A stretch of DNA of 64,000 nucleotides from assembly GCF_036226405.1 (NCBI RefSeq), contig NZ_CP108464.1, positions 4,712,001 to 4,776,000 of the forward strand, read 5' to 3'. Under the pieces are notes generated by a model that worked only from the letters and a program-made list of their open reading frames with translations, was not told where the DNA came from and searched no databases. The position numbers and the translations under genes are program-made. This DNA is from Streptomyces sp. NBC_01260. GTDB lineage: Bacteria; Actinomycetota; Actinomycetes; Streptomycetales; Streptomycetaceae. Below are positions 1-64,000 of this stretch, in pieces; the first letter of the stretch is position 1, and the number at the start of each line of letters is the position of its first letter.

Positions 1-2
1 TG

Positions 3-1622
3 GGAGTCATCGGCTGGGCCCGCTGGTTCTGGCGCCAGCTCACCTCCATGCGGATCGCGCTGATCCTGCTGTTCCTGCTGTCGCTCGGTGCCATCCCCGG
101 CTCACTGATCCCGCAGAACAGCGTCGACGAGCTCAAGGTGCAGACCTTCAAGGGGCTCCACACCACCGTCACGCCGATCTACGAGAAGCTCCAGTTCTTC
201 GACGTCTACAGCTCGGTGTGGTTCTCCGCGATCTACATCCTGCTGTTCATCTCGCTCATCGGCTGCATCGTGCCGCGCACCGGCACCTTCATCGGCCAGC
301 TGCGCAGCCGCCCGCCGCTTGCGCCCAAGCGGCTGACCAGGCTGCCCGCGTACACCACCTGGCGCACCGAGGCCGAGCCCGAGCAGGTCCGCGAGGCCGC
401 GCTCGGCCTGATGCGCAAGCGCCGCTACCGCGCCCATGTCGACGGGGACGCGGTCGCCGCCGAGAAGGGCTATCTGCGCGAGGCCGGGAACCTGATGTTC
501 CACATCGCGCTCATCGTGATGCTGGTGGCCTTCGCCGTGGGGCAGCTCTTCAAGTCCGAGGGCGGCAAGCTGATCGTCGAGGGCGACGGCTTCTCCAACA
601 CGATCACCCAGTACGACGACTTCAAGTCCGGTTCGCTCTTCGACAACGACTCGCTCGTCCCCTTCAGCTTCACCCTCGACAAGTTCGTCGGCACGTACGA
701 GCGCAGCGGCCCGCAGATCGGCACGCCGCGCACCTACGAGGCCCATGTGACGTACTCCAAGGGCGCCTACGGCAAGCCCGAGAAGTCCGTCATCAAGGTC
801 AACGAACCCCTCGTCGTCGACGGCACCAAGGTCTATCTCAACGCCCACGGCTACGCGCCCGTCGTCTCCGTCAAGGACGGCAGGGGCAAGGAGGTCTACA
901 AGGCCGCCGTGCCGTTGCTGCCCCTCGACAACAACGTCACGTCGAGCGGCGCGATCAAGGTCCTGGACGGCTACCGGGACAAGAACGGCAAGCGGGACCA
1001 GCTCGGTTTCCAGGCGTTCTTCGTGCCGACCTTCGCGGGCAAGGGCAAGGGCACGATGTACTCGCAGTTCCCGGCCGCCGACATGCCGGTGCTGGCCCTC
1101 AACGGCTTCCACGGCTCCCTCGGGCCGGACTCCGGGCTGGCGCAGAACGTGTACCAGCTGGACAAGACCAAGATGAAGGAGTTCAAGGACTCCAAGGGCG
1201 AGCAGGTCAAGAAGCGGCTGCTCGTCGGCGAGACGATGAAGCTGCCCGACGGGGCCGGCTCCATCACGTTCGAGGGCCTCCAGGAGTGGGCCAGCTTCCA
1301 GATCTCGGAGCAGCCCGCCAGCGGCTGGGCGCTCACCGGGGCCATCGGCGCGATCGCCGGTCTCGCCGGTTCCCTCTTCATCCAGCGGCGCCGGGTCTGG
1401 GTCCGGGCCGTACGCGGCAGCGACGGTGTCACCGTCGTCGAAATGGCGGGGCTCGGCCGCAGCGAGTCCGCGAAGCTTCCCGAGGAGCTGGCCGATCTCG
1501 CGGTCACGCTCAACGCCGTGGCGCCCACAGCGCCCGGTCCTGACACCGACCCTGATCCCGATCCGGACCCCGACGCCGTCGACGCGTCCTCCGCAGAACC
1601 TTCCGAAGGGGCTGAGAAGTGA
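3..1622 (+). CDS. resB: Cytochrome c biogenesis protein ResB (5' end outside window)
   Basis: ResB/Ccs1 partners CcsB in the System II machine that exports heme and attaches it to apocytochrome c outside the membrane. The frame is open from base 3 and reads GWARWFWRQLTSM just before the ATG at 48. This matches the usual ResB N-terminus, so the gene starts left of the window and the ATG at 48 is internal. Membrane segments lie near residues 1-20, 55-75 and 145-165 counted from that ATG, followed by a long extracytoplasmic domain and a last membrane segment near 430 (GWALTGAIGAIAGLAGSLF). The C-terminal tail is an Asp-Pro rich stretch. It overlaps ccsB by four bases (GTGA), so the two are translationally coupled. 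Confidence 0.93.
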   Translation, partial: GVIGWARWFWRQLTSMRIALILLFLLSLGAIPGSLIPQNSVDELKVQTFKGLHTTVTPIYEKLQFFDVYSSVWFSAIYILLFISLIGCIVPRTGTFIGQLRSRPPLAPKRLTRLPAYTTWRTEAEPEQVREAALGLMRKRRYRAHVDGDAVAAEKGYLREAGNLMFHIALIVMLVAFAVGQLFKSEGGKLIVEGDGFSNTITQYDDFKSGSLFDNDSLVPFSFTLDKFVGTYERSGPQIGTPRTYEAHVTYSKGAYGKPEKSVIKVNEPLVVDGTKVYLNAHGYAPVVSVKDGRGKEVYKAAVPLLPLDNNVTSSGAIKVLDGYRDKNGKRDQLGFQAFFVPTFAGKGKGTMYSQFPAADMPVLALNGFHGSLGPDSGLAQNVYQLDKTKMKEFKDSKGEQVKKRLLVGETMKLPDGAGSITFEGLQEWASFQISEQPASGWALTGAIGAIAGLAGSLFIQRRRVWVRAVRGSDGVTVVEMAGLGRSESAKLPEELADLAVTLNAVAPTAPGPDTDPDPDPDPDAVDASSAEPSEGAEK

Positions 1623-2701
1623 ATCTCGCCGCCGCAACCAACGAGAATCTGGCACACACCAGCAATGTGCTGATCTATTCGTCGATGGCCGTCTACACGC
1701 TGGCCTTCTTCGCGCACATCGCGGAGTGGGTGTTCGGCAGCCGCAGCAAGGTCGGGCGCACCGCCGCCGCGCTGACCACCGGGGAAGCCGCCGCGCCGAC
1801 GGTGAAGGTCGAGGTCGCGCAGAAGGCCGGGGGCACCGCCGTACTGGACCGGCCGAAGATCATCACCCGTTCCGCGGCCGGTTCCCGTGACGTCCCGGAC
1901 GGGCCCGGCGCGGCCGGCGGCACGTTCAAGGGCGACCTGTACGGGCGGATCGCGGTCTCCATGACCGTGCTCGCCTTCCTGGTCCAGGCGGGCGGCGTCA
2001 TCGCCCGCGCCCTGTCCGTGCAGCGTGCCCCCTGGGGCAACATGTACGAGTTCTCCATCACCTTCTCCGTGGTGGCGGTCGGCGCGTACCTGACCCTGCT
2101 GACGCTGAAGAAGAACGTCCGCTGGATGGGGCTGCTCCTGGTCACCACCGTCCTGCTGGACCTCGGCATCGCGACCACGGTGCTGTACACCTCCAGCGAC
2201 CAGCTGGTGCCCGCACTGCACTCGTACTGGCTGTGGATCCACGTCTCCACCGCGATCATCTGCGGCGCCGTGTTCTTCCTCGGCGGGGTCGGCACCCTGA
2301 TGTACCTGTTCCGCGACAGTTACGAGAACAAGCTCGCCAACGGGGGCCGGCCGGGCGCGTTCGCCGAGTCCGTGCTCTCCCGGCTGCCCGCCGCGTCGAG
2401 CCTCGACAAGTTCTCGTACCGGATCAACGCCGCCGTCTTCCCGCTGTGGACGTTCACGATCATCGCGGGCGCGATCTGGGCGGGCGACGCCTGGGGCCGC
2501 TACTGGGGCTGGGACCCCAAGGAGGTCTGGTCCTTCATCACCTGGGTCGCGTACGCCTGCTACCTGCACGCCCGCGCCACCGCCGGCTGGAAGGGCCGCA
2601 AGGCCGCCTACCTGGCGCTGATCGCCTTCGGCTGCTGGATCTTCAACTACTACGGCGTGAACATCTTCGTCACCGGCAAGCACTCCTACGCCGGCGTCTG
2701 A
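1619..2701 (+). CDS. ccsB: Cytochrome c biogenesis protein CcsB (System II heme exporter)
   Basis: CcsB is the multi-pass membrane subunit that moves heme across the membrane and, with ResB, ligates it to apocytochrome c. The protein is 360 aa. It carries the tryptophan-rich WWD signature WGRYWGWDPKEVWSFITW near residues 292-309 and several hydrophobic helices (for example AVSMTVLAFLVQAGGVIA). The GTG start at 1619 overlaps the resB stop as GTGA. A linker of about 70 residues with low hydrophobicity (residues 45-105) separates the first helix from the rest, as is common in actinobacterial CcsB. Assignment is by motif and partner gene. Confidence 0.95.
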   Translation: MNLAAATNENLAHTSNVLIYSSMAVYTLAFFAHIAEWVFGSRSKVGRTAAALTTGEAAAPTVKVEVAQKAGGTAVLDRPKIITRSAAGSRDVPDGPGAAGGTFKGDLYGRIAVSMTVLAFLVQAGGVIARALSVQRAPWGNMYEFSITFSVVAVGAYLTLLTLKKNVRWMGLLLVTTVLLDLGIATTVLYTSSDQLVPALHSYWLWIHVSTAIICGAVFFLGGVGTLMYLFRDSYENKLANGGRPGAFAESVLSRLPAASSLDKFSYRINAAVFPLWTFTIIAGAIWAGDAWGRYWGWDPKEVWSFITWVAYACYLHARATAGWKGRKAAYLALIAFGCWIFNYYGVNIFVTGKHSYAGV

Positions 2702-2734
2702 GACCTCACACCACGGGTGCGGAACGGCACCCCC

Positions 2735-2798
2735 GGCCGCGGGTTCCGCGGCCCGCCCTCCGGCTGCCCCACCCCGTCCCGCGGGTGTGGGGCAGCCG
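2735..2798. terminator. Two hairpins between convergent genes (probable bidirectional terminator)
   Basis: A perfect 8-bp stem GGCCGCGG with a 3-nt loop lies at 2735-2753. A 12-bp perfect stem CGGCTGCCCCAC / GTGGGGCAGCCG lies at 2761-2772 and 2787-2798. They sit between the convergent ccsB and the deaminase gene, where a shared terminator is expected. No long U-tract follows, which is usual in high-GC actinomycetes. Confidence 0.6.
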
Positions 2799-2835
2799 TT
2801 GCCGGTTTTGGGCGGCTGCCGGACCGTGTCCGGGA

Positions 2836-3300
2836 TCAGTCCTCGCCGATGTCCTCGCTCCACAGCGCGGGATTCCCGCGCACGAAGCCGCGCATCAGAT
2901 CGAGGCAGTCGGCGTCGTCGAGCAGCACGATCTCCACCCCGTGCCGGGCCAGCCAGTCGTGCCCGCCGCGGAACGTCCCGGCCTCACCGATCACCACCCG
3001 CGAGATCCCGAACTGGCGCACCAGACCCGAGCAGTACCAGCAGGGGGACAGCGTCGTCACCATCGTGGTGCCCCGGTACGAGCGCTGCCGCCCGGCGGCC
3101 CGGAACGCGGCCGTCTCCGCGTGCATGGACGGATCGCCGTCCTGCACCCGGCGGTTGCGGCCCCGGCCGAGCAGCGCACCGTCCGCCCCGTACAGGGCGG
3201 CGCCGATCGGGATGCCGCCCTCGGCGAGACCGGCACGGGCCTCGTCGAGGGCGGTCGCCAGCCACGCCGCGTCCCGGCCGGGGGCGCCGGTGGTGCTCAT
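2836..3300 (-). CDS. Cytosine/nucleoside deaminase, yeast Fcy1-like
   Basis: Zinc-dependent deaminase of the cytidine/deoxycytidylate deaminase superfamily, 154 aa. The zinc ligands and catalytic acid are visible: H60-A-E62 (SMHAETAAF) and P-C87-W-Y-C90 (TLSPCWYC). The closest pattern I know is yeast cytosine deaminase: GRGRNRRVQ before the HAE motif, VVIGEAGTF after the PCxxC motif, and a C-terminus ending WSEDIGE, with nearly the same length (yeast about 158 aa). Cytosine or a related amino-purine or pyrimidine base is the likely substrate, but specificity is inferred. The ATG start overlaps the TGA of the upstream fusion gene (ATGA at 3297-3300), so the two are co-translated. Confidence 0.85.
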   Translation of the reverse strand: MSTTGAPGRDAAWLATALDEARAGLAEGGIPIGAALYGADGALLGRGRNRRVQDGDPSMHAETAAFRAAGRQRSYRGTTMVTTLSPCWYCSGLVRQFGISRVVIGEAGTFRGGHDWLARHGVEIVLLDDADCLDLMRGFVRGNPALWSEDIGED

Positions 3301-5303
3301 GAGGCGAGAGGGGTGTCCAGGACCGCCTTGCGGTGGCTGAACGTCTCCAGCGAGTAGCGGCCGTGGTAGCTGCCCATACCGCTCTCGCCGACCCCGCCGA
3401 ACGGCAGGTCCGACACGGTCAGATGGGCCAGCGGCAGCCCGATCCCGACGGCGCCCGACGACGTCTCGGCGACCAGCCGTTCGCGTACGGTGTCCGACTC
3501 GGTGAACGCGTACAGCGCGAGCGGCTTGTCCCGGTCGTTGATGAACGCGATGGCCTCGTCGAGGCCGTCCACCGAGATGATCGGCAGCACCGGGCCGAAG
3601 ATCTCCTCCCGCATCACGGGCGCGTCCGGTGCCACGTCGGCCAGCACGGTCGGGGCGAGGTACTTGGCGTCGCGGTCGTACGTCCCGCCGGTCACCGTGC
3701 GGCCCGAGCCGAGCAGGCCCGTCAGCCGGTCGAAGTGGCGCCGGTTCACGATCCGTCCGTACTCCGGGTGCGTCGAGGCGTCCGCCCCGTACAGCTCCTC
3801 GACGGCGGTGGCGAGCGCGTCCGCGAGGGCGGCGCCGGTCCCCGGGTCGGTCAGTACGTAGTCGGGGGCGACGCAGGTCTGGCCGGCGTTCAGGAACTTG
3901 CCGGCCGCCAGCCGGCCCGCGACCGCCTTCAGGTCGGTGTCCCGGTCGACGAAGACCGGTGACTTGCCGCCCAGTTCGAGCGTCACCGGAGTGAGGTGCT
4001 TCGCCGCGGCGGCCATCACGATCCGGCCCACCGCACCGTTGCCGGTGTAGAAGATGTGGTCGAAGCGCTCGGCGAGCAGCGCGGTGGTCTCGGGGACCGC
4101 CCCCTCCACGACGGCGACCGCGTCCTCGTCCAGACAGCGCGGCAGCAGCCGGGCGACGGCGGCGGAGGTCGCGGGCGCCAGCTCGCTCGGCTTGGCCACC
4201 ACGGCGTTGCCGGCGGCCAGCGCGCCGACGACCGGGGCGAGCAGCAGCTGCAGCGGGTAGTTCCAGGGCGCGATGACCAGGACGACACCGAGCGGGTCCT
4301 GCACGGTGTGGGCCTTCGCCCCGCCCAGCCGGGCCGGTACGGGGGCGGGCTCGGGCCGCAGCCAGTCGGCCAGGTGCTCCAGCGTGTGGTCGATCTCGCG
4401 GACGGTGAAGTCGATCTCGGTGCGGTACGCCTCCTTGCGGCTCTTGCCGAGGTCGGCGTGGAGCGCGTCGGCGAGTTCGTCACCGTGCTCGGTGAGCAGC
4501 GCGCGCAGCCGCCGGAGCTGGTCGGTGCGCCAGTCGAGGCTCTTGGTGCGGCCGGTGCGGAAGGTGGTGCGGAGACGGTCGACGGTCTCGGCCGGGGACT
4601 CGACGGGGGCGAGCGCGGCGACCATCTCACGGGCGAGCTGCTCGGAGGAGGCCGGGTTCTGGCCGGTGTGCAGGGTGCGGTCGGTGACGGTGTGCGGGGC
4701 GAAGGGGGCGGCGGCGGTGTAGTCGGCGCCCAGCGCGACGAGCCGGTCCTCCAGCAGCCAGGGCGCCTTGTCGGCGAGTCCGCCGATGGATTCCTCGGCG
4801 TTGCTGAACCCGGTCATGCGGTAGCCGGCGAACGGCCAGCCGCCGTCCTCGCGCCGGGCGGCGAGCAGTGCGGCCGGCGCGTGGCAGAGCACGCCGAGCC
4901 GGACGCCGGAGTCGAGCGCGCCGGTCAGCAGCCGCCCGGACAGGGCGCTGACGGCCAGGTCCTCCATGGGCCCGTGACCGCCGGGGTAGAAGAGGGCGTC
5001 GTACCGGTCCGGGTGGATGTCCTCCAGCCGGGCCGGGGCGCGGAGCTCGGGGCCGATCGCGTCGAGGTACGCGGCGACGGCGTCGGCCTGCTCCGGTCCG
5101 CCGTTGGCGGCGGCCGCCAGGCTGCCCGCGTCGACGGTGGGGGTGACGCCGCCGGGGGTGGCGAGCGTGACGGCGTATCCGGCCTCGGTGAAGACCCGGT
5201 GCGGCGCGGCCAGCTCCTCGGCCCAGAACCCGGTGGGGTGGGTGGTGCCGTCGTTGAGGGTCCAGTGGTCGGCGCCGGTGAGAACGAACAGTACGGAGGG
5301 CAT
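3297..5303 (-). CDS. DJ-1/PfpI domain fused to aldehyde dehydrogenase
   Basis: A 668-aa two-domain protein. Residues 1-230 are a DJ-1/PfpI (class I glutamine amidotransferase-like) domain with the nucleophile elbow GVLCHAPAALL and Cys140. Residues 245-668 are an NAD(P)-dependent aldehyde dehydrogenase of the ALDH3/coniferyl type, with the Asn in APWNYP, general base Glu443 in LELGGKSP and catalytic Cys477 in NAGQTCVAP. DJ-1-family proteins often act on glyoxals, so one chain could pair glyoxal or aldehyde detoxification with oxidation; this is inference. I chose the ATG at 5303 over the one at 5342 because AGGGAG sits 9 nt upstream and the domain begins there (MPSVLF). The divergent MarR gene and palindromes upstream suggest aldehyde- or electrophile-responsive control. 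A stand-alone paralogue of the first domain is at 58749. Confidence 0.9.
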   Translation of the reverse strand: MPSVLFVLTGADHWTLNDGTTHPTGFWAEELAAPHRVFTEAGYAVTLATPGGVTPTVDAGSLAAAANGGPEQADAVAAYLDAIGPELRAPARLEDIHPDRYDALFYPGGHGPMEDLAVSALSGRLLTGALDSGVRLGVLCHAPAALLAARREDGGWPFAGYRMTGFSNAEESIGGLADKAPWLLEDRLVALGADYTAAAPFAPHTVTDRTLHTGQNPASSEQLAREMVAALAPVESPAETVDRLRTTFRTGRTKSLDWRTDQLRRLRALLTEHGDELADALHADLGKSRKEAYRTEIDFTVREIDHTLEHLADWLRPEPAPVPARLGGAKAHTVQDPLGVVLVIAPWNYPLQLLLAPVVGALAAGNAVVAKPSELAPATSAAVARLLPRCLDEDAVAVVEGAVPETTALLAERFDHIFYTGNGAVGRIVMAAAAKHLTPVTLELGGKSPVFVDRDTDLKAVAGRLAAGKFLNAGQTCVAPDYVLTDPGTGAALADALATAVEELYGADASTHPEYGRIVNRRHFDRLTGLLGSGRTVTGGTYDRDAKYLAPTVLADVAPDAPVMREEIFGPVLPIISVDGLDEAIAFINDRDKPLALYAFTESDTVRERLVAETSSGAVGIGLPLAHLTVSDLPFGGVGESGMGSYHGRYSLETFSHRKAVLDTPLAS

Positions 5304-5379
5304 GGGGGGTACTCCCTGCGGGCGGGCGAAGTGCGGGTTCACATGCGGGTTCAGCTGGGAAGCGGGACCCGCTCAGAAC

Positions 5380-5392
5380 TTGATATGCTCAA
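5380..5392. promoter_or_regulatory. Palindrome TTGA-N5-TCAA, probable MarR operator copy 1
   Basis: TTGATATGCTCAA is a 13-bp inverted repeat, extended by C/G on each side. It lies in the divergent promoter region between the DJ-1/ALDH fusion and the MarR gene. The second copy begins 41 bp away, about four helical turns. Confidence 0.55.
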
Positions 5393-5420
5393 GCAATCGA
5401 TTTCATGTAACTGCCAAATA

Positions 5421-5433
5421 TTGAGCATGTCAA
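5421..5433. promoter_or_regulatory. Palindrome TTGA-N5-TCAA, probable MarR operator copy 2
   Basis: TTGAGCATGTCAA repeats the arms of the copy at 5380. The surrounding DNA (5375-5445) is unusually AT-rich for this genome, as expected for a promoter. Binding by the adjacent MarR protein is inferred from position and symmetry. Confidence 0.55.
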
Positions 5434-5471
5434 ATAAATGTCGGCGGATGCCGATCGAAGAATGGCCGACC

Positions 5472-5936
5472 ATGACCACCGAACCGACGCCCCGCGCCGT
5501 CACTGCTCCGGACGATCGAGCCGCCCCCACCCCGGAAGACCTCCTGGAGCCGCTGGCCGTCGTCGTCCGCGGCCATCACGACGACCTCACCGCCGTCGCC
5601 GCCCGCCACGGCCTGTCGACCTCGCAGGCCCGTGCGCTGATCGCGCTCAACGAACCCATGCCGATGAGCGCGCTCGCGGCCCACCTCGTCTGCGACGCGT
5701 CCAACGCCACCGGCCTCATCAGCCGCATGGAGACCCGCGGACTGGTCGGCCGCGCCCCCGCCCCGGGCGACCGCCGCTCCAAGGTCGCGAGCCGCACCCC
5801 CGAGGGCACCCGGCTCGCCCGCACGATCCGCGCCGAGATGCACGCCGTGCACGGTGCGCTCGAAGCGCTCACACCGCAGGAGCGCACAGCACTGCTGCCC
5901 CTGCTCAACCGGCTGGGGCAACTGCTGTACGTCTGA
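5472..5936 (+). CDS. MarR-family transcriptional regulator
   Basis: A 154-aa winged-helix regulator. The core reads LSTSQARALIALNEPMPMSALAAHLVCDASNATGLI (in parts: helix 2 SMSALAAHL-like, recognition helix DASNATGLISRMETRGLV, then wing residues DRRSKVASRTPEGTRLA). This is the normal MarR order. The ATG at 5472 is preceded by GAAGAA about 9-12 nt upstream; an in-frame ATG at 5448 is a possible longer start. It is divergent from the DJ-1/ALDH-deaminase operon and most likely represses that operon and itself through the two palindromes at 5380 and 5421. The inducer is unknown. Confidence 0.88.
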   Translation: MTTEPTPRAVTAPDDRAAPTPEDLLEPLAVVVRGHHDDLTAVAARHGLSTSQARALIALNEPMPMSALAAHLVCDASNATGLISRMETRGLVGRAPAPGDRRSKVASRTPEGTRLARTIRAEMHAVHGALEALTPQERTALLPLLNRLGQLLYV

Positions 5937-5947
5937 TCCCGCGTGCG

Positions 5948-6352
5948 TTACGAAGCGGGCGGCGCCGACTCCTCCGGACCCGCCCCGCTGTCGCGCCGCT
6001 TGAGCTCGTTCTCCCGGCGGCGCAGGTCCGCCTCCCAGTCCTTGAGGAGCGACTCGTCCTTCTTGTGCTCGTCCTTCAGGGAGTTGAGGAAGTCGGGATT
6101 GTCGTCCGGCGCCACCCACCGGGTGCGCCGGCCGCGGTGCCACTCGGAGGGCGTACGGCCGTCGGCGGGCACCTCCCGCACCTTGCCCGCGGCCAGCCAC
6201 ACGATCGGGCCGACGATCCAGAACAGCAGGATGATGAAGACCCAGGCGATCTTCGGCAGGTGCTTGGCCTCGTCCTCCGGGGTGTTCAGGCAGTCGATGA
6301 ACGCGTAGATCGTCAGCGCCAGCGGCAGGAGGTAGATCAGGGCCCGGAGCAT
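5948..6352 (-). CDS. PLDc_N domain membrane protein
   Basis: A 134-aa protein with two N-terminal membrane helices (LRALIYLLPLALTIYAFIDCL and IAWVFIILLFWIVGPIVWLAAG in part) separated by a short loop containing CLNTPEDEAKHLPK. This is the pattern of the PLDc_N (phospholipase D nuclease N-terminal) family. The C-terminal half is charged and probably cytoplasmic, with a short coiled-coil-like EADLRRRENELKRR segment. No catalytic motif is present, so it is a small membrane protein of unknown role. It ends 11 bp from the MarR stop, convergently. Confidence 0.8.
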   Translation of the reverse strand: MLRALIYLLPLALTIYAFIDCLNTPEDEAKHLPKIAWVFIILLFWIVGPIVWLAAGKVREVPADGRTPSEWHRGRRTRWVAPDDNPDFLNSLKDEHKKDESLLKDWEADLRRRENELKRRDSGAGPEESAPPAS

Positions 6353-6425
6353 GGTGGAAGAGTCCCCCAGGGGAGAGTTGGCGGGGCAGAGCCCCGCCCC
6401 GGTGACGGGCCCAGGGTAGCCGGTG

Positions 6426-7235
6426 TCAGTTGCGCCCCACGGCGAGCAGATGGGAACTGGCGGCGAGCAGATCGGGGTAGGGCTCGGCCATGCGGGCCGC
6501 CGCGAGGGCGGAGGCGAACATGCGCGACTGGGTGAGGGATTCGCGGGTGTGCCGCTCGGTCGCCTTCAGCAGTGCCCAGGTGGGACCTTCGATCCCGTAC
6601 ACCCGGGTTCCGGTGAAACCGGCTTCGCTCATCTCCGCCTCCAGTTCCGCGCCCGTATGGAAGTGCGCCTCGGTGAAGCCCTTCTTCCCGTCGTGCGAAC
6701 CGGTCGCGAGGATCTTGGCGATGCCTTGCTGGAGCGAGGCGCTGTCGAGGTGCGCGAGGGCGGTGTGCTCGAACAGCGAGGCGTAGCGGCTGATGCCGGC
6801 CGCGGCGACGAGCCCGCCGGGCCGGACCACACGACGGGCTTCGGCGAGGGCGGTCATACGGTCGGCGGCTTCGACGAGGTGGTAGAGCGGGCCGAGCAGC
6901 AGAACCACGTCGTACGAGTCGTCCGGCGCGCTCAGTTCCCGTGCGTCGCCCAGCTCGACGGTGCAGCCGCAGTCCCCGGCCTCGGTGAGATGGCGCTGCA
7001 CCGGGTCCACGAGGTGGACGCGGTATCCGTCGTCCGAGAGCCATCGCGCATGAGTCCCCGGGCCGCCGCCGACATCGAGCACGGATGCCGGGGCGGGCGG
7101 GAGGTGGCGACGCAGCAGCTCCTGTGTCCGGACCATTTCCAGTACACCGTCGGCCGGGACGTTGAGCCGGTCCGCCTCGTTGATGGTGGAGGTGTAGAAC
7201 TCGATGATTCCCGTGGGGACTTGGTGAGCCGTCAT
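6426..7235 (-). CDS. Class I SAM-dependent methyltransferase
   Basis: A 269-aa protein with the SAM-binding motif I VLDVGGGPGTHARWL at residues 52-66, the acidic end of strand 2 (HLVDPV) and motif IV-like YDVVLLLGPLYHL. These define a Rossmann-fold methyltransferase of the ubiquinone/menaquinone or small-molecule type. The substrate cannot be read from the sequence. It is divergent from the GntR regulator, sharing a control region of about 100 bp. The ATG at 7235 has AGGA just upstream. Confidence 0.85.
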   Translation of the reverse strand: MTAHQVPTGIIEFYTSTINEADRLNVPADGVLEMVRTQELLRRHLPPAPASVLDVGGGPGTHARWLSDDGYRVHLVDPVQRHLTEAGDCGCTVELGDARELSAPDDSYDVVLLLGPLYHLVEAADRMTALAEARRVVRPGGLVAAAGISRYASLFEHTALAHLDSASLQQGIAKILATGSHDGKKGFTEAHFHTGAELEAEMSEAGFTGTRVYGIEGPTWALLKATERHTRESLTQSRMFASALAAARMAEPYPDLLAASSHLLAVGRN

Positions 7236-7307
7236 AAGTCCGTCCTGTTCCCGGCCGGGGGTTCCTGGCCGGAGCCGCAGCGGGTGAATCCCTGCGCTAA
7301 CCTAGCC

Positions 7308-7327
7308 GGTTGACCTGTCCAGTCACC
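7308..7327. promoter_or_regulatory. Imperfect palindrome upstream of gntR, possible operator
   Basis: GGTTGACCTGTCCAGTCACC has arms GGTTGAC and GTCACC around a 7-nt centre, immediately before the gntR ribosome site. A related TTGACC followed by the palindrome GGACCGGTCC occurs at 8075-8090, between gntR and the next gene. Both may bind the GntR protein; this is inferred from position. Confidence 0.35.
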
Positions 7328-7338
7328 AGGAGGACGCT

Positions 7339-8073
7339 GTGCCGCTACTCAAGTACGAGCAGATCGCCGAGTCCCTGCGCATCAGGATTTCGGAGGGCGA
7401 GTTCGGGCCGGGTGATCTTCTTCCCTCCGGGCGCGACCTGTGCGAGCAGTGGGCGGTGTCGCGCGCCACCGTCATCAAGGCGATGGACGTCCTGCGTGGC
7501 GACGGGCTTGTCGCGGCCCGGCAGGGCACGGGGTTCACGGTCGTGGAGACCCCGGTGGCCCGCCCGGTGGGCCGGCGATTCGCCGGATCGTCCCGGGTGT
7601 CCGGCGGGAGCCCCTTCCGGCGTCTGGGGGCGCCGGGGAAGGAGGAGCCGCCCAGGCGGGTGGCCGAGGCGATGGGGCTCGGCACCGGGGCCCTCGCTCT
7701 TCGCCGTGACCGGCTGATGCTGCTCGACGACGGCTCGCCGTTGTCGCTGGTCACGGCCTGGTTCCCGGAGAGCGTGTCGGACCGCTGCCCGAGGCTCGCC
7801 CAGAAGGGGCCGATCGCGGAGGGCACCACGCACTACGTGGCGCGGACGCTCGGCAGGTCTCCGGTCCAGGGGGCCGATGTGACCTCGGTCCGGCTGGCCT
7901 CCGCCTCCGAGGCCGAGTCCCTGGGGCTCAGCGGACCGGTCGCCGTGGCGGTCGTCCTTCACACGGCGAGTGACGACGCGGGCGAGGTGCTGGTGTGCGA
8001 GGAGGGTGTGACGCCCGGGCACCTCTGGGAGCAGATCGAGAGCTACCCGATGGGCGGAAGAAGCGGCGAATAG
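7339..8073 (+). CDS. GntR-family regulator with UTRA domain
   Basis: A 244-aa regulator of the HutC subclass. Residues 1-70 form the GntR winged helix (KYEQIAESLRIRISEGEFGP, LPSGRDLCEQWAVSRATVIKA, GLVAARQGTGFTV). The rest matches a UTRA ligand-binding fold (from about residue 95, ending CEEGVTPGHLWEQIE). The start is GTG at 7339 with AGGAGG at 7328-7333. The ligand is unknown. The divergent methyltransferase and the small downstream gene are the obvious candidate targets. Confidence 0.9.
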   Translation: MPLLKYEQIAESLRIRISEGEFGPGDLLPSGRDLCEQWAVSRATVIKAMDVLRGDGLVAARQGTGFTVVETPVARPVGRRFAGSSRVSGGSPFRRLGAPGKEEPPRRVAEAMGLGTGALALRRDRLMLLDDGSPLSLVTAWFPESVSDRCPRLAQKGPIAEGTTHYVARTLGRSPVQGADVTSVRLASASEAESLGLSGPVAVAVVLHTASDDAGEVLVCEEGVTPGHLWEQIESYPMGGRSGE

Positions 8074-8104
8074 CTTGACCGGACCGGTCCACCGATCCAG
8101 TCTC

Positions 8105-8455
8105 ATGACCATGAGCGCCCCAGAGCAACTCGACGCCTCGCGTGCCCGGTTACTGCCATGGCCCCGGCCGGACGGTGGACCGTGCTACCTGCGTACGGAC
8201 GGCCATGGATACGTGTCGCGGGTGGCGGACCAGATGGAGGCCGTACAACTGGGCATGGGCGCCGAGGTCCTCGGCTGCGCCCGGCCGATCATCGCCGCCC
8301 CCGGTGCGTCGGCGACGGAGCTCCGCTTTGCCGCAGCCCGCCTGGCCGAGTGCCTGGCCGATGCGCTGCGGATCGCCGAGAGCAGGGGCGGGCGGCCCCC
8401 GTACGGCAGTGGCGACGGGGGCCGCACGGAGCCGGGTGACGTACGCGGGACGTGA
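8105..8455 (+). CDS. Hypothetical protein downstream of GntR
   Basis: About 116 aa (MTMSAPEQLDASRARLLPW onward). I do not assign a function. It resembles small Streptomyces proteins often found beside GntR genes, with a core of the type GHGYVSRVADQMEAVQLGMG followed by a helical ELRFAAARLAECLADALRIAES segment. Start choice is weak: ATG at 8105 and 8111 and a GTG-less longer frame from 8075 are all possible, and no clear ribosome site precedes any of them. The palindrome GGACCGGTCC at 8081-8090 lies in its leader. Confidence 0.6.
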   Translation: MTMSAPEQLDASRARLLPWPRPDGGPCYLRTDGHGYVSRVADQMEAVQLGMGAEVLGCARPIIAAPGASATELRFAAARLAECLADALRIAESRGGRPPYGSGDGGRTEPGDVRGT

Positions 8456-8592
8456 ACACCGGGCGAGGGCGGCAGCCCAGCAGCTCTGCCCGGCCGCGTC
8501 CGCCCTGGCCGAGGCGTTGTCTCCGCCTGCGCCGCCGGGGGACCCGGACCCGGTGACGGGCCCGGGGCGACCGGTGGCCGATACTGGTCAGC

Positions 8593-10050
8593 ATGGCTTA
8601 CGACGATCTTCGATCCCTTCTCCGGGCTCTGGAGCGCGAGGGCGAGCTCAAGCGCATCAAGGCCGAGGTCGACCCCTACCTGGAGGTCGGTGAGATCGTC
8701 GACCGGGTGAACAAGGCCGGCGGGCCCGCGCTGCTCTTCGAGAACGTCAAGGGCTCCTCGATGCCCCTGGCCATGAACGTGTTCGGCACCGACAAGCGGC
8801 TCCTCAAGGCGCTCGGGCTGAAGTCCTACTCCGAGATCAGCGACAAGATCGGCGGGCTGCTCAAGCCCGAGCTTCCGCACGGCTTCGTCGGGGTCCGGGA
8901 GGCCTTCGGCAAGCTCGGGACGATGGTCCACGTACCGCCCAAGAAGGTGAAGGCCGAGAACGCCCCGGTGCAGGAGGTCGTCCTCACCGGCGACGACGTG
9001 GACCTGGACCGGCTGCCCGCGCTGTTCACCTGGCCCAAGGACGGCGGCTCGTTCTTCAACCTGGGTCTCACGCACACCAAGCACCCCGAGACCGGCGTAC
9101 GGAACCTGGGGCTCTACCGGCTCCAGCGCCACGACCGGCGCACCATCGGGATGCACTGGCAGATCCACAAGGACAGCCGCAACCACTACCAGGTCGCCGC
9201 CAGGCGCGGTGAGCGGCTGCCGGTCGCCATCGCCTTCGGGGCGCCGCCCGCGGTGACGTACGCCTCCACCGCGCCGCTGCCCGGGGACATCGACGAGTAC
9301 CTGTTCGCCGGGTTCATCCAGGGCAAGCGCATCGAGATGGTCGACTGCAAGACCGTCCCGCTCCAGGTCCCGGCCAACGCCGAGGTCGTCATCGAGGGCT
9401 GGCTGGAGCCCGGGAAGACGCTGCCCGAGGGGCCGTTCGGCGACCACACCGGCTTCTACACGCCGCAGGAGCCGTTCCCCGCGCTGACCATCGACTGCGT
9501 GACGATGCGCAGGCGTCCGCTGATCCAGTCGATCGTGGTGGGCCGGCCGCCGACCGAGGACGGGCCGCTGGGGCGGGCCACCGAGCGGTTCTTCCTGCCG
9601 CTGCTCAAGATCATCGTGCCGGACATCGTGGACTACCACCTGCCCGAGTCCGGCGGTTTCCACAACTGCGCCATCGTCTCGATCGACAAGAAGTACCCGA
9701 AGCACGCCCAGAAGGTGATGAGCGCCATCTGGGGCGCGCACATGATGTCGCTGACCAAGCTGATCGTCGTGGTGGACTCCGACTGCGACGTCCACGATCT
9801 GCACGAGGTGTCCTGGCGGGCGCTCGGCAATACGGACTACGCGCGGGACCTGACCGTCGCCGAGGGGCCCGTCGACCATCTCGACCACGCCTCCTACCAG
9901 CAGTTCTGGGGCGGCAAGGCCGGTATCGACGCGACGAAGAAGTGGCCCGAGGAGGGCTACACCCGGGACGGGGGCTGGCCGGACATGGTCGAGTCCGACC
10001 CGGACACGGCGGCGAAGGTCGACCGCCGGTGGAAGGAATACGGACTGTGA
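8593..10050 (+). CDS. UbiD-family menaquinone biosynthesis decarboxylase
   Basis: A 485-aa UbiD-type decarboxylase that uses prenylated FMN to remove the carboxyl group from the prenylated 1,4-dihydroxy-6-naphthoate of the futalosine menaquinone route (called MqnL in that pathway). Family features include LLFENVKGSSMPLAMNVFGT near residues 48-67, the prFMN-binding region around GMHWQIHKDSRNHY, and PEGPFGDHTGFYT with the conserved Glu-Gly-Pro-Phe-Gly. The GTGA at its end starts the next gene, mqnP, and the UbiX partner that makes prFMN lies 1.6 kb downstream. Pathway placement comes from this cluster and from MqnE nearby. Confidence 0.92.
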   Translation: MAYDDLRSLLRALEREGELKRIKAEVDPYLEVGEIVDRVNKAGGPALLFENVKGSSMPLAMNVFGTDKRLLKALGLKSYSEISDKIGGLLKPELPHGFVGVREAFGKLGTMVHVPPKKVKAENAPVQEVVLTGDDVDLDRLPALFTWPKDGGSFFNLGLTHTKHPETGVRNLGLYRLQRHDRRTIGMHWQIHKDSRNHYQVAARRGERLPVAIAFGAPPAVTYASTAPLPGDIDEYLFAGFIQGKRIEMVDCKTVPLQVPANAEVVIEGWLEPGKTLPEGPFGDHTGFYTPQEPFPALTIDCVTMRRRPLIQSIVVGRPPTEDGPLGRATERFFLPLLKIIVPDIVDYHLPESGGFHNCAIVSIDKKYPKHAQKVMSAIWGAHMMSLTKLIVVVDSDCDVHDLHEVSWRALGNTDYARDLTVAEGPVDHLDHASYQQFWGGKAGIDATKKWPEEGYTRDGGWPDMVESDPDTAAKVDRRWKEYGL

Positions 10051-10964
10051 GCGCCGCCGAAGCGACTCTGGGCTCCGAGCCCGCGCAACCGAACAGCAAG
10101 GTCAAGGCGTTCCTGCGGCTCGTGATGATCGAGCACTCGGTCTTCGCGCTGCCCTTCGCGTTCATCGCCGCGCTGACCGCGATGTTCCAGGACGACGAGT
10201 CGATCCACTGGGCGACCCTGCTGCTCGTCACCATCGCCATGGTCGGGCTGCGCACCTTCGCGATGGCCGCGAACCGGATCATCGACCGGGAGATCGACGC
10301 CCGCAACCCCCGTACCGCCGGCCGTGAACTGGTGACGGGCGCGGTGTCGGTGCGCTCCGCGTGGACGGGGGCGCTCGTCGCCGTCGTCGTCTTCCTCGGT
10401 GCGGCGGCGCTGCTGAACCCGCTCTGTCTGGCGCTCGCGCCGCTCGCGGTGATCCCGATGGTGGTCTATCCGTACGGGAAGCGGTTCACGAACTACCCGC
10501 ACGCGATCCTGGGGATCGCCCAGGCCATGGGGCCGGTCGGTGCCTGGCTGGCGGTGACCGGGAGCTGGTCGTGGGACGCGGTGATCCTGGGGCTGGCCGT
10601 CGGCATCTGGATCGGCGGCTTCGACCTGATCTTCGCCTGCCAGGACGTGCAGGCCGACCGGGCCCACGGGGTGCTCTCGGTCCCGGCGCGGTTCGGCATT
10701 CCGGGCGCGCTCTGGGGCGCGCGGGTCTGCCACGCGGTGACGACCGGCCTGCTGGTCTGGTTCGGACTGGCCACCGAGGCGGGGCTCTTCTACTGGATCG
10801 GCATGGTGATCGTCGCCGTGGCCTTCGTGTACGAGCACCGGGTGGTGCGGCCGCACGATCTGTCGCGGCTGAACCGGGCGTTCTTCTCGGTCAACGGGTT
10901 CATCGGAATGGCCCTGTTCGCGTGTGCCCTGCTGGATCTGCTGGTGCGGGGCCTGACGGTCTGA
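10047..10964 (+). CDS. mqnP: MqnP-type UbiA prenyltransferase
   Basis: A 305-aa integral membrane prenyltransferase that attaches the polyprenyl tail in menaquinone synthesis. Both Mg-prenyl-diphosphate motifs of the UbiA family are present: NRIIDREIDARN near residues 76-87 and DVQADRAHG near 198-206, each ahead of hydrophobic helices. The start is GTG at 10047, overlapping the decarboxylase stop as GTGA. An in-frame extension to 9942 exists but would run through the upstream gene. The 3' end overlaps the convergent rhomboid gene by 65 bp. Substrate assignment rests on the futalosine-type neighbours. Confidence 0.9.
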   Translation: MSAAEATLGSEPAQPNSKVKAFLRLVMIEHSVFALPFAFIAALTAMFQDDESIHWATLLLVTIAMVGLRTFAMAANRIIDREIDARNPRTAGRELVTGAVSVRSAWTGALVAVVVFLGAAALLNPLCLALAPLAVIPMVVYPYGKRFTNYPHAILGIAQAMGPVGAWLAVTGSWSWDAVILGLAVGIWIGGFDLIFACQDVQADRAHGVLSVPARFGIPGALWGARVCHAVTTGLLVWFGLATEAGLFYWIGMVIVAVAFVYEHRVVRPHDLSRLNRAFFSVNGFIGMALFACALLDLLVRGLTV

Positions 10965-11541
10965 GCGGCCGGGCGCCGCGGCGCAGGACGAACGCGGCCA
11001 CCGCTCCGCCGATCAGGCCGAAGAGGTGGCCCTGCCAGCTGACACCCGGATCGGTCGGCAGGACGCCCTGGAGCAGCGAGCCGTACACCGCGGCGATGAT
11101 CACGCCGACGACCACGTCCAGCGGGCGGCGGTCCACGAAGCCGCGGACCAGCAGATAGCCGAAGAGGCCGAAAACCACGCCCGACGCGCCGAGCGTGACG
11201 GTGTTCGCCGGAGCGGTGAGCCAGACGCCGAGGCCGCCGATCACGATCACGGTGAGCACCACGCCGGCGAAGCGGCGCAGGCCGCCCAGGGCGGCGATGA
11301 AGCCCAGGACCAGCAGCGGGACGCTGTTCGACGCGACGTGCGCCCAGCCGCTGTGCAGAAAGGCGGCGGGCACGATGTCGAGCAGCTCGCCCGGATCGCG
11401 CGGGCTGATGCCGTGGCTGTCCAGGCTGTGGCCGGTCGCGAGGTCGATGCCCTCCAGCACCCAGAGCAGCCCGACCCAGCCCAGCATGACCGCGCCCGCC
11501 ACGAGGGCACGGGCTCCGGTCGTCGTGTGCGTGGCGTTCAT
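10900..11541 (-). CDS. Rhomboid-family intramembrane serine protease
   Basis: A 213-aa membrane protein with the rhomboid catalytic dyad: Ser in GASGVVFG (about residue 119) and His in SWQGHLFGLIGG (about 169). The oxyanion-side H-x3-N pattern is also present in HVASNSVPL. Six hydrophobic segments are visible. It cleaves membrane proteins within the bilayer; the substrate is unknown. I favour the ATG at 11541, with AAGGGGGG 8 nt upstream, over the GTG at 11550. The gene is convergent with mqnP and overlaps its end by 65 bp. It sits inside the menaquinone cluster but has no evident link to the pathway. Confidence 0.88.
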   Translation of the reverse strand: MNATHTTTGARALVAGAVMLGWVGLLWVLEGIDLATGHSLDSHGISPRDPGELLDIVPAAFLHSGWAHVASNSVPLLVLGFIAALGGLRRFAGVVLTVIVIGGLGVWLTAPANTVTLGASGVVFGLFGYLLVRGFVDRRPLDVVVGVIIAAVYGSLLQGVLPTDPGVSWQGHLFGLIGGAVAAFVLRRGARPLRPSGPAPADPAGHTRTGPFR

Positions 11542-11642
11542 GGAACGCACCCCCCTTCATCCGTCGGAACGTACGGAGCCCCTGGCTCGGTTCCGGGTCG
11601 CGCGTGCCGGATAGGCTCGGTCCTGTGGATTCCGGGATTTCA

Positions 11643-12308
11643 GTGAGTCAGCAGCAGCGACAGCCTTGGATTGTCGGGGTTTCAGGCGCTTCGGGCACAC
11701 CATTCGCCGCTGCGGTGCTGCGCGGTCTGCTGGCCGCGGGGGAGAGCGTCGATCTGGTGGTGAGCCGGGCGTCGCGGCTGACCCTGCTGGACGAGACCGG
11801 GATCGCGTTCCGTGACGCGCACTGGCAGGAGGACCTGCGCGGCTGGCTGGCGCGGGGTGCGGACGGCAAGCCGCGCACCTTCGAGGTGGAGTTGTCCGGT
11901 GTACGGCACTGGGCCGCCGGTGATCTGGCCGCCGGGCCGTCCTCGGGGTCGTACCCGGCGAAGGGGATGCTGATCGTCCCGGCCTCGACGGCGTGTGTGG
12001 CCGGGGTGGCGCTCGGGCTCTCGAAGGACCTGTTGCAGCGGGCCGCGAGCGTGACGCTCAAGGAGCGGCGGAAGCTGGTCGTCGCGGTGCGCGAGACCCC
12101 GCTCAACGGGCAGACGCTGAAGCATCTGGTGGCCCTGGACGAGGCGGGCGCGGTCGTGCTGCCCGCCTCTCCGGCGTTCTACGCGGGTGCGACGCACATC
12201 CAGGACCTGGTGGATTTCGTCGCGGGGCGGGTGCTGGACGCGGCAGGGGTGCCGCACCAGCTGTACCGCCGCTGGGAGGGAGAGCTCGGTGGCGGCTCCC
12301 GTGGCTGA
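11643..12308 (+). CDS. UbiX-like flavin prenyltransferase
   Basis: Makes prenylated FMN, the cofactor of the UbiD-type decarboxylase at 8593 (MqnM in the futalosine route). The FMN-binding N-terminus GVSGASGTPFAAAVLRGLL and the conserved VPASTACVAGVALG and ERRKLVVAVRETPL segments identify the family. It is about 221 aa from the GTG at 11643. GTGs at 11625 and 11604 are in-frame alternatives and none has a strong ribosome site. Some spacing and charge differences from E. coli UbiX are normal for actinobacterial copies. Confidence 0.88.
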   Translation: MSQQQRQPWIVGVSGASGTPFAAAVLRGLLAAGESVDLVVSRASRLTLLDETGIAFRDAHWQEDLRGWLARGADGKPRTFEVELSGVRHWAAGDLAAGPSSGSYPAKGMLIVPASTACVAGVALGLSKDLLQRAASVTLKERRKLVVAVRETPLNGQTLKHLVALDEAGAVVLPASPAFYAGATHIQDLVDFVAGRVLDAAGVPHQLYRRWEGELGGGSRG

Positions 12309-12319
12309 TCCGGGTGGGG

Positions 12320-12454
12320 TCAGCGCTTCTTGGCTGCGCGCGGGTTGCGGGTCCGGTCGACCCGGTGGGCAGCGGCGGGCTGGTGGGCACGCGAGCGGTT
12401 GGCCAGGTCCTGCAGCTCGCGCATCCGGGCGTAGGCCATCTCGATCGTGTACAC
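12320..12454 (-). CDS. Small basic protein, 44 aa, divergent from Lrp gene
   Basis: A short frame reading MYTIEMAYARMRELQDLA, then a His/Arg-rich tail and KKR before TGA at 12320. GTG start at 12454 with CAGGAG about 10 nt upstream (12465-12470). I recall similar short proteins next to Lrp genes in Streptomyces, so it is likely real. One amphipathic helix (EMAYARMRELQDLANRS) and a basic tail are all that can be seen. The function is unknown. It shares the AT-rich control region with the lrp-like gene. Confidence 0.6.
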   Translation of the reverse strand: MYTIEMAYARMRELQDLANRSRAHQPAAAHRVDRTRNPRAAKKR

Positions 12455-12480
12455 GGTGTTTTCACTCCTGAAGATTCGAA

Positions 12481-12527
12481 AGCATTTTTTGGATGCTCGG
12501 GAAGATTTGCAGGCTCTGACGCCTGCA
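12481..12527. promoter_or_regulatory. AT-rich divergent control region with perfect inverted repeat
   Basis: TGCAGGC (12508-12514), a 6-nt centre and GCCTGCA (12521-12527) form a perfect 7-bp inverted repeat. AGCAT / ATGCT at 12481-12497 forms a second weak dyad. The stretch up to 12570 is the most AT-rich in this neighbourhood. It lies between the small protein and the Lrp-type regulator, so autoregulation is plausible. Confidence 0.45.
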
Positions 12528-12586
12528 TGCCTTAGATTCTACACGTAGATTCGCGAAACTGCTGAATAATGGAAGGTTCCAGTCAC

Positions 12587-13042
12587 ATGGACGCGGTGGA
12601 CAGGCAGCTCATCCAGGCCCTCAGGGAGAACGGCAGGGCCTCGTACGCCGAGCTGGGGCGGCTCGTGGGGCTCTCCGGGCCCAGCGTCACCGACCGCATC
12701 AACCGGCTGGAGACCGCCGGAGTCATCACCGGCTACCGCGCCACCGTCGACGCGGCCTCCCTCGGACTCGGGGTGACGGCCCTGATCGGCATCTCGCTCT
12801 CCGACGCCGCGGACCACGAGGACGTCGCGCACCGGCTGAAGGACCTCGCCGAGATCGAGGACGCCTGGTTCATCGCGGGCGACGACTCCTACATGCTCAA
12901 GGTGCGGGTCGGTGACGTGGACGGCCTGGAGAAGACCATCCGCCGGCTCAGCGGCACCAGGGGCGTCTCGCGGACCCGTACCACGATCGTGCTGTCCACC
13001 AAGTGGGAGAACCGGGTCGGCGACCTGCCCGAGGAGGACTGA
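12587..13042 (+). CDS. Lrp/AsnC-family regulator
   Basis: A 151-aa regulator with an N-terminal winged helix (DRQLIQALRENGRASYAELG, LSGPSVTDRINRLETAGVI) and a C-terminal RAM ligand-binding domain (residues 65-145, including the GDDSYMLKV turn). ATG at 12587 is preceded by GGAAGG at a good distance; ATG at 12569 is an alternative. It lies between the UbiX-like gene and mqnE and may control the menaquinone genes or the small divergent protein. The effector amino acid is unknown. Confidence 0.9.
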   Translation: MDAVDRQLIQALRENGRASYAELGRLVGLSGPSVTDRINRLETAGVITGYRATVDAASLGLGVTALIGISLSDAADHEDVAHRLKDLAEIEDAWFIAGDDSYMLKVRVGDVDGLEKTIRRLSGTRGVSRTRTTIVLSTKWENRVGDLPEED

Positions 13043-13131
13043 CGGGGAGAGCCGAGGGGGTCACCGGGCCGCGCCGGACGGGGGAGTACGGTGAGCGAAG
13101 TCTGTTACGCAGAGAAATGGGAGGCGCCCTA

Positions 13132-14295
13132 GTGGACGCGGGACTCAAGCGCGAGCTGGAGCAGAAGGTCCGGGCCGGCGAGCGGCTGACCCGCGAGGAC
13201 GGGATCGCGCTCTACGAGTCCGACGACCTGGCGTGGCTGGGCGGTCTGGCCCATGAGGTGCGTACGCGCAAGAACGGCGACGTCGTCCACTTCAACGTCA
13301 ACCGTCACCTCAACATGACGAACGTGTGCACCGCGTCGTGCGCGTACTGCTCTTTCCAGCGCAAGCCGGGCGAGAAGGACGCGTACACGATGCGCATCGA
13401 GGAGGCCGTCCGCCTCGCGAAGGCGATGGAGGGCGAGAGCCTCACCGAGCTGCACATCGTCAACGGGCTGCACCCCACCCTGCCGTGGCGCTACTACCCG
13501 CGTTCGCTGAGCGCGCTGAAGGAAGCGCTGCCCGAGGTCTCCCTCAAGGCGTTCACCGCCACCGAGATCCACCACTTCGAGACCATCTCCGGGCTCTCCG
13601 CCTCCGAGATCCTCGACGAGCTGATCGAGGCCGGTCTGGAGTCGCTGACCGGTGGTGGCGCGGAGATCTTCGACTGGGAGGTCCGTCAGCACATCGTCGA
13701 CCACGCCACCCACTGGGAGGACTGGTCGCGGATCCACCGGCTCGCGCACGAGAAGGGTCTCAAGACCCCCGCGACGATGCTGTACGGGCACATCGAGGAG
13801 CCCCGTCACCGCGTCGACCACGTGCTGCGGCTGCGTGAGCTCCAGGACGAGACCGGCGGCTTCCAGGTCTTCATCCCGCTGCGCTACCAGCACGACTTCG
13901 TGGACATGAAGGACGGCAAGATCCGCAACAAGCTCCAGGCGCGGACGACGATGGCGACCGGCGCGGAGGCGCTCAAGACCTTCGCGGTCTCCCGGCTGCT
14001 CTTCGACAACGTCCCGCACGTCAAGGTCTTCTGGGTGATGCACGGTGTGCAGACCGCCCAGCTCGCGCTCCAGCACGGCGCGGACGACATGGACGGCTCG
14101 GTCGTCGAGTACAAGATCACGCACGACGCGGACAACTACGGCACGCCGAACAAGCTCGGCCGTGACGATCTGCTGGACCTGATCCGCGACGCGGGCTTCC
14201 GGCCCGTCGAGCGCAACACCCGGTACGAGATCATCCGCGAGTACCCCGGCCCGGACGCGGAGCGGCGCGAGTCGCCGCAGCCCATGCGGGTCTGA
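13132..14295 (+). CDS. mqnE: Aminofutalosine synthase MqnE (radical SAM)
   Basis: Catalyses the second step of the futalosine menaquinone route, joining the MqnA product to the 5'-deoxyadenosyl radical to give 6-amino-6-deoxyfutalosine. The radical SAM cluster Cys residues are C66-x3-C70-x2-C73 (CTASCAYCSF). Other MqnE/CofH-type features are HIVNGLHPTLPWRYYP, TATEIHHFE, GLESLTGGGAEIF and a 387-aa length. GTG start at 13132 with GGGAGG 8 nt upstream; an ATG at 13117 overlaps that ribosome site and is less likely. A strong hairpin follows at 14331. Confidence 0.95.
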   Translation: MDAGLKRELEQKVRAGERLTREDGIALYESDDLAWLGGLAHEVRTRKNGDVVHFNVNRHLNMTNVCTASCAYCSFQRKPGEKDAYTMRIEEAVRLAKAMEGESLTELHIVNGLHPTLPWRYYPRSLSALKEALPEVSLKAFTATEIHHFETISGLSASEILDELIEAGLESLTGGGAEIFDWEVRQHIVDHATHWEDWSRIHRLAHEKGLKTPATMLYGHIEEPRHRVDHVLRLRELQDETGGFQVFIPLRYQHDFVDMKDGKIRNKLQARTTMATGAEALKTFAVSRLLFDNVPHVKVFWVMHGVQTAQLALQHGADDMDGSVVEYKITHDADNYGTPNKLGRDDLLDLIRDAGFRPVERNTRYEIIREYPGPDAERRESPQPMRV

Positions 14296-14330
14296 ACCGG
14301 CGCGCGCCCTCGGTGCGCGCAGCGCTGTAC

Positions 14331-14364
14331 GAAAGCTCCGGCCGCCGTCCCGGCCGGAGCTTTC
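14331..14364. terminator. Rho-independent-type hairpin after mqnE
   Basis: A perfect 14-bp stem GAAAGCTCCGGCCG / CGGCCGGAGCTTTC with a 6-nt loop, 35 bp past the mqnE stop and about 50 bp before the acetyltransferase gene. Confidence 0.8.
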
Positions 14365-14417
14365 TCGCGTTCCGGACGGGGTTTGAGGGCAGGGCTCGTA
14401 ATGGTTAATCTGCCTTT

Positions 14418-14942
14418 ATGGCACTTACTTTTGAGCTGGACCCCACCTTCGACAAGTCCCTGCGGGACGGTATCGCCGCGCTCTGGACCGATGTGTCCAA
14501 CGCAGGCGGCGCGGTGGGTTTCGTACCGCCCGTCACGGTCGAGGACGTCCGGCCCGATCTGGTCAAGCACCTCACCGCCATGGCCGAGGAGCGCGCCCGG
14601 CTCCTCGTCGGCTACGACGAGGAGGGCGCCGTCGCGGCCACGGCCTTCCTCACCCGCAACACGCACCGGCTGATGGCCCACTGGGTCTGGCTCTACACGG
14701 TGATGGTCCACCCCCGCCACCAGGGCCGCGGATACGGGCGCGCCCTGCTGGCCGCGGCCGCCGACGCCGCGCGCACCATCGGGGGCGTCGAGGCCATCCG
14801 GCTCACCTGCCGGGGCGGTACGGGGGCCGACCGGTTCTACGCCTCCTGCGGCTACAAGGAGGTCGGGCGGGTGCCGGGGGCGATCCGGGTGGCCGAGGGG
14901 GACGACCGCGACGACATCAGCATGCTGCTGCCGCTCGGCTGA
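14418..14942 (+). CDS. GNAT-family N-acetyltransferase
   Basis: A 174-aa acetyl-CoA dependent acyltransferase. The acetyl-CoA pyrophosphate loop is HPRHQGRGYGRALLAAA near residues 96-112, preceded by the strand VWLYTVMV and followed by AIRLTCRGGTGADRFYASCGYKEVG, the usual GNAT ending. The acceptor substrate is unknown. It stands alone between two hairpins, with its own promoter expected in 14365-14417. Confidence 0.88.
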   Translation: MALTFELDPTFDKSLRDGIAALWTDVSNAGGAVGFVPPVTVEDVRPDLVKHLTAMAEERARLLVGYDEEGAVAATAFLTRNTHRLMAHWVWLYTVMVHPRHQGRGYGRALLAAAADAARTIGGVEAIRLTCRGGTGADRFYASCGYKEVGRVPGAIRVAEGDDRDDISMLLPLG

Positions 14943-15065
14943 GAACGGCCGGCCGGGCCCTTCGGCGAGGAGCCCGGGGGTGCTTCACGGAGCCCTCCGA
15001 ACCGGGCGATCGCGGGGCATGCTTCACTGGACGGGCAGGACTGTCACTGAGAGAGAAGGCGAGCT

Positions 15066-15362
15066 GTGTCCGCTGCCAAGCCGAGCGCAATGATCCGGTA
15101 CACCGCGATGCGTCTCAGTATCTTCGTCGGCTGCTTCGCGCTCGCCGCCGTGGCCGTCAACTTCGGGCTGCTCCCCTCCGGGGCGGGAGGCTCGAACGTC
15201 ATCTGGGTCATCCTGCTCGCCCTCGTGCTCTCCGCGCCGCTCAGCTACGTGCTGCTGCGCAAGCAGCGCGACGAGATGTCCGAGCAGATCGTCTCCAGGG
15301 TCGACCGGACCAAGGCGCGCCTTGAGGCGAACCGGACCCGCGAGGACAGCGTCACCCAGTGA
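15066..15362 (+). CDS. DUF4229 domain membrane protein
   Basis: A 98-aa protein with two hydrophobic helices (LSIFVGCFALAAVAVNFGLL and VIWVILLALVLSAPLSYVLL) and a charged tail of the type RKQRDEMSEQIVSRVDRTKA. This is the pattern of the actinobacterial DUF4229 family, whose role is unknown. The GTG start at 15066 follows GAAGGCGAG. Genes of this family are commonly found near menaquinone genes in Streptomyces, but no functional link is shown here. Confidence 0.82.
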   Translation: MSAAKPSAMIRYTAMRLSIFVGCFALAAVAVNFGLLPSGAGGSNVIWVILLALVLSAPLSYVLLRKQRDEMSEQIVSRVDRTKARLEANRTREDSVTQ

Positions 15363-15413
15363 GTGCCGGGTAAGGGAAATGTAAGCTCCCTCACACCCAC
15401 CCCCTTTCTCTTC

Positions 15414-15456
15414 GAAACCCCAGCGCCGGAGCGACCGCTCCTGTACTGGGGTTTTC
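15414..15456. terminator. Terminator hairpin after DUF4229 gene
   Basis: Outer stem GAAACCCCAG (15414-15423) with CTGGGGTTTTC (15446-15456) and inner stem GGAGCG / CGCTCC around ACC. It ends in a short T run (GTTTTC). Confidence 0.8.
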
Positions 15457-15510
15457 GCGTTCCTCCGCCCTTCGTGGGGTGGTCGCCCGCGGTCGCATCC
15501 CAAAGAAGAC

Positions 15511-15527
15511 CTTTGAGGTTCTCAAAG
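15511..15527. promoter_or_regulatory. Perfect inverted repeat upstream of leader peptide
   Basis: CTTTGAG-GTT-CTCAAAG is a 17-bp perfect dyad 22 bp before the leader peptide ATG. It could be an operator at the promoter for the leader and symporter. No regulator gene is adjacent. Confidence 0.4.
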
Positions 15528-15549
15528 TTTAAGTGTTAACGTGTTCGAC

Positions 15550-15657
15550 ATGAAGACAGCTGTGCGCCTCCGACCTGCCCCGAGCATCCCGCTCGTGGCG
15601 CGCCTGCATGTCGATCTCTGCCGCTGTATGTCCGCGGTCTGTTGCCGCAACGTCTGA
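15550..15657 (+). CDS. Cysteine-rich leader peptide (35 aa) upstream of symporter
   Basis: The short frame starts ATG at 15550 and ends TGA at 15657. Its C-terminal half reads ARLHVDLCRCMSAVCCRNV, with four Cys codons in the last 13. It fits the recurrent Streptomyces 'putative leader peptide' pattern (VDLxR...), which sits in front of sulfur and amino-acid uptake genes. By analogy with cysteine-responsive attenuators in actinobacteria, ribosome stalling at the Cys codons when charged tRNA-Cys is scarce could raise expression of the downstream symporter. No terminator or antiterminator fold was computed. Confidence 0.7.
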   Translation: MKTAVRLRPAPSIPLVARLHVDLCRCMSAVCCRNV

Positions 15658-15760
15658 ACGGCATCATGCAGCGGCGCCGCCCCTGACGCGGGCGCCGCAC
15701 CCCCCGTCCCCCCGCACATCGTCCCCGTGCGTCCCGATGCGTCACATCTGGAGTGTGTCC

Positions 15761-17107
15761 GTGTCCGCGAACCCCGCGTCCGCCACCACCGATGAGCCCT
15801 CCGGCTCCGGTTTCCGCATACCCAGGATCCCGTTCTGGGCGCAGATCGTCGCCGGTCTCGTCCTCGGCGTCCTGCTCGGCTGGCTCGCCCGCAGCCAGGA
15901 CATCGACTGGCTCTACACCACGCTCGACAAGGTCGGCCACATCTTCATCCAGCTGCTGAAGCTGGCTGTCGCGCCCCTCGTCTTCTTCGCGATCCTGGTG
16001 TCGATCACCAACCTGCGCAAGGTCAACAACGCCGCCCGGCTGGCCGGCCGCACCGTCCTCTGGTTCATGATCACCTCGCTGATCGCGGTCGCGATCGGCC
16101 TCGCGATCGGCCTGATCACCAACCCGGGCTCGGGCACCGGCCTCACCCCGAAGGACGGCAAGCTGCCGGAGCACGCCGGCTCCTGGCTCGACTTCCTGAC
16201 CGGCATCATCCCGGACAACGTCATCACGCCGTTCACCGAGCTGAACGTCCTTCAGATCGTCTTCATGGCCGCCGTCGCGGGCATCGCCGCGCTTCAGCTC
16301 GGCGAGAAGGCCAAGCCGATCCTCACCCTCAGCGAGTCGGTCCTGGAGCTCCTCCAGAAGGCGCTGTGGTGGGTCATCCGGCTCGCCCCCATCGGCACCA
16401 TCGGCCTCATCGGCTACGCGATCGCCGACTACGGCTGGGACCTGATCGGCAAGTACGCGACGTTCACCGCCGACGTCTACATCGGCTGCGCCCTGGTGAT
16501 GTTCGGCGTCTACCCGCTGCTGCTCGCCACCGTCGCCAAGGTCAGCCCGCTCCAGTTCTTCAAGGGCGCCTGGCCCGCGATCCAGCTGGCCTTCGTCTCG
16601 CGCTCCTCGGTCGGCACCATGCCGGTCACCCAGCAGGTCACCGAGCGCCTCGGCGTCCCGAAGGAGTACGCCTCCTTCGCGGTCCCGTTCGGTGCGACGA
16701 CCAAGATGGACGGCTGCGCCGCGATCTACCCGGCGCTGGCCGCGATCTTCATCGCGCAGATCTTCGACGTCCAGCTGGGTGTCGGTGACTACATCCTGAT
16801 CGCGTTCGTCTCGGTGATCGGCTCGGCGGCCACCGCCGGTCTCACCGGCGCCACGGTCATGCTGACCCTGACGCTGTCGACGCTGGGCCTCCCGCTGGAG
16901 GGCGTCGGCCTGCTGATGGCCATCGACCCGATCCTGGACATGATGCGGACGGCGACCAACGTCGCAGGCCAGGCGCTGGTCCCGGTGCTCGTCTCGGCCC
17001 GCGAGAAGATCCTCGACCACGACGCGTACAACTCGGCCTCGGCCTCCCCGGTCGACGACGCCGAGGTGCGGGACAGCGAGCCGGCGAAGGTGCCCGTCCC
17101 CGCCTGA
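15761..17107 (+). CDS. Dicarboxylate/amino acid:cation symporter (DAACS family)
   Basis: A 448-aa secondary transporter with about eight membrane helices and two re-entrant hairpins. Family motifs are the serine-rich hairpin RSSVGTMPVTQQVTERLGV near residue 290 and FGATTKMDGCAAIYPALAAIF near 309, where cation and substrate bind. The family takes up C4-dicarboxylates, glutamate/aspartate or, in the TcyP branch, cystine. The Cys-rich leader peptide upstream makes a sulfur amino acid a reasonable candidate substrate, but this is inference. GTG start at 15761 with GGAG 7 nt upstream. An 18-bp terminator stem follows. Confidence 0.9.
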   Translation: MSANPASATTDEPSGSGFRIPRIPFWAQIVAGLVLGVLLGWLARSQDIDWLYTTLDKVGHIFIQLLKLAVAPLVFFAILVSITNLRKVNNAARLAGRTVLWFMITSLIAVAIGLAIGLITNPGSGTGLTPKDGKLPEHAGSWLDFLTGIIPDNVITPFTELNVLQIVFMAAVAGIAALQLGEKAKPILTLSESVLELLQKALWWVIRLAPIGTIGLIGYAIADYGWDLIGKYATFTADVYIGCALVMFGVYPLLLATVAKVSPLQFFKGAWPAIQLAFVSRSSVGTMPVTQQVTERLGVPKEYASFAVPFGATTKMDGCAAIYPALAAIFIAQIFDVQLGVGDYILIAFVSVIGSAATAGLTGATVMLTLTLSTLGLPLEGVGLLMAIDPILDMMRTATNVAGQALVPVLVSAREKILDHDAYNSASASPVDDAEVRDSEPAKVPVPA

Positions 17108-17132
17108 CCCCGCTGAACCCTTCTGACGCCTG

Positions 17133-17176
17133 CGACTGTGCCCCGTACCCTCACACCTGGGTACGGGGCACAGTCG
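17133..17176. terminator. Strong terminator hairpin after symporter
   Basis: A perfect 18-bp stem CGACTGTGCCCCGTACCC / GGGTACGGGGCACAGTCG with an 8-nt loop, 25 bp past the symporter stop. Confidence 0.88.
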
Positions 17177-17255
17177 TCGTTGCTCCTGCGTAGTTCACCG
17201 GCCACCGGGGGCGTCGCGGGACGCGGCCCGCACCACGGGGCCGAGCCCTGCGCCG

Positions 17256-17273
17256 TACTCTTACCGGGGAGTA
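17256..17273. promoter_or_regulatory. TACTC-N8-GAGTA dyad before TetR gene
   Basis: TACTC and GAGTA half sites lie 28 bp upstream of the TetR start. The same half sites, with a 2-nt spacer, occur in front of the thiolase at 20329. This hints that the TetR protein may act on both, but the spacing differs. Confidence 0.3.
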
Positions 17274-17300
17274 GTGCAGCGGGGGCGGGAGGGAGCCGAC

Positions 17301-17963
17301 GTGGGTGCTGTGAAGGGCAAACGGATGCCGCGCGCCGTGCGCGAGCAGCAGATGATGGACGCCGCGGTGCGGACCTTCGGGCAGCGCGGCTACCGGGCCG
17401 CCTCGATGGACGAGATCGCCGAGTTGGCCGGGGTGTCCAAGCCGCTGGTGTATTTGTACCTGAATTCCAAGGACGAGCTGTTCACCGCGTGCATCCGGCG
17501 CGAGGCGCAGGCGCTGCTCGCGGCGGTGCAGGCGGGGGCGGAGCCGGGACTGCCCGCCGATCGCCAGCTGTGGTCCGGGCTGCAAGCGTTCTTCACGCAC
17601 ACCGCGGAGAACCCGGACGGCTGGGCGGTGCTGTACCGGCAGGCGCGTACGCACGGGGAGCCGTTCGCCACCGAGGTGGGCGTGATGCGCGACGAGATCG
17701 TTGCGTTCGTGACGGGTCTGATCGGAGCCGCGGCGCGCGAGGCGCACCACGATCCGGCGCTTCCCGACCGCGATGTGGCCGGTCTCGCGCAGGCGTTGGT
17801 GGGTGCCGCGGAGTCGCTCGCCGGCTGGGCGAACGAGACTCCGGGCGTCTCGGCCAAGGAGGCCGCGGCCACCTTGATGAACTTCTCCTGGGCCGGTCTG
17901 GAGAACCTCATGCACGGCCGTTCCTGGCAGCCGCGGGGGCAGGCCGCGGGGCGCGCCCGGTGA
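17301..17963 (+). CDS. TetR/AcrR-family regulator
   Basis: A 220-aa repressor. The N-terminal helix-turn-helix reads MDAAVRTFGQRGYRAASMDE, IAELAGVSKPLVYLYLNSKD, ELFTACIRREA, the standard TetR layout at residues 18-70. The C-terminal helical ligand domain is not diagnostic. GTG start at 17301 follows GGGAGGGAG; a GTG at 17274 is in frame but less likely. It precedes the fatty-acid module (MaoC, FabG4-like, thiolase, acyl-CoA ligase) and is the best candidate for the factor binding the TTACTC palindromes at 20329-20358. Acyl-CoA is the likely effector type, by analogy only. Confidence 0.87.
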   Translation: MGAVKGKRMPRAVREQQMMDAAVRTFGQRGYRAASMDEIAELAGVSKPLVYLYLNSKDELFTACIRREAQALLAAVQAGAEPGLPADRQLWSGLQAFFTHTAENPDGWAVLYRQARTHGEPFATEVGVMRDEIVAFVTGLIGAAAREAHHDPALPDRDVAGLAQALVGAAESLAGWANETPGVSAKEAAATLMNFSWAGLENLMHGRSWQPRGQAAGRAR

Positions 17964-18103
17964 ACTGACCCGGTGTTCTGGTCCGGTCGAGCGGACCGCG
18001 GGCGGACGCGCCTCCACGTCCGTACGCACCTCTGGCCTGACCCTGCCATGCCCCCGGCGGGCGCCCCATTCGTTCGCTGAACCCCGCGGTCACGGGACGG
18101 CCC

Positions 18104-18976
18104 TCAGCCGCCGGTCCGGGGCGCCGCCGTTCCGGTGAGGTGGATGCGCTCGTTGTCGCCGCTGCCGTCGCGGAGCTGGAATCCGGTGCCGTCGGAGGCG
18201 TAGGTGACGGTGCCGGGCAGCAGGACGGGCGCCTTGAAGTCGGCCCGCACGGTATGGATCAGGTGCGGCCGCGGGGCCTCGGCGAGGCAGCGGGCCACGG
18301 TCCACATGCCGTGCGCGATGGCGCGCGGGAAGCCGAACAGCCGTGCCGTCAGCGGGTAGAGGTGGATGGGGTTGCGGTCGCCCGACGCGGCTCCGTAGCG
18401 TCGTCCCAGGTCGGCGGGGAGCCGCCACTCGGCGATGGCGGGCAGCGCCACTGCTGCGGCGGGCGGGGGCGCGGCGGTGGTTTCCGGCGTCGTCCCAGTG
18501 GCTTTTGCTGTCGTCCCGGTGCGCGTCGCGTGCCGGGACAGATAGCCGCTGCGGGACTCCCACACCAGCTCGCCCGACAGCCGCGCCTCGGTGACCACGG
18601 TGACCTCGGTGCCGCGTCGGTGCGGCGTCAACCCAGCTGCGTACACGGTCAGTTCGAGTTCGTCCGTGGGATGCAGCACCCGGTGTGCGGTGATCTCGAT
18701 CCAGGTGTGGACGAGTCCGGTGACCGGCAGCGGGAAGCGCCGTCGGGTCATCAGGCGCATGGCGAGCGGGAAGGCCAGGACGTGGGGGTAGGTGACCGGC
18801 AGGGCGCCCGGATCGGCGAAGCCGCAGATCCTGCGGTACGCGGCCAGCGGCCTTGCGGCGACGGGTGCGGCCGGGCGGGTCGCCCGGTCGGCCGGCAGCG
18901 CGGCGTTTGGCCGGCCGGCCCGTTTGAAGGGGGAGGTGGCGGCTCCGCGCGCCAGCGACAGGATCAGGCTCGCCAC
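18104..18976 (-). CDS. MaoC-like (R)-hydratase / hot-dog dehydratase
   Basis: A 290-aa double hot-dog protein that likely hydrates enoyl thioesters or dehydrates (3R)-hydroxyacyl thioesters. The hydratase-2 motif is SGDRNPIHLYPLTARLFGF followed by AIAHGMWT near residues 192-220, with catalytic Asp and His as in MaoC enzymes. The N-terminal half (YRRICGFADPGALPVTYPHV) is a degenerate first hot dog. Start is GTG at 18976, four bases after the stop of the reductase gene, so the two form one operon. A longer in-frame extension to 19078 would run back into that gene. The pairing with a FabG4-type reductase suggests one fatty-acid elongation or degradation module. Confidence 0.85.
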   Translation of the reverse strand: MASLILSLARGAATSPFKRAGRPNAALPADRATRPAAPVAARPLAAYRRICGFADPGALPVTYPHVLAFPLAMRLMTRRRFPLPVTGLVHTWIEITAHRVLHPTDELELTVYAAGLTPHRRGTEVTVVTEARLSGELVWESRSGYLSRHATRTGTTAKATGTTPETTAAPPPAAAVALPAIAEWRLPADLGRRYGAASGDRNPIHLYPLTARLFGFPRAIAHGMWTVARCLAEAPRPHLIHTVRADFKAPVLLPGTVTYASDGTGFQLRDGSGDNERIHLTGTAAPRTGG

Positions 18977-18980
18977 CGGG

Positions 18981-20300
18981 TCACGCCCCCAGCAGGCTCT
19001 GGCCGCAGACCCGGACGATCTGGCCGTTGACGGCGCTCGACGCGGGCTGGGCGAACCAGGCGGTCGTCTCGGCGACATCGACCGGGAGGCCGCCCTGCGA
19101 GAGGGAGTTCATCCGGCGGCCCGCCTCGCGGATGAAGAGCGGGACGGCGGCGGTCATCTTCGTCTCGATGAAGCCGGGGGCGACCGCGTTGACCGTGACG
19201 CCGTGGTCGGCGGCGGCGCGCGGGGCGAGCGAGCGGACCAGGCCGATGATGCCGGCCTTGCTGGCCGCGTAGTTGGTCTGGCCGTTGTTGCCGGCGATGC
19301 CCGCGATGGAGGCGGTGGCGACGATCCGGCCGCCGCGGTTGACGGTGCCGGTCTTCAGCAGCGCGTCCGTGGTGCGCAGGACGCTGTCGAGGTTGACGTC
19401 GATGACGGAAGCCCAGCGGTCGGCGGCCATGTTGGCGAGCCGCCGGTCACGGGTGATGCCGGCGTTGTGGACGAGGATGTCGAGGCCGTCCGGGGCGGCG
19501 GCGGAGATCCGGGGGGCCGCGTCGTCCGCGGTGATGTCCAGCGCCAGGGCGGTGGCGCCGAGCCGGTCGGCGGTGCGCACCAGGTCCTCCCGGGCCTGCG
19601 GAACGTCCAGGCAGATGACGTGGGCGCCGTCCCGGGCCAGCACCGAGGCGACCGAGGCGCCGATGCCGCGGGCCGCGCCGGTGACCAGCGCGGTACGTCC
19701 GGCGAGCGGGGCGGCCCAGTCGGCGACCGGGCCGGGGGTGGCCGAGGACACCTCGATGACCTGGCCGCTGATGTAGGCGGACCGGGGCGACAGCAGGAAG
19801 CGCAGGGTGGATTCGGCGCCCTCGACCGCGCCGGGCGTGAGGCGCACCAGCTGCACGGTCGCGCCCTTGCCGATCTCCTTGCCGAGCGAGCGCACAAAGC
19901 CTTCGAGGGCCTGCTGGGCGGCGGCCTGGTGGTGGTCGTCCGGGGACGGGCGCACTCCGACGACGACGATGCGGCCGCCCGGTGCGAGCGAGCGGACGAC
20001 GGGGTGCAGCGCGGCGTGCACGTCCCCGAGCCCGGCGGCGGTGTCGACGGCCGTGGCGTCCAGGACGACCGCGGCCGGCCGGTCGGCGCTCGCCCTCACC
20101 TCCAGGCCGGTCGCGGCGAGGATCGCGCCCAGCTCATCGGTGGCGGTGGAGTCCCCGGCGGTGAGGTGGAGGACCGGGCCGGTCAGCGACTGGGTCTCCA
20201 GCGACCAGCGGCGCAGTGGTGCGGGCTGCGGCAGGCCGATTCTCCGGGTCAGAAATCGGCCGGTTGCCGTGCCGGTGAAGTGCAGATAGCGGTCGGCCAT
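18981..20300 (-). CDS. FabG4-like 3-oxoacyl-thioester reductase (two-domain SDR)
   Basis: A 439-aa high-molecular-weight FabG. Residues 1-200 are a flavodoxin-like N-terminal domain without cofactor motif, as in mycobacterial FabG4. Residues 208-439 are a short-chain dehydrogenase with the nucleotide motif TGAARGIGASVA, HNAGITRD, catalytic Ser in ATASIAGIAG and Tyr-Lys in YAASKAG. It reduces 3-oxoacyl thioesters, probably CoA-linked given the thiolase and acyl-CoA ligase next door. ATG at 20300; the 76-bp gap to the divergent thiolase holds the TTACTC palindromes. First gene of the reductase-MaoC operon. Confidence 0.9.
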   Translation of the reverse strand: MADRYLHFTGTATGRFLTRRIGLPQPAPLRRWSLETQSLTGPVLHLTAGDSTATDELGAILAATGLEVRASADRPAAVVLDATAVDTAAGLGDVHAALHPVVRSLAPGGRIVVVGVRPSPDDHHQAAAQQALEGFVRSLGKEIGKGATVQLVRLTPGAVEGAESTLRFLLSPRSAYISGQVIEVSSATPGPVADWAAPLAGRTALVTGAARGIGASVASVLARDGAHVICLDVPQAREDLVRTADRLGATALALDITADDAAPRISAAAPDGLDILVHNAGITRDRRLANMAADRWASVIDVNLDSVLRTTDALLKTGTVNRGGRIVATASIAGIAGNNGQTNYAASKAGIIGLVRSLAPRAAADHGVTVNAVAPGFIETKMTAAVPLFIREAGRRMNSLSQGGLPVDVAETTAWFAQPASSAVNGQIVRVCGQSLLGA

Positions 20301-20328
20301 TGTCCAGACTCCCTGCTCGGTCGTAGAT

Positions 20329-20358
20329 TTACTCCAGAGTAAGGTTACTCAAGAGTCA
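20329..20358. promoter_or_regulatory. Tandem TTACTC-N2-GAGTAA palindromes, probable TetR operator
   Basis: TTACTCCAGAGTAA at 20329-20342 is a dyad with perfect 6-bp arms. A second, near-perfect copy TTACTCAAGAGTCA follows at 20345-20358, 16 bp later. They fill the divergent promoter between the FabG4-like gene and the thiolase, so one factor could switch both halves of the fatty-acid module. Confidence 0.6.
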
Positions 20359-20376
20359 GGAGCTGGTCGAGATGAG

Positions 20377-21654
20377 TTGGTCGAGTTGATCCCCCTCGCA
20401 CTCCCGCAACCCCGCCGGGTCGCGGTCATCGGTGGCAGCCGTATCCCCTTCGCGCGCTCGGACGGGCCGTACGCTCAGGCCTCCAACCAGCAGATGCTCA
20501 CCGCCGCGCTGGACGGTCTGGTCGAGCGGTTCGGGCTCCAGGGGCAGCAGCTCGGCGAGTTCGCCGCGGGCGCGGTCCTCAAGCACAGCCGGGACTTCAA
20601 CCTGGCCCGGGAGACCGTGCTCGGCTCGCGGCTCGACCCGCGCACCCCCGCGTACGACGTCCAGCAGGCCTGCGGCACCGGCCTCCAGGCCGTCATCGCC
20701 GCCGCCAACAAGATCATGCTCGGTGCGATCGACTCCGCGGTCGCGGGCGGCGCGGACACCACGAGCGACGCGCCCCTCGGCGTCAACGACGAACTGCGCA
20801 GGCTGCTGCTGTCGGCCCGGCGGGCGAAGTCGGCGGGCGGCCGGGTCAAGGCGTTCGCGGGCGTACGTCCCCGGCATCTCGTCCCGGACATCCCGCGCAA
20901 CGCCGAACCGCGCACCGGTCTCTCGATGGGCGACCACGCGGCGGTCACCGCACGCCAGTGGGACATCGGCCGCGCGGAGCAGGACCTGCTCGCCGCCACC
21001 AGCCACCGGCGCCTGGCCGCCGCGTACGACCGGGGGTTCCTGGACGACCTCGTCGTCCCGTACCTCGGCCTGGACCGCGACCAGAACCTGCGCCCGGGCT
21101 CCACGGTGGAGAAACTCGCCACGCTGAAGCCGGTGTTCGGCGCGGACCACCCGGACGCGACGATGACCGCGGGCAACTCCACCCCGCTCACCGACGGTGC
21201 CGCGACGGTGCTGCTGGCGAGCGAGGAGTGGGCCGAGCGGCACGGGCTGGAACCGCTGGCCTACCTCTCGCTGTACGAGACCGCGGCGGTCGACTACGTG
21301 GGCGGGGAGGACGGTCTGCTGATGGCGCCCGCGTACGCCGTGCCCCGGCTGCTGGAGCGCGCCGGGCTGACGGTCGAGGACTTCGACCTCTTCGAGGTCC
21401 ACGAGGCCTTCGCCTCCCAGGTGCTCGCCACGCTGGCCGCCTGGGAGAAGGCGGGGCTCGCCCCGGTTGACCGGGAAAAGCTCAACGTGGCGGGTTCCTC
21501 ACTCGCCACCGGGCACCCGTTCGCCGCGACGGGCGCGAGGATCGTCGCCACCCTCGCCAAGCTCCTCGCGGAGCGGGACACCCCGGGCCGCGGGCTGATC
21601 TCGATCTGCGCGGCGGGCGGCCAGGGCGTCACGGCGATCCTGGAACGCGCCTGA
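20377..21654 (+). CDS. Acetyl-CoA C-acyltransferase (thiolase, FadI-like)
   Basis: A thiolase of about 425 aa that cleaves or forms 3-oxoacyl-CoA. The acylated nucleophile is Cys99 in QQACGTGLQAV. The HEAF segment (about residue 348), the GHP histidine in SSLATGHPFAATGAR and the C-terminal ICAAGGQG with the second Cys complete the active site. The start is uncertain. The frame opens with TTG at 20377, 15 nt past AGGAG, while the better spaced ATG at 20372 is in another frame and stops after five codons; TTG at 20386 is another option. Divergent from FabG4-like and 62 bp before the acyl-CoA ligase. Confidence 0.9.
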   Translation: MVELIPLALPQPRRVAVIGGSRIPFARSDGPYAQASNQQMLTAALDGLVERFGLQGQQLGEFAAGAVLKHSRDFNLARETVLGSRLDPRTPAYDVQQACGTGLQAVIAAANKIMLGAIDSAVAGGADTTSDAPLGVNDELRRLLLSARRAKSAGGRVKAFAGVRPRHLVPDIPRNAEPRTGLSMGDHAAVTARQWDIGRAEQDLLAATSHRRLAAAYDRGFLDDLVVPYLGLDRDQNLRPGSTVEKLATLKPVFGADHPDATMTAGNSTPLTDGAATVLLASEEWAERHGLEPLAYLSLYETAAVDYVGGEDGLLMAPAYAVPRLLERAGLTVEDFDLFEVHEAFASQVLATLAAWEKAGLAPVDREKLNVAGSSLATGHPFAATGARIVATLAKLLAERDTPGRGLISICAAGGQGVTAILERA

Positions 21655-21716
21655 CACGTCCAGGGCCTGTCCCGCCGGAACCGAACCCGCCCGACCCCGA
21701 TTTCGAGGAGCCGCAC

Positions 21717-23621
21717 GTGTCCACGCCACCCGCCACATCCACCGCGCCCGTCCTGGTCGAGCCGACCAAGGTCAGGGCGGCCGACGGAAGCGTCCAGCAG
21801 GTCTCCGTACCGGCGTTCGCCCCGCCCGTCCGCCGCGGCTCGCTCGCCGAGATCCCCTTCGACAACGCCCGCGAGGCCCCGGCCGACGCCGTCCTCAGCC
21901 GCAAGCAGCCGGACGGCAGCTGGCAGGACGTGACGGCGGCGGACTTCGCGGGCGAGGTGCTCGCCGTCGCCAAGGGCCTGATCGCGGAGGGGCTGCGGGG
22001 CGGCGACCGCATCGCGATCATGGCCCGTACGACGTACGAGTGGACGCTGCTCGACTTCGCGGCCTGGGCCGCCGGTCTGGTCACCGTCCCCATCTACCCG
22101 ACCTCCTCCGCCTTCCAGGCCCGCTGGATACTCCAGGACTCGGGCGCCGTCGCCTGCGCCGTCGAGACGGCCGAACAGAGCCGCGTCATCAGCCAGGAGC
22201 GCAAGCAGCTCGGCGACCTCACCCACCTCTGGCAGTTCGACACGGGCGCGCTGGGCCGGCTGAAGAAGACCGGCAGGGACGTCCCCGACGACGCCGTCGC
22301 GGCCCGGCGCGCCACGCTGGAACCGGGGACCCCCGCCACCCTCATCTACACCTCGGGCACCACCGGCCGTCCCAAGGGCTGCGTGCTGACCCACGGCAAC
22401 TTCTTCGCCGAGGTCGACAACGCCATCGAGCTGCTGCACCCGGTCTTCACATCGGTCAGCAAGTACCCCGCGTCCACCCTGCTGTTCCTGCCGCTGTCGC
22501 ACGTCTTCGGGCGGATGGTCGCGATCGGCTGCCTGCGCGCCCGGGTCCGCCTCGGCCACGCCCCGTCCATCAAGACCGAGGACCTGCTCGCCGACCTGGC
22601 CGGGTTCAGACCGTCGTTCCTGCTGGCCATTCCGTACGTACTGGAGAAGGTCTACAACACCGGCCGGGCCACCGCCGAGAAGATGGGCCGCGCCTCGTCC
22701 TTCGACCGGGCCGCGCGGATCGCCCAGCGGTACGGCCAGGCCGTCGAGGCCGCCGAACACGGCACCGGCCCCGGCCCCGGCCTGGGGCTGCGGGCGGCCC
22801 GCGCGCTGTACGACCCGCTGGTCTACCGCCGCATCCGGGCCGCGCTCGGCGGCCAGGTCCGGTACGCGATCTGCGGCGGCTCCCCGCTGGGCAGCAGGCT
22901 CGCCGCCTTCTACGCGGGCGCCGGCATCGAGATCTTCGAGGGCTACGGCCTGACGGAGACCACCGCGGCCGCCACCGTGACCCCACCCCTCAGACCACGT
23001 CTGGGCACGGTCGGCTGGCCGATGCCCGGCACCGCCGTCCGCATCGCGCAGGACGGCGAGGTGCTGCTCAGCGGCGGCCAGGTGTTCCAGGGCTACTGGG
23101 ACGCCGAACGCGGCGAGGCCGTTCCCGCGCTGGACGGCGGCTGGTTCGCCACCGGGGACCTGGGCGCGCTCGACGAGGACGGCTACCTCACGATCACCGG
23201 CCGCAAGAAGGACATCATCATCACCTCGGGCGGCAAGAACGTCACCCCGGCCCCGCTGGAGGACTGGCTGCGCGCCCACCCGCTGGTCAGCCAGTGCATG
23301 GTGGTCGGCGACAACCGCTCGTTCATCACCGCCCTGATCACCCTGGAGCCGGACGGGCTGTCCCACTGGCGCCGGATGATGAAGAAGGAGGACGTCCCGC
23401 TGCGCGAACTCGTCCACGACGAGGAGCTCCACATCGCGCTGCAACGCGCGGTCGACGAGGCCAACCGGCTCGTCTCGCGCGCCGAGTCGATCCGCAAGTT
23501 CACCGTCCTGACCGTGGACTTCACCGAGGAGGCCGGCCATCTGACGCCGTCGCTGAAGCTGAAGCGGGACGCGATCACGCGGGACTTCGAGGCGGAGATC
23601 GAGGAGCTGTACCGGAAGTAG
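21717..23621 (+). CDS. Long-chain fatty-acid-CoA ligase (AMP-forming)
   Basis: A 634-aa adenylate-forming enzyme that activates fatty acids to acyl-CoA. The AMP-binding P-loop YTSGTTGRPKGC lies at about 211-222. The A5 motif is GYGLTETTAA near 411, A7 is ATGDLG, and A8-A10 is GRKKDIIITSGGKNV near 494-508, with the catalytic lysine expected downstream. The layout matches FACL/FadD15-type ligases. GTG start at 21717 with GAGGAG 8 nt upstream. It follows the thiolase in what looks like one transcript, supplying acyl-CoA for the MaoC/FabG4/thiolase module. Confidence 0.93.
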   Translation: MSTPPATSTAPVLVEPTKVRAADGSVQQVSVPAFAPPVRRGSLAEIPFDNAREAPADAVLSRKQPDGSWQDVTAADFAGEVLAVAKGLIAEGLRGGDRIAIMARTTYEWTLLDFAAWAAGLVTVPIYPTSSAFQARWILQDSGAVACAVETAEQSRVISQERKQLGDLTHLWQFDTGALGRLKKTGRDVPDDAVAARRATLEPGTPATLIYTSGTTGRPKGCVLTHGNFFAEVDNAIELLHPVFTSVSKYPASTLLFLPLSHVFGRMVAIGCLRARVRLGHAPSIKTEDLLADLAGFRPSFLLAIPYVLEKVYNTGRATAEKMGRASSFDRAARIAQRYGQAVEAAEHGTGPGPGLGLRAARALYDPLVYRRIRAALGGQVRYAICGGSPLGSRLAAFYAGAGIEIFEGYGLTETTAAATVTPPLRPRLGTVGWPMPGTAVRIAQDGEVLLSGGQVFQGYWDAERGEAVPALDGGWFATGDLGALDEDGYLTITGRKKDIIITSGGKNVTPAPLEDWLRAHPLVSQCMVVGDNRSFITALITLEPDGLSHWRRMMKKEDVPLRELVHDEELHIALQRAVDEANRLVSRAESIRKFTVLTVDFTEEAGHLTPSLKLKRDAITRDFEAEIEELYRK

Positions 23622-23804
23622 GCGTCCACCACGTGGTGTTCGGCTGCCCGTCGGGCTCCGACTCGTCGGCCGGGACGCGTTGCCTGGCCCCTTCGGGGAG
23701 CCAATACGCCGTCCAGCACGCGAAATTGGTCACGACATACCCCGCGGCCGCCTGTATTCTGATCGGCTTCACCGATCTTCGTGTGCTCAGCAGGAGGCCG
23801 CCGC

Positions 23805-24476
23805 GTGTCCGACCCCGACGGTCAGCCCCGTCCCGTTCCGACGCCGCCGCCCGCTCCACCGGCCCGGCCCCCGGTACCGCCCCTGCCTCCGGGCCCCCCG
23901 GTACCGGTCCCTGGTCCGCCGGATCCGCGAGGCGGCGGGCACCGCGTGTCGATCATCGCGGCGACGATCACCGCAGCGGCGACAGTCGTCGCTGCGATCA
24001 TCGCTCCGGCCGCGCTGTCCGGCGGGGGCTCCCGCTCGGACGCGCCGCCGTCGGCCGCCTCGACAGAGGATTCCGAGACGGCGTCCGCCTCGCCCGGAGC
24101 AGCCGGGCCGTCCGCGTCCCCGTCGGACCGGCCGGTCGACAAGCTGCCGAGCGGGGCGACGAACGCGTCCACGCCGGACGCGCGTCCGCGAGTCGTCGCC
24201 TCTCCCGACATGGCGGCCACCGGGGCCGTCGTGACGCTCACGATCAGCGGTTTCGCCCCCGGGGATCAGCTCCGCATCAGCTTCTCGGACACCAGCCCGA
24301 AGATGGAAGTCGACATGCGCGATGTCATCGCGGGTCCCGACGGGGGCTGCGTCGCGGAGGTGAAGGTGCCCGCGGACCAGGGCGATGGTTACGAGAAGCC
24401 CAGGTTCCGCGTGTGGAGCGTGAGCGACGTGGACACCGACAACTCGGCCGACACCCCGTTCACCTACCTCGACTGA
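23805..24476 (+). CDS. Membrane-anchored protein with proline-rich N-terminus
   Basis: A 223-aa protein of unknown function. Residues 1-48 are a Pro-rich cytoplasmic stretch. They are followed by one membrane helix (VSIIAATITAAATVVAAIIA), a low-complexity Ser/Asp/Pro stalk (about 70-135) and a C-terminal domain of about 90 residues rich in beta strands (GAVVTLTISGFAPGDQLRIS), which looks like an Ig-like extracellular module. GTG start at 23805 with AGGAGG 7 nt upstream. The 183 bp upstream show no other gene. It stands alone. Confidence 0.7.
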   Translation: MSDPDGQPRPVPTPPPAPPARPPVPPLPPGPPVPVPGPPDPRGGGHRVSIIAATITAAATVVAAIIAPAALSGGGSRSDAPPSAASTEDSETASASPGAAGPSASPSDRPVDKLPSGATNASTPDARPRVVASPDMAATGAVVTLTISGFAPGDQLRISFSDTSPKMEVDMRDVIAGPDGGCVAEVKVPADQGDGYEKPRFRVWSVSDVDTDNSADTPFTYLD

Positions 24477-24564
24477 GGCCCGGAGGAGTCCCGCCGCACG
24501 GCGGCCGGTCCGCGGGTGATGCCGTGACGGTGCAGACGTGCGATCCCACTGCCCTTCCTCTTGT

Positions 24565-24579
24565 CTGATGCACCGTCAG
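24565..24579. promoter_or_regulatory. 15-bp palindrome CTGAYG-N3-YRTCAG, copy 1
   Basis: CTGATGCACCGTCAG. First of four copies found at the two control regions of the 24.7-31.1 kb catabolic block. The second copy starts 43 bp downstream. The dimension and symmetry suit a TetR-type repressor, but no such gene is adjacent. Confidence 0.6.
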
Positions 24580-24607
24580 GTACGACGATGGCCCCGCCGG
24601 TTCGTAT

Positions 24608-24622
24608 CTGACGTGGCATCAG
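24608..24622. promoter_or_regulatory. 15-bp palindrome CTGAYG-N3-YRTCAG, copy 2
   Basis: CTGACGTGGCATCAG, about 100 bp before the first luciferase-like gene at 24720. Confidence 0.6.
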
Positions 24623-24719
24623 TTCTGTCGTGACTCACCTCGGTGAATCCCGGTGGGCCTCGGCGGCCCCGACGTCGAACCGGCGGACTCGGCTGACCTA
24701 GAGGAAAGGAGGCCGACCG

Positions 24720-25664
24720 GTGCCGATACTGCCCGCCGGACCGCTGTCGTACGGGATGCAGCTCCCGATCCAGTCGCAGAGCGCCATCTACGCGGAGCCG
24801 TGGGAGGCCGGGGCCACCCCGGCCGACCTCGCCGAGATCGCCCGCACCGCCGACCGTGTCGGGTTCGCCTATCTGGCGAGCTGCGACCATGTCGCCATTC
24901 CGCGCCGGCTCGCGGAGGGGATGAGCACCGTCTGGTACGACCCGGTGGCCACGCTCTCGTTCCTCGCGGGGGTCACCGAGCGCGTGCTGCTGATGAGCCA
25001 TGTCGCCGTCGTCGGGCTGCGGCATCCGCTGGCCACCGCCAAGCAGTACGCGACCCTCGACCACCTCAGCGGCGGCCGGCTGATCCTCGGGGTCGGGGCC
25101 GGACATGTGCGCGAGGAGTTCGACGCGCTCGGGGCGGACTTCGACGGGCGCGGTGCCGTGCTCGACGAGACCGTCGACGCGCTGAAGGCCGCGCTCGGGC
25201 CGGAGGAGTACCCGGAGTTCGCCGGGGAGCGGTTCTCCTTCAGCGGGCTCGGCCAGCTGCCCCGGCCCGCCCAGGAACGGGTGCCGGTCTGGGTGGGCGG
25301 CTCCTCGCCCGCCGCGGTGCGCAGGGCGGCCGTGCGGGGGGACGGCTGGCTTCCGCAGGGTGATCCGCGCGGGAAGCTGCCGGAGCAGATCGCCCGGCTG
25401 CACGCCCTGCGGGAGGCGGCCGGGGTGGAGGAGCCGATCGTCGTCGGGGCCATCACCGAGCCGCTGTACGTGGGCGAGCCGGACTGGTCCGTGGGGCGGC
25501 GCACCCTCAGCGGGAAGCCGGAGGCGCTCGCCGAGTCGCTGCGGGAGTACGCGGCGATGGGCGTGCACCAGATACAGGTGCGGTTCCGCAGCCGCAGCAG
25601 GGCCGAACTGACCGATCAGATGGCGGCGTTCGCCGCCGATGTCGCACCTCACCTCGACAGGTAG
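24720..25664 (+). CDS. Luciferase-like (LLM class) F420- or flavin-dependent oxidoreductase
   Basis: A 314-aa TIM-barrel enzyme of the bacterial luciferase-like superfamily. Family marks are GFAYLASCDHVAIPRRLA near residues 45-62, LLMSHVAVVGLRHPLATAKQ, then the conserved DHLSGGRLILGVGAGHVREE, and PVWVGGSSPAAVRRAA. GTG start at 24720 with AAGGAGG 7 nt upstream. The cofactor is probably F420 or FMN; the sequence does not decide. The gene leads an operon with the SDR at 25675 and is preceded by two copies of the CTGAYG palindrome. The substrate is unknown; a catabolic or detoxification role is inferred from the block. Confidence 0.88.
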   Translation: MPILPAGPLSYGMQLPIQSQSAIYAEPWEAGATPADLAEIARTADRVGFAYLASCDHVAIPRRLAEGMSTVWYDPVATLSFLAGVTERVLLMSHVAVVGLRHPLATAKQYATLDHLSGGRLILGVGAGHVREEFDALGADFDGRGAVLDETVDALKAALGPEEYPEFAGERFSFSGLGQLPRPAQERVPVWVGGSSPAAVRRAAVRGDGWLPQGDPRGKLPEQIARLHALREAAGVEEPIVVGAITEPLYVGEPDWSVGRRTLSGKPEALAESLREYAAMGVHQIQVRFRSRSRAELTDQMAAFAADVAPHLDR

Positions 25665-25674
25665 GAGTCAGGCC

Positions 25675-26460
25675 ATGGGCAAGCTGGACGGGCGGACCGT
25701 GCTGATCAGCGGCGCGGCGCGCGGGCAGGGCGAGCAGGAGGCGCGGCTCTTCGCCGCCGAGGGTGCGCGGGTGGTGATCGCCGATGTGCTCGACGAGCAG
25801 GGCGAGGCGCTGGCGAAGGAGCTGGGGGAGGAGACCGCCCTGTTCGTGCACCTGGACGTGAGCCAGGAGGCGGACTGGCAGGCGGCGGTCGCCGCGGCGA
25901 AGGGCGCCTTCGGGCGGATCGACGGGCTGGTCAACAACGCGGGAATCCTGCGGTTCAACGAGCTGGTGACCACGCCGCTGGAGGAGTTCCAGCAGGTGGT
26001 GCAGGTCAATCAGGTGGGGGCGTTCCTGGGGATCAAGACCGTCGCGCCGGAGATCGAGGCCGCGGGGGGCGGCACCATCGTCAACACGGCCTCGTACACC
26101 GGGCTGACCGGCATGGCGTTCGTGGGCGCGTACGCCGCGACCAAGCACGCGGTGCTCGGTCTGACCAAGGTGGCGGCGGTGGAGCTGGCGGCGAAGGGCA
26201 TCCGGGTCAACGCGGTCTGCCCCGGTGCCGTGGACACCGCGATGACCAATCCCGCGGCGCTGGACCCGTCCGCGGACCCGGAGGAGTCGAAGGCCGCGGT
26301 GGACCAGCTCTACCGCAAGCTCGTCCCGCTCGGGCGGATCGGCCGGCCCGAGGAGGTCGCCGCGCTCGCACTCTTCCTGACCTCGGACGACTCCTCGTAC
26401 ATCACCGGGCAGCCGTTCGTCATCGACGGCGGGTGGCTGGCCGGGGTCAGCCTCTTCTGA
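25675..26460 (+). CDS. SDR-family oxidoreductase
   Basis: A 261-aa classical short-chain dehydrogenase. Cofactor loop SGAARGQGEQEARLF at 12-26, acidic VVIADVLD selecting NAD(H), NNAGIL, catalytic Ser in NTASYTG and Tyr-Lys in YAATKHAV. The C-terminal IDGGWLAG is standard. ATG at 25675 has GGAG in GTAGGAGTC upstream and lies 11 bp past the luciferase-like stop, so they are cotranscribed. The AAA type GxxxGxG loop carries Gln instead of Ile (GQG), seen in some steroid or mycofactocin-type SDRs. Substrate unknown. Confidence 0.9.
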   Translation: MGKLDGRTVLISGAARGQGEQEARLFAAEGARVVIADVLDEQGEALAKELGEETALFVHLDVSQEADWQAAVAAAKGAFGRIDGLVNNAGILRFNELVTTPLEEFQQVVQVNQVGAFLGIKTVAPEIEAAGGGTIVNTASYTGLTGMAFVGAYAATKHAVLGLTKVAAVELAAKGIRVNAVCPGAVDTAMTNPAALDPSADPEESKAAVDQLYRKLVPLGRIGRPEEVAALALFLTSDDSSYITGQPFVIDGGWLAGVSLF

Positions 26461-26478
26461 CCGCACCACCCATCTGGC

Positions 26479-26493
26479 CTGACGAGGCGTCAG
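26479..26493. promoter_or_regulatory. 15-bp palindrome CTGAYG-N3-YRTCAG, copy 3
   Basis: CTGACGAGGCGTCAG, perfect arms, 19 bp after the SDR stop and ahead of the second luciferase-like gene. Confidence 0.62.
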
Positions 26494-26540
26494 GTATTGA
26501 CGGGTCGGGGTGTCGGTGGAACAGTCGGACGCATCGGAAT

Positions 26541-26555
26541 CTGACGGAGTGTCAG
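26541..26555. promoter_or_regulatory. 15-bp palindrome CTGAYG-N3-YRTCAG, copy 4
   Basis: CTGACGGAGTGTCAG, 26 bp before the TTG start at 26581. It therefore sits where a repressor would cover the promoter or ribosome-loading region. Confidence 0.62.
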
Positions 26556-26580
26556 AAACTATTGAGGACGGTGAACCCCC

Positions 26581-27702
26581 TTGGAATTCGGGCTCTTTGT
26601 ACAGGGGTATGTGCCCGCCGCGCGGGCCAAGGCGGACCCCGGGGCAGAGCACAAGGCGCTGATCGAGGAGACCGAGTACGTCATCCAGGCGGACAAGTCC
26701 GGCTTCAAGTACGCCTGGGCCTCCGAGCACCACTTCCTGGAGGAGTACTCGCACATCTCGGCCAACGACGTGTACCTGGGCTACCTCGCCCACGCCACCG
26801 ACCGCATCCACCTCGGGTCCGGGATCTTCAACCCGCTCGCACCGGTCAACCACCCGGTGAAGGTGGCCGAGAAGGTCGCCATGATGGACCACCTCTCGGA
26901 GGGGCGGTTCGAGTTCGGCTCCGGCCGCGGGGCGGGCAGCCACGAGATCCTCGGGTTCATGCCGGGCATCACCGACATGAACCACACCAAGGACCTCTGG
27001 GAGGAGACCATCGCGGAGTTCCCCAAGATGTGGCTCCAGGACGAGTACGTCGGCTTCCAGGGCAAGAGCTGGTCGCTGCCGCCGCGCAAGATCCTGCCCA
27101 AGCCGTACGGGAAGTCGCACCCGGCGATGTGGTACGCGGCCGGCTCGCCGTCCTCGTACGCCATGGCGGGCAAGAAGGGGCTCGGCGTGCTGGGCTTCAG
27201 CGTCCAGAAGGTCTCCGACATGGAGTGGGTCGTCGAGTCCTACAAGACGGCCGTCAAGGACGCCGAGCCGATCGGTGACTTCGTCAACGACAACGTGATG
27301 GTCACCTCGACGGCGATCTGCGCCGAGACCCACGCGAAGGCCGTCGAGATCGCGGTGGGCGGCGGGCTCAACTACCTCCAGTCGCTGCTGTTCCGCTACC
27401 ACGACACGTTCCCCCGCCCCGAGGGCATCCCGGAGTGGCCGGAACTGCTGCCGGAGTACTCCGAGGAGATCATCGAACTCCTCATCGCCGAGGAGCTGAT
27501 GATCTGCGGCGATCCGGACGAGGTGCTGGCGCAGTGCCGGCGGTGGGAGCGGGCGGGCGCGGACCAGCTGAGCTTCGGGCTGCCGATCGGGATCAGCCCC
27601 GAGGACACCATCAACTCGATCAAGCTGATCGGTGAGCACGTGATCCCGAAGATCGACACGGATCCGGTCCACCGGACCACGCGGTTCCGCGACGCGGCGT
27701 AG
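26581..27702 (+). CDS. Luciferase-like (LLM class) oxidoreductase, second copy
   Basis: A 373-aa member of the luciferase-like superfamily, of the longer LuxA-like type (EFGLFVQGYVPAARAK, YAWASEHHFLEEYSHIS, HLGSGIFNPLAP, MDHLSEGRFEFGSGRGAGS). The start must be the TTG at 26581: an in-frame TGA lies three codons upstream and the protein's first strand begins there. GAGG is 13 nt upstream. Its own control region holds two CTGAYG palindromes, and a strong hairpin follows at 27772. Probably a flavin- or F420-dependent monooxygenase acting with the amidohydrolase and aldehyde dehydrogenase downstream. Confidence 0.87.
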   Translation: MEFGLFVQGYVPAARAKADPGAEHKALIEETEYVIQADKSGFKYAWASEHHFLEEYSHISANDVYLGYLAHATDRIHLGSGIFNPLAPVNHPVKVAEKVAMMDHLSEGRFEFGSGRGAGSHEILGFMPGITDMNHTKDLWEETIAEFPKMWLQDEYVGFQGKSWSLPPRKILPKPYGKSHPAMWYAAGSPSSYAMAGKKGLGVLGFSVQKVSDMEWVVESYKTAVKDAEPIGDFVNDNVMVTSTAICAETHAKAVEIAVGGGLNYLQSLLFRYHDTFPRPEGIPEWPELLPEYSEEIIELLIAEELMICGDPDEVLAQCRRWERAGADQLSFGLPIGISPEDTINSIKLIGEHVIPKIDTDPVHRTTRFRDAA

Positions 27703-27771
27703 TCCTTCCCGGACCCGGGGCGGAGCCCCCGCTACGAACGAGCGGCGTCTTCCCGGACCGCCGCTCCGCGA

Positions 27772-27806
27772 GCCGGGGTGCGTACCGCGGCCGTACGCAC
27801 CCCGGC
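27772..27806. terminator. Terminator-like hairpin between oxidoreductase and amidohydrolase
   Basis: A perfect 14-bp stem GCCGGGGTGCGTAC / GTACGCACCCCGGC with a 7-nt loop, 70 bp after the oxidoreductase stop. The amidohydrolase operon may therefore have its own promoter. Confidence 0.75.
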
Positions 27807-27855
27807 GCACCAACCACCCCCACCACCACCTCACCCCCCCCGCCGAGCAGGCGCG

Positions 27856-27893
27856 ACCACCACCGAGAAGGCGCTACACCACCACCGAGAAGG
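27856..27893 (+). repeat. 16-bp direct repeat before amidohydrolase start
   Basis: ACCACCACCGAGAAGG occurs at 27856-27871 and again at 27878-27893 with a 22-bp period, directly ahead of the ribosome site. The repeat is in frame with the longest open frame but lies upstream of the chosen ATG. Confidence 0.5.
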
Positions 27894-27903
27894 GGACCCC
27901 GTC

Positions 27904-29643
27904 ATGCTCGACCACCTCATCCGCGGAGCGACCGTCGTGGACGGCACCGGCGGACCCTCCTACCTCGCGGACATCGGTATCCGCGACGGCCGCATCGCCG
28001 TCATCGCGGAACCCGGTACGGCCCCCGGTCCCGCCGCGACCACCGAGGACGCCACCGGCCTCGTGCTCGCACCCGGCTTCGTCGACCCGCACACCCACTA
28101 CGACGCCCAGCTCTTCTGGGACCCGTACGCCACCCCGTCGATGAACCACGGCGTGACCACCGTCGCCGGGGGCAACTGCGGATTCACCCTCGCCCCGCTC
28201 CATCCGGACCGGCCCGAGGACGCCGACTACACCCGGCGCATGATGTCGCGGGTCGAGGGCATGGCCCTCAAGGCCCTGGAGGAGGGCGTCGACTGGAGCT
28301 GGTCCAGCTTCCGCGAGTACCTCGACGCCCTCGACGGGCGGATCGCCGTCAACGCCGGGTTCATGGTCGGGCACTGCGCCCTGCGCCGTCACGTGATGGG
28401 CCCCGCTGCCGTCGGCGGACAGCCCACCCCCGCTCAACTGGACGCCATGCTCGCCCTGTTCCATGACGCGATGGATGCCGGGGCGTGGGGCCTGTCCACC
28501 ACTCAGTCCTCCACCCATGCCGACGGCGACGGACAGCCCGTCGCCTCCCGGCACGCGCTGCCCGAGGAACTCCTCGCACTCTCCCGGGCCGTCGGCGAGC
28601 ACGAGGGCACCCAGATCGAGGCGATCGTCGCGGGCTGCCTCGACCAGTTCTCCGACGAGGAGATCGACCTGTTCGTCGACATGACGGCAGCCGCCGGGCG
28701 CCCGCTCAACTGGAACGTCCTGACCATCGACGCCGCCGTCCCGGAGCGGGTTCCGCGCCAGCTGGTCCCCAGCGAACGCGCCCGCCGCGCGGGCGGCCGG
28801 ATCGTCGCGCTCACGATGCCGATCCTGACCCCGATGAACATGTCGTTCGGCACGTTCTGCGCCCTCAACCTGATCCCCGGCTGGGGCGACATCCTGTCCC
28901 TGCCCGTCCCCGAGCGCATCGAGCGGCTCCGCGACGCGGACACCCGGACCGAGATGCTGCGCCGGGCCAACAGCAAGGAGGCGGGCGTCTTCCGCCGCCT
29001 CGCGAACTTCGGCCGGTACGTCATCGGGGACACCTACAGCGCGGCCAACGAGGGCCTCGGCGGGCGGGTCGTCAACGACATCGCCGCCGAGCGCGGGCAG
29101 GACCCCTTCCACTGCCTCGTCGAGATCTGCGCGGCCGACGAGCTGCGTACGGTCCTGTGGCCGATGCCCACCGACAACGACCCCGACTCCTGGGCGCTGC
29201 GGCAGCGGACCTGGGAGCACGAGGACGTCATGCTGGGCGGCTCCGACGCGGGCGCCCACCTGGACCGGATGTGCGGCGCCCCGTACACCACCCGCTTCAT
29301 CGGCGACTGTCTGCGCGGCCGCAAGCTCGTCCCGCTCGAAGCGGCCGTCAAGATGCTCACCGACGACCCCGCGCGCCTCTTCGGCCTGCGCGACCGCGGC
29401 CGCATCGAGGAGGGCTTCCACGCCGACCTCGTGCTCTTCGACCCCGAACGCATCGACGCGGGCCCCGCCACCCTCGTCCACGACCTGCCCGGTGACAGCC
29501 CCCGGCTCGACTCCAAGGCCCTGGGCATCGTGTCGGTCCGGGTCAACGGGGTGGAGACGCTCCGCGACGACAAGGTGACCGGCGCGGTTCCGGGTACGGT
29601 GCTGCGCTCCGGACGCGACACCCGGACGGTGAGCACCGTATGA
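27904..29643 (+). CDS. Amidohydrolase, N-acyl-D-amino-acid deacylase family
   Basis: A 579-aa metal-dependent hydrolase of the D-aminoacylase/D-hydantoinase-like amidohydrolase group. Metal ligands appear as DPHTHYDAQLFWD near residues 62-74, the histidine of VGHCALRR, and the late Asp in GGSDAGAHLDRM. NHGVTTVAGGNCGFTLAP is typical of this family. The C-terminal composite-sandwich domain ends VRVNGVETLRDD. It likely cleaves an amide of a catabolic intermediate. ATG at 27904 with AAGGGGA upstream; frames upstream to 27778 are probably leader. Its TGA overlaps the ATG of the aldehyde dehydrogenase. Confidence 0.87.
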   Translation: MLDHLIRGATVVDGTGGPSYLADIGIRDGRIAVIAEPGTAPGPAATTEDATGLVLAPGFVDPHTHYDAQLFWDPYATPSMNHGVTTVAGGNCGFTLAPLHPDRPEDADYTRRMMSRVEGMALKALEEGVDWSWSSFREYLDALDGRIAVNAGFMVGHCALRRHVMGPAAVGGQPTPAQLDAMLALFHDAMDAGAWGLSTTQSSTHADGDGQPVASRHALPEELLALSRAVGEHEGTQIEAIVAGCLDQFSDEEIDLFVDMTAAAGRPLNWNVLTIDAAVPERVPRQLVPSERARRAGGRIVALTMPILTPMNMSFGTFCALNLIPGWGDILSLPVPERIERLRDADTRTEMLRRANSKEAGVFRRLANFGRYVIGDTYSAANEGLGGRVVNDIAAERGQDPFHCLVEICAADELRTVLWPMPTDNDPDSWALRQRTWEHEDVMLGGSDAGAHLDRMCGAPYTTRFIGDCLRGRKLVPLEAAVKMLTDDPARLFGLRDRGRIEEGFHADLVLFDPERIDAGPATLVHDLPGDSPRLDSKALGIVSVRVNGVETLRDDKVTGAVPGTVLRSGRDTRTVSTV

Positions 29644-31112
29644 GCGTCGACCGGTCCCATGAGCAGCGGCTGTTCATCGGCGGTGAGTGGACCGAGCCCG
29701 CCGACGGTCACTACGAGGTGATCAACCCGGCCACCGAGGACGTCGTCGGCCTCGCCCCCGAGGCGAGCCGCGCGCAGGTGTACGAGGCGGCCGCCGCCGC
29801 CCGGGAGGCCTTCGCCACCTGGTCCCGGACCCGCCCCGAGGAACGCGCCGCGATCCTCGACCGCGCCGCCGGCCTGATGCAGCGGGACTTCGCGGCCAAC
29901 GCCGCCCTGGCCCAGGCGGAGAGCGGCGCCACCACCGGCACGGCGCGCGGGATGCAGGTGGCCGTCGGCGCCGCCCGGTTCCGGCGGTACGCGAAGGGCG
30001 CGCTGGAACCGGTGGAGGAGGCGGTACCGCCGCAGATCAACGAGGCCGGGCCGATGGGCCGGGCCGGGATCTTCGGGGCGCTCGCCGTCCGTCAGCCCGT
30101 GGGCGTCGTCACCTGCATCACCTCGTACAACAACCCCTGGGCCAACCCGGCCGGCAAGATCGCCCCCGCGCTCGCGATGGGCAACACGGTCGTCGTGAAG
30201 CCCGCACCGCAGGACCCGCTCTCCGTCTACCGGATGGCCGAGGCCCTCGCGGAGGCGGGTGTACCGGCGGGCGTCGTCAACGTCGTCAGCGGTTCGAGGG
30301 CCGAGGTGGGCGAGGCGGCCGTGGACTCGCCCGACGTCGACATGGTCAGCTTCACCGGCTCCACCTCGGTCGGGCAGCGCATCGCCGAGGTCTGCGGCCG
30401 GTCCATGAAACGGCAGCTGATGGAGCTGGGCGGGAAGGGCGCCGCCGTGGTGCTCGACGATGCCGACCTCGACTCGGCGGTGGCGGGCATCGGCACCACG
30501 TTCTCCTTCTACAGCGGTCAGATCTGTACGGCTCCGACCCGCGTCCTGGTCCAACGGGGCGCCCATGACGCCCTGATCGAGAAGCTCACGGGGTATGCCG
30601 GGTACCTGACGGTCGGCGATCCGACGGCGAAGGGCACCGTGGTCGGCCCGGTCATCTCCGCCGCCCACCGGGACCGCATCGAGTCGTACGTCGAACTGGG
30701 CCGCAAGGAGGGGGCCCGGATCGTCACGGGCGGCGAACGCCCCGCGCCGACCGGCCGCGGCTTCTACGTCGCGCCCACGCTGCTGGCCGACTGCACGCCG
30801 GACATGCGGGTCGTGCGGGAGGAGATCTTCGGCCCGGTCGTGGTGGTCGTCCCCTTCGACGACGAGGAGGAGGGCATCGCGCTGGCCAACGACAGCGACT
30901 ACGGACTGATCGACTACGTCTGGTCCGGCGATGTGGCCCGCGCCTTCCGCGTCGCCCGCAGGCTGCGGGCGGGCGGGGTCGGCGTGAACACCATCGGCCG
31001 GAACATGGAGGCCCCGTTCGGCGGTTTCAAGCGGAGCGGTGTCGGACGCGATGTCGGCTCGTACGCCCTGCACGCGTACAGCGAACTCCAGGCGATCGTC
31101 TGGCCGGGCTGA
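29640..31112 (+). CDS. Aldehyde dehydrogenase family protein
   Basis: A 490-aa NAD(P)-dependent aldehyde dehydrogenase. Asn in SYNNPWANP near 162, the FTGSTSVGQRIAE loop, general base Glu in MELGGKGAAV near 262 and catalytic Cys in SGQICTAPTRV near 296 are in normal order, and EEIFGPVVVV follows. ATG at 29640 overlaps the amidohydrolase stop (ATGA), so it is the last gene of that operon. It would oxidise the aldehyde produced in the pathway started by the luciferase-like oxidoreductases; the actual substrate is not evident. Confidence 0.92.
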   Translation: MSVDRSHEQRLFIGGEWTEPADGHYEVINPATEDVVGLAPEASRAQVYEAAAAAREAFATWSRTRPEERAAILDRAAGLMQRDFAANAALAQAESGATTGTARGMQVAVGAARFRRYAKGALEPVEEAVPPQINEAGPMGRAGIFGALAVRQPVGVVTCITSYNNPWANPAGKIAPALAMGNTVVVKPAPQDPLSVYRMAEALAEAGVPAGVVNVVSGSRAEVGEAAVDSPDVDMVSFTGSTSVGQRIAEVCGRSMKRQLMELGGKGAAVVLDDADLDSAVAGIGTTFSFYSGQICTAPTRVLVQRGAHDALIEKLTGYAGYLTVGDPTAKGTVVGPVISAAHRDRIESYVELGRKEGARIVTGGERPAPTGRGFYVAPTLLADCTPDMRVVREEIFGPVVVVVPFDDEEEGIALANDSDYGLIDYVWSGDVARAFRVARRLRAGGVGVNTIGRNMEAPFGGFKRSGVGRDVGSYALHAYSELQAIVWPG

Positions 31113-31219
31113 GCCCGCGTCCGGCCGTTCCGGTACCCGCCGTCCCGCCCGGCCCACGCCGGCCGGGACCAGGGCCGCCCGGCCGGGGGCGCGTAGGACG
31201 AGCTCGTTCCCACGGGCAG

Positions 31220-31279
31220 GAACAGGTGCGTGAACAGGTGCGTGAACAGGGGCGTGATCAGGGGCTTTGACAGGGGCGG
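31220..31279 (+). repeat. Five imperfect 12-bp tandem repeats
   Basis: Units at 31220, 31232, 31244, 31256 and 31268: GAACAGGTGCGT twice, then GAACAGGGGCGT, GATCAGGGGCTT and TGACAGGGGCGG. They lie in the 289-bp gap between the aldehyde dehydrogenase and the MFS gene. The remainder of that gap holds the operator at 31298 and no gene I can support. Confidence 0.6.
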
Positions 31280-31297
31280 GGCGAGACGCCGAGCAAG

Positions 31298-31329
31298 TAT
31301 CTCGCCATCAAGTATCTTGACATCGAGAA
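31298..31329. promoter_or_regulatory. CTTGA/TCGAG-type dyads before MFS exporter
   Basis: TATCTCGCCATCAAG (31298-31312) and TATCTTGACATCGAGAA (31313-31329) are overlapping palindrome-like elements with TCTTGA / TCGAGA arms. This pattern is common at MarR-controlled Streptomyces transporter genes. No MarR gene is adjacent here. Confidence 0.45.
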
Positions 31330-31401
31330 TGACTCGCGGCAGGCTTCCCCCGGTCTGCGGGGCCGCAGAGCTGTTGATGCCGAGGTATCCGGGGGTGGGC
31401 G

Positions 31402-32820
31402 GTGCGACGCACCATGAGGGACAGGGGTGCGCGGGCGCCGAGGGGCGGGCCGGGGCTGCTGACGCAGTTGCGCAACCCGCCGGGCGGCCGGGACGCCCGG
31501 ATCATGCTGCTCGCCCTGTCCGTCGACCGCACCGGATCGGGGCTGTGGGCGGCGTCGTCGGTTCTGTACCTCACCTTCGTGACGCATCTGAGCGCTCAGC
31601 AGATCGGTGTACTGCTGGGGGCGGCCGGGGTGGCGGGCATCGCCGGTTCACCCCTGGCCGGACGGCTGGCCGGCCGCCTCCCGCTGCGTCCGCTGCTGAT
31701 CGGCTGCCATCTGCTCCGGCTGGTGACCCTGACCCTGGTGCTGCTGTGCTCGGGCTTCGAGGCGCTGCTGCCCGTCGTCGCCGTCACCTACCTGGGGGAC
31801 AGGGCGGCGAAGACGCTGGAGATGCTGTTCGCCACCCGTGCGGCGGGTGAACGGCGCGCGGCCTACCAGGCGTTGTCCCGCAGCGCCGCCAACGCGGGCT
31901 ACGGGGTCGGCGCCGGGATCGCGGCCATCGGCCTGGCCGTGGGCACCACGGACGCCTATCGCGCCCTGATCCTCGGCAACGCGCTGTCCTTCGTCGTCGC
32001 CGCGGTGCTGGTGTGGCGCACGGGCGAGCTGCGGGAGGCGACGGTCCAGGTGGCACGGGCGACGGCGGTCGCTGGGACCGCATCGCCGGAGACCGCGTCC
32101 CCGCAGGCCACGCACCCGGGAGGAACATCGTCGCGGACCGCGTCGAAGGCCGCCGTCGAGCGTGACTCCGCCCGGCCGAAGAGCCCTTGGCGGGACCGGG
32201 GCTACCTCCGGTTCGTCCTGCTCGACATCCCGATGAACCTCGACGACTCCGTCCTCGGCGTCGGCCTGCCGCTGTGGCTGGTGAACCGCACCTCCGCACC
32301 GCACGCCCTCGTACCGGCCTTCCTCGTCATCAACACCGTGCTGGTCGTCGTGCTGCAACTGGCCGTGTCGAAGCGGGCCGAGGGCCCGCACCGGACGGTC
32401 CGGGCACTGCTGGTGTACGGCGGCCTGATGTTCGCGTGCTGCGCGCTCCTGGCCGCCGCCACCCGGTGCGGGACCTGGACGGCCGCGGCGGTCCTGCTCG
32501 CCGCGGCGGTGCTGGTCACCCTGGCGGAGCTGATGCGGTCGGTGAGTTCATGGGAGCTGGCCGTCCTGTTGGCGCCCCCGGACGCGAGGGCTGTCTATCT
32601 CGGGGTGGCGGGCATGTCGCAGTCCATCCAGAAGTCCGCCGGGCCCCCGCTGCTGACCGGCGTGGTGATGGCTGCCGGACCGGCGGGATGGCTGGTGCTC
32701 GGCACGGTGGTCGCGGGGCTGGCGGTGGTGCAACGACGCGCCTGTGCCCAGCGGTTCCGTACCCTCGCGGCACCCGCCCCGGACCGCGCGCGGCCTGCCG
32801 GGCAGGTCCGGCTGGAGTAG
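31402..32820 (+). CDS. MFS transporter
   Basis: A 472-aa major facilitator with twelve predicted helices. The first half reads GLWAASSVLYLTFVTHLSAQ, IGVLLGAAGVAGIAGSPLAG, RLAGRLPLRPLLIGCHLLRL, the second resumes at GYLRFVLLDIPMNLDDSVLG. A Ser/Thr/Ala-rich loop of about 50 residues (215-255) separates the halves. Probable drug or metabolite exporter; the substrate is unknown. GTG at 31402 is preferred; an ATG at 31414 lacks a ribosome site. The upstream dyads suggest regulated, inducible export. Confidence 0.87.
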   Translation: MRRTMRDRGARAPRGGPGLLTQLRNPPGGRDARIMLLALSVDRTGSGLWAASSVLYLTFVTHLSAQQIGVLLGAAGVAGIAGSPLAGRLAGRLPLRPLLIGCHLLRLVTLTLVLLCSGFEALLPVVAVTYLGDRAAKTLEMLFATRAAGERRAAYQALSRSAANAGYGVGAGIAAIGLAVGTTDAYRALILGNALSFVVAAVLVWRTGELREATVQVARATAVAGTASPETASPQATHPGGTSSRTASKAAVERDSARPKSPWRDRGYLRFVLLDIPMNLDDSVLGVGLPLWLVNRTSAPHALVPAFLVINTVLVVVLQLAVSKRAEGPHRTVRALLVYGGLMFACCALLAAATRCGTWTAAAVLLAAAVLVTLAELMRSVSSWELAVLLAPPDARAVYLGVAGMSQSIQKSAGPPLLTGVVMAAGPAGWLVLGTVVAGLAVVQRRACAQRFRTLAAPAPDRARPAGQVRLE

Positions 32821-32997
32821 CGCGGGTTCCCGGGCCCTGCGGACACGGCGCAGCGCCGCCCCGGCGGGCAGGCAGCCTGCCGCGCGCGGGGTCCGCCGGG
32901 CCGAGCGGTGTCCGAGGAGTGCAGCAGGGGTGCCCCCGTACCGCCCCGGGCGCCCGTTGGCCGACCGGGCCCGACGCGGTATCAATGGGAGGGACCG

Positions 32998-34302
32998 ATG
33001 GCTGGAGGCCCCGTGCCCGAGCACGAGCAGGAACGCCGCACCACCCGAGCCCAGCGTCCACGACCGCAGGACCGCGAGTCCGACCGGCCGCCCGGTCCGG
33101 TCGCGGCACCGGGGTCCGCCGCGGAGATGGCGGTGCTGCAGCGAACCGTGGGCAACGCCGCGGTCGCCCGGATGCTCGCGGACCGCCCCGTTCAGAGGTC
33201 GGCGGTGCACGACGTGCTGGGCACGACGGGCCGCCCGCTCGAACAGCCGGTGCGCGAGGACATGGAGGCCAGGTTCGGCACGGACTTCTCAGATGTCCGG
33301 CTGCACACGGACGCCACCGCCCAGCGCTCCGCCGCGGAGATCGGTGCCCGCGCGTACACGTCCGGCAACCACATCGTCCTGGGCGGCGCGAAGACCGACG
33401 AGCACACCCTCGCCCACGAACTGACCCATGTGGTCCAGCAGCGTTCGGGGCCGGTGGCGGGAACGGACGACGGGACCGGGCTGAAGGTCTCGGACCCCTC
33501 CGACCGCTTCGAGCGGGCGGCGGAGGCCAACGCGCACCGGGTCATGGCCGCACCGCGTCCGCATGCCACCACCGAGGCCGGGGTGCAGCGCAGCACCGGG
33601 GGCGCGGCACGGGACCACGCCGCCGTGCAGCGGGCTCCGGCTGCCGCCGGGCCCGCGCCGGCCCTTGGCGCCGCGGTCCAGAGCGACGAGAACGCGGAAG
33701 GGGTCTGCGGCTACTTCTCCCGGGTGCGGGAGTGGGAGATCGCCAACCCGCAACAAGGAGTGATCATCCAGAAGGTGACCAGGGACTTCGCCGTGGAGCG
33801 GCACACCGGCCAGGGCTGGTCCCCGATCGACGGGCCGGGGCTGGACACCTACGTGAAGACCGGCGGGACGGTCAACGGGAGCGAGCTCCAGTACTGGGAG
33901 TTGTGGGTGGTCGGCGCCGACGGCACCATCAGCGACGGGGGCCACGACACCTTCGGCATGACCTCGCTGATCGAGAGCGACGCCCAGTTGCACAACACCA
34001 CCCGGGGTTCTTTCACCATCAGTGGCGAGGCGCACTTCTACGCCACGGCGCAGGCCCCGACGGCCATGGGGTTCCAGCCCTCCGGGGCGGTCTCGGCGGG
34101 CGGCCTGTTCAGCCGCACCACCGATCCGCAGTCGGAGCTGGCCGCCCTCGGCATGACCCCGGCGGGCGGGCCGGTCCGGTACACCGCCCGGGCCAGCTGG
34201 GACAGCTCGGACCGGCGGACCCCCGCGGTGGCGGCCAAGCCCAGGACCACCGTGTACACACCGAAGTCGGCGTGGAGCCAGGTGCAGGAGAGCACGGCCT
34301 GA
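32998..34302 (+). CDS. DUF4157 (eCIS core-like) protein, orphan effector-like
   Basis: A 434-aa protein. Residues 40-60 read AVLQRTVGNAAVARMLADRP. Residues 78-150 are a DUF4157 domain: GRPLEQPVREDMEARFGTDF, SDVRLHTDATAQRSAAEIGA, RAYTSGNHIVLGG and the HExxH-like metalloprotease motif LAHELTHVVQQ. The domain is found in cargo of extracellular contractile injection systems and polymorphic toxins. The remaining 230 residues match nothing I recognise and are beta-rich (FTISGEAHFYATAQ). No injection-system structural genes are in the window. ATG at 32998 follows GGAGGG; longer frames begin at 32908. It may be exported cargo or a stand-alone protease-like protein. Confidence 0.75.
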   Translation: MAGGPVPEHEQERRTTRAQRPRPQDRESDRPPGPVAAPGSAAEMAVLQRTVGNAAVARMLADRPVQRSAVHDVLGTTGRPLEQPVREDMEARFGTDFSDVRLHTDATAQRSAAEIGARAYTSGNHIVLGGAKTDEHTLAHELTHVVQQRSGPVAGTDDGTGLKVSDPSDRFERAAEANAHRVMAAPRPHATTEAGVQRSTGGAARDHAAVQRAPAAAGPAPALGAAVQSDENAEGVCGYFSRVREWEIANPQQGVIIQKVTRDFAVERHTGQGWSPIDGPGLDTYVKTGGTVNGSELQYWELWVVGADGTISDGGHDTFGMTSLIESDAQLHNTTRGSFTISGEAHFYATAQAPTAMGFQPSGAVSAGGLFSRTTDPQSELAALGMTPAGGPVRYTARASWDSSDRRTPAVAAKPRTTVYTPKSAWSQVQESTA

Positions 34303-34308
34303 TCCGGA

Positions 34309-34330
34309 CGAAAGGGCCCGGGGTCTTTCG
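34309..34330. terminator. Short hairpin between convergent genes
   Basis: CGAAAG / CTTTCG with a GGGCCCGGGGT loop, between the DUF4157 gene and the convergent metallohydrolase. Weak, but the only hairpin in the gap. Confidence 0.45.
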
Positions 34331-34331
34331 C

Positions 34332-35855
34332 CTAACCCTCCAGGAACACCGGATTGGTCAGTGCCGCCAAAGCCCCGGGCAGCCCCGCCACCGCGGCCGG
34401 GTGCCGGACCTCGGCCCGGACATAGGCGGCGTAGGCGGGCGTCGTACGCCACTCCACCGTCCCCGTGCCCGACGTCGGGAGCACCGCGGTGAACAGCGTC
34501 CCCTGGTCGGTGACGAAGTGCGCGGTGCAGTCCGGCACCCCGGTGACGTCGAGCCGGACGGTGACGGGGGTGCCGTCCCCCTCGACCCGCAGCCGCTCAC
34601 CGATCCCGGCATGGCGCCCGCGCCCGCCGGAGGCGCCGAAGGACAGGCTGACGGCGGACGACTCGGCGATGTAGGAGCGCCCGGCGCGGATGCCCGTCAC
34701 GATCGCCTCGCGCGACAGGTCGTCGGCCAGCACGACGGTCTGCGGGAGCCCGATCCGGTCCGGCTCCCGGTGCGCGTCGCTGTTGCCCATCGCCGGAATC
34801 CACGGCTTCGACGAACGGGTGGCCGCCACGAGGGAGTTGTCCCACTCGGCCAGGGCGATCTCGTCCTCCGGGGTGTACGCCCCGTTCCACACCTCCACCG
34901 CGTCGGCCTCGCCGAGGCCGAACTTCCAGTGGCAGCCGATGCAGGTGGCGTGCGGATGGGCGGGCACGACCAGGCCGCCCGCCCGGCGGACGGCCTTCGC
35001 GTAGCGCCCGAACCGGTTGTCCCGGGCCCGGTAGCGCCAGTCGACGAACGTCCCCGGGTCGGTGGCGAGCGCGAGCACGTGCCCGTTGCGGGTGGTGACC
35101 TCCTCGCCCGTGAGGACGAGCAGATCGTCACCCCACAGCCCGTCCCACGCGCCGTGCGCGGACGTGGTGTTGTGCTCGCTGCTGTTGATGAAGTCGAGCC
35201 CGGCCGCGCGCGCGGCGGCCGCGATCTCGGCCGGGGTCCGCTTGCCGTCCGAGTGGACGGAGTGCAGGTGGCAGTCCCCGCGATACCAGGCGCGCCCGCG
35301 CCCCCTGGCGCGCTCCGGCGGATACACGGGCCGCGGCGTGGCCGCGGTGGGCCCGGGGCGCAGGGTGACCGTCACCTCGTACGGCAGCCCCTCAGGGGCG
35401 ACGGTGTAGGGGCCCAGCGCGATGTGCCAGGTCCCGGCCCGAACCGGTCCCGCGAGATAGCCGGGGGTCGCCTCGTCGGCCCGGATGAAGAAGGTGCCGC
35501 GCGCGCCGCCGGACCACCCCCGGAACCCCGGCCCGCCCAGCTCCGTGCCGCGCTCGTCGAAGATGCCGATGTCGAGGGCGTTGCCCTGCGTCCCGGCCGG
35601 GACGGGCGTCTTCTCGTACGTGTACGAGACCGCGATCTCGGCGACCCCGCGTGGGACGTCGACCGGCAGATACACGTAGTCGGGCGACCCGGCGGGCAGG
35701 ACACCCCGCACGGTGCGGGTCCGGGGGCCGCCCTCGTCGGCGTCGGCGAAGCTCACGGTCCCCCACGTTAGGGCGGTGGCGGCCGTACCGACGACAAGGC
35801 CACGCCTGGCGATCGGGCGGTGTGCGGGATGCGGTGCGGGAATCGGTTCGGGCAT
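34332..35855 (-). CDS. CehA/McbA-family metallohydrolase (PHP domain), secreted
   Basis: A 507-aa exported protein. An N-terminal twin-arginine-like signal (ARRGLVVGTAATALTWG, residues 17-33) is followed by a beta-sandwich region (40-180). Then comes a PHP-type metal site: GDCHLHSVHSDGKRTPAEIA near 192-211, NSSEHNTTSAHG, PAHPHATCIGCHW and MGNSDAHREPDRIG. These match CehA/McbA-type hydrolases, which act on phosphoesters or carbamates. ATG at 35855 with GGGGAG 8 nt upstream; the longer frame from 35906 lacks such a site. Substrate unknown. Confidence 0.86.
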   Translation of the reverse strand: MPEPIPAPHPAHRPIARRGLVVGTAATALTWGTVSFADADEGGPRTRTVRGVLPAGSPDYVYLPVDVPRGVAEIAVSYTYEKTPVPAGTQGNALDIGIFDERGTELGGPGFRGWSGGARGTFFIRADEATPGYLAGPVRAGTWHIALGPYTVAPEGLPYEVTVTLRPGPTAATPRPVYPPERARGRGRAWYRGDCHLHSVHSDGKRTPAEIAAAARAAGLDFINSSEHNTTSAHGAWDGLWGDDLLVLTGEEVTTRNGHVLALATDPGTFVDWRYRARDNRFGRYAKAVRRAGGLVVPAHPHATCIGCHWKFGLGEADAVEVWNGAYTPEDEIALAEWDNSLVAATRSSKPWIPAMGNSDAHREPDRIGLPQTVVLADDLSREAIVTGIRAGRSYIAESSAVSLSFGASGGRGRHAGIGERLRVEGDGTPVTVRLDVTGVPDCTAHFVTDQGTLFTAVLPTSGTGTVEWRTTPAYAAYVRAEVRHPAAVAGLPGALAALTNPVFLEG

Positions 35856-36084
35856 GTGGGCGCTCCCCGGGGTGCGGTGGGCCGAGACGAGTGTGCGTAC
35901 CGACACCGTGGCGGGGGGCGATGAATGCCGTGTGAACGCGGGGAGTTCGGGGCGGGACGGGAGGCCGGGGCCACAGATCCCGCTCGGCGTTGATCACGGC
36001 CGCCGGCGTTGCCCGGCCGGTACCGTGGCTGCCGGTCTCACCGGTACCCGCAACCCGCTCCCTCGCGGGAGTGAAGGACACGTG

Positions 36085-36714
36085 ATGAGCAGTCAGATCG
36101 AGATACCCGCACGCCTGGTGCCGCTCCTGGACCAGTTCGACTTCGGTTGCGAGCGCCTGCTCGGCCGTATCGAGGGGCCGGTGGTGGACAGCGGCAACGG
36201 AGTGGAGGTCGAAGCCACCCCCATGACTGACGCGGAGTACCTCTGGGAGCCGGTGCCCGACTGCTGGTCGGTCCGCCGTCAGGTGGACCGGCCGGGAGCA
36301 GGCGCCACCGCGCTGGTGGGGGCGGGTGACTGGGGCCGGGACTCGGCGGACTCGCCGCACCCGGTGCCGCCGCCCTTCACCACGATCGCCTGGAGGCTGA
36401 CCCACCTCGGTGAGATGCTGGCCGTCCGCGCCGATCACGCCGGCGGTACCCGCACGCTCACCAAGGGCGACTACCGGGTGAGCCCTGACGCCGCCGGGGC
36501 GATCGCGGGCTTCTCGGCCGCCGCCGCGGCCTGGCGCGAGGCCCTGCTCGCCGCCGACGAAGTCGTGCTCGACAGGATCGGCCACTGCACGTACCCGCAC
36601 GGCAGTGACGCGGAAGAGCCGTTCATCGACATCGTCTGGTGGGTGAACCGGGAACTTCTGCACCACGGAGCCGAGATCGCCCTGCTCCGCGACCTCTACC
36701 GGTACCGGTCGTAG
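36085..36714 (+). CDS. DinB-superfamily protein
   Basis: A 209-aa protein resembling the DinB/mycothiol-dependent maleylpyruvate isomerase four-helix fold: FTTIAWRLTHLGEMLAVRAD carries the metal-ligand histidine, and NRELLHHGAEIALLRDLY the C-terminal histidines. SVRRQ and EPVPDCWS are typical of actinobacterial DinB members. Function is unknown but these are often thiol-dependent enzymes. ATG at 36085 with GAAGGA 6 nt upstream; GTG at 36082 is in frame. It is the last chromosomal gene before the insertion array. Confidence 0.82.
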   Translation: MSSQIEIPARLVPLLDQFDFGCERLLGRIEGPVVDSGNGVEVEATPMTDAEYLWEPVPDCWSVRRQVDRPGAGATALVGAGDWGRDSADSPHPVPPPFTTIAWRLTHLGEMLAVRADHAGGTRTLTKGDYRVSPDAAGAIAGFSAAAAAWREALLAADEVVLDRIGHCTYPHGSDAEEPFIDIVWWVNRELLHHGAEIALLRDLYRYRS

Positions 36715-36823
36715 GGAGCGCTTCGCGGCGCTCGGGCAGGCCGCCGCGGCCGGGGCGGCCTGGGTTCCTAGTGCTCTGACCGCAAAGGTTCACCGGTTTG
36801 GGTATCTCCGGCCCTGCACCCGC

Positions 36824-37132
36824 TCAGGAGGCGGTCGTTGTTGCCCAGGTTCGGAACAGGGTGAGGGCCTCGGTGAGGTTTCCGGGACCGCACGCGGCGT
36901 GGAAGGTCTTCTCAGCTATCCAGGTGCGGACCCAGTCCTGCGTGCCGCGGTTGACCTCCTGGAGGTTGTAGTCGCGTCCTTCCAGGTCCGTCTCCGTCAA
37001 ATCGATCTCGATGGTCCAGCCGGGATTGTCGAGCGTGGCAATCTTCACGCCCCACTCGTGCTCCCAGTCGCCGTCGCACTGCTGCGTGTACCAGTTCTGC
37101 AGCCAGTCGAGAAGGGACTCCGAATCGCTCAT
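36824..37132 (-). CDS. Imm53-family immunity protein, carried inside IS element
   Basis: A 102-aa protein matching the Imm53 pattern: LLDWLQNWYTQQCDGDWEHE, WGVKIATLDNPGWTIEIDL, TDLEGRDYNLQEV, DWVRTW and a C-terminal FRTW segment. Imm53 proteins are predicted antidotes in polymorphic toxin systems. No toxin gene is adjacent. The stop lies 24 bp inside the left inverted repeat of IS-A, and the start 69 bp from the divergent transposase ATG. It may be a host-benefit or anti-toxin cargo. ATG at 37132 has no clear ribosome site (the upstream strand is CT-rich), so a leaderless or shared promoter is possible. Confidence 0.82.
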   Translation of the reverse strand: MSDSESLLDWLQNWYTQQCDGDWEHEWGVKIATLDNPGWTIEIDLTETDLEGRDYNLQEVNRGTQDWVRTWIAEKTFHAACGPGNLTEALTLFRTWATTTAS

Positions 37133-37201
37133 GGCAGGAGATGCTAGGCGAGTCGCGCGCCGGGTTCGGGCGGGACTGGTCCGTCCTGCAGGGGAGAAGC
37201 G

Positions 37202-37409
37202 ATGGCGGAACCGGTGCGAGTACGCAGACTGACCGACCAGGAGGGGCAACGACTGCAGCAGATCGTGCGCCGGGGCAGCACCAGCTCGGTGCGCTACCGC
37301 CGCGCGATGATGCTGCTGGCGTCGGCCGGCGGGAACCGGGTGCCGGTCATCGCCCAGCTCGTGGCCGCTGACGAGGACACCGTGCGTGATCTCATCCACC
37401 GCTTCAACG
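37202..37409 (+). CDS. IS-A transposase, exon 1 (interrupted by group II intron)
   Basis: Encodes the first 69 codons plus one base of an IS630 transposase: an N-terminal helix-turn-helix (LTDQEGQRLQQIVRRGSTSS, VRYRRAMMLLASAGG, VPVIAQLVAADEDTVRDLIH, RFN). ATG at 37202 follows GGGAGAAG. The unspliced frame runs only to a TGA at 37420 inside the intron. Joining to 39932 restores GAG-ATC-GGC (E-I-G) and a 373-aa transposase with the DDE catalytic set. Confidence 0.88.
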
Positions 37410-38076
37410 GTGCGACGTGAGGTCGCACATTCCAAGTGAGAGAGGCAAGGGAAGGGAGCCGCTCTTCCGGTCGGTGATCAAGGACCGGTCCCCGACCCCG
37501 GGCGCGACGCTGGTAACGGCGTGGTGCTGAGCCGGGGTAGTTGCTCAAGGAGACTGCGGGGCCACCGCGGACTTACAAGCAGGGGAAGCCCAGCAGGACG
37601 AACGAGAGTGAACCCTTGTATTTACGGCTCGTAAGGTGGACGCCGCGTCTGTGGTCTGTAAACGGCGGCGGAAGGACTGGATGTTGCAAAGCATCAGGCG
37701 GCCTCGGTGTTCGTTATCGCCGAGGCGATGATCACCGCTTGTCCCGGGTCATAGAGGGCGTGCTCGCTGGGTGCAACTTGGATGTGTGGAACACGGTAAC
37801 CCCGTAGTGGTCCGGAGGGTTATCCGGTAAGCCCGAGGCAACGAGGGCCCAACTCCGCTGCGGGAACAGGAAGATTCGAGAAGCGAATGCCGCTGGGGCG
37901 AAAGCTCAGAGGAAAGACCGGATAGACGAGACTTCCCTCGCCGGTTATAACTCGGTGGATACCGGGCCCCGTGCTCGGACCCGAAAGGGTGCAGACGCGA
38001 ATCTGGTGGACCTTTGAAGTGAAACTGAACAGCAACCCGAACAGTGCTGCAAGTTAGATGCAAAGGAGGTGGGAGG

Positions 38077-39858
38077 ATGAGCCGAAAAAATACGTGTGAC
38101 GCCTCGCGCGTCCCGGCAAACGGAGGCATTGACGCGGAACTATCAGCCTACTGGCACAGTATCGACTGGGCCGGGGCTGAACTACGCGTAAGGCAGCTCA
38201 GGCAGCGAATCTTCAAGGCGGCAAATGCTGGAGATCTGAAGAGGGTTCGAAATCTTCAGAAGCTCATGCTGCGATCTCACGCGAACACGTTGGTCAGTGT
38301 GAAGCGAGTGACGCAGACAAGCTCCGGCAAGGCTACGGCGGGGATAGATGGAGAGCGTGCCCTGAATCCGAGGGACCGGGCGAGGCTAGTACGGCAAATA
38401 AGTGCCGAGTCCGGGCTCGAAGTCATGCCCGTCAAGCGTGTATACATCCCTAAGGCCAATGGGAAAGTGCGGCCACTTGGCATTCCGGTGATCCGGGATC
38501 GAGTCCACCAGGCCCGCGTGAAGAACGCGCTGGAGCCTGAGTGGGAGGCACGGTTCGAGGCCAGGAGTTATGGGTTCAGACCGGGCCGAGGCTGCCATGA
38601 CGCGATCGGGTTCATTTTCAATGTGGCCTCGAAGAAGGCGTCCAGGAGGCTCTGGGTGCTGGATGCGGATTTGGCGGCAGCGTTCGATCGCATCAACCAT
38701 GAGCGCCTGATGGAGGCGGTCGGCACGTTTCCCGGGAGGGAGGCAGTCGAGCGCTGGCTGAAGGCGGGGGTGATGGACAGGGGGAGGTTCGCGCCGACGG
38801 AGGAGGGCACTCCGCAAGGCGGCGTGATCAGCCCGTTGCTGCTGAACATCGCTCTGCACGGGATGGCGACGGCTATCGGGGCGGATGTCGACCCGACAAG
38901 TCGGGCGGGCGTAAGGAACCCGCCCCCTGCGCTGGTGAGATATGCGGACGACTTCGCGGTGTTCTGTGCCACGGAGGAACAGGCAGGAAAGGTCAGGAGA
39001 CAACTGGGCCTTTGGCTGGCGCCGAAGGGGTTGGCCTTCAATGACGAGAAGACCCGCGTGGTCCACGTTGATGACGGATTCGACTTCCTCGGATTCAATA
39101 TCCGAAGGTATCAGGGAAAGCTGATCATCAAGCCGAGCAGGGGTGCCGTGGAGAAGGCGCGGCGCAAGATCAAGGAGATCGTCCGGGATGGGCGGGGCGA
39201 GTCGGTGGATTCTTTAATCCGGCAGCTCAATCCTTTCATCAAAGGATGGGCGACCTACTATCGTACCGTTGTGTCAAGTGAGATATTCCATAATCTTGAC
39301 GACTATGTCTTTACCGCCTTGCGGAGGTGGGGCATAGCAGGCCACAGGAACAAAAGCTGGCGATGGATTGCCCACCGCTACTGGGGCCAGTTCAAGAGTG
39401 GCAGCAAGGACAAGTGGGTATTCGGGGATCGCCGTAGCGGCCTCCATGTCCACAAGTTCTCTTGGACCAGGATCAGCAGGCATGTGATCGTCAAGGGCAC
39501 ATCGTCCAAAGATGATCCAATGCTGACCGAATACTGGGCGGCACGGAACCAAAAGCGCGGGTTCCCACAGGCGGACAAGAAGTCTCATGTCTGGCTTGCG
39601 GCGCGACAGAGGGGACTGTGTACCCAGTGCGGGCTGGATCTGGTTGCGGGGGCGGAATACGAGCCCGACAACGTCCGAGAATGGGCGAGATGGTTCGAAT
39701 ACGGCTCCCGTACGCTCAGCGTCCACCAGAAGACGGGCGCAGGTGCCGCTGGCTCCGCTTGGAAGAATCTCGAACTTCTGCACGCCGGCTGCCATCGGCA
39801 GCTCCATGCCGGGAGCCATGAGAATCAAAACAACTGCCGCCCACAGCGGTCTGCTTGA
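38077..39858 (+). CDS. ltrA: Group II intron reverse transcriptase/maturase with HNH domain
   Basis: A 593-aa intron-encoded protein that helps splicing and copies the intron RNA into DNA at a new site. RT domain motifs are RPLGIPVIRDRVHQ, YGFRPGRGCHDAI, DADLAAAFDRINHERL, GTPQGGVISPLLLNIAL and the catalytic YADDFAVF near residue 289. The maturase/X domain follows (KARRKIKEIV, FIKGWATYYR, LRRWGIAGHRNKSW). At the C-terminus an HNH endonuclease has CTQCGLD and HQKTGAGAAGSAWKNLELLH then CHRQLH. ATG at 38077 follows AAAGGAGGTGGGAGG, an almost ideal ribosome site. The stop overlaps the first bases of domain V. Confidence 0.93.
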   Translation: MSRKNTCDASRVPANGGIDAELSAYWHSIDWAGAELRVRQLRQRIFKAANAGDLKRVRNLQKLMLRSHANTLVSVKRVTQTSSGKATAGIDGERALNPRDRARLVRQISAESGLEVMPVKRVYIPKANGKVRPLGIPVIRDRVHQARVKNALEPEWEARFEARSYGFRPGRGCHDAIGFIFNVASKKASRRLWVLDADLAAAFDRINHERLMEAVGTFPGREAVERWLKAGVMDRGRFAPTEEGTPQGGVISPLLLNIALHGMATAIGADVDPTSRAGVRNPPPALVRYADDFAVFCATEEQAGKVRRQLGLWLAPKGLAFNDEKTRVVHVDDGFDFLGFNIRRYQGKLIIKPSRGAVEKARRKIKEIVRDGRGESVDSLIRQLNPFIKGWATYYRTVVSSEIFHNLDDYVFTALRRWGIAGHRNKSWRWIAHRYWGQFKSGSKDKWVFGDRRSGLHVHKFSWTRISRHVIVKGTSSKDDPMLTEYWAARNQKRGFPQADKKSHVWLAARQRGLCTQCGLDLVAGAEYEPDNVREWARWFEYGSRTLSVHQKTGAGAAGSAWKNLELLHAGCHRQLHAGSHENQNNCRPQRSA

Positions 39859-39891
39859 GCCGGATGCGCTTAATGGCGCACGTCCGGTTCT
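39857..39891 (+). ncRNA. Group II intron catalytic domain V
   Basis: GAGCCGGATGCGC (39857-39869) pairs with GCGCACGTCCGGTTCT (39876-39891) around a short TTAATG loop, with the standard two-nucleotide bulge region. This is the catalytic hairpin of group II introns. Domain VI follows directly. Confidence 0.85.
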
Positions 39892-39931
39892 GAGGGGGGC
39901 CCGGCGCAGTAATGCGTCGGGCCTACCCGAC

Positions 39932-40845
39932 AGATCGGCCTGGCCTGCCTGGACCCTCAGTGGGCGGGAGGCCGTCCCCGCCTACTCAACGCTGACGACG
40001 AGGACTTCGTCATCGCGATGGCCACCACCCGCCCGGTCAAACTAGGCCAGCCCTTCACCCGCTGGTCGATCCGCAAACTTGCCGCCTACTTGCGCAGAGT
40101 CCCCGACCGCGTGATCCGCATCGGCCGCGAGGCCCTGCGCATACTCCTGTCGCGACGCGGCGTTACTTTCCAACGCACCAAGACCTGGAAGGAGTCCACC
40201 GACCCGCAACGAGACGTCAAACTGGACCGCATCGAGCACGTTCTGGAGCACTTACCAGACCGTGTTTTCGCGTTCGACGAGTTCGGGCCGCTCGGCATCC
40301 GCCCCACCGCAGGATCCTGCTGGGCGCCACGAAACCGACCCCAGCGGATCCCGGCCACCTACCACCGCACCCACGGCGTCACCTACTTCCACGGCTGCTA
40401 CTCCATCGGTGACGACGTCCTGTGGGGCGTCAATCGCCGCCACAAGGGCGCCGCGCAGTCCCTGGCCGCGCTGAAGTCGATCCGCGCTGCCCGGCCCGAT
40501 GGCGCCCCCATCTACGTAATCATGGACAACCTGTCCGCCCACAAAGGCGCCAAGATCCGGGCCTGGGCGAAGAAAAACCGTGTTGAGCTGTGTTTCACCC
40601 CGACCAACGCCTCCTGGGCGAATCCGATCGAGGCCCACTTCGGGCCCCTACGACAGTTCACCCTGGCCAACTCCCACCACCCGAACCACACGGTTCAGAC
40701 GCGCGCACTGCAGGCATATCTACGCTGGCGCAACACCAACACCCGCCACCCCGACGTCCTCACAGCCCAGCGACGAGAACGCGCCCGAATACGCAGCGAG
40801 AAGGGCATGCGCTGGGGAGGACGCCCCCTCGCCGTCGCAGCATGA
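39932..40845 (+). CDS. IS-A transposase, exon 2
   Basis: Codes for the remaining 304 residues after splicing. It starts AG|ATC GGC CTG, reading GLACLDPQWAGGRPRLLN, and carries all three catalytic acids of an IS630 DDE transposase: Asp in FAFDEFGPLGIRP, Asp in VIMDNLSAHKG and Glu in WANPIEAHFG. No stop interrupts the frame. The C-terminus lies 35 bp inside the right inverted repeat. Exon 1 plus exon 2 gives 1122 nt, 373 aa and stop, the usual IS630 length. Confidence 0.88.
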
Positions 40846-40882
40846 CCTGCAAACCCGGTGAACCTATGCGGTCACAGCACTA

Positions 40883-42298
40883 GTGTGATGCGCCAGAAAT
40901 CCTGATGGTTAGTCAGTACCCTGTTGTCATGTCACATCCCGGCCCTTCTGCTGTGAAGATCACGTTGTCAGGGGAAGAGCGTGCCGAGTTGGTGCGCCGG
41001 ACGGAATGGCCAGACCGGCGCTCGGCCGAGAAGGCTCGGATCCTCCTGGCGTGCGCTGAGGGCATGTCGAACGCGGGTGTCGCACGCGTCGTCGGTGTCC
41101 AGGCCAAGACGGTTGGCAAGTGGCGTCGGGCTTTCGCCGCAGAGCGGATGGCCGGGCTTGAGGACGCCGGCTGGATCGGCCGACCCAAGGCCGACCTGGT
41201 CCTGAACGAGGCTGAGCGGACGCAGCTGACGCAGTGGGCGCGGCGGGCGAAGACCGCTCAGTTCCTCGCGTTGCGAGCCAAGATCGTGCTGCGCTGCGCG
41301 GAGGGCGGGACGAACCAGCAGGCCGCGGCCGACCTCGGCGTCGACAGATCGACCGTGGACCGCTGGCGGGCCCGGTTCATCGCCAAACGCCTCGACGGTC
41401 TGCACGACGAGCCCCGCTCGGGTCGGCCACCCTCGATCCTTCTCGACCAGGTCGAAGAGGTCATCGTGGCCACCCTGGAGTCGACCGCGGGCAGAGACAC
41501 CCACTGGTCACGGGCCTCGATGGCTCAGCGCACCGGCCTGTCGAAGTCGACCATCGGCCGGATCTGGAAGAAGTTCGACCTCAAGCCGCACCTGCAGGAC
41601 TCCTTCAAACTGTCCACCGACCCGCAGTTCGTCGCCAAGGTCGTCGATGTCGTCGGTTTGTACCATCACCCGCCCGAGAAGGCGGTCGTGCTCTGCGTGG
41701 ACGAGAAATCCCAGATCCAGGCCCTGGACCGCTCACAGCCGGTCCTGCCGATGATGCCGGGCATGCCCGAACGCCGGACCCACGACTACTACCGGCACGG
41801 CATCACCAGCCTGTTCGCCGCCTTCAACATCACTGACGGCACCGTCATATCTCAGCTTCACCGCCGCCACCGCGCGATTGAGTTCAAGAAGTTCCTGATC
41901 CGGATCGACAAAGCGGTGCCCGTCGGGCTCGACGTCCATCTCGTCTGTGACAACTACGCCACCCACAACACCGCCGAGATCAAAACCTGGCTGGGCAAAC
42001 ACCCCCGCTTCCACATCCACTTCACTCCGACCGGCTCCTCCTGGATGAACCAGGTCGAGCGGTGGTTCGGCCTACTGACCGACAAGCTCATTCGCCGCGG
42101 CGTCCACAGGTCCGTGAAGGCCCTGGAGGACGACATCACCGCATGGATCGACACCTGGAACGAGAACCCAAGGCCCTTCACCTGGACCAAGACCGCCGAC
42201 GAGATCCTCAACTCCCTCGCCGATTACCTCGCCAAGGTCGGAACCGATAGCCAGCAGACAGGGCAGAACTAACCATCAGGATTTCTGGCGCATCACAC
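40883..42298 (+). mobile_element. IS-B: IS630 element, plus orientation
   Basis: A perfect 31-bp terminal inverted repeat (40883-40913 and 42268-42298) begins GTGTGATGCGCCAGAAATCC. The 1416-bp element holds one intact transposase and is flanked by TA on both sides. An identical copy in opposite orientation is IS-D (44188-45603). Confidence 0.9.
40929..42272 (+). CDS. IS630-family transposase (IS-B)
   Basis: A 447-aa DDE transposase from ATG 40929; an ATG at 40905 inside the inverted repeat would add 8 residues, and neither has a clear ribosome site. The N-terminus holds two similar helix-turn-helix blocks ([20 protein letters not shown] then [20 protein letters not shown]), each with a following VGK/VDRW recognition helix. 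The catalytic core has Asp in [13 protein letters not shown], Asp in [11 protein letters not shown] and Glu in [10 protein letters not shown], in the IS630/Tc1 order. It is longer than most IS630 transposases because of the duplicated helix-turn-helix. It is apparently intact and probably active. Confidence 0.92.
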
Positions 42299-42308
42299 TA
42301 GTGCCGCA

Positions 42309-43441
42309 TCAGGCAACGTTCGCCCTGCTGACGACTTCGCGTAGGCGTTCATGGGTGGCGTGCTTGTTCCGCCAGATTATGTAACGGCGGATCATGCTGC
42401 CCTGGGCCTTGTGGCTGGAATGGTCGGTGCCGTCGAGGGCGAAGTACCGCAGGGCGGTGAACTGGGCCTCGATCCGGTTGAGCCAGGAGCTGTTGGTCGG
42501 GTGTAGGAGATCTCGACATTGTTCGCCGAGGCCCAGGCCCCGACCCGCTGGCACCGTTTCGTCGTCAGGTGCGGTGAGTAGTTGTCGCAGACGATCGCGA
42601 TGCGCACGTCCGTCGGGTGAAGCGAGCGCAGGTAGCGGCAGAACTCCAGGAACTTGGAGCGGTTCTTGGTCTTCTTGATGTGACCGTAGAGCTGGTCCTT
42701 GGCGAGGTCGTAGGCGGCGAACAGGTGCCTCACCCCGTGCGGGCGGGTGTAGGTCGCCCGCCGGCGGGGCCGGGGCTCACGTTTGGGGTCCTTGTGCTGG
42801 CCGCCGCGTTCGGCCCACTGCCGGCCGGGATGAGGCTGGAGATTGAGCGGCCCGAACTCGTCCAGACAGAAGACGACTTCGGGCTCGTCGTCGTCGGGTA
42901 TGACCTCGCCGTCGGCGATCGAGTAGAGGTGCTCGACACAGGCCTTCTTGGCCGCGTAGTCAGGGTCGCGTGAGGTCTTCCAGGTCTTCACGCGTTGAAA
43001 GGAGACGCCTTCCTCGCAGAGCATGATGCGCAGCCCCTCGTGGCTGATCTCGTCGACCACCCCCTCGGCGGCCAGGAAGTCGGCCAGCTTGGCCAGGCTC
43101 CAGGTCGAGAACGGCAGGCCGTGCTCAGCCGGCTTGGACTTGGCAATCTTCTTGATCTCCCGACGCTCGGGCAGCGAGAACGTCCTCGTCCGTCCGCCCT
43201 TGTATTTTGGGTAGAGCGAGTCGAAGCCGCCCGTGTTGAAGTTGTGGATCACATCGCGGACCCGGTCCGCGCTGGTGAACGTCACCTCGGCGATCTTCGC
43301 GACAGGCATGCGCTGGGCGGACAACAGCACCATCTGGGCCCGCCGCCAGGTCACTACCGACGCGGCGCTCCGGCGGACGATCCGCAGCAGCCGCCTGCCC
43401 TCGTCGTCATCGATCTCACGGACCTGCACGCGTTCAGCCAC
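42309..43441 (-). pseudogene. IS630 transposase with frameshift (IS-C)
   Basis: The frame from GTG 43441 gives MAERVQVREIDDDEGRRLLR and a core with Asp in FCLDEFGPLNL and Asp in IVCDNYSPHL. It then leaves the family consensus after EISYT. The family continuation PTNSSWLNRIEAQF, with the catalytic Glu, is in the next frame, which runs on to 42309. Comparison of EISYT-PTNSS with the codons shows one missing C at about 42499-42501 (ACCCGACC instead of ACCCCGACC). The third catalytic residue is therefore out of frame. No slippery sequence is visible, so this is most likely a dead copy or a sequencing error. Confidence 0.85.
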
Positions 43442-43527
43442 GTGATTATTCTGACTGCCCGCTTCCAGACCATGCCGGGCCGCAGACCTGGCTGCTGACG
43501 GTTCAGAAGAAGAGGCAAAATGGAATC

Positions 43528-44046
43528 ATGGATGCTGGGATCGCCGCGCTACTCGGCGCCGCCGTAGGTTCTTTCGCCACCATCGGCGCGGCGATGGTGA
43601 ACGGGCGTGCTACCGCACGCTCGCAGTTTCGCCAGTCGCGTAGGCAGCATCGCAGGGACGCCTACGCGAACTACCTCGGTGCTCTTCACGATCGAGACAT
43701 CGCCATGGACGCGGTGTTGGGCGCACTCCAGCCAGGGACTCCTGACCTGCTGGATGTGGACGAGAAGGTCCACCGTTTCGTCGAGCTGGCGCGGGACGTC
43801 CACCGTGCCGTTGAAGTTGTCAGTCTTGAAGGTCCGCCTTCGATAGTGGAAGCGGCCGACCGTGTGGCTCACGCATCCGGCGACCTCTCCAACGTGATGC
43901 GGCGCATGGTGAAGAACGCCCATTCAGGAGACTCCTCCCAGAAGGTGGTGGACACCGCTCTCGCCGCCGAGCGAGAGCACGCCCTCTACCAGGCCGTGAA
44001 GGGCTTCCGCGCGGCAGCTGGCGATGTCCTCGGCAATGCGAACTGA
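43528..44046 (+). CDS. IS-C passenger protein, unknown function
   Basis: A 172-aa protein with one N-terminal membrane helix (AGIAALLGAAVGSFATIGAA), a basic stretch (RSQFRQSRRQHRRDAYANYL) and a helical domain (HRFVELARDVHRAVEVV and AADRVAHASGDLSNVMRRMV). No family is recognised. It starts 86 bp from the divergent transposase start and lies wholly inside IS-C, so it travels with the element. ATG at 43528 has GAGG about 14 nt upstream. A 112-bp stretch (44047-44158) between its stop and the inverted repeat shows no gene. Confidence 0.75.
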   Translation: MDAGIAALLGAAVGSFATIGAAMVNGRATARSQFRQSRRQHRRDAYANYLGALHDRDIAMDAVLGALQPGTPDLLDVDEKVHRFVELARDVHRAVEVVSLEGPPSIVEAADRVAHASGDLSNVMRRMVKNAHSGDSSQKVVDTALAAEREHALYQAVKGFRAAAGDVLGNAN

Positions 44047-44187
44047 CCACTCCGTCCTTGCGCCACCAGGGCGACACGCCTCACAACGGTGCAATTCGGC
44101 ATGGTCCGGTCACCAGGTCAATGCCGTCCAAACACGGCAACCGGGCAACACGTCACGACAGGGCGAACGTTGCCTGATGCGGCACTA

Positions 44188-45603
44188 GTGTGATGCGCCA
44201 GAAATCCTGATGGTTAGTTCTGCCCTGTCTGCTGGCTATCGGTTCCGACCTTGGCGAGGTAATCGGCGAGGGAGTTGAGGATCTCGTCGGCGGTCTTGGT
44301 CCAGGTGAAGGGCCTTGGGTTCTCGTTCCAGGTGTCGATCCATGCGGTGATGTCGTCCTCCAGGGCCTTCACGGACCTGTGGACGCCGCGGCGAATGAGC
44401 TTGTCGGTCAGTAGGCCGAACCACCGCTCGACCTGGTTCATCCAGGAGGAGCCGGTCGGAGTGAAGTGGATGTGGAAGCGGGGGTGTTTGCCCAGCCAGG
44501 TTTTGATCTCGGCGGTGTTGTGGGTGGCGTAGTTGTCACAGACGAGATGGACGTCGAGCCCGACGGGCACCGCTTTGTCGATCCGGATCAGGAACTTCTT
44601 GAACTCAATCGCGCGGTGGCGGCGGTGAAGCTGAGATATGACGGTGCCGTCAGTGATGTTGAAGGCGGCGAACAGGCTGGTGATGCCGTGCCGGTAGTAG
44701 TCGTGGGTCCGGCGTTCGGGCATGCCCGGCATCATCGGCAGGACCGGCTGTGAGCGGTCCAGGGCCTGGATCTGGGATTTCTCGTCCACGCAGAGCACGA
44801 CCGCCTTCTCGGGCGGGTGATGGTACAAACCGACGACATCGACGACCTTGGCGACGAACTGCGGGTCGGTGGACAGTTTGAAGGAGTCCTGCAGGTGCGG
44901 CTTGAGGTCGAACTTCTTCCAGATCCGGCCGATGGTCGACTTCGACAGGCCGGTGCGCTGAGCCATCGAGGCCCGTGACCAGTGGGTGTCTCTGCCCGCG
45001 GTCGACTCCAGGGTGGCCACGATGACCTCTTCGACCTGGTCGAGAAGGATCGAGGGTGGCCGACCCGAGCGGGGCTCGTCGTGCAGACCGTCGAGGCGTT
45101 TGGCGATGAACCGGGCCCGCCAGCGGTCCACGGTCGATCTGTCGACGCCGAGGTCGGCCGCGGCCTGCTGGTTCGTCCCGCCCTCCGCGCAGCGCAGCAC
45201 GATCTTGGCTCGCAACGCGAGGAACTGAGCGGTCTTCGCCCGCCGCGCCCACTGCGTCAGCTGCGTCCGCTCAGCCTCGTTCAGGACCAGGTCGGCCTTG
45301 GGTCGGCCGATCCAGCCGGCGTCCTCAAGCCCGGCCATCCGCTCTGCGGCGAAAGCCCGACGCCACTTGCCAACCGTCTTGGCCTGGACACCGACGACGC
45401 GTGCGACACCCGCGTTCGACATGCCCTCAGCGCACGCCAGGAGGATCCGAGCCTTCTCGGCCGAGCGCCGGTCTGGCCATTCCGTCCGGCGCACCAACTC
45501 GGCACGCTCTTCCCCTGACAACGTGATCTTCACAGCAGAAGGGCCGGGATGTGACATGACAACAGGGTACTGACTAACCATCAGGATTTCTGGCGCATCA
45601 CAC
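44188..45603 (-). mobile_element. IS-D: IS630 element, minus orientation, identical copy of IS-B
   Basis: The same 31-bp inverted repeats at 44188-44218 and 45573-45603 and an identical 455-codon frame, inverted relative to IS-B. IS-B and IS-D bracket IS-C and could act as a composite unit or recombine to invert it. Confidence 0.9.
44214..45557 (-). CDS. IS630-family transposase (IS-D)
   Basis: Protein sequence identical to that of IS-B over its whole length, including the tandem helix-turn-helix N-terminus and the DDE residues, so the copy is very recent or kept uniform by gene conversion. The start is taken at ATG 45557 to match IS-B; ATG 45581 is in frame. Its end is 26 bp from the left inverted repeat of IS-D. 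Confidence 0.92.
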
Positions 45604-46274
45604 TAGTTGGTCGTGTGCGTGGGGTAGACCTGAACGTCGGTGTAGGCGCCCTTGATCTCCCCCGCGCCCGCGGGCCACTTCAGGCTCACGGTGTGGGTCT
45701 CGTTCGGGGGCGTCACCAGGATGTTGGTCGGGTCCGCGAGGCTGTTACCGCTGTTGTCGATGTCGTAGGCGAGGTTGAAGACAGCGGCGTCGCCGGGCTT
45801 CAGGGTGGTGATGCGCGGCTGGGCGTGGCCGCGCTCGATGGGGTTCGAGGTGTTGTCGGCGTCCTTGATGTCGACACCCGCGAAGCCCGTCGCCGAGCAG
45901 GTGGTCGAACCCCGGTTGATCATGGTGATGTCGATCCTGCCGGACTCCTCGTCGGGCGCGGCGTCCATGGCATCGATGGCCAGGTCCTCCGTCTTGCAGA
46001 ACGTGGTCTTGCCGCCGGTCGTCGTCGCGCCGTTCGCGCCGTTCGCGGCGGCGCGGGACTCGGTGTCCTCGCCGGAGCCCGACTTCGCGCTGCCGGCCTC
46101 CGAGCCGCCCTCCGACTTCGAGCCACCGCCCGAGGACGAAGAATTCGAGGACGAGGCGGACGAGGAGCCCTTGGCGGACGAGTCCTTCCCGGAGCCGTCG
46201 TTGCCACAGGCGGTGAGCGAGAGGGTGGCGACGACCCCGATGGCGGCGAGAGCGGTGATGCGGGTGTACTTCAT
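45603..46274 (-). CDS. DUF4232-type lipoprotein with Ser/Gly-rich linker
   Basis: A 223-aa lipoprotein. Signal peptide with lipobox LSLTAC at residues 18-23 (Cys23 lipidated), then a long Ser/Gly/Asp/Glu linker (about 26-85). The C-terminal beta-sandwich is of the DUF4232 type (CKTEDLAIDAMDAAPDEESG, RGSTTCSATGFAGVDI, VTPPNETHTVSLKWPAG), with Cys residues placed for a disulfide. The function is unknown. The stop TAG overlaps the TA shared with IS-D, so the insertion array sits in the stop codon but keeps it. The upstream 307 bp (46275-46581) hold its promoter and no gene I can support. Confidence 0.82.
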   Translation of the reverse strand: MKYTRITALAAIGVVATLSLTACGNDGSGKDSSAKGSSSASSSNSSSSGGGSKSEGGSEAGSAKSGSGEDTESRAAANGANGATTTGGKTTFCKTEDLAIDAMDAAPDEESGRIDITMINRGSTTCSATGFAGVDIKDADNTSNPIERGHAQPRITTLKPGDAAVFNLAYDIDNSGNSLADPTNILVTPPNETHTVSLKWPAGAGEIKGAYTDVQVYPTHTTN

Positions 46275-46581
46275 GGTGTTCCCCCGGAACGAGCGCGGTG
46301 CGTGTGGTCTGCATCATTTTTATCTCGCACCGGGTTACAGGCGGTCTTCAGCGACGTTCGCGTTCTGTCACAGGCGTATTGACCTCACGGTCCGCCGAGG
46401 CGCCACCGTACGGTCACTGGTGGGCGGCCGCCGCCGATCCCGCGGCCTGTGGCCCCTCTTCGGGCTGTGAAGGTGCTCCAGCGGCTGATCCGCGACGCGG
46501 GCGGGACGGTCGCCTGACAGACCACCGGCCCCTCCCGCTCACCCCCGTACGGAAAGCACGGAGTCACCTCTCCAACGCGTC

Positions 46582-47370
46582 CTAGAAGGCTCCTCCGCTG
46601 TCCACCGAGGTGGTGTCCTCGCGTTCCCACGGCTCGGTGCGCATGAGGCTCGTCCTCAGCCGCCCGCGCCGTTCCTCGTCGAGCGCCGCCGGTTCGGGGT
46701 GCGGGAGTCCGGCGCAGTGGGCACGGAAGGGGTCGCGGCGGTCCGGCCAGAAGCGCAGGGTGAGCCAGACCAGCGGGACGGCGAGCATCAGGCCGGTGAT
46801 CACGACGAGGAACAGCCCGAAGAGGAGGTCCCCGGCCCCGGCAGGCGTCTCCTTGCCCAGGAACACCCGCTGCACGGGGTAGAAGAAGGACAGCGCGAGC
46901 GCGGTCGCGCAGGCCGCCGTGCCGAGACCGTCGTTCCTGCGGCCGGACCAGCGCGGCACCCTCGCGTCCTGCTCCCGCAGGAAGTCCTCCCGGATCGCGC
47001 GCAGTTCGGGAATGAGCCGCAGCTTCCGCAGAGTGACCGGACCGTGCCGCCGTACGGCGTCCAGCAGGGCGGAGGCGACGGGGTGGCCGGTACCGGCGTC
47101 GCCGCCGTCCGTCACGCTCAGCCGTCCCTCGGCGTCTATCGTCAGGCGTCCTTCGAGCATCAGGACGGCGGCCGCGTGTCCGTCGGCGTCGTGTGCCTCG
47201 CCCGCCGTGGCGACGGCATGGTACGGATCGATGTCCAGGTGTCCGAGCGAGGCGGCGGCCGCCCGGTCGGACCGGTCCCGCACCAGCCACAAGGCGGCCA
47301 GCACTCCGTACACACCCACAGCGGCCGCCAACGCGGCTCCGGAAAGCTGGAGTTGGGTCACGATGCCCAT
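46582..47370 (-). CDS. Membrane protein, TIGR04222-like (tentative)
   Basis: A 262-aa protein with an N-terminal helix (LSGAALAAAVGVYGVLAALW), a soluble middle domain (about 40-135, GRLTIDAEGRLSVTDGGDAG), then two helices (LGTAACATALALSFFYPV and LLFGLFLVVITGLMLAVPLV) and an Arg/Glu-rich tail. This resembles the actinobacterial TIGR04222 membrane family, with the middle domain seen there, but I am not certain. ATG at 47370. Function unknown. Confidence 0.6.
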   Translation of the reverse strand: MGIVTQLQLSGAALAAAVGVYGVLAALWLVRDRSDRAAAASLGHLDIDPYHAVATAGEAHDADGHAAAVLMLEGRLTIDAEGRLSVTDGGDAGTGHPVASALLDAVRRHGPVTLRKLRLIPELRAIREDFLREQDARVPRWSGRRNDGLGTAACATALALSFFYPVQRVFLGKETPAGAGDLLFGLFLVVITGLMLAVPLVWLTLRFWPDRRDPFRAHCAGLPHPEPAALDEERRGRLRTSLMRTEPWEREDTTSVDSGGAF

Positions 47371-47526
47371 GATGGCAGCGCCACCCGGACCGGGCCAGAT
47401 GGCATGCGCTCACGCGCCCGCGCACGGCCGGGAGGCCAGCCGTTCCGCGGCGCCCGGATTCCGGCCTCTACGCTGTGCCGACGCATCCGCACCGGCACCT
47501 GGTGCGGAGGGCGAGAAGGAGGGGAC

Positions 47527-48342
47527 ATGCGAAGACATGTGCTGTGGGGCACGGTGGCCATGACGGTGGCCATGACCGTGCTGGGGGCGTCATCGGCGCA
47601 GGCCGAAGGGCGGGGTGACATCCGTGTCACCAAGGCGGTGACCAACAACGGCAAGAGCGTCATCGTCGGCATCAGCAAGACGGTGACCTTCCCGATCAAG
47701 CTGACGATCAAGGACAACTCCGGCGTCAAGAGGCTGGAACACATCGACGCGAGCAGCACCGGCTCCACCGCGGGCGGCCCGGTCGAGTGGATGGGGACCA
47801 GCTGCAAGAAGCTGAGCCGCACCACCTCGGAGTGCACAGCGACGATGAGCATCAATCCGCACTCCTTCCCTTGGTACAGCGACACCAACGCCAACGTCAC
47901 CGCCGGTGAGTGGGCCGCGTGGGGCAACGTCCAGGCGAACGACGGGGATTACTGGCTCTTCGACCGGGTCGCCCTGTTCAAGTTCAAGCGCGCCGCGACC
48001 CTGACGGCGGCCGCCACGCGCCCCAACCCCTTCAGCCACAGCAAGCAGGTCAAGGTCACGGGCACGCTGGCCCGTGCCGACTGGGAAGCGCTGAAGTACC
48101 GGGGGTACAGCGGCCAGAGCCTCAAGCTCCAGTTCAGGAAGACCGGCGCAGCCTCTTACACGACGGTGAAGACCGTGCGGACGAACAGCGCGGGCAAGGT
48201 CGCCGCCACCGTCGACGCGACCTCTTCCGGCAGCTGGCGCTGGTTCTACCAGGGCACCGCGGCCACCATGCAGGTCGCGTCGCCGGGCGCGGCCATGAGC
48301 CTGGCCAAGCCCACGCTGCACGCTGCCCCACGACTGGGTTAG
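47527..48342 (+). CDS. Secreted protein of unknown function
   Basis: A 271-aa exported protein. Signal peptide MRRHVLWGTVAMTVAMTVLG with cleavage after AQA near residue 27. Two beta-rich modules follow. The first, DIRVTKAVTNNGKSVIVG, has paired Cys (TSCKKLSRTTSECTA). The second, ATLTAAATRPNPFSHSKQV, resembles Ig-like repeats with the YRGYSGQSLKLQFRKTG pattern seen in many Streptomyces extracellular proteins. ATG at 47527 with AAGGAGGGG 4 nt upstream. No enzymatic motif. A strong hairpin follows at 48360. Confidence 0.78.
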   Translation: MRRHVLWGTVAMTVAMTVLGASSAQAEGRGDIRVTKAVTNNGKSVIVGISKTVTFPIKLTIKDNSGVKRLEHIDASSTGSTAGGPVEWMGTSCKKLSRTTSECTATMSINPHSFPWYSDTNANVTAGEWAAWGNVQANDGDYWLFDRVALFKFKRAATLTAAATRPNPFSHSKQVKVTGTLARADWEALKYRGYSGQSLKLQFRKTGAASYTTVKTVRTNSAGKVAATVDATSSGSWRWFYQGTAATMQVASPGAAMSLAKPTLHAAPRLG

Positions 48343-48359
48343 CCAAGCTCCGAGGGGAG

Positions 48360-48393
48360 CCCTGTCCCGGCCGAACAGGGGGCCGGGACAGGG
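48360..48393. terminator. Terminator hairpin after secreted protein
   Basis: CCCTGTCCCGGCC (48360-48372) pairs with GGCCGGGACAGGG (48381-48393), a perfect 13-bp stem with an 8-nt loop, 18 bp past the stop. The remaining 170 bp to the next start hold nothing else recognisable. Confidence 0.85.
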
Positions 48394-48562
48394 CGCGAGG
48401 AACGCCCACGAGGAGTCGCGCCGGCAGCGGACACCGGTACGCGGTACGGGCACGTCGGCGCACGCTCGACGGTTGGCCTCCCGGAGGCGCCGAGGGCTCG
48501 GTTTTGCGCACCGGACGGCATACGTTTGGGCGGTCACCCGACGACGACGGAGGTGTCCTCGC

Positions 48563-49408
48563 ATGCGGATCGCCACAACGATCTTCCTCACCGACGAGAC
48601 GATCACACCGGTACGGCTCGCGCGCCAGCTTGAGCAGCGGGGATTCTCCGGGCTCTACCTCCCGGAGCACACCCATATCCCGGTGAGCAGGCAGACCCCG
48701 TACCCGGCGGGCGGCGAGCTGCCGCCCGAGTACGGCCGCACCCTGGATCCCTTCGTAACGCTCGGGCAGGCCGCCGCGGTCACCGAACGCCTGGCGCTCG
48801 GCACCGGCATCACCCTGATCGCCCAGCACGACCCGATCGACCTGGCCAAGCAGATCGCCACCCTCGACCACCTCTCCGGCGGCCGCTTCACCCTGGGTCT
48901 CGGCTTCGGCTGGAACGTCGAGGAGGCCGCCGACCACGGCGTGGACTGGCGCACCCGCCGCGATCTCGGCCGCGACCGCATGGCGCTGATGCGCGCTCTG
49001 TGGTCCGACGAACCAACGGCTTACAAGGGCGAGTTCGGCTCGGTGCAGGCCAGCCACGCCCACCCGAAGCCCTTCCAGCAGCCCCGCGGCCCGGTGGTCG
49101 GCCCGCGCACCCTGATCGGCGGTGCGGCCGGACCGAAACTGTTCGCGCACATCGCGGAGTACGCGGACGGCTGGCTCCCGATCGGCGGCCGCGGCCTGAC
49201 GGAGTCCGTGCCGCAACTCCGTACGGCCTGGGAGTCGGCGGGCCGCGACCCGAAGGACCTCCAGGTGGTCCCGTACGCGGTCCTGCCGGGCGCCGGCAAG
49301 CTGGCTCACTACACGGACCTGGGCATCGAGGAGGTCGTCCTCCAGCTGCCCCCGGCGGGCGAGGCGGAAGTGCTGCGGACGCTGGACGCGTACGCGGAAT
49401 ACCTCTAG
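48563..49408 (+). CDS. LLM-class F420-dependent oxidoreductase
   Basis: A 281-aa luciferase-like enzyme of the short F420-dependent type: MRIATTIFLTDETITPVRLA, GFSGLYLPEHTHIPVSRQ, LALGTGITLIAQHDPIDLAK, DHLSGGRFTLGLGFGWNVEE, then RTLIGGAAGPKLFAHIAEYA. The HTHIPVSR stretch is typical of members that reduce or oxidise lipophilic substrates with F420. ATG at 48563 with GGAGG 9 nt upstream. It stands alone. The fbiC gene that supplies the F420 deazaflavin is 13.5 kb downstream. Confidence 0.88.
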   Translation: MRIATTIFLTDETITPVRLARQLEQRGFSGLYLPEHTHIPVSRQTPYPAGGELPPEYGRTLDPFVTLGQAAAVTERLALGTGITLIAQHDPIDLAKQIATLDHLSGGRFTLGLGFGWNVEEAADHGVDWRTRRDLGRDRMALMRALWSDEPTAYKGEFGSVQASHAHPKPFQQPRGPVVGPRTLIGGAAGPKLFAHIAEYADGWLPIGGRGLTESVPQLRTAWESAGRDPKDLQVVPYAVLPGAGKLAHYTDLGIEEVVLQLPPAGEAEVLRTLDAYAEYL

Positions 49409-49481
49409 AGCGGCTCACCGAAGGCTGCGGGCCGGTGGAAACCGGCTGGAGTGCCGCCGGCGGCGGTGATGGAATGACGCG

Positions 49482-50492
49482 ATGCGAGATGACGCGTCAG
49501 CGGTGACGGTGGAGCGTGGGCGGTACCCGGACGCGGTGACGCCCTGGCAGGACCCGGCCTGGCGGGAGGCCGCCCTCGCCTGGGCGGAGCGCACTCTCGC
49601 CGCCCACGGCCTGCGCACGACCAGACGGCTCGCGGTGCGGCTGCGGCCGTGGTCGGTGCTCGTACGGATGACGGCCGAGGGTGAACCCGACGTGTGGTTC
49701 AAGGCCAACCCGGCCGCCGCCGCCTTCGAGGCGGGCCTGGCCGAGGCGCTGGCCCGCTGGGTCCCCGGCCACGTACTGGAGCCGCTCGCCGTGGACGCCG
49801 CCCGCGGCTGGTCGCTGCTCCCGCACGGCGGCACGCTCTTCCGGGACACGCTCCGCCAGGACCCCGCCGACGAGCGAGCGTGGGAGGAGCCCCTGCGCCA
49901 GTACGCGGCCATGCAACGCGCGCTCGGCCCCCGAGCAGGGGAAATGGGTCAACTCGGCGTCCCGGACGCCCGGATGGCCGTGCTTCCCGCCACCTTCGAC
50001 CGGCTCGTCGAGGAGAACGCCACCCTGGACCCCGCCACCCGCACGGCACTGCGCGAACTGCGCCCCCGCTTCAACGGCTGGTGCGACGAACTCGCGGCGA
50101 CCGGAATCCCCGACTCGCTCGACCACGCCGACCTGCACGACGGACAGTTCTTCGCCCCCGGACCGGGCCGCTTCACCTTCTTCGACTGGGGAGACGCCGC
50201 CCTCTCCCACCCCTTCTGCAGCCTCCTCGTCCCGCTGCGCACCGCAGCCGAGCGGCACGGACCACAGGTGCTGCCGAAGCTGCGTGACGCCTACCTGGAC
50301 CCGTGGACGGACACCGGACTCACACCCGCTGAGCTGCGGCGCGCCGTGAGCCTGGCCTGGCGCCTGGCCGCCGTGGGCCGAGCGTGCTCCTGGGGCCGGC
50401 TCTTCCCCGGGGCGGGCGAGGCGCCGGCGACGACGGGGGACGCGGAGAGCGCACGGTGGCTGCGGGAGCTGTTCGCTGAGCCGGTGTTCTGA
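49482..50492 (+). CDS. Aminoglycoside phosphotransferase (APH)-fold kinase-like protein
   Basis: A 336-aa protein with the APH/choline-kinase fold. The catalytic loop is DSLDHADLHDGQFFAPG near residues 206-222 (HxDLHxxQ), and the Mg-binding Asp is in FTFFDWGDAALSH, both intact. The N-terminal nucleotide-binding part is less conserved (VLVRMTAEGEPDVWFKANPA). It could phosphorylate a small hydroxyl compound; an aminoglycoside substrate is not implied. ATG at 49482. It ends before a hairpin at 50509. Confidence 0.82.
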   Translation: MRDDASAVTVERGRYPDAVTPWQDPAWREAALAWAERTLAAHGLRTTRRLAVRLRPWSVLVRMTAEGEPDVWFKANPAAAAFEAGLAEALARWVPGHVLEPLAVDAARGWSLLPHGGTLFRDTLRQDPADERAWEEPLRQYAAMQRALGPRAGEMGQLGVPDARMAVLPATFDRLVEENATLDPATRTALRELRPRFNGWCDELAATGIPDSLDHADLHDGQFFAPGPGRFTFFDWGDAALSHPFCSLLVPLRTAAERHGPQVLPKLRDAYLDPWTDTGLTPAELRRAVSLAWRLAAVGRACSWGRLFPGAGEAPATTGDAESARWLRELFAEPVF

Positions 50493-50508
50493 CCAGGTGG
50501 GCCGACGC

Positions 50509-50549
50509 GAAAGCGCCCCGCCCCAGCGAATCCGGGGACAGGGCGCTTC
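50509..50549. terminator. Terminator hairpin shared by convergent ends
   Basis: GAAAGCGCCC (50509-50518) with GGGCGCTTC (50541-50549) and an inner CCCC / GGGG pairing. It serves the APH-fold gene and the end of the FG-GAP remnant on the other strand. Confidence 0.7.
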
Positions 50550-50565
50550 GGGCCGAACAGAAGGC

Positions 50566-50640
50566 TCAGGACAGGAGGTTGTAGATGTCCCAGCCGTGGC
50601 CGATCCTCACCCGCTTGGCGATCGTGCCGGTGCCGGTCGG
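50566..50640 (-). pseudogene. C-terminal remnant of FG-GAP repeat protein
   Basis: Reading minus from about 50640 to TGA at 50566 gives GTGTIAKRVRIGHGWDIYNL then LS and stop. This is the typical last blade of Streptomyces FG-GAP/VCBS secreted repeat proteins. The rest of the gene is absent. A plus-strand scrap at about 50676-50770 (DWANLNHAHGTAT) looks like a second, unrelated remnant. The 294-bp gap 50493-50786 otherwise holds no gene. Confidence 0.5.
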
Positions 50641-50786
50641 GGTTGCGTCGTGCACGCACCGCGGCGGGATGCCGGTGGCCGCTTCGGGCCGAACCTGCTG
50701 ACCGGCCTGGCCGCAGTGGACTGGGCCAACCTGAACCACGCCCACGGAACGGCCACCAAGTCACCGAAGTGTCTTAGGGTGCGGCC

Positions 50787-51287
50787 ATGGCCACCACCCG
50801 CCCCCACGAGCCCGCCCTGCTGGATCCCAAAGGCCCGGTGATCACGGTAATCGCCTGCACCGTGGGCGCGATCCTGATGCTGGGCGCGGGCGGGGCCTGC
50901 GTCTTCTGCGTAGTCCTGGCCACCACCGGCATCGGCGGAACCCACGGCGGGTGGACATGGGGCGCCGCAGGCCTCGCCCTGGTCGCAGCGTTCATTGCCT
51001 GGGTCGGGTACTGCACCATCCTCAACGCCCGCGTGGAGCGGCAGGCCACTCTCCAACTCGCCGCCGTCGGTGTCGACTCGACCGCCCTGGTCCTGACGGT
51101 TGCCTCCGCCCCGTCGAGCAACGAGGACCACGCCCAGATCCGGCTCCTGATGCGGATCAGCGGCCCGGGATTCGAAACGTTCGAGTCCACCAGCGACGTC
51201 CCGGCCTACCGCTTCGGAAGAGCCACGCAGGGCACGGTACTGCCGGCCCGGGTCAATCCGGCCAGCCGAGTGTTCACACTTGAGTGA
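50787..51287 (+). CDS. Two-helix membrane protein, unknown function
   Basis: A 166-aa protein with two hydrophobic helices (VITVIACTVGAILMLGAGGA and WGAAGLALVAAFIAWVGYC) and a C-terminal beta-rich part (RLLMRISGPGFETFESTSDV, GTVLPARVNPASRVFTLE). The layout resembles DUF3592-like membrane proteins, but I do not assign it firmly. ATG at 50787, no strong ribosome site. The 286 bp after it (51288-51573) show only a 16-bp perfect palindrome at 51486 and no gene. Confidence 0.55.
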   Translation: MATTRPHEPALLDPKGPVITVIACTVGAILMLGAGGACVFCVVLATTGIGGTHGGWTWGAAGLALVAAFIAWVGYCTILNARVERQATLQLAAVGVDSTALVLTVASAPSSNEDHAQIRLLMRISGPGFETFESTSDVPAYRFGRATQGTVLPARVNPASRVFTLE

Positions 51288-51485
51288 CCACCCGCGCCAC
51301 CCGCACCGGATTCCTGATCGGCTTCGGTGAAGTTCGGCGCTGTTCCTCGCATGCGGTCCTGTTGGCGGGGCAGCGCCTGGTCGACGGCGGCCCCACCTGC
51401 CGGGTCACCCACTCACTACGCGGCACGGGACAGCATCTGCCTGGAGGATCTCGGCGACTGCGCCGTGGTCGAGGGCCGGTCGGCT

Positions 51486-51501
51486 CTCCTCCATGGAGGA
51501 G
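51486..51501. repeat. 16-bp perfect palindrome CTCCTCCATGGAGGAG
   Basis: Fully symmetric site in a 286-bp non-coding gap between the membrane protein and the convergent methyltransferase. Its role is not evident. Confidence 0.4.
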
Positions 51502-51573
51502 GTCTTCGATCCCGCAGGCCGCAGGGGTGGTCGAGTGATGAGTGAGCGGGACCCTAAGGGCTGTCCCGCAGCC

Positions 51574-52212
51574 TCACTCCGCGCGCATCAGCAGATGACC
51601 CCGGCGGAACCGCTCCCCGTCGAGGGGCTCGCGCAGCATCCGGCCGATCTCGACGAACCCGGCCTCGCGGGCCAGGCCGGCGAGTTCGTCGACCGGCCAC
51701 CGGTAGGCCGTCGTCACCTTGTGGTCGAACGTCTCCACCGGCCCGCCCCCGGACTCGAAGAAGGCGAACAGGAGGGTGCCGCCCGGGGGCAGAAGCCGGC
51801 GGAACTCGGTGAAGTAGGGCGGCAGTTCCTTCGGTGGCGTGTGGATGACCGAATACCAGGACACGATGCCGCCCAGCTCGCCGTCGGCCAGGTCCAGCGC
51901 GTCCATCGAACCGACCTCGAACCGCAGGCCCGGGTACGCCTCGCGGGCAAGGCCGATCATCACCGGGGACAGGTCGATGCCGAAGGCGTCCAGCCCCAGG
52001 CCCCGCAGGTGCGCCGTGAGGTATCCGGGGCCGCATCCCAGCTCTGCGACCGGCCCGGCATCGTTCGCCCGCGCGAGCTCGGCGAAGGCGGCGAGCAGCG
52101 CACGGTCCAGGGGGAGGACGTCGAGGCTGTCACGGGCGAAGTCGGCGTAGACAACGGCCATGGCGTCGTAGGCATCCGCTGTCGCGCGGAGGTAAGAGGG
52201 TGACTCGGTCAT
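51574..52212 (-). CDS. Class I SAM-dependent methyltransferase
   Basis: A 212-aa methyltransferase of the Methyltransf_25/11 type. Motif I VAELGCGPGYLTAHLRGLG near residues 55-73, acidic strand FGIDLSPVMI, and motif IV DGELGGIVSWYSVIHTPPKE. It ends with a winged MREPLDGERFRRGHLLMR tail. The substrate is unknown. ATG at 52212. Divergent from nothing close; the 164 bp upstream (52213-52376) contain no gene. Confidence 0.86.
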   Translation of the reverse strand: MTESPSYLRATADAYDAMAVVYADFARDSLDVLPLDRALLAAFAELARANDAGPVAELGCGPGYLTAHLRGLGLDAFGIDLSPVMIGLAREAYPGLRFEVGSMDALDLADGELGGIVSWYSVIHTPPKELPPYFTEFRRLLPPGGTLLFAFFESGGGPVETFDHKVTTAYRWPVDELAGLAREAGFVEIGRMLREPLDGERFRRGHLLMRAE

Positions 52213-52376
52213 GGGGACCGACCCTAGGGCCTGTGTGCTCGCCGGTCACCATCTCCGCGCCTCGATGACATGGATCAACGACACCCCGCCGGACACCGGT
52301 TGCGACTGAGAGTCCCGGTTTGCCGCAAGGGGCAACGCAGTTGGCCCCGGGACGGCTGCTCCGGGCGTGACTCCAT

Positions 52377-53327
52377 CTACCGGAAGCCGAGGTGCGGATC
52401 GGTGCCGGCCAGCTCACCGCTGGCGGCCCACAGGCGAGCAGCGATCGCCGGATCGGCCATGTGGGAGGGGACGGGCTCACGCCGTGGTGTGCCACGCAGG
52501 CCGAAGAACCTCGGCCCCCACAGCTGCCCTCCCTGTACCGCCGGGTCGAGGACGGCACGGACGACGGGCCATGCTCCGGCGTCCTTGCCCTGCACCAGGA
52601 GCCCGGCGGGCAGCGCGCGCAGTCGCTCGGCGGGGGTGGTCACGCGTACCGGCGGGCGGGACGGGGTGAGAGAGTCGAGCGCGCCGCCGGGGTGGGCCAC
52701 CACACTGAGCACCGTGCTGCCGACGGCCCGCAGACGGCGATCGAGTTCGAAGCCGAAGTACATCTGCGCCAGCTTCGACCGGCCGTAGGTGCGCTTGGGC
52801 CGGTAGTCCTGCGTCGACTGCAGATCGCCCAGGTCCAGTCGCTCGGACCGCGCCGCGAAGCTTCCCACCGTCACGATGCGGCCCGCCGGCGCCGCTGACA
52901 GCAGGGGGGCCAGCTGCTGGGTGAGCGTGAAGTGGCCGAGGTGGTTGGTGCCGAACATCAGCTCGTAGCCGTCCTCGGTCTCCCGACGCGGCGGGGCGTC
53001 GAGGGCGACCCCCGCGTTGTAGACCACCGCGTCGAGATGATCGAGGTCCAGCCCGTCCACGGCGGACTTCAGGGACGACAGGGCGGCGAGGTCCAGTTGA
53101 AGGTGCCGCAGCTGCGCGCCGGAGACGCGCGAGCGGATCGAGGCCATGGCGGCGTCGGCCTTCTCGGCGTCGCGGCTGCCCAGCACCACGACGGCGCCGG
53201 TGGCGGCGAGCTGCTCCGCGACGAAGTAGCCGATCCCGGCGTTACCCCCGGTGACCAGGAAAGTTCTGCCCTCGGCAGACGGCAGTCGGTGAACGTCCCA
53301 CGGCCGGCTCTGGGATGCGAAAGACAC
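52377..53327 (-). CDS. SDR-family oxidoreductase (retinol-dehydrogenase-like)
   Basis: A 316-aa short-chain dehydrogenase. Cofactor loop FLVTGGNAGIGYFVAEQLAA at about 23-42, NAGVALDAPPR, GTNHLGHFTLT, catalytic Ser in TVGSFAARSE, and YGRSKLAQ with the Tyr-Lys pair. The pattern is that of protochlorophyllide/retinol-dehydrogenase-like SDRs. I chose GTG at 53327 because AAGGAG lies 9 nt upstream (reading GTCACCGTG); the longer frames from 53405 and ATG 53363 lack a ribosome site. It stands alone. Confidence 0.88.
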   Translation of the reverse strand: MSFASQSRPWDVHRLPSAEGRTFLVTGGNAGIGYFVAEQLAATGAVVVLGSRDAEKADAAMASIRSRVSGAQLRHLQLDLAALSSLKSAVDGLDLDHLDAVVYNAGVALDAPPRRETEDGYELMFGTNHLGHFTLTQQLAPLLSAAPAGRIVTVGSFAARSERLDLGDLQSTQDYRPKRTYGRSKLAQMYFGFELDRRLRAVGSTVLSVVAHPGGALDSLTPSRPPVRVTTPAERLRALPAGLLVQGKDAGAWPVVRAVLDPAVQGGQLWGPRFFGLRGTPRREPVPSHMADPAIAARLWAASGELAGTDPHLGFR

Positions 53328-53617
53328 GGTGACGGGCTCCTTGCGCTCGGGCAGCGTGCTCATGGCGAGCACCAACCCGGCCAACGTCGCAGCCTTCACC
53401 GACAAACCGCCGACACATCACCCGCAGACAGATCAGCCGCCGACAAGTCTCCGACGCCCCTCCAGACAACTGGTAGGAGGAAAAGCGGCTTTCGCGCGTC
53501 TGGTCAGCCTTGTCGGGACTTGCCGTAAGTTTCGGAACGGGCCGTCAGGGCATGGCTACACGTCGTGTGATGTGAGCAAAATAAGTACCCGGTGTGGAGA
53601 GATTCTTCCTGCGCAGA

Positions 53618-53647
53618 TTGAACTGATTACGAGATGGTCACTATGGT
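53618..53647 (+). promoter_or_regulatory. Candidate promoter for NlpC/P60 gene
   Basis: TTGAAC and TATGGT separated by 18 bp, about 55 bp before the riboswitch-like leader. Weak match to -35 and -10 boxes. The rest of the 461-bp gap 53328-53788 upstream of it is non-coding. Confidence 0.3.
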
Positions 53648-53699
53648 TGGCCCTCGAACCTTCGCACGGTTGATCACCCATCCGGGGTGGCAGCGAAGG

Positions 53700-53766
53700 A
53701 ACCGCCGATTCCGTGACATGCACGGAGCCGGGGATTCCCGTCCCCCCATAGCCCGGTAGGCGGCTC
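53700..53766 (+). promoter_or_regulatory. c-di-AMP (ydaO-type) riboswitch-like leader, compact or truncated
   Basis: The leader keeps parts of the c-di-AMP riboswitch consensus: GCCGATTCCGTGACATG, CACGGAGCCGGGG, then CATAGCCCGGTAGGCGGC close to the coding start. The first and last segments can pair (GCCG with CGGC). The central part usually containing GGGGTGAAT and CGAACCCG is missing, so the leader is about half the normal length. c-di-AMP riboswitches are known before cell-wall hydrolase genes in Streptomyces, which fits the gene downstream. No folding was computed. Confidence 0.45.
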
Positions 53767-53788
53767 GAGGAAGAAGGAGCTCGCCTTC

Positions 53789-54844
53789 GTGGCGTCCCAC
53801 CGTCGTCCCAAGAACCCGAGCCGCGCCCGTGTGACCGTGCTCACCGCGACCGCCGCTGCGGCCGTGGCCCTGACCTCCCAGGCCGCTCACGCCGACCCCA
53901 AGCCGACCAAGAGCGAGGTCAAGGCGGAGGTCGACAAGCTCTACCACGAGGCAGAGGTCGCCAACGAGCACTACAACGAGGCCAAGCAGAAGCAGGAGAA
54001 GCTCGAGAAGCAGGTCGGCGCGCTGCAGGACAAGGTGGCGCGCGGTCAGCAGGAGCTCAACACGCTTCGTGCCGGGCTCGGTTCGCTCGCCGCCGCCCAG
54101 TACCGCTCCGGCGGCATCGACCCCTCGGTGCAGCTCTTCCTCGCCTCGGACCCGGACAGCTTCCTCGACCAGGCCTCCGCGTTGGACCAGCTGTCGGCCA
54201 AGCAGACCGAGTCGCTGACGAAGATCCAGAGCAAGCAGCGGACCCTCGCGCAGGAGCGCAAGGAGGCCCAGGACAAGCTGAACGACCTGGCCGACGTCCG
54301 CAAGACGCTCGGTGCGAAGAAGAAGCAGCAGCAGGGCAAGCTCGCCGAGGCCCAGAAGGTGCTCAACACCCTGACCGCCGCCGAGCGCCAGCAGATGCGC
54401 GACGACGAGGCACGCGCCAGCAACGCCGCCAGCGACAAGGTGCGCGCCAGCCGGGGCACCGGTGACCGGGTCGAACTCGGCAAGGAGGTCCCCGCGTCCG
54501 CCCGCGGTGCGGCCGCCCTCCAGGCCGCTTCCTCGCGGATCGGTATGCCGTATCAGGCGCGCGCCACCGGCCCCGGCGCCTTCGACTGCTCGGGTCTGAC
54601 CCAGTGGGCGTACCACCAGGCCGGTGTCGAGATCACCCGCACCACGTACACCCAGATCAACCAGGGCACCCGCATCGCGCAGAGCCAGCTGAAGCCGGGC
54701 GACCTGGTCTTCTTCAACGGCAACACGCACGTGGGGCTCTACGCGGGCGGCGGCAACGTGCTCCACGCCCCGTACCCGGGCGCCTTCGTCCGCTACGAGT
54801 CGATGAGCACCATCGGCTCCATCGTGGGCGCGGTGCGCATCTGA
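53789..54844 (+). CDS. NlpC/P60-family cell-wall hydrolase
   Basis: A 351-aa secreted peptidoglycan endopeptidase. Signal peptide residues 1-36 (RARVTVLTATAAAAVALTSQ then AHA). A long coiled coil spans about 40-225 (VDKLYHEAEVANEHYNEAKQ onward). The C-terminal NlpC/P60 domain has catalytic Cys267 in FDCSGLTQW and the histidines in THVGLYAGG and VLHAPYPG. It is a RipA/SCO-type hydrolase acting on stem peptides. GTG start at 53789 with GAAGGAG upstream. The riboswitch-like leader suggests control by a cell-wall or osmotic signal. Confidence 0.92.
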   Translation: MASHRRPKNPSRARVTVLTATAAAAVALTSQAAHADPKPTKSEVKAEVDKLYHEAEVANEHYNEAKQKQEKLEKQVGALQDKVARGQQELNTLRAGLGSLAAAQYRSGGIDPSVQLFLASDPDSFLDQASALDQLSAKQTESLTKIQSKQRTLAQERKEAQDKLNDLADVRKTLGAKKKQQQGKLAEAQKVLNTLTAAERQQMRDDEARASNAASDKVRASRGTGDRVELGKEVPASARGAAALQAASSRIGMPYQARATGPGAFDCSGLTQWAYHQAGVEITRTTYTQINQGTRIAQSQLKPGDLVFFNGNTHVGLYAGGGNVLHAPYPGAFVRYESMSTIGSIVGAVRI

Positions 54845-54884
54845 TCACGCTCTGACGGGCGAACTTCCGCGCCCGTATCGGCTC

Positions 54885-55292
54885 TCAGGGCAGCATCGCG
54901 GTGAGATCCACTTCCACGAGCTGCCCTGTGAAGCCGAGTTGGGACACGCCGAGCAGGGTGCTGGCAGTGGTGAACGCCGGTCCGAGGGCCGAGTCGGTGA
55001 GTCGCTGCCAGGCGGTCCCCAGGACGGCCCTCTCGTCGCTGCGCACGTAGATCACCGAACGGACGACGTCGAGCGGCCGGGCGCCCACCGCCGCGAGGGC
55101 GGTCATCGCGTTGGCCACCACCTGGTCGATCTGGTCCTCAAGAGCCCCTTCGCCGACGAGCGCGCCGCTGCCGTCGAGCGGGCACTGACCTGCGAGGTAA
55201 GCCGTCCGGCCGGCCTCGACGACGGTGATGTGGTGATAGCCCGGCGTCTCGTGCAGAGAGGCGGGGTTGATGCGAGCGATCTTCGCAGTCAT
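54885..55292 (-). CDS. RidA-family protein
   Basis: A 135-aa protein of the YjgF/YER057c/UK114 fold: ARINPASLHETPGYHHITVV, YLAGQCPLDGSGAL, QIDQVVANAMTALAAVGARP, IYVRSDERAVLG and the C-terminal GVSQLGFTGQLVEVDLTA. RidA enzymes hydrolyse reactive enamines/imines. The Arg usually seen in the C-terminal catalytic segment (xxRVEIE) is not apparent here, so imine hydrolysis is unproven. ATG at 55292 preferred over upstream starts to 55388. The gene is convergent with nlpC. Confidence 0.8.
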   Translation of the reverse strand: MTAKIARINPASLHETPGYHHITVVEAGRTAYLAGQCPLDGSGALVGEGALEDQIDQVVANAMTALAAVGARPLDVVRSVIYVRSDERAVLGTAWQRLTDSALGPAFTTASTLLGVSQLGFTGQLVEVDLTAMLP

Positions 55293-55351
55293 GCCGGTGA
55301 GTCTGACGGGCCCGAGCCCCGACCGCATCACCATTTCCCCGAGCTGCCGCG

Positions 55352-56248
55352 TCAGGCCGACGCCGCCTGGTCCTGCGATGCGGCGCATCCATCGCAGCAG
55401 CCCGGTTCGGGGGCTCTGAACGCGCGGTCGCAGTCGTCGCAGTTCTGGAGCGGCACGGCTCGAAAGGCGGCAGGGAGCGAGCGCCCCGACGGGAGGAGCG
55501 CCGTGAGCCGGTGCCGCAGCAGCTTCGCCGGGAACCTCAGCGGATGAGGCAGGTCCGCCGTGAGGGCGTGACGTACGGCGGCGGGCGAGGCGTCCCGCTC
55601 GAACCAGGCCGCGACGGCAGGCGCCAGGTACGCGATGTCGGCCTCGGTGAGCACGAGTTGGGGCGCCTGGTGCCGCAGCCCGGCGAGCAGTGCCGCCGCA
55701 GCGTGCAGCAGCTGGGGCCTGGGGTCCCGGGGCGCCGGGAGCGGCGGGGGCGGCGGCTTCTGCGCCGTGGGTACGGGCACGAGCCGGGGCGCGATGGCCT
55801 CTGCGGGCGGCTGCGGCTGCGGCTGGGGCTGCGGTGCTGCTGGTGCTGCGGGCGGAGCCGGACGCCCGGCCGGGCGCCTGGGCTGCTGTTCCTTGCCGAG
55901 GGCGGCGGCTTCCGGATGGTTGTAGGACACCGTGCGCGTGTGGACCCGGCCGTCCGGTCCGCGCTGCCTGGTCCGCTTCAGGTAGCCGAACTCCTCCAGC
56001 TCACGAAGGGCGGAGGCGATGCGGTGCTCACTGTCCGGCAGCCGCTCGACGAGGGTCTTGATGCCGACCCTCGCGCCGGGCGGCAGTGACTGGATGTGCA
56101 CGGCGAGGCCTCTGGCGGCGAGGGAGAGCTCCTCGTGCTGGCTGAGGTGATTGCCCACCACGGTGAAGCCGCTGGTGTGACGGATGTTGACATGCACCAC
56201 ACCGGCGGACGGGGCAGGAGAGGGCGCGATAATCTGCTGGGTATCCAT
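55352..56248 (-). CDS. Winged-helix DNA-binding protein with Cys-rich C-terminus
   Basis: A 298-aa protein. Residues 20-105 form a helix-turn-helix (HEELSLAARGLAVHIQSLPP, GIKTLVERLPDSEHRIASAL, RELEEFGYLKRTRQRG). Residues 120-170 are a Pro/Gln-rich low-complexity linker (QPQPQPQPPAEA). The C-terminal part ends in CDDCDRAFRAPEPGCCDGC, a possible zinc ribbon. The set is common in Streptomyces proteins resembling replication initiators or regulators. The role is unknown. ATG at 56248 with GAGGAAGAAG upstream. The 298-bp gap upstream (56249-56546) holds no gene. Confidence 0.7.
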   Translation of the reverse strand: MDTQQIIAPSPAPSAGVVHVNIRHTSGFTVVGNHLSQHEELSLAARGLAVHIQSLPPGARVGIKTLVERLPDSEHRIASALRELEEFGYLKRTRQRGPDGRVHTRTVSYNHPEAAALGKEQQPRRPAGRPAPPAAPAAPQPQPQPQPPAEAIAPRLVPVPTAQKPPPPPLPAPRDPRPQLLHAAAALLAGLRHQAPQLVLTEADIAYLAPAVAAWFERDASPAAVRHALTADLPHPLRFPAKLLRHRLTALLPSGRSLPAAFRAVPLQNCDDCDRAFRAPEPGCCDGCAASQDQAASA

Positions 56249-56546
56249 CGGGAAGGGTCTTCTTCCTCGTTGGTCAGGCCCTCGTTCGGGATTGCTGTCC
56301 CGCCGGGGGCCGTCTCATGTCTGAAGTTTGGTGCGGCGAGCATATGCCAGGCAACCGGTGCCAAATCCAGCTCAGTTGGGAAACCTCACCCGTGCGGGTG
56401 ACGGGCCCGCCGGGTGGGGTCGGGTTGGTGAGATTTCTTTACCCAAGTGCTTTAAAGCCTTTTACGTCGTGGGTTACCGCGACGCGGCGGACCGGGTCGC
56501 GGCTCGTCGTTTCACCGGGACGCGGATTCCTGCGATCCGGTGCGGG

Positions 56547-56732
56547 TCAGCCCCGGCGGGCGTACGTGACGAAGGCGGACCAGGCGGCCGGAGCGACGTC
56601 GAGGCGGGGGCCCTGGACGTTCTTGGAATCGCGGACGTGGACGATGGTGGGGCAGGCGGCCACCTCGATGCACTCGCCGCCACCGCCACTGCTGTAGCTG
56701 CTCTTGAACCAGCGCAGTTGCTCGGCGTTCAT
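56547..56732 (-). CDS. DUF397 domain protein
   Basis: A 61-aa protein: MNAEQLRWFKSSYSSGGGGE, CIEVA, VHVRDSKNVQGPRLDVAPAA, W and F in the usual places. DUF397 proteins are small partners of XRE/DUF5753 regulators in the WhiJ/AbaA-like systems of Streptomyces. Its ATG overlaps the end of the DUF5753 remnant (56729). GGGAGAG precedes the start. Confidence 0.85.
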   Translation of the reverse strand: MNAEQLRWFKSSYSSGGGGECIEVAACPTIVHVRDSKNVQGPRLDVAPAAWSAFVTYARRG

Positions 56733-57130
56733 CGCTCTCCCAGCATCTTCTCGATCGCGGCCAGAGACTCCCTCGGCGTGAGGGCTGCCGACTGGATCGT
56801 TCCATAGCGTGCAGCCAGCACACGGACCTCCTCCAGACCGGTGATCAGCCGGGGATACGTGTGGATCTCCAGGTATGCAACCTGCTGCCGTCCCTTGGGT
56901 GTGACCAGGGTGAACGGGCCGTCGAGGCTGGGCTGTTCCGTGCGGTCCAGCGGCATCAACTGGAGCTGCACCGTGCGGAGCCCACCGATGTGCAGCAGCT
57001 TCTGCAATTGCTCTCTGTGCACGTTCCGGCCGCCGATGGGACGGATCAGCACGCTCTCGTCCAGGACGAAGTGGAAGGTGGGAGAGGGCCAAGGAGCGAA
57101 GATCTGCTGACGGCCGAGCCGATCGGCCAC
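56729..57130 (-). pseudogene. 5'-truncated XRE/DUF5753 regulator (WhiJ-like)
   Basis: About 133 residues of the C-terminal DUF5753 ligand domain: FHFVLDESVLIRPIGGRNVH, REQLQKLLHIGG, RTVQLQLMPLDRTEQPSLDG, PFTLVTP. Full members are about 280 aa and start with a helix-turn-helix. That half is missing: the frame runs into the divergent ATP-binding gene at 57172 with no helix-turn-helix before it. It may be a decayed or recombined gene, or express only the DUF5753 part from a GTG near 57130. It is coupled to DUF397 by overlap. Confidence 0.7.
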
Positions 57131-57171
57131 TCTCTTGGTCAGCGTACGAGTGCTCGGACACGCTGAGTCAC

Positions 57172-57672
57172 GTGAACGCCGAAATCACTCTTGTGGGCGC
57201 CGAGTTCGTCCAACGCTTCAGCGCCACCCGTCGCGGTGCGCGGCTCGCCCGCCGGCTCGCGGTGCATCAGCTGGACGAGTGGGGCGTGTCGTACGGCAGT
57301 GAGCTGTCCGACGACGTGGGGGTGATCGTGGCCGAGCTGGCGGCGAACGCCGTCCTGCACGGGTACCTGCCGGGGCGGGACTTCGAGCTGCGGCTGCTCC
57401 TGATCGCGGACGGGCTCCGCGTCGAGGTGTCGGACGCGCGGGGCGAGCGGCGGCCGGAAGTGGTTGATCGGGAGCCGGGTGCGGAGACGGGATACGGCCT
57501 CCATCTGGTCGCCGCGCTGGCGGCGAAGTGGGGCGTGGCCGAGCGGACGGTCGGCAAGACGGTGTGGGCGCAGGTGGACCGCCCGGTAGCCCGCACCAGT
57601 ACGCAGTCCGGTACTGGCCAGGTGTCTCAAACGGAATCAACTGTGTGCTCAGTGACGGGTCTATCCAGTTGA
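57172..57672 (+). CDS. ATP-binding protein, histidine-kinase-like (HATPase_c)
   Basis: A 166-aa protein of the RsbW/anti-sigma-like group: DDVGVIVAELAANAVLHGYL with the N-box at about 50-65, FELRLLLIADGLRVEVSDAR and GYGLHLVAALAAKWGV for the G-box. These proteins often pair with DUF397 and XRE/DUF5753 genes and control aerial development or antibiotic genes in Streptomyces. GTG start at 57172, 42 bp from the divergent remnant. The C-terminal tail from about residue 145 has low complexity. Confidence 0.85.
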   Translation: MNAEITLVGAEFVQRFSATRRGARLARRLAVHQLDEWGVSYGSELSDDVGVIVAELAANAVLHGYLPGRDFELRLLLIADGLRVEVSDARGERRPEVVDREPGAETGYGLHLVAALAAKWGVAERTVGKTVWAQVDRPVARTSTQSGTGQVSQTESTVCSVTGLSS

Positions 57673-57746
57673 CCGGGAAGCGCGTGGACCGTGGAATATC
57701 GATGCCCGTCCCGGTTCCGGGGGGTGGCACCGAGCGGAGGATGCGT

Positions 57747-58367
57747 ATGTACGACATCAGCGGCTTCAGGGACATCTCACCGACCACCCTCGCCGACATC
57801 CTGGGGCGCGGGCAGGTCATGGACACCGGGATTCGCCCCCTGTGGCCGTCGCAGCGGGTCGCCGGGCCGGCGTTCACCGTGCGGTGCCCTCCGGGGGACA
57901 ACCTCATGCTGCACGCGGCCATTCATCGCGCCGAACCCGGTTCGGTCATCGTCGTCGAAGCGGGCGATGTGGAGTACGCGTTGGCCGGCGGGAACATGTG
58001 CGCCGTGGCGCAGCGCCGGGGGATCGCGGCGTTCGTGACGAACGGGGTGCTCAGGGATCTCGCCGAGCTGCGGGAGCTGGGCTTTCCCGTCTTCGCCCGG
58101 GGCGTCATCCCCTTCCCGGGGGCCAAGAAGGCCGTGACGCCGCTCAACGAACCCGTGCGGTGCGGCGGGGTGACCGTGGCTGCCGGGGACATCGTGGTCG
58201 CCGACGAGGAGGGCGTCGTCGTCACGCCGGGGGCCCGGCAGGAGGACGTGCTGCTCGACGCCCGTGCGAAGGTGGCCAAGGAGGCGGCCGAGACCCTCGA
58301 CGAGTGGGAGGCGGCGCACCTCGCCCGTATCGACAAGATCCTCGCCGCCAACGGCTACGAGGGCTGA
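57747..58367 (+). CDS. RraA-like protein (HMG/CHA aldolase family)
   Basis: A 206-aa protein of the RraA/4-hydroxy-4-methyl-2-oxoglutarate aldolase family. LADILGRGQVMDTGIRPLWP, MLHAAIHRAEPGSVIVVEAG, and the metal/substrate motif NGVLRDLAEL (R and D in G-x20-R-D) near residues 102-111. The gene may encode an aldolase or RNase E regulator; the RD motif favours the aldolase. I chose ATG 57747 because GGAGG ends 6 nt upstream; ATG 57741 would abut it. Confidence 0.85.
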   Translation: MYDISGFRDISPTTLADILGRGQVMDTGIRPLWPSQRVAGPAFTVRCPPGDNLMLHAAIHRAEPGSVIVVEAGDVEYALAGGNMCAVAQRRGIAAFVTNGVLRDLAELRELGFPVFARGVIPFPGAKKAVTPLNEPVRCGGVTVAAGDIVVADEEGVVVTPGARQEDVLLDARAKVAKEAAETLDEWEAAHLARIDKILAANGYEG

Positions 58368-58422
58368 CGGGACCGGGAGGACCCGCACGGGCGGCCGGGA
58401 CGCCTGCGGCACGAACCTCAAC

Positions 58423-58614
58423 GATCTGCCACTGGCGGAGTTGCGCGCGGAGCTGGGCGACCCCGAATTCACCGTGGACGACGGGACGCCACTTCGCCCC
58501 CGCTTGAGCGGCCGGTGCTCCACCAGTTCCGGCGTGAACGTACGCGTCAACGCGCCGATCCGTATCCGCTCCGGAAAGGGCCGGCCCTGGCCCGGCTGCC
58601 GTACGCCGAATGAG
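58423..58614 (+). pseudogene. Possible broken gene (two frames)
   Basis: DLPLAELRAELGDPEFTVDD (58423-58482) is followed after one base shift by LERPVLHQFRRERTRQRADP and a stop at about 58614. The two parts look like one product with a frameshift near 58495-58510. I do not recognise the family. The rest of the 381-bp gap 58368-58748 holds no gene. Confidence 0.25.
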
Positions 58615-58748
58615 CCCCGAACCCCGGCGCGCGCGCATGAATGATCGAGATTACATTGGAGAGAGGGGGAAGACCGGCGGGCGGCGAGTCGGTTTCCTGG
58701 CTCATCCCGCGGAACCCTGAAACAGGCGTCCGAGAGGGGATCCTTGCC

Positions 58749-59444
58749 ATGGCCAGGGTGCTTTTCATCGTGAGCGGAGCCACCTACTGGGTGTTGAAGG
58801 ACGGCACGAGGCACGCGACCGGCTACTGGGCCGAGGAGTTCGCGAACCCGTACAAGATCTTGACGGATGCCGGCCATGAGATCGTCGTCGCGACGCCTGA
58901 CGGCGTGACCCCCAGCGTCGACATGATGAGCCTACGGCCCGAGATGGTCGGCGGAAATGACAACGCCCTCGCATTGGAGGCTGTCATCCGTTCCGCGGAG
59001 GTGATGCGTCGGCCCCTGCGGCTGTCGGATGTCCGCCTCGACGACTACGACGGGGTGTACTTGCCGGGCGGCCACGGTCCGATGTCGGACCTCGCCTGGG
59101 ACGCCGATGCCGGACGGCTGCTGACGCAGCAACTGACCTCGGGCAACCCTCTGTTCATCGTCTGTCACGCGCCTGCGGCGATGCTGGCGACCAGGATCCA
59201 CGGCGAGTCGCCGTTCAAGGGTTTCGACATCACCTGTTTCACCAACGAGGAGGAAGAGGGCGTCGGACTGGCCCCCCTGGCCCCGTGGCTGCTGGAGACC
59301 GATGTGCAGGAGAAGGTCGGGGTCAACTTCAGCCGCGGCCCGATCTGGGGGCCGTACATGGTCGAGGATCGCAACCTGGTCACCGGGCAGAACCCGGCTT
59401 CGGCCGCGATCCTGGGCAACCGGATGCTGGAGATCCTCAAGTGA
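58749..59444 (+). CDS. DJ-1/PfpI-family protein
   Basis: A 231-aa protein with the same architecture as the first domain of the fusion at 5303: MARVLFIVSGATYWVLKDGT, TGYWAEEFANPYKILTDAGH, PGGHGPMSDLAWD and nucleophile Cys139 in FIVCHAPAAM. These are type 1 glutamine amidotransferase-like enzymes of the Hsp31/DJ-1 type, often acting on glyoxals. ATG at 58749 with GAGAGGGGA upstream. The GTGA at its end starts an SDR, and a small NTF2-like gene follows, forming an operon. Confidence 0.88.
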   Translation: MARVLFIVSGATYWVLKDGTRHATGYWAEEFANPYKILTDAGHEIVVATPDGVTPSVDMMSLRPEMVGGNDNALALEAVIRSAEVMRRPLRLSDVRLDDYDGVYLPGGHGPMSDLAWDADAGRLLTQQLTSGNPLFIVCHAPAAMLATRIHGESPFKGFDITCFTNEEEEGVGLAPLAPWLLETDVQEKVGVNFSRGPIWGPYMVEDRNLVTGQNPASAAILGNRMLEILK

Positions 59445-60187
59445 GCCTGGACGACGCGACGGATACGGGCACCGCCCGGAAAGTCGCGGTCATCACCGGT
59501 GCCAACGGGGGGATCGGCTCCGCAATCGTGACCGCCTACCGCGGCCTCGGGTTCGCGGTCGCGGCCACCAGCCGTTCCATGCCGGAATCCGAGGACCCGC
59601 AGGTGTTCGCCTTCAGCGCCGATCTGGTGGAGCCCGGTGCGGGCGAGCGGATCGTCGGGGCGGCGATGGATCGGTTCGGTCGGATCGACACCGTGGTCAA
59701 CAGCGCCGGCGTCTACATCGGCAAGCCGTTCACCGATTACACCGACCAGGACTTCGACCTGATCGTCGGCGTGAACCTGCGCGGATTCTTCAACGTTTCG
59801 CGCAGCGCCGTCGGCGCGATGCTCTCCCGCGGCGAAGGCGGCGGTCACCTGGTGAACATCTCCACCTCCCTGGTCGACCAGCCGAACGCTCGGGTGCCGT
59901 GCGCGCTCGCGTCGTTGACCAAGGGTGGCCTCAACGCGGTCACCAAGGAGTTGGCGATCGAATTCGCAGGGCAGGGCATCCGCGTGAACACCGTCTCGCT
60001 CGGCGTCGTCCGTACGCCGATGAACCCGGAGGCCACGCCCGAACTCGTGGCTCGCCATCCACTCGGGCGGATGGAAGAGGTCGACGACGTCGTCCAGGCC
60101 ATCGTGTACCTCGAGCAGGCGTCCTTCGTCACCGGCGAGGTCCTCCACGTCGACGGCGGCCAGAGCGCGGGCCGTGGAAAGGATTGA
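59441..60187 (+). CDS. SDR-family oxidoreductase lacking the usual catalytic Tyr
   Basis: A 248-aa SDR with TGANGGIGSAIV and NSAGVYIG, but at the YxxxK position the sequence reads VPCALASLTKGGLNAV, so Ala replaces Tyr four residues before the Lys (A-SLT-K). Ser is present in VNISTSLV. It may be a member of the non-reductive or altered-mechanism SDRs that share ASLTKGG. GTG start at 59441 overlaps the DJ-1 gene stop as GTGA; the TGA of this gene ends one base before the ATG of the NTF2-like gene. Confidence 0.86.
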   Translation: MSLDDATDTGTARKVAVITGANGGIGSAIVTAYRGLGFAVAATSRSMPESEDPQVFAFSADLVEPGAGERIVGAAMDRFGRIDTVVNSAGVYIGKPFTDYTDQDFDLIVGVNLRGFFNVSRSAVGAMLSRGEGGGHLVNISTSLVDQPNARVPCALASLTKGGLNAVTKELAIEFAGQGIRVNTVSLGVVRTPMNPEATPELVARHPLGRMEEVDDVVQAIVYLEQASFVTGEVLHVDGGQSAGRGKD

Positions 60188-60188
60188 G

Positions 60189-60620
60189 ATGGATGACAAC
60201 GCAGACACCGGGTCCGTTCCGCGCGAAGGGCTCAACAGGGCCGCCCTGGAGGAACACTGGCGAGCATCGGAACGTGGGGACACCGACGCCGAGCACGCCG
60301 TCTACGCCGCGGACGCGATCCTCGACTATCCCCAGTCAGGTGAACGATTCCGGGGCCGCGCGACGATTTCGGCGCAACGTGGCGGGCACCCTGCGAGTCG
60401 GCACTTCACCGTCCACCGGATCGTCGGCAGCGGGGATCTGTGGGTGAGCGAGTGTGTCATCACGTATGACGGGGTGCCCACCCACTCGGTGAGCCTGATG
60501 GAGTTCTCCCACGGGCATGTGGTGCACGAGACGCAGTACTTCGCGGACCCCTTCGACGCGTCCGAAGGGCGGAAGGCACTCGCGGAGCCGATGCCGGGCA
60601 GGAATATTGCCAGGGCCTGA
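60189..60620 (+). CDS. NTF2-like (SnoaL) domain protein
   Basis: A 143-aa protein of the SnoaL/NTF2 fold: LNRAALEEHWRASERGDTDA, YPQSGERFRGRATISAQRGG, WVSECVITYDGVPTHSVSLM, EFSHGHVVHETQYFADPFDA. The fold binds small molecules or is a non-catalytic subunit. It closes the DJ-1/SDR operon. ATG at 60189 with AAAGGA upstream. The stop is 108 bp before the next gene. Confidence 0.82.
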   Translation: MDDNADTGSVPREGLNRAALEEHWRASERGDTDAEHAVYAADAILDYPQSGERFRGRATISAQRGGHPASRHFTVHRIVGSGDLWVSECVITYDGVPTHSVSLMEFSHGHVVHETQYFADPFDASEGRKALAEPMPGRNIARA

Positions 60621-60728
60621 CCGGAGCGGCCCATACCCAGGGCGATGTGCACAGCCGGATCGTGGCCATGTGCTCCGGTCCGTGTCCGGTGCGGACCGTG
60701 GGGGACCGTACGGATGGAGGAAGGGTCT

Positions 60729-61226
60729 ATGCGCTGCGTGATACGTCCACTTCTCTACGGAGCCGCGGCCGGCGCCGCAGGTACGACCGCGCTCAACCTC
60801 GTCAGCTACGCGGACATGGCGTTGCGGGCCAGGCCGGCGAGCGCGACACCCGAGGTCACCCTGCGCAGACTCGCGGCGAGACTGCATGTGAGGATTCCCG
60901 GCGACGGCCCAGCCCTGGACAACCGGGTCGCGGGACTCGCCCCGCTGACCGGAATCGCCAGCGGTCTCGGGATGGGAGCCCTGCTGTCCCTGGCGCGCAG
61001 CGCAGGCCTGCACCCGTCCGGAGCCCCCGAATACGCTGTTGCCGCAGTTGGGGCGATGATCGGCACGAACGGTCCGATGACGGCTCTGGGCGTGACGGAC
61101 CCGCGGACTTGGTCGATGTCGGACTGGGTCTCCGACATCGTCCCCCACCTCGCCTATGCGGCGGTGACGGTGGCGGTTCTCGACCGCCTTTACGCGACGC
61201 CCAGCGGTGGGAGCGTGTCCCGTTGA
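60729..61226 (+). CDS. Integral membrane protein, unknown function
   Basis: A 165-aa protein with about four hydrophobic segments (LLYGAAAGAAGTTALNLVSY, GLAPLTGIASGLGMGALLSL, YAVAAVGAMIGTNGPMTALG, IVPHLAYAAVTVAVLDRLYA). No motif identifies it; the pattern resembles small actinobacterial membrane proteins of unknown role. ATG at 60729 with GGAGGAAGGG upstream. Confidence 0.65.
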   Translation: MRCVIRPLLYGAAAGAAGTTALNLVSYADMALRARPASATPEVTLRRLAARLHVRIPGDGPALDNRVAGLAPLTGIASGLGMGALLSLARSAGLHPSGAPEYAVAAVGAMIGTNGPMTALGVTDPRTWSMSDWVSDIVPHLAYAAVTVAVLDRLYATPSGGSVSR

Positions 61227-61266
61227 ACTCGGCACACCCGGCCCGGCGGGATGTGCGCGGCCGGGG

Positions 61267-61944
61267 TTACAAGGCCCGCAGCGCCCTCGGGCGGGGCCGT
61301 TCCGGCACCTGGCCCAGGAGGGCCGGGAGGTCCGTCAGCGCGTTGAGGCGGAAGTCCGCGGCGGCGACGACATCGGGGTGGTCCGCCCACCAGTACCCGC
61401 ACGCCCCCCGCCGGAGGTGCGCCGCCAGCAGCCCGCACGACTTGGCCGGGAACAGATCGCTGGCCGGGTGGTCCCCCACGTACAGGGTCGACCCCGGTTT
61501 CGCCCCGGACACCTCCAGCACCCGGGCGAAGAACTCCGGGTCCGGCTTGGCGACGGCCCACTCGTCCGAGGTGACGACGAGATCCGCGGGCAGGTCCAGC
61601 GCCCGCAGGAGTTCGCCCGCCCGCACCGTCCCGTTGCCCGCGACCACCACCCGTACGCCCAGAGCGCGCAGCTCCGCCAGCGCCGGCCTCACGTCCGGGT
61701 AGAGGTCCGACTCGGCCAGGTGCTCGCCTCTCCCGGCCGCGGTCCGGGCGAGCGAGGCCTCGTTGATGTCCATGCCGGGGCGCAGGATGCTCAGCGCGTC
61801 GGCGCTGTCCCGCCCCTGGGCGACCGCGGTCCCGACCAGCGCACTCAGCGTGTGCGGCGGGACGCCGAGCCAGTTGGCCCAGGAGGCCCAGTAGCGGTCG
61901 TCGCGGATGAGTGTCTCGCCGATGTCGAAGACGATCGTTTCCAT
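61267..61944 (-). CDS. HAD-family hydrolase
   Basis: A 225-aa haloacid-dehalogenase-fold hydrolase. Motif I is [14 protein letters not shown], with the second acidic position a Glu (DxxE-like DIGET) instead of the DxD of phosphatases. Motif III Lys lies in [10 protein letters not shown] and motif IV is [12 protein letters not shown]. The cap is N-terminal. The substrate is unknown. Start ATG 61944, ahead of METIVFD; longer frames to 62028 lack a ribosome site. It is divergent from fbiC. Confidence 0.85.
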
Positions 61945-62119
61945 CACCGTGCCGACCCTACGGGGCGCGGACCGCTGCGCGGCCGAGGCGCCAGGGGCGG
62001 GCGGGGCCTGCGAGAGATCCGGCGTCAAGGAAGGGCGCGACCTCCGGGAGACGGACTGCCGGGGAGGGCGCCGCCTGTGGCAGACGGGATGCCGGGGGCG
62101 GCTGCGACCTGCGGGAGAT

Positions 62120-62138
62120 CCGGCCGGTCACCGGCCGG
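62120..62138. promoter_or_regulatory. 19-bp inverted repeat before fbiC
   Basis: CCGGCCGGT-C-ACCGGCCGG has perfect 9-bp arms and ends 23 bp before the fbiC ATG. It may be an operator or a local RNA hairpin. The 217-bp gap 61945-62161 also has repeated CCGGGGG/GCGGGAG runs but no gene. Confidence 0.35.
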
Positions 62139-62161
62139 CTACTCGCTCGTATGCTCGGTTC

Positions 62162-64000
62162 ATGACCGATCCTCAGCGCGGACGCCCCACCACCAATTCC
62201 ATGCGACGTGCCCTCAAGCGTGCCCGCGACGGTGTCGCCCTCGACGTGACCGAGGCCGCCGTCCTGCTCCAGGCGCGCGGCGACGATCTGACGGATCTCG
62301 CCGCCTCCGCCGCCCGGGTGCGGGACGCGGGCCTGGAGGCCGCGGGCCGGCCGGGCGTCATCACGTACTCCCGCAAGGTCTTCATCCCCCTGACCCGGCT
62401 CTGCCGCGACAAGTGCCACTACTGCACCTTCGTCACCGTGCCCGGCAAGCTCCGGCGCGAGGGCCACGGCATGTTCCTGTCGCCGGACGAAGTCCTCGAC
62501 ATCGCCCGCAAGGGCGCGGCGATGGGCTGCAAGGAAGCGCTGTTCACGCTGGGAGACCGGCCCGAGGACCGCTGGCCGGAGGCGCGGGAGTGGCTGGAGG
62601 CCGAGGGGTACGACGACACCCTCGCGTACGTGCGGGCCATGGCGATCCGCGTACTGGAGGAGACCGGCCTCCTCCCGCACCTCAACCCCGGCGTGCTGAC
62701 CTGGACCGACCTCCAGCGGCTCAAGCCCGTCGCCCCGTCCATGGGCATGATGCTGGAGACGACCGCGACCCGCCTGTGGTCCGAGCCGGGCGGCCCGCAC
62801 CACGGCTCACCGGACAAGGAACCGGCCGTACGGCTGCGCGTCCTGGAGGACGCGGGGCGCTCCAACGTCCCGTTCACCACCGGCATCCTCATCGGCATCG
62901 GCGAGTCGTACGAGGAGCGCGCCGACTCCCTCTTCGAACTGCGCAAGACCGCCCGCGCCTACCACGGCATCCAGGAGGTCATCGTCCAGAACTTCCGCGC
63001 CAAGCCCGACACCGCGATGCGCGGGATGCCGGACGCGGAGCTGGAGGAGCTGGCCGCGGCCGTCGCCGTCGCCCGCCACATCCTCGGCCCGTCCGCCCGC
63101 ATCCAGGCCCCGCCGAACCTCGTCGACGCGGAGTACGCGCTGCTCATCGGCGCCGGCATCGACGACTGGGGCGGGGTCTCGCCGCTCACGCCCGACCATG
63201 TGAACCCCGAGCGCCCCTGGCCGCACATCGACGAGCTGGCGTCGAGGACCGCCGAGAGCGGCTTCGCGCTGCGCGAACGGCTCACCATCTACCCGGAGTT
63301 CATCCAGCGCGGCGAACCCTGGCTCGACCCGCGCCTCCTCCCGCACGTGCGCGCCCTCGCCGACCCGGAGACCGGGCTCGCGAAGGAGGGGGCGATCCCC
63401 GTCGGGCTGCCCTGGCAGGAGCCCGACGAGGGCTTCAACGCCTCCGGCCGCACCGATCTGCACCACACCATCGACACCGAGGGCCGCACCACCGACCGCC
63501 GCGACGACTTCGACGAGGTGTACGGGGACTGGGAGGCGCTCCGCGAGGCCGCCGCCCCCGGCATGGTCCCGTCCCGCATCGACGGCGATGTGAAGGCGGC
63601 CCTGAGCCAGGCCGCCGACGACCCGACGAAGCTCACCGACGACCAGGCCCTCGTCCTGCTGCACGCGGACGGGCCGGCGCTGGACGAGCTGTGCCGGATC
63701 GCCGACACCCTGCGCCGGGACGTGGTCGGCGACGACGTCACGTACATCGTCACGCGCAACATCAACTTCACCAACGTCTGCTACACCGGCTGCCGCTTCT
63801 GCGCCTTCGCCCAGCGGCGCACCGACGCCGACGCGTACACCCTCTCCCTGGACCAGGTCGCCGACCGTGCCGCGCAGGCGTGGGACGTCGGCGCGGTCGA
63901 GGTCTGCATGCAGGGCGGCATCCACCCGGACCTGCCCGGCACCGCCTACTTCGACATCGCGCGGGCGGTGAAGGAGCGCGTCCCGGGCATGCACGTCCAC
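62162..64000 (+). CDS. fbiC: 7,8-didemethyl-8-hydroxy-5-deazariboflavin (FO) synthase FbiC, 3' end outside window
   Basis: The fused CofG-CofH enzyme that makes FO, the deazaflavin core of cofactor F420. Residues 1-380 are CofG-like: [20 protein letters not shown], with the radical SAM Cys at 81, 85 and 88. Residues from about 420 are CofH-like: [18 protein letters not shown] with the second CxxxCxxC near residue 540, then [16 protein letters not shown]. The frame is open from ATG 62162 to the window end (613 codons), so the last quarter is missing. It supplies F420 for the luciferase-like oxidoreductases at 24720, 26581 and 48563. Confidence 0.95.

Follow-up and report, generated by a model that had tools for sequence, protein, structure and literature searches.

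IS-A and IS-C, two insertion sequences found in the 64,000-nucleotide stretch of Streptomyces sp. NBC_01260 DNA analysed here (the window), probably represent two related IS630 lineages of Streptomyces and its kin that usually carry one captured host gene, enclosed by means of an extra outer inverted repeat (IR). It seems that single genes are acquired and spread by a transposon of very simple make-up. By comparison of sequences, the copies present a unit of outer IR, gene, transposase and IR, which keeps its borders at unlike sites; similar transposases are accompanied by different genes, the gene lies on either side of the transposase, and immunity families of polymorphic toxin systems are recurrent in the cargo. 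The features of the window are listed in Table 1.

Table 1. Features of IS-A, IS-B and IS-C, in positions of the window
Feature	Position	Strand	Basis or remark
IS-A, IS630-type with imm53 cargo	36768..40883	.	CTAG to CTAG; IR pair
IS-A left (outer) IR	36768..36799	+	IR pair
imm53 cargo gene, 102 aa	36824..37132	-	PF15580, E 5.8e-33
IS-A transposase, 5' exon	37202..37409	+	Intron-free copy; intact relative L214
Group II intron inside IS-A transposase gene	37410..39931	+	Borders from intron-free copy L196
Group II intron reverse transcriptase/maturase	38077..39858	+	TIGR04416, E 1.8e-100; RVT_1, RVT_N, GIIM
IS-A transposase, 3' exon	39932..40845	+	DDE_3, E 2e-14, and NF033545, E 1.2e-34, both on 40018-40845
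IS-A right IR	40852..40883	-	IR pair
IS-B copy 1, IS630 type, without cargo	40880..42301	+
IS-C, IS630-type with one cargo gene	42298..44188	.	IR pair; end pattern matches at both ends
IS-C left IR	42298..42327	+
IS-C transposase, frameshifted	42309..43441	-	Two frames: 42392-43441, 42309-42554
Captured segment in IS-C	43504..44087	+	89% identity to chromosomal DNA of another Streptomyces (L117)
IS-C cargo gene P0002, 172 aa	43528..44046	+
IS-C right IR	44159..44188	-
IS-B copy 2, opposite to copy 1 in orientation	44185..45606	-

The IRs of IS-A are 32 nt long and 91% complementary in the window sequence, and IS-C ends with ctagtgccgcatcaggcaacgttcgccct at 42298 and 44188. In both elements one gene lies between an IR and the transposase start and is divergent from it, as the earlier note had described, with gaps of 69 bp in IS-A (transposase start at 37202, + strand) and 86 bp in IS-C (start at 43441, - strand). 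The IS-A gene, read there as Imm53, does match the Imm53 profile and has the W, WE and PGW motifs, which were compared by eye with the accessible part of PMC3482391; no toxin gene is present beside it within the element. P0002 has a single hydrophobic N-terminal stretch (19-residue mean of 1.86), which agrees with the membrane-helix protein proposed for IS-C, and no match in Pfam or NCBIfam. The two transposases, also held to be related, share 41% identity over query residues 2-198, and the NF033545 (IS630) cut-off is exceeded by the IS-A 3' exon and the IS-C transposase, while DDE_3 is above its cut-off for IS-A and L214 and below it for the frameshifted IS-C frame. Neither window transposase is plainly intact; for IS-A an intact relative of 373 aa is found in L214, and for IS-C a relative in L181 is a single open frame of 377 aa. 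The group II intron of IS-A starts with GTGCG, ends with CTACCCGAC and matches RF00029 at 39855-39931; the start of its reverse transcriptase/maturase is an ATG taken from the sequence. An intron-free copy of IS-A, L196, is found at a different site in a second species (G204) and is identical to 36768-37409 at 100% and to 39932-40883 at 99.9%. Homology between the two copies ends at the IR tips, beyond which their bases are not the same. A search for an exact empty site of the window gave none, since its left and right flanks have their matches in separate places of other genomes.

The main sample is formed by the 80 GTDB loci with transposases closest to that of IS-A, with 3' ends accepted at one mismatch or fewer. 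Both ends are present in 69 of them, and 60 of these 69 complete elements have extra DNA, normally a gene, inside the outer ends; this count is 58 without L018 and L020, two doubtful loci that may be bare, their outer end being unrelated. The earlier idea of a cargo-carrying subfamily was to fall if the closest elements in other genomes lacked any extra gene, which is not the case: only nine of the 69 are bare, and a single genome supplies five of these. Another of the nine, L057, adjoins an assembly gap and is read as an assembly join because N is found at both junctions, so its nested ends were dropped and the locus was kept as bare. L042, L050 and L073, counted as incomplete, may be bare since their near 3' end has 2-3 mismatches, and L047 has a shortened gene only. 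Among plasmid loci, 19 of 20 have extra DNA inside the outer ends; the counts in GTDB and plasmid loci rule out bare elements as the norm. IRs with CTAG at their ends are found in IS-A, IS-C and most of the relatives listed. The 14-base end motif of IS-A, at one mismatch or fewer, has 191 matches in 100 IS-A-type loci (673 kb) and its reversed form, used as a control, has one, which rules out chance IR pairs. The smaller IS-C sample has a cargo pattern like that of the IS-A relatives.

Interchangeable cargo in an IS630 subfamily, as the earlier note suggested, agrees with these relatives, while its placing of the cargo slot next to the transposase promoter does not: the cargo lies only 3' of the transposase in 52 of the 69 complete IS-A relatives, and imm53 is found on either side across elements. 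Among the IS-C elements sampled, most have their cargo 5' of the transposase (7 of 9, the window counted). Between U and D imm53 elements the transposase unit is inverted at an inner CTAG, with the IR-imm53 module unchanged; L096 equals L058 over 3300 bp, and the two are counted as one imm53 element. Among pairs whose transposases are 90-95% identical, 5 of 205 share their cargo; at 95% or more 10 of 11 do, the sole exception being L030/L036 (96.7%), which carry APH and Imm51, respectively. L031/L046 was scored as different owing to a wrong ORF choice in L046. Leaving out L018, L020 and L046 gives 5 of 192 for the first class and 10 of 11 for the second; limiting each genome to one copy as well gives 4 of 167 and 5 of 6. 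The recurrent immunity families are Imm53, Imm51, CdiI_3, SUKH and MafI, accompanied by resistance-like genes and ordinary enzymes. Immunity or resistance-like genes, which would suit the anti-toxin or host-protective cargo envisaged earlier, are frequent in the subfamily. Of the 40 IS-A cargo ORFs, 12 lack a Pfam match, and ordinary enzymes make up many of the remainder. In the control on flank genes (Pfam, 90 of the 149 found) no immunity family occurs among the 25 of 116 families listed, which leaves room for single immunity matches in the others.

It is very unlikely that the extra genes are chance neighbours between unrelated IS ends and that the true elements are bare IS units. Several inner 3' ends would suit this reading, at three mismatches or fewer in L034, L047, L058, L063, L066, L071 and L075 and at two or fewer in L252, L255, L256 and L265, as would the possibly bare L018 and L020 and the bare form that occurs five times in one genome (L086-L090) with equal end distances, L086 and L087 being identical over 1244 bp (100%). 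Yet the end motif almost never arises by chance, and the reading is contradicted by copies whose outer borders are identical although their sites are unrelated, with homology that crosses the gene to the outer CTAG. Besides L196 and the window, these are the Imm51 units of S. acidiscabies (L077 against L078 and L079, 1658 bp at 100%, with the alignment stopping no more than 1 bp from the CTAG ends), L060/L061 in one strain (2016 bp at 99.8%) and L029/L067 in two species (2207 bp at 93.6%), the last two pairs aligned to the outer ends. L078 and L079 align about 20 bp past the right end (99.6%), and the right border of L053 coincides with a contig end. By comparison of sequences, the shared outer-IR borders of copies at unlike sites indicate that the passenger moves with the element.

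Composite transposons, in which two IS copies carry a gene and the cargo unit is the remains of the pair, are an unlikely explanation. Near its outer IR, L064 retains the C-terminal 58 residues of another transposase copy (83%), and IS-C sits between inverted IS-B copies in a block that is present twice in the chromosome (4760 bp, 99.9%), both of which fit such pairs; the other 57 downstream-cargo segments have no second IS-A-type transposase match (E <0.01), which speaks against them. As a present form the composite fails for nearly all elements, and as a route of origin it is part of the preferred reading, that of one gene captured through an outer IR. Inner IR traces above the control 99% level are found in 15 of 58 downstream-cargo elements and are absent in 43, so they were rejected as a general feature; only L034, L020, L063 and L064 score like true ends, and a single genome holds three of the 15 as copies. 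The IS-A of the window, L013, L044, L091 and L070 have no inner left IR that scores. That the cargo genes are helpers of the element, such as regulators or addiction genes, instead of protecting the host, is very unlikely: L176, an IS-C relative, has a TetR regulator beside a dehydrogenase, as a helper would suggest, but the cargo varies widely, with 44 clusters (four doubtful), and no common regulatory family appears in the scanned ORFs.

For the single captured gene, the route of capture and the protection given by the cargo are what we infer. An IS of this type would lie, or insert, at a CTAG beside a gene with another IS end beyond it, which could be the remnant of a decayed second copy, a cassette without transposase or a solo IR. 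The transposase would then employ the far end, by which the gene becomes enclosed, and decay of the inner IR would fix the cargo. Cargo that guards the host against toxins or antibiotics of rivals may be retained by selection, and toxins of the RHS-Ntox24 type would be the target of imm53 as an orphan immunity gene. On a wider scale, it is nearly as likely as not that a transposon lineage of soil actinomycetes captures and exchanges single genes: a gene with an IS630-type element on one side and a further IS end on the other could be enclosed, spread between species and swapped, and orphan immunity genes against toxins of rivals would be among the cargo kept by selection. Immunity would then be acquired by a minimal route that resembles an integron.

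A mobile insertion cassette (MIC) carries a passenger between IS ends. Five cassettes with IS-C ends and without a transposase match (L182, L184, L185, L186 and L188) fit this form, while IS-A and IS-C of the window differ from it in keeping a transposase gene, interrupted or frameshifted. MICs are IS-derived and lack their own transposase, according to the available part of PMC3129680. Transporter IS (tIS) are IS copies with passenger genes unrelated to transposition, as described in the parts available of PMC3129680 and PMC9330008; IS-A, IS-C and their relatives are best read as elements of this kind, with such a passenger inside the IR pair. They differ in that cargo is the rule in these IS630 lineages, changes fast between close relatives and is often a polymorphic-toxin immunity gene, and no IS630 lineage of this sort is named in the same parts of those two papers. 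In the accessible text, members of IS630/Tc1/mariner have single transposase genes (PMC2170065) or one or two ORFs in about 1250 bp (PMC11092175), and a work cited in PMC2170065 bears a title on how an IS630-associated transposon prefers TA in CTAG. IS-A and IS-C share with this group the DDE_3 transposase, NF033545 and the TA inside CTAG at the ends, and differ by the added host gene. In acquired interbacterial defence clusters of Bacteroidales, orphan immunity genes linked to mobile elements guard against rival toxins, as given in the portion available of PMC10470768; those are arrays of immunity genes, whereas here one putatively protective gene is carried per small transposon. Imm53 is tabulated with Ntox24 and Ntox10 toxins and with motifs WE and PGW in the part accessible of PMC3482391, and the window copy differs in being IS-borne and without a toxin gene in its element.

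No standard description of IS630 elements with such a slot was known to the earlier note. Passenger genes in IS were already described as tIS. Streptomyces IS630 elements with cargo of this sort are the subject of none of the papers among the matches listed, which consist of titles and beginnings of abstracts with thin coverage of subscription journals. The kind of element is known; its scale, turnover and immunity cargo look new. Passenger genes in IS are seen as additions to a simple plan; in this lineage most elements have one, it can be replaced, and many are of immunity or resistance-like kinds. If true, this would explain the movement of orphan immunity genes without toxins and would offer a simple natural system to watch gene acquisition by a transposon; many hypothetical or GNAT neighbours of Streptomyces IS630 transposases may be mobile cargo.

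IS-B, as a negative control, stands for two lineages only. No IS-C end is found in the examined flanks of L117, which matches the captured segment, nor in the flanks of 18 loci with P0002 relatives at 59% identity or more; for one P0002 relative, L122, an end of the IS-A type lies at a distance of 0.8 kb. In the closest set of Imm53 loci, 13 of 27 have neither an IS-A end nor part of a transposase in the surrounding 1500 bp or so. More distant Imm53 relatives adjoin RHS or HINT ORFs, three of them with weak Ntox24.

Most of the sampled relatives of IS-A, an IS630-type element with one cargo gene, carry extra DNA between their outer inverted repeats (IRs). The sample is formed by the best 80 of at least 534 confirmed stretches, ranked on the transposase match and not on cargo, and the ends were located with CTAGTGCTSTGACC, allowing up to 2 mismatches at the 5' end and up to 1 at the 3' end. 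Over these 80 loci and the 20 plasmid loci described below (673 kb in all), with at most 1 mismatch, the end motif gave 191 matches and the reversed motif, as a control, 1. Both ends are present in 69 of the 80 loci, and 58 of those 69 have more than 150 bp of extra DNA. The 5' end is near the transposase and the 3' end far from it in 52 loci, both are near in 11, only the 5' end is far in 3 and both are far in 3. L047 and L058, which have an inner end and also an outer end past a shortened gene resembling that of L066 and past imm53, respectively, bring cargo-type extra DNA to 60 of the 69 complete loci, or to 58 elements when the doubtful L018 and L020 are left out. Bare elements, which lack cargo, are 9 of the 69, five of them from a single genome (L086-L090) and one (L057) beside N. 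At least one end was not found in 11 of the 80 loci, among which three have a far 3' end and L042, L050 and L073 may be bare. L070 has cargo on either side of the transposase, a metallophosphatase gene 5' and a CPT-like gene 3', and its 32-base ends are identical.

A plasmid set, which is partly independent of the first one, is formed by 20 loci of 25 listed among 1927 matching records, and 17 of the 20 have a far end, reached in L254 at 2 mismatches alone. In addition to an inner end, L252 and L255 each show an outer one past an Imm51 gene, the L255 stretch being without a 5' end, and L263 is bare.

The cargo of the IS-A set forms 44 clusters (blastp). Pfam models were searched with 40 ORFs, which are 39 cluster representatives and L058, omitting four doubtful clusters (L018, L020, the 3' side of L044, and L046). 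A match at E ≤0.001, part of these under Pfam's own cut-off, was found for 28 ORFs and none for the other 12. Immunity families account for 5 of the 40: Imm51 (L036), CdiI_3 (L017), SUKH-4 (L043), SUKH_6/SMI1 (L054, below cut-off) and Imm53 (L058); tblastn also places imm53 in L013, L044 and L091. With about 7500 genes per genome assumed, this share is far above the genome background, which was counted for SMI1_KNR4 (158 matches in 31 genomes), Imm51 (2/61 genomes) and Imm53 (23/199 genomes). Other cargo includes chloramphenicol phosphotransferase-like, APH (two), GNAT (three), methyltransferase, S66 peptidase, pentapeptide repeat, NADAR, hydrolase and OMP decarboxylase genes, among more. By annotation or tblastn, 5 of the 20 plasmid loci have immunity genes (Imm51 in L252 and L255, Imm53 in L262 and L247, MafI in L266), besides DUF6368, GNAT and maleylpyruvate isomerase-like genes. 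In 36 of 54 downstream slots the transposase and the main ORF point towards each other, and in 49 this ORF takes up 60% or more of the slot.

Among pairs with cargo, the same cargo is shared by 10/11 pairs at ≥95% transposase identity, 5/205 at 90-95%, 8/885 at 85-90%, 8/723 at 80-85% and 0/6 below 80%; leaving out L018, L020 and L046 gives 10/11, 5/192, 8/817, 8/627 and 0/6, in the same bin order. The sole pair at ≥95% with unlike cargo is L030 (APH) and L036 (Imm51), whose transposases are 96.7% identical.

Cargo and transposase are found together at unlike sites. G204, a genome of another species of the genus, has the imm53 element without the intron, matching window positions 36768-37409 at 100% and 39932-40883 at 99.9%; the alignment ends at the IR tips and the outside bases are unlike. 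In Streptomyces acidiscabies, L078 and L079 each align to L077 over 1658 bp at 100%, stopping no more than 1 bp from either CTAG end, and L078 against L079 (99.6%) overruns the right end by about 20 bp and the left by 2 bp. L060 and L061 have 2016 bp in common (99.8%), L053 and L055 1945 bp (100%, the right border of L053 being a contig end), and L029 and L067, from two species, match end to end over 2207 bp at 93.6%.

Features of IS-A and IS-C in the window (intron borders set from an intron-free copy of the element)
Feature	Position	Strand	Remarks
IS-A	36768-40883		CTAG at each end
imm53, IS-A cargo	36824-37132	minus	PF15580, E 5.8e-33
IS-A transposase gene, IS630-type	start 37202		split by group II intron
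Group II intron in IS-A transposase gene	37410-39931		RF00029 match at intron 3' end; maturase TIGR04416
IS-C	42298-44188		contains transposase and one cargo gene
IS-C transposase, IS630-type		minus	frameshifted
P0002 gene, IS-C cargo	43528-44046		172 aa; one hydrophobic stretch

IS-C is flanked on both sides by copies of the cargo-free element IS-B, in mutually inverted orientation, and a second IS-B/IS-C/IS-B block of 4760 bp is present in the source chromosome at 99.9% (window 40880-45606, L009 5005-9762). The abutting IS-A, IS-B, IS-C and IS-B are joined by shared CTAG sites; in L240 and L242, one CTAG is common to two IS-B copies arranged head to tail. L010, a second IS-A relative of the source genome, contains the same group II intron, and an ORF 3' of its transposase begins like the SnoaL-like cargo of L062.

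Among 27 Imm53 loci (E ≤1e-30, 392 genomes), the retrieved stretch contains an IS-A end or an IS-A-type transposase piece in 14 and neither in 13. In a 42-row Imm53 tree, 32 IS-linked and orphan rows split from 10 rows (89/95, not starred), and all five RHS-linked rows fall within the latter. Adjoining ORFs of distant Imm53 genes have HINT domains in L104 and L108 and RHS repeats in L110-L112, with weak Ntox24 matches (E 1.7e-3 to 2e-4, below cut-off). In the tree, U elements (imm53 5' of the transposase) are interspersed with D elements (imm53 3' of it), with minimum changes of 2 for U and 3 for D, counting L096 and L058 as one element. Between L196 (U) and L198 (D) the IR-imm53 module is co-directional and the transposase unit runs the opposite way, the alignment breaking at an inner CTAG; L091 and L096 show the same arrangement.

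The IS-C end pattern occurs in at least 105 of 198 genomes among the matches listed. Of 20 hand-picked regions, 15 (L176-L190) have two ends at a spacing of 0.5-2.9 kb, more closely spaced pairs being passed over, and 5 are one-ended. Eight of the 15 contain a transposase gene or pieces and cargo, five (L182, L184, L185, L186, L188) a single ORF without transposase match, and two (L187, L189) are decayed. Cargo includes dehydrogenase and TetR, glyoxalase, hexapeptide protein, GNAT and SUKH-1 genes, among others, and lies 5' of the transposase in L176, L177, L178, L179, L181, L190 and the window, and 3' in L180 and L183. A protein search found IS-C copies in 5 of 61 genomes; five loci taken from it are L183 again (as L227), L231 with a truncated transposase inside two ends, and three for which one end alone was found.

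P0002 matched no family in Pfam and NCBIfam profile searches. It has 18 relatives elsewhere at ≥59% identity and a partial one (genome G011), and the IS-C end was found in none of the stretches retrieved around the 18. The nearest, L117, matches window positions 43504-44087 at 89%, and this match sets the limits of the captured stretch in IS-C. Around L122, a chromosomal relative of the gene, an IS-A-type end lies 0.8 kb away.

Transporter IS and MIC are already described (PMC3129680, PMC9330008), and cut-and-paste transposition into TA was shown for ISY100 of the IS630 family (PMC2170065). Our literature search, with most subscription journals outside its coverage, found nothing on IS630 elements with such cargo, and the parts seen of PMC7335449, PMC9208149, PMC11092175 and PMC7371123 do not mention it. 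In the proposed route, a gene would be captured via a second IS end, and the inner end would then decay. Traces of an inner 3' IR exceed the 99% level of the control in 15 of 58 downstream-cargo elements, 4 of them scoring like true ends, and the outer IR of L064 lies close to the remaining tail of a second transposase. Judged from sequence, these traces, the L064 remnant, the cassettes without transposase and the occurrence of the transposase unit in either direction fit such capture followed by inner-end decay.

In genomes G125 and G172, short IR pairs whose ends are like those of IS-C are numerous, often spaced by about 170 bp, and resemble MITEs; G125 has 35 forward and 35 reverse matches to such ends.
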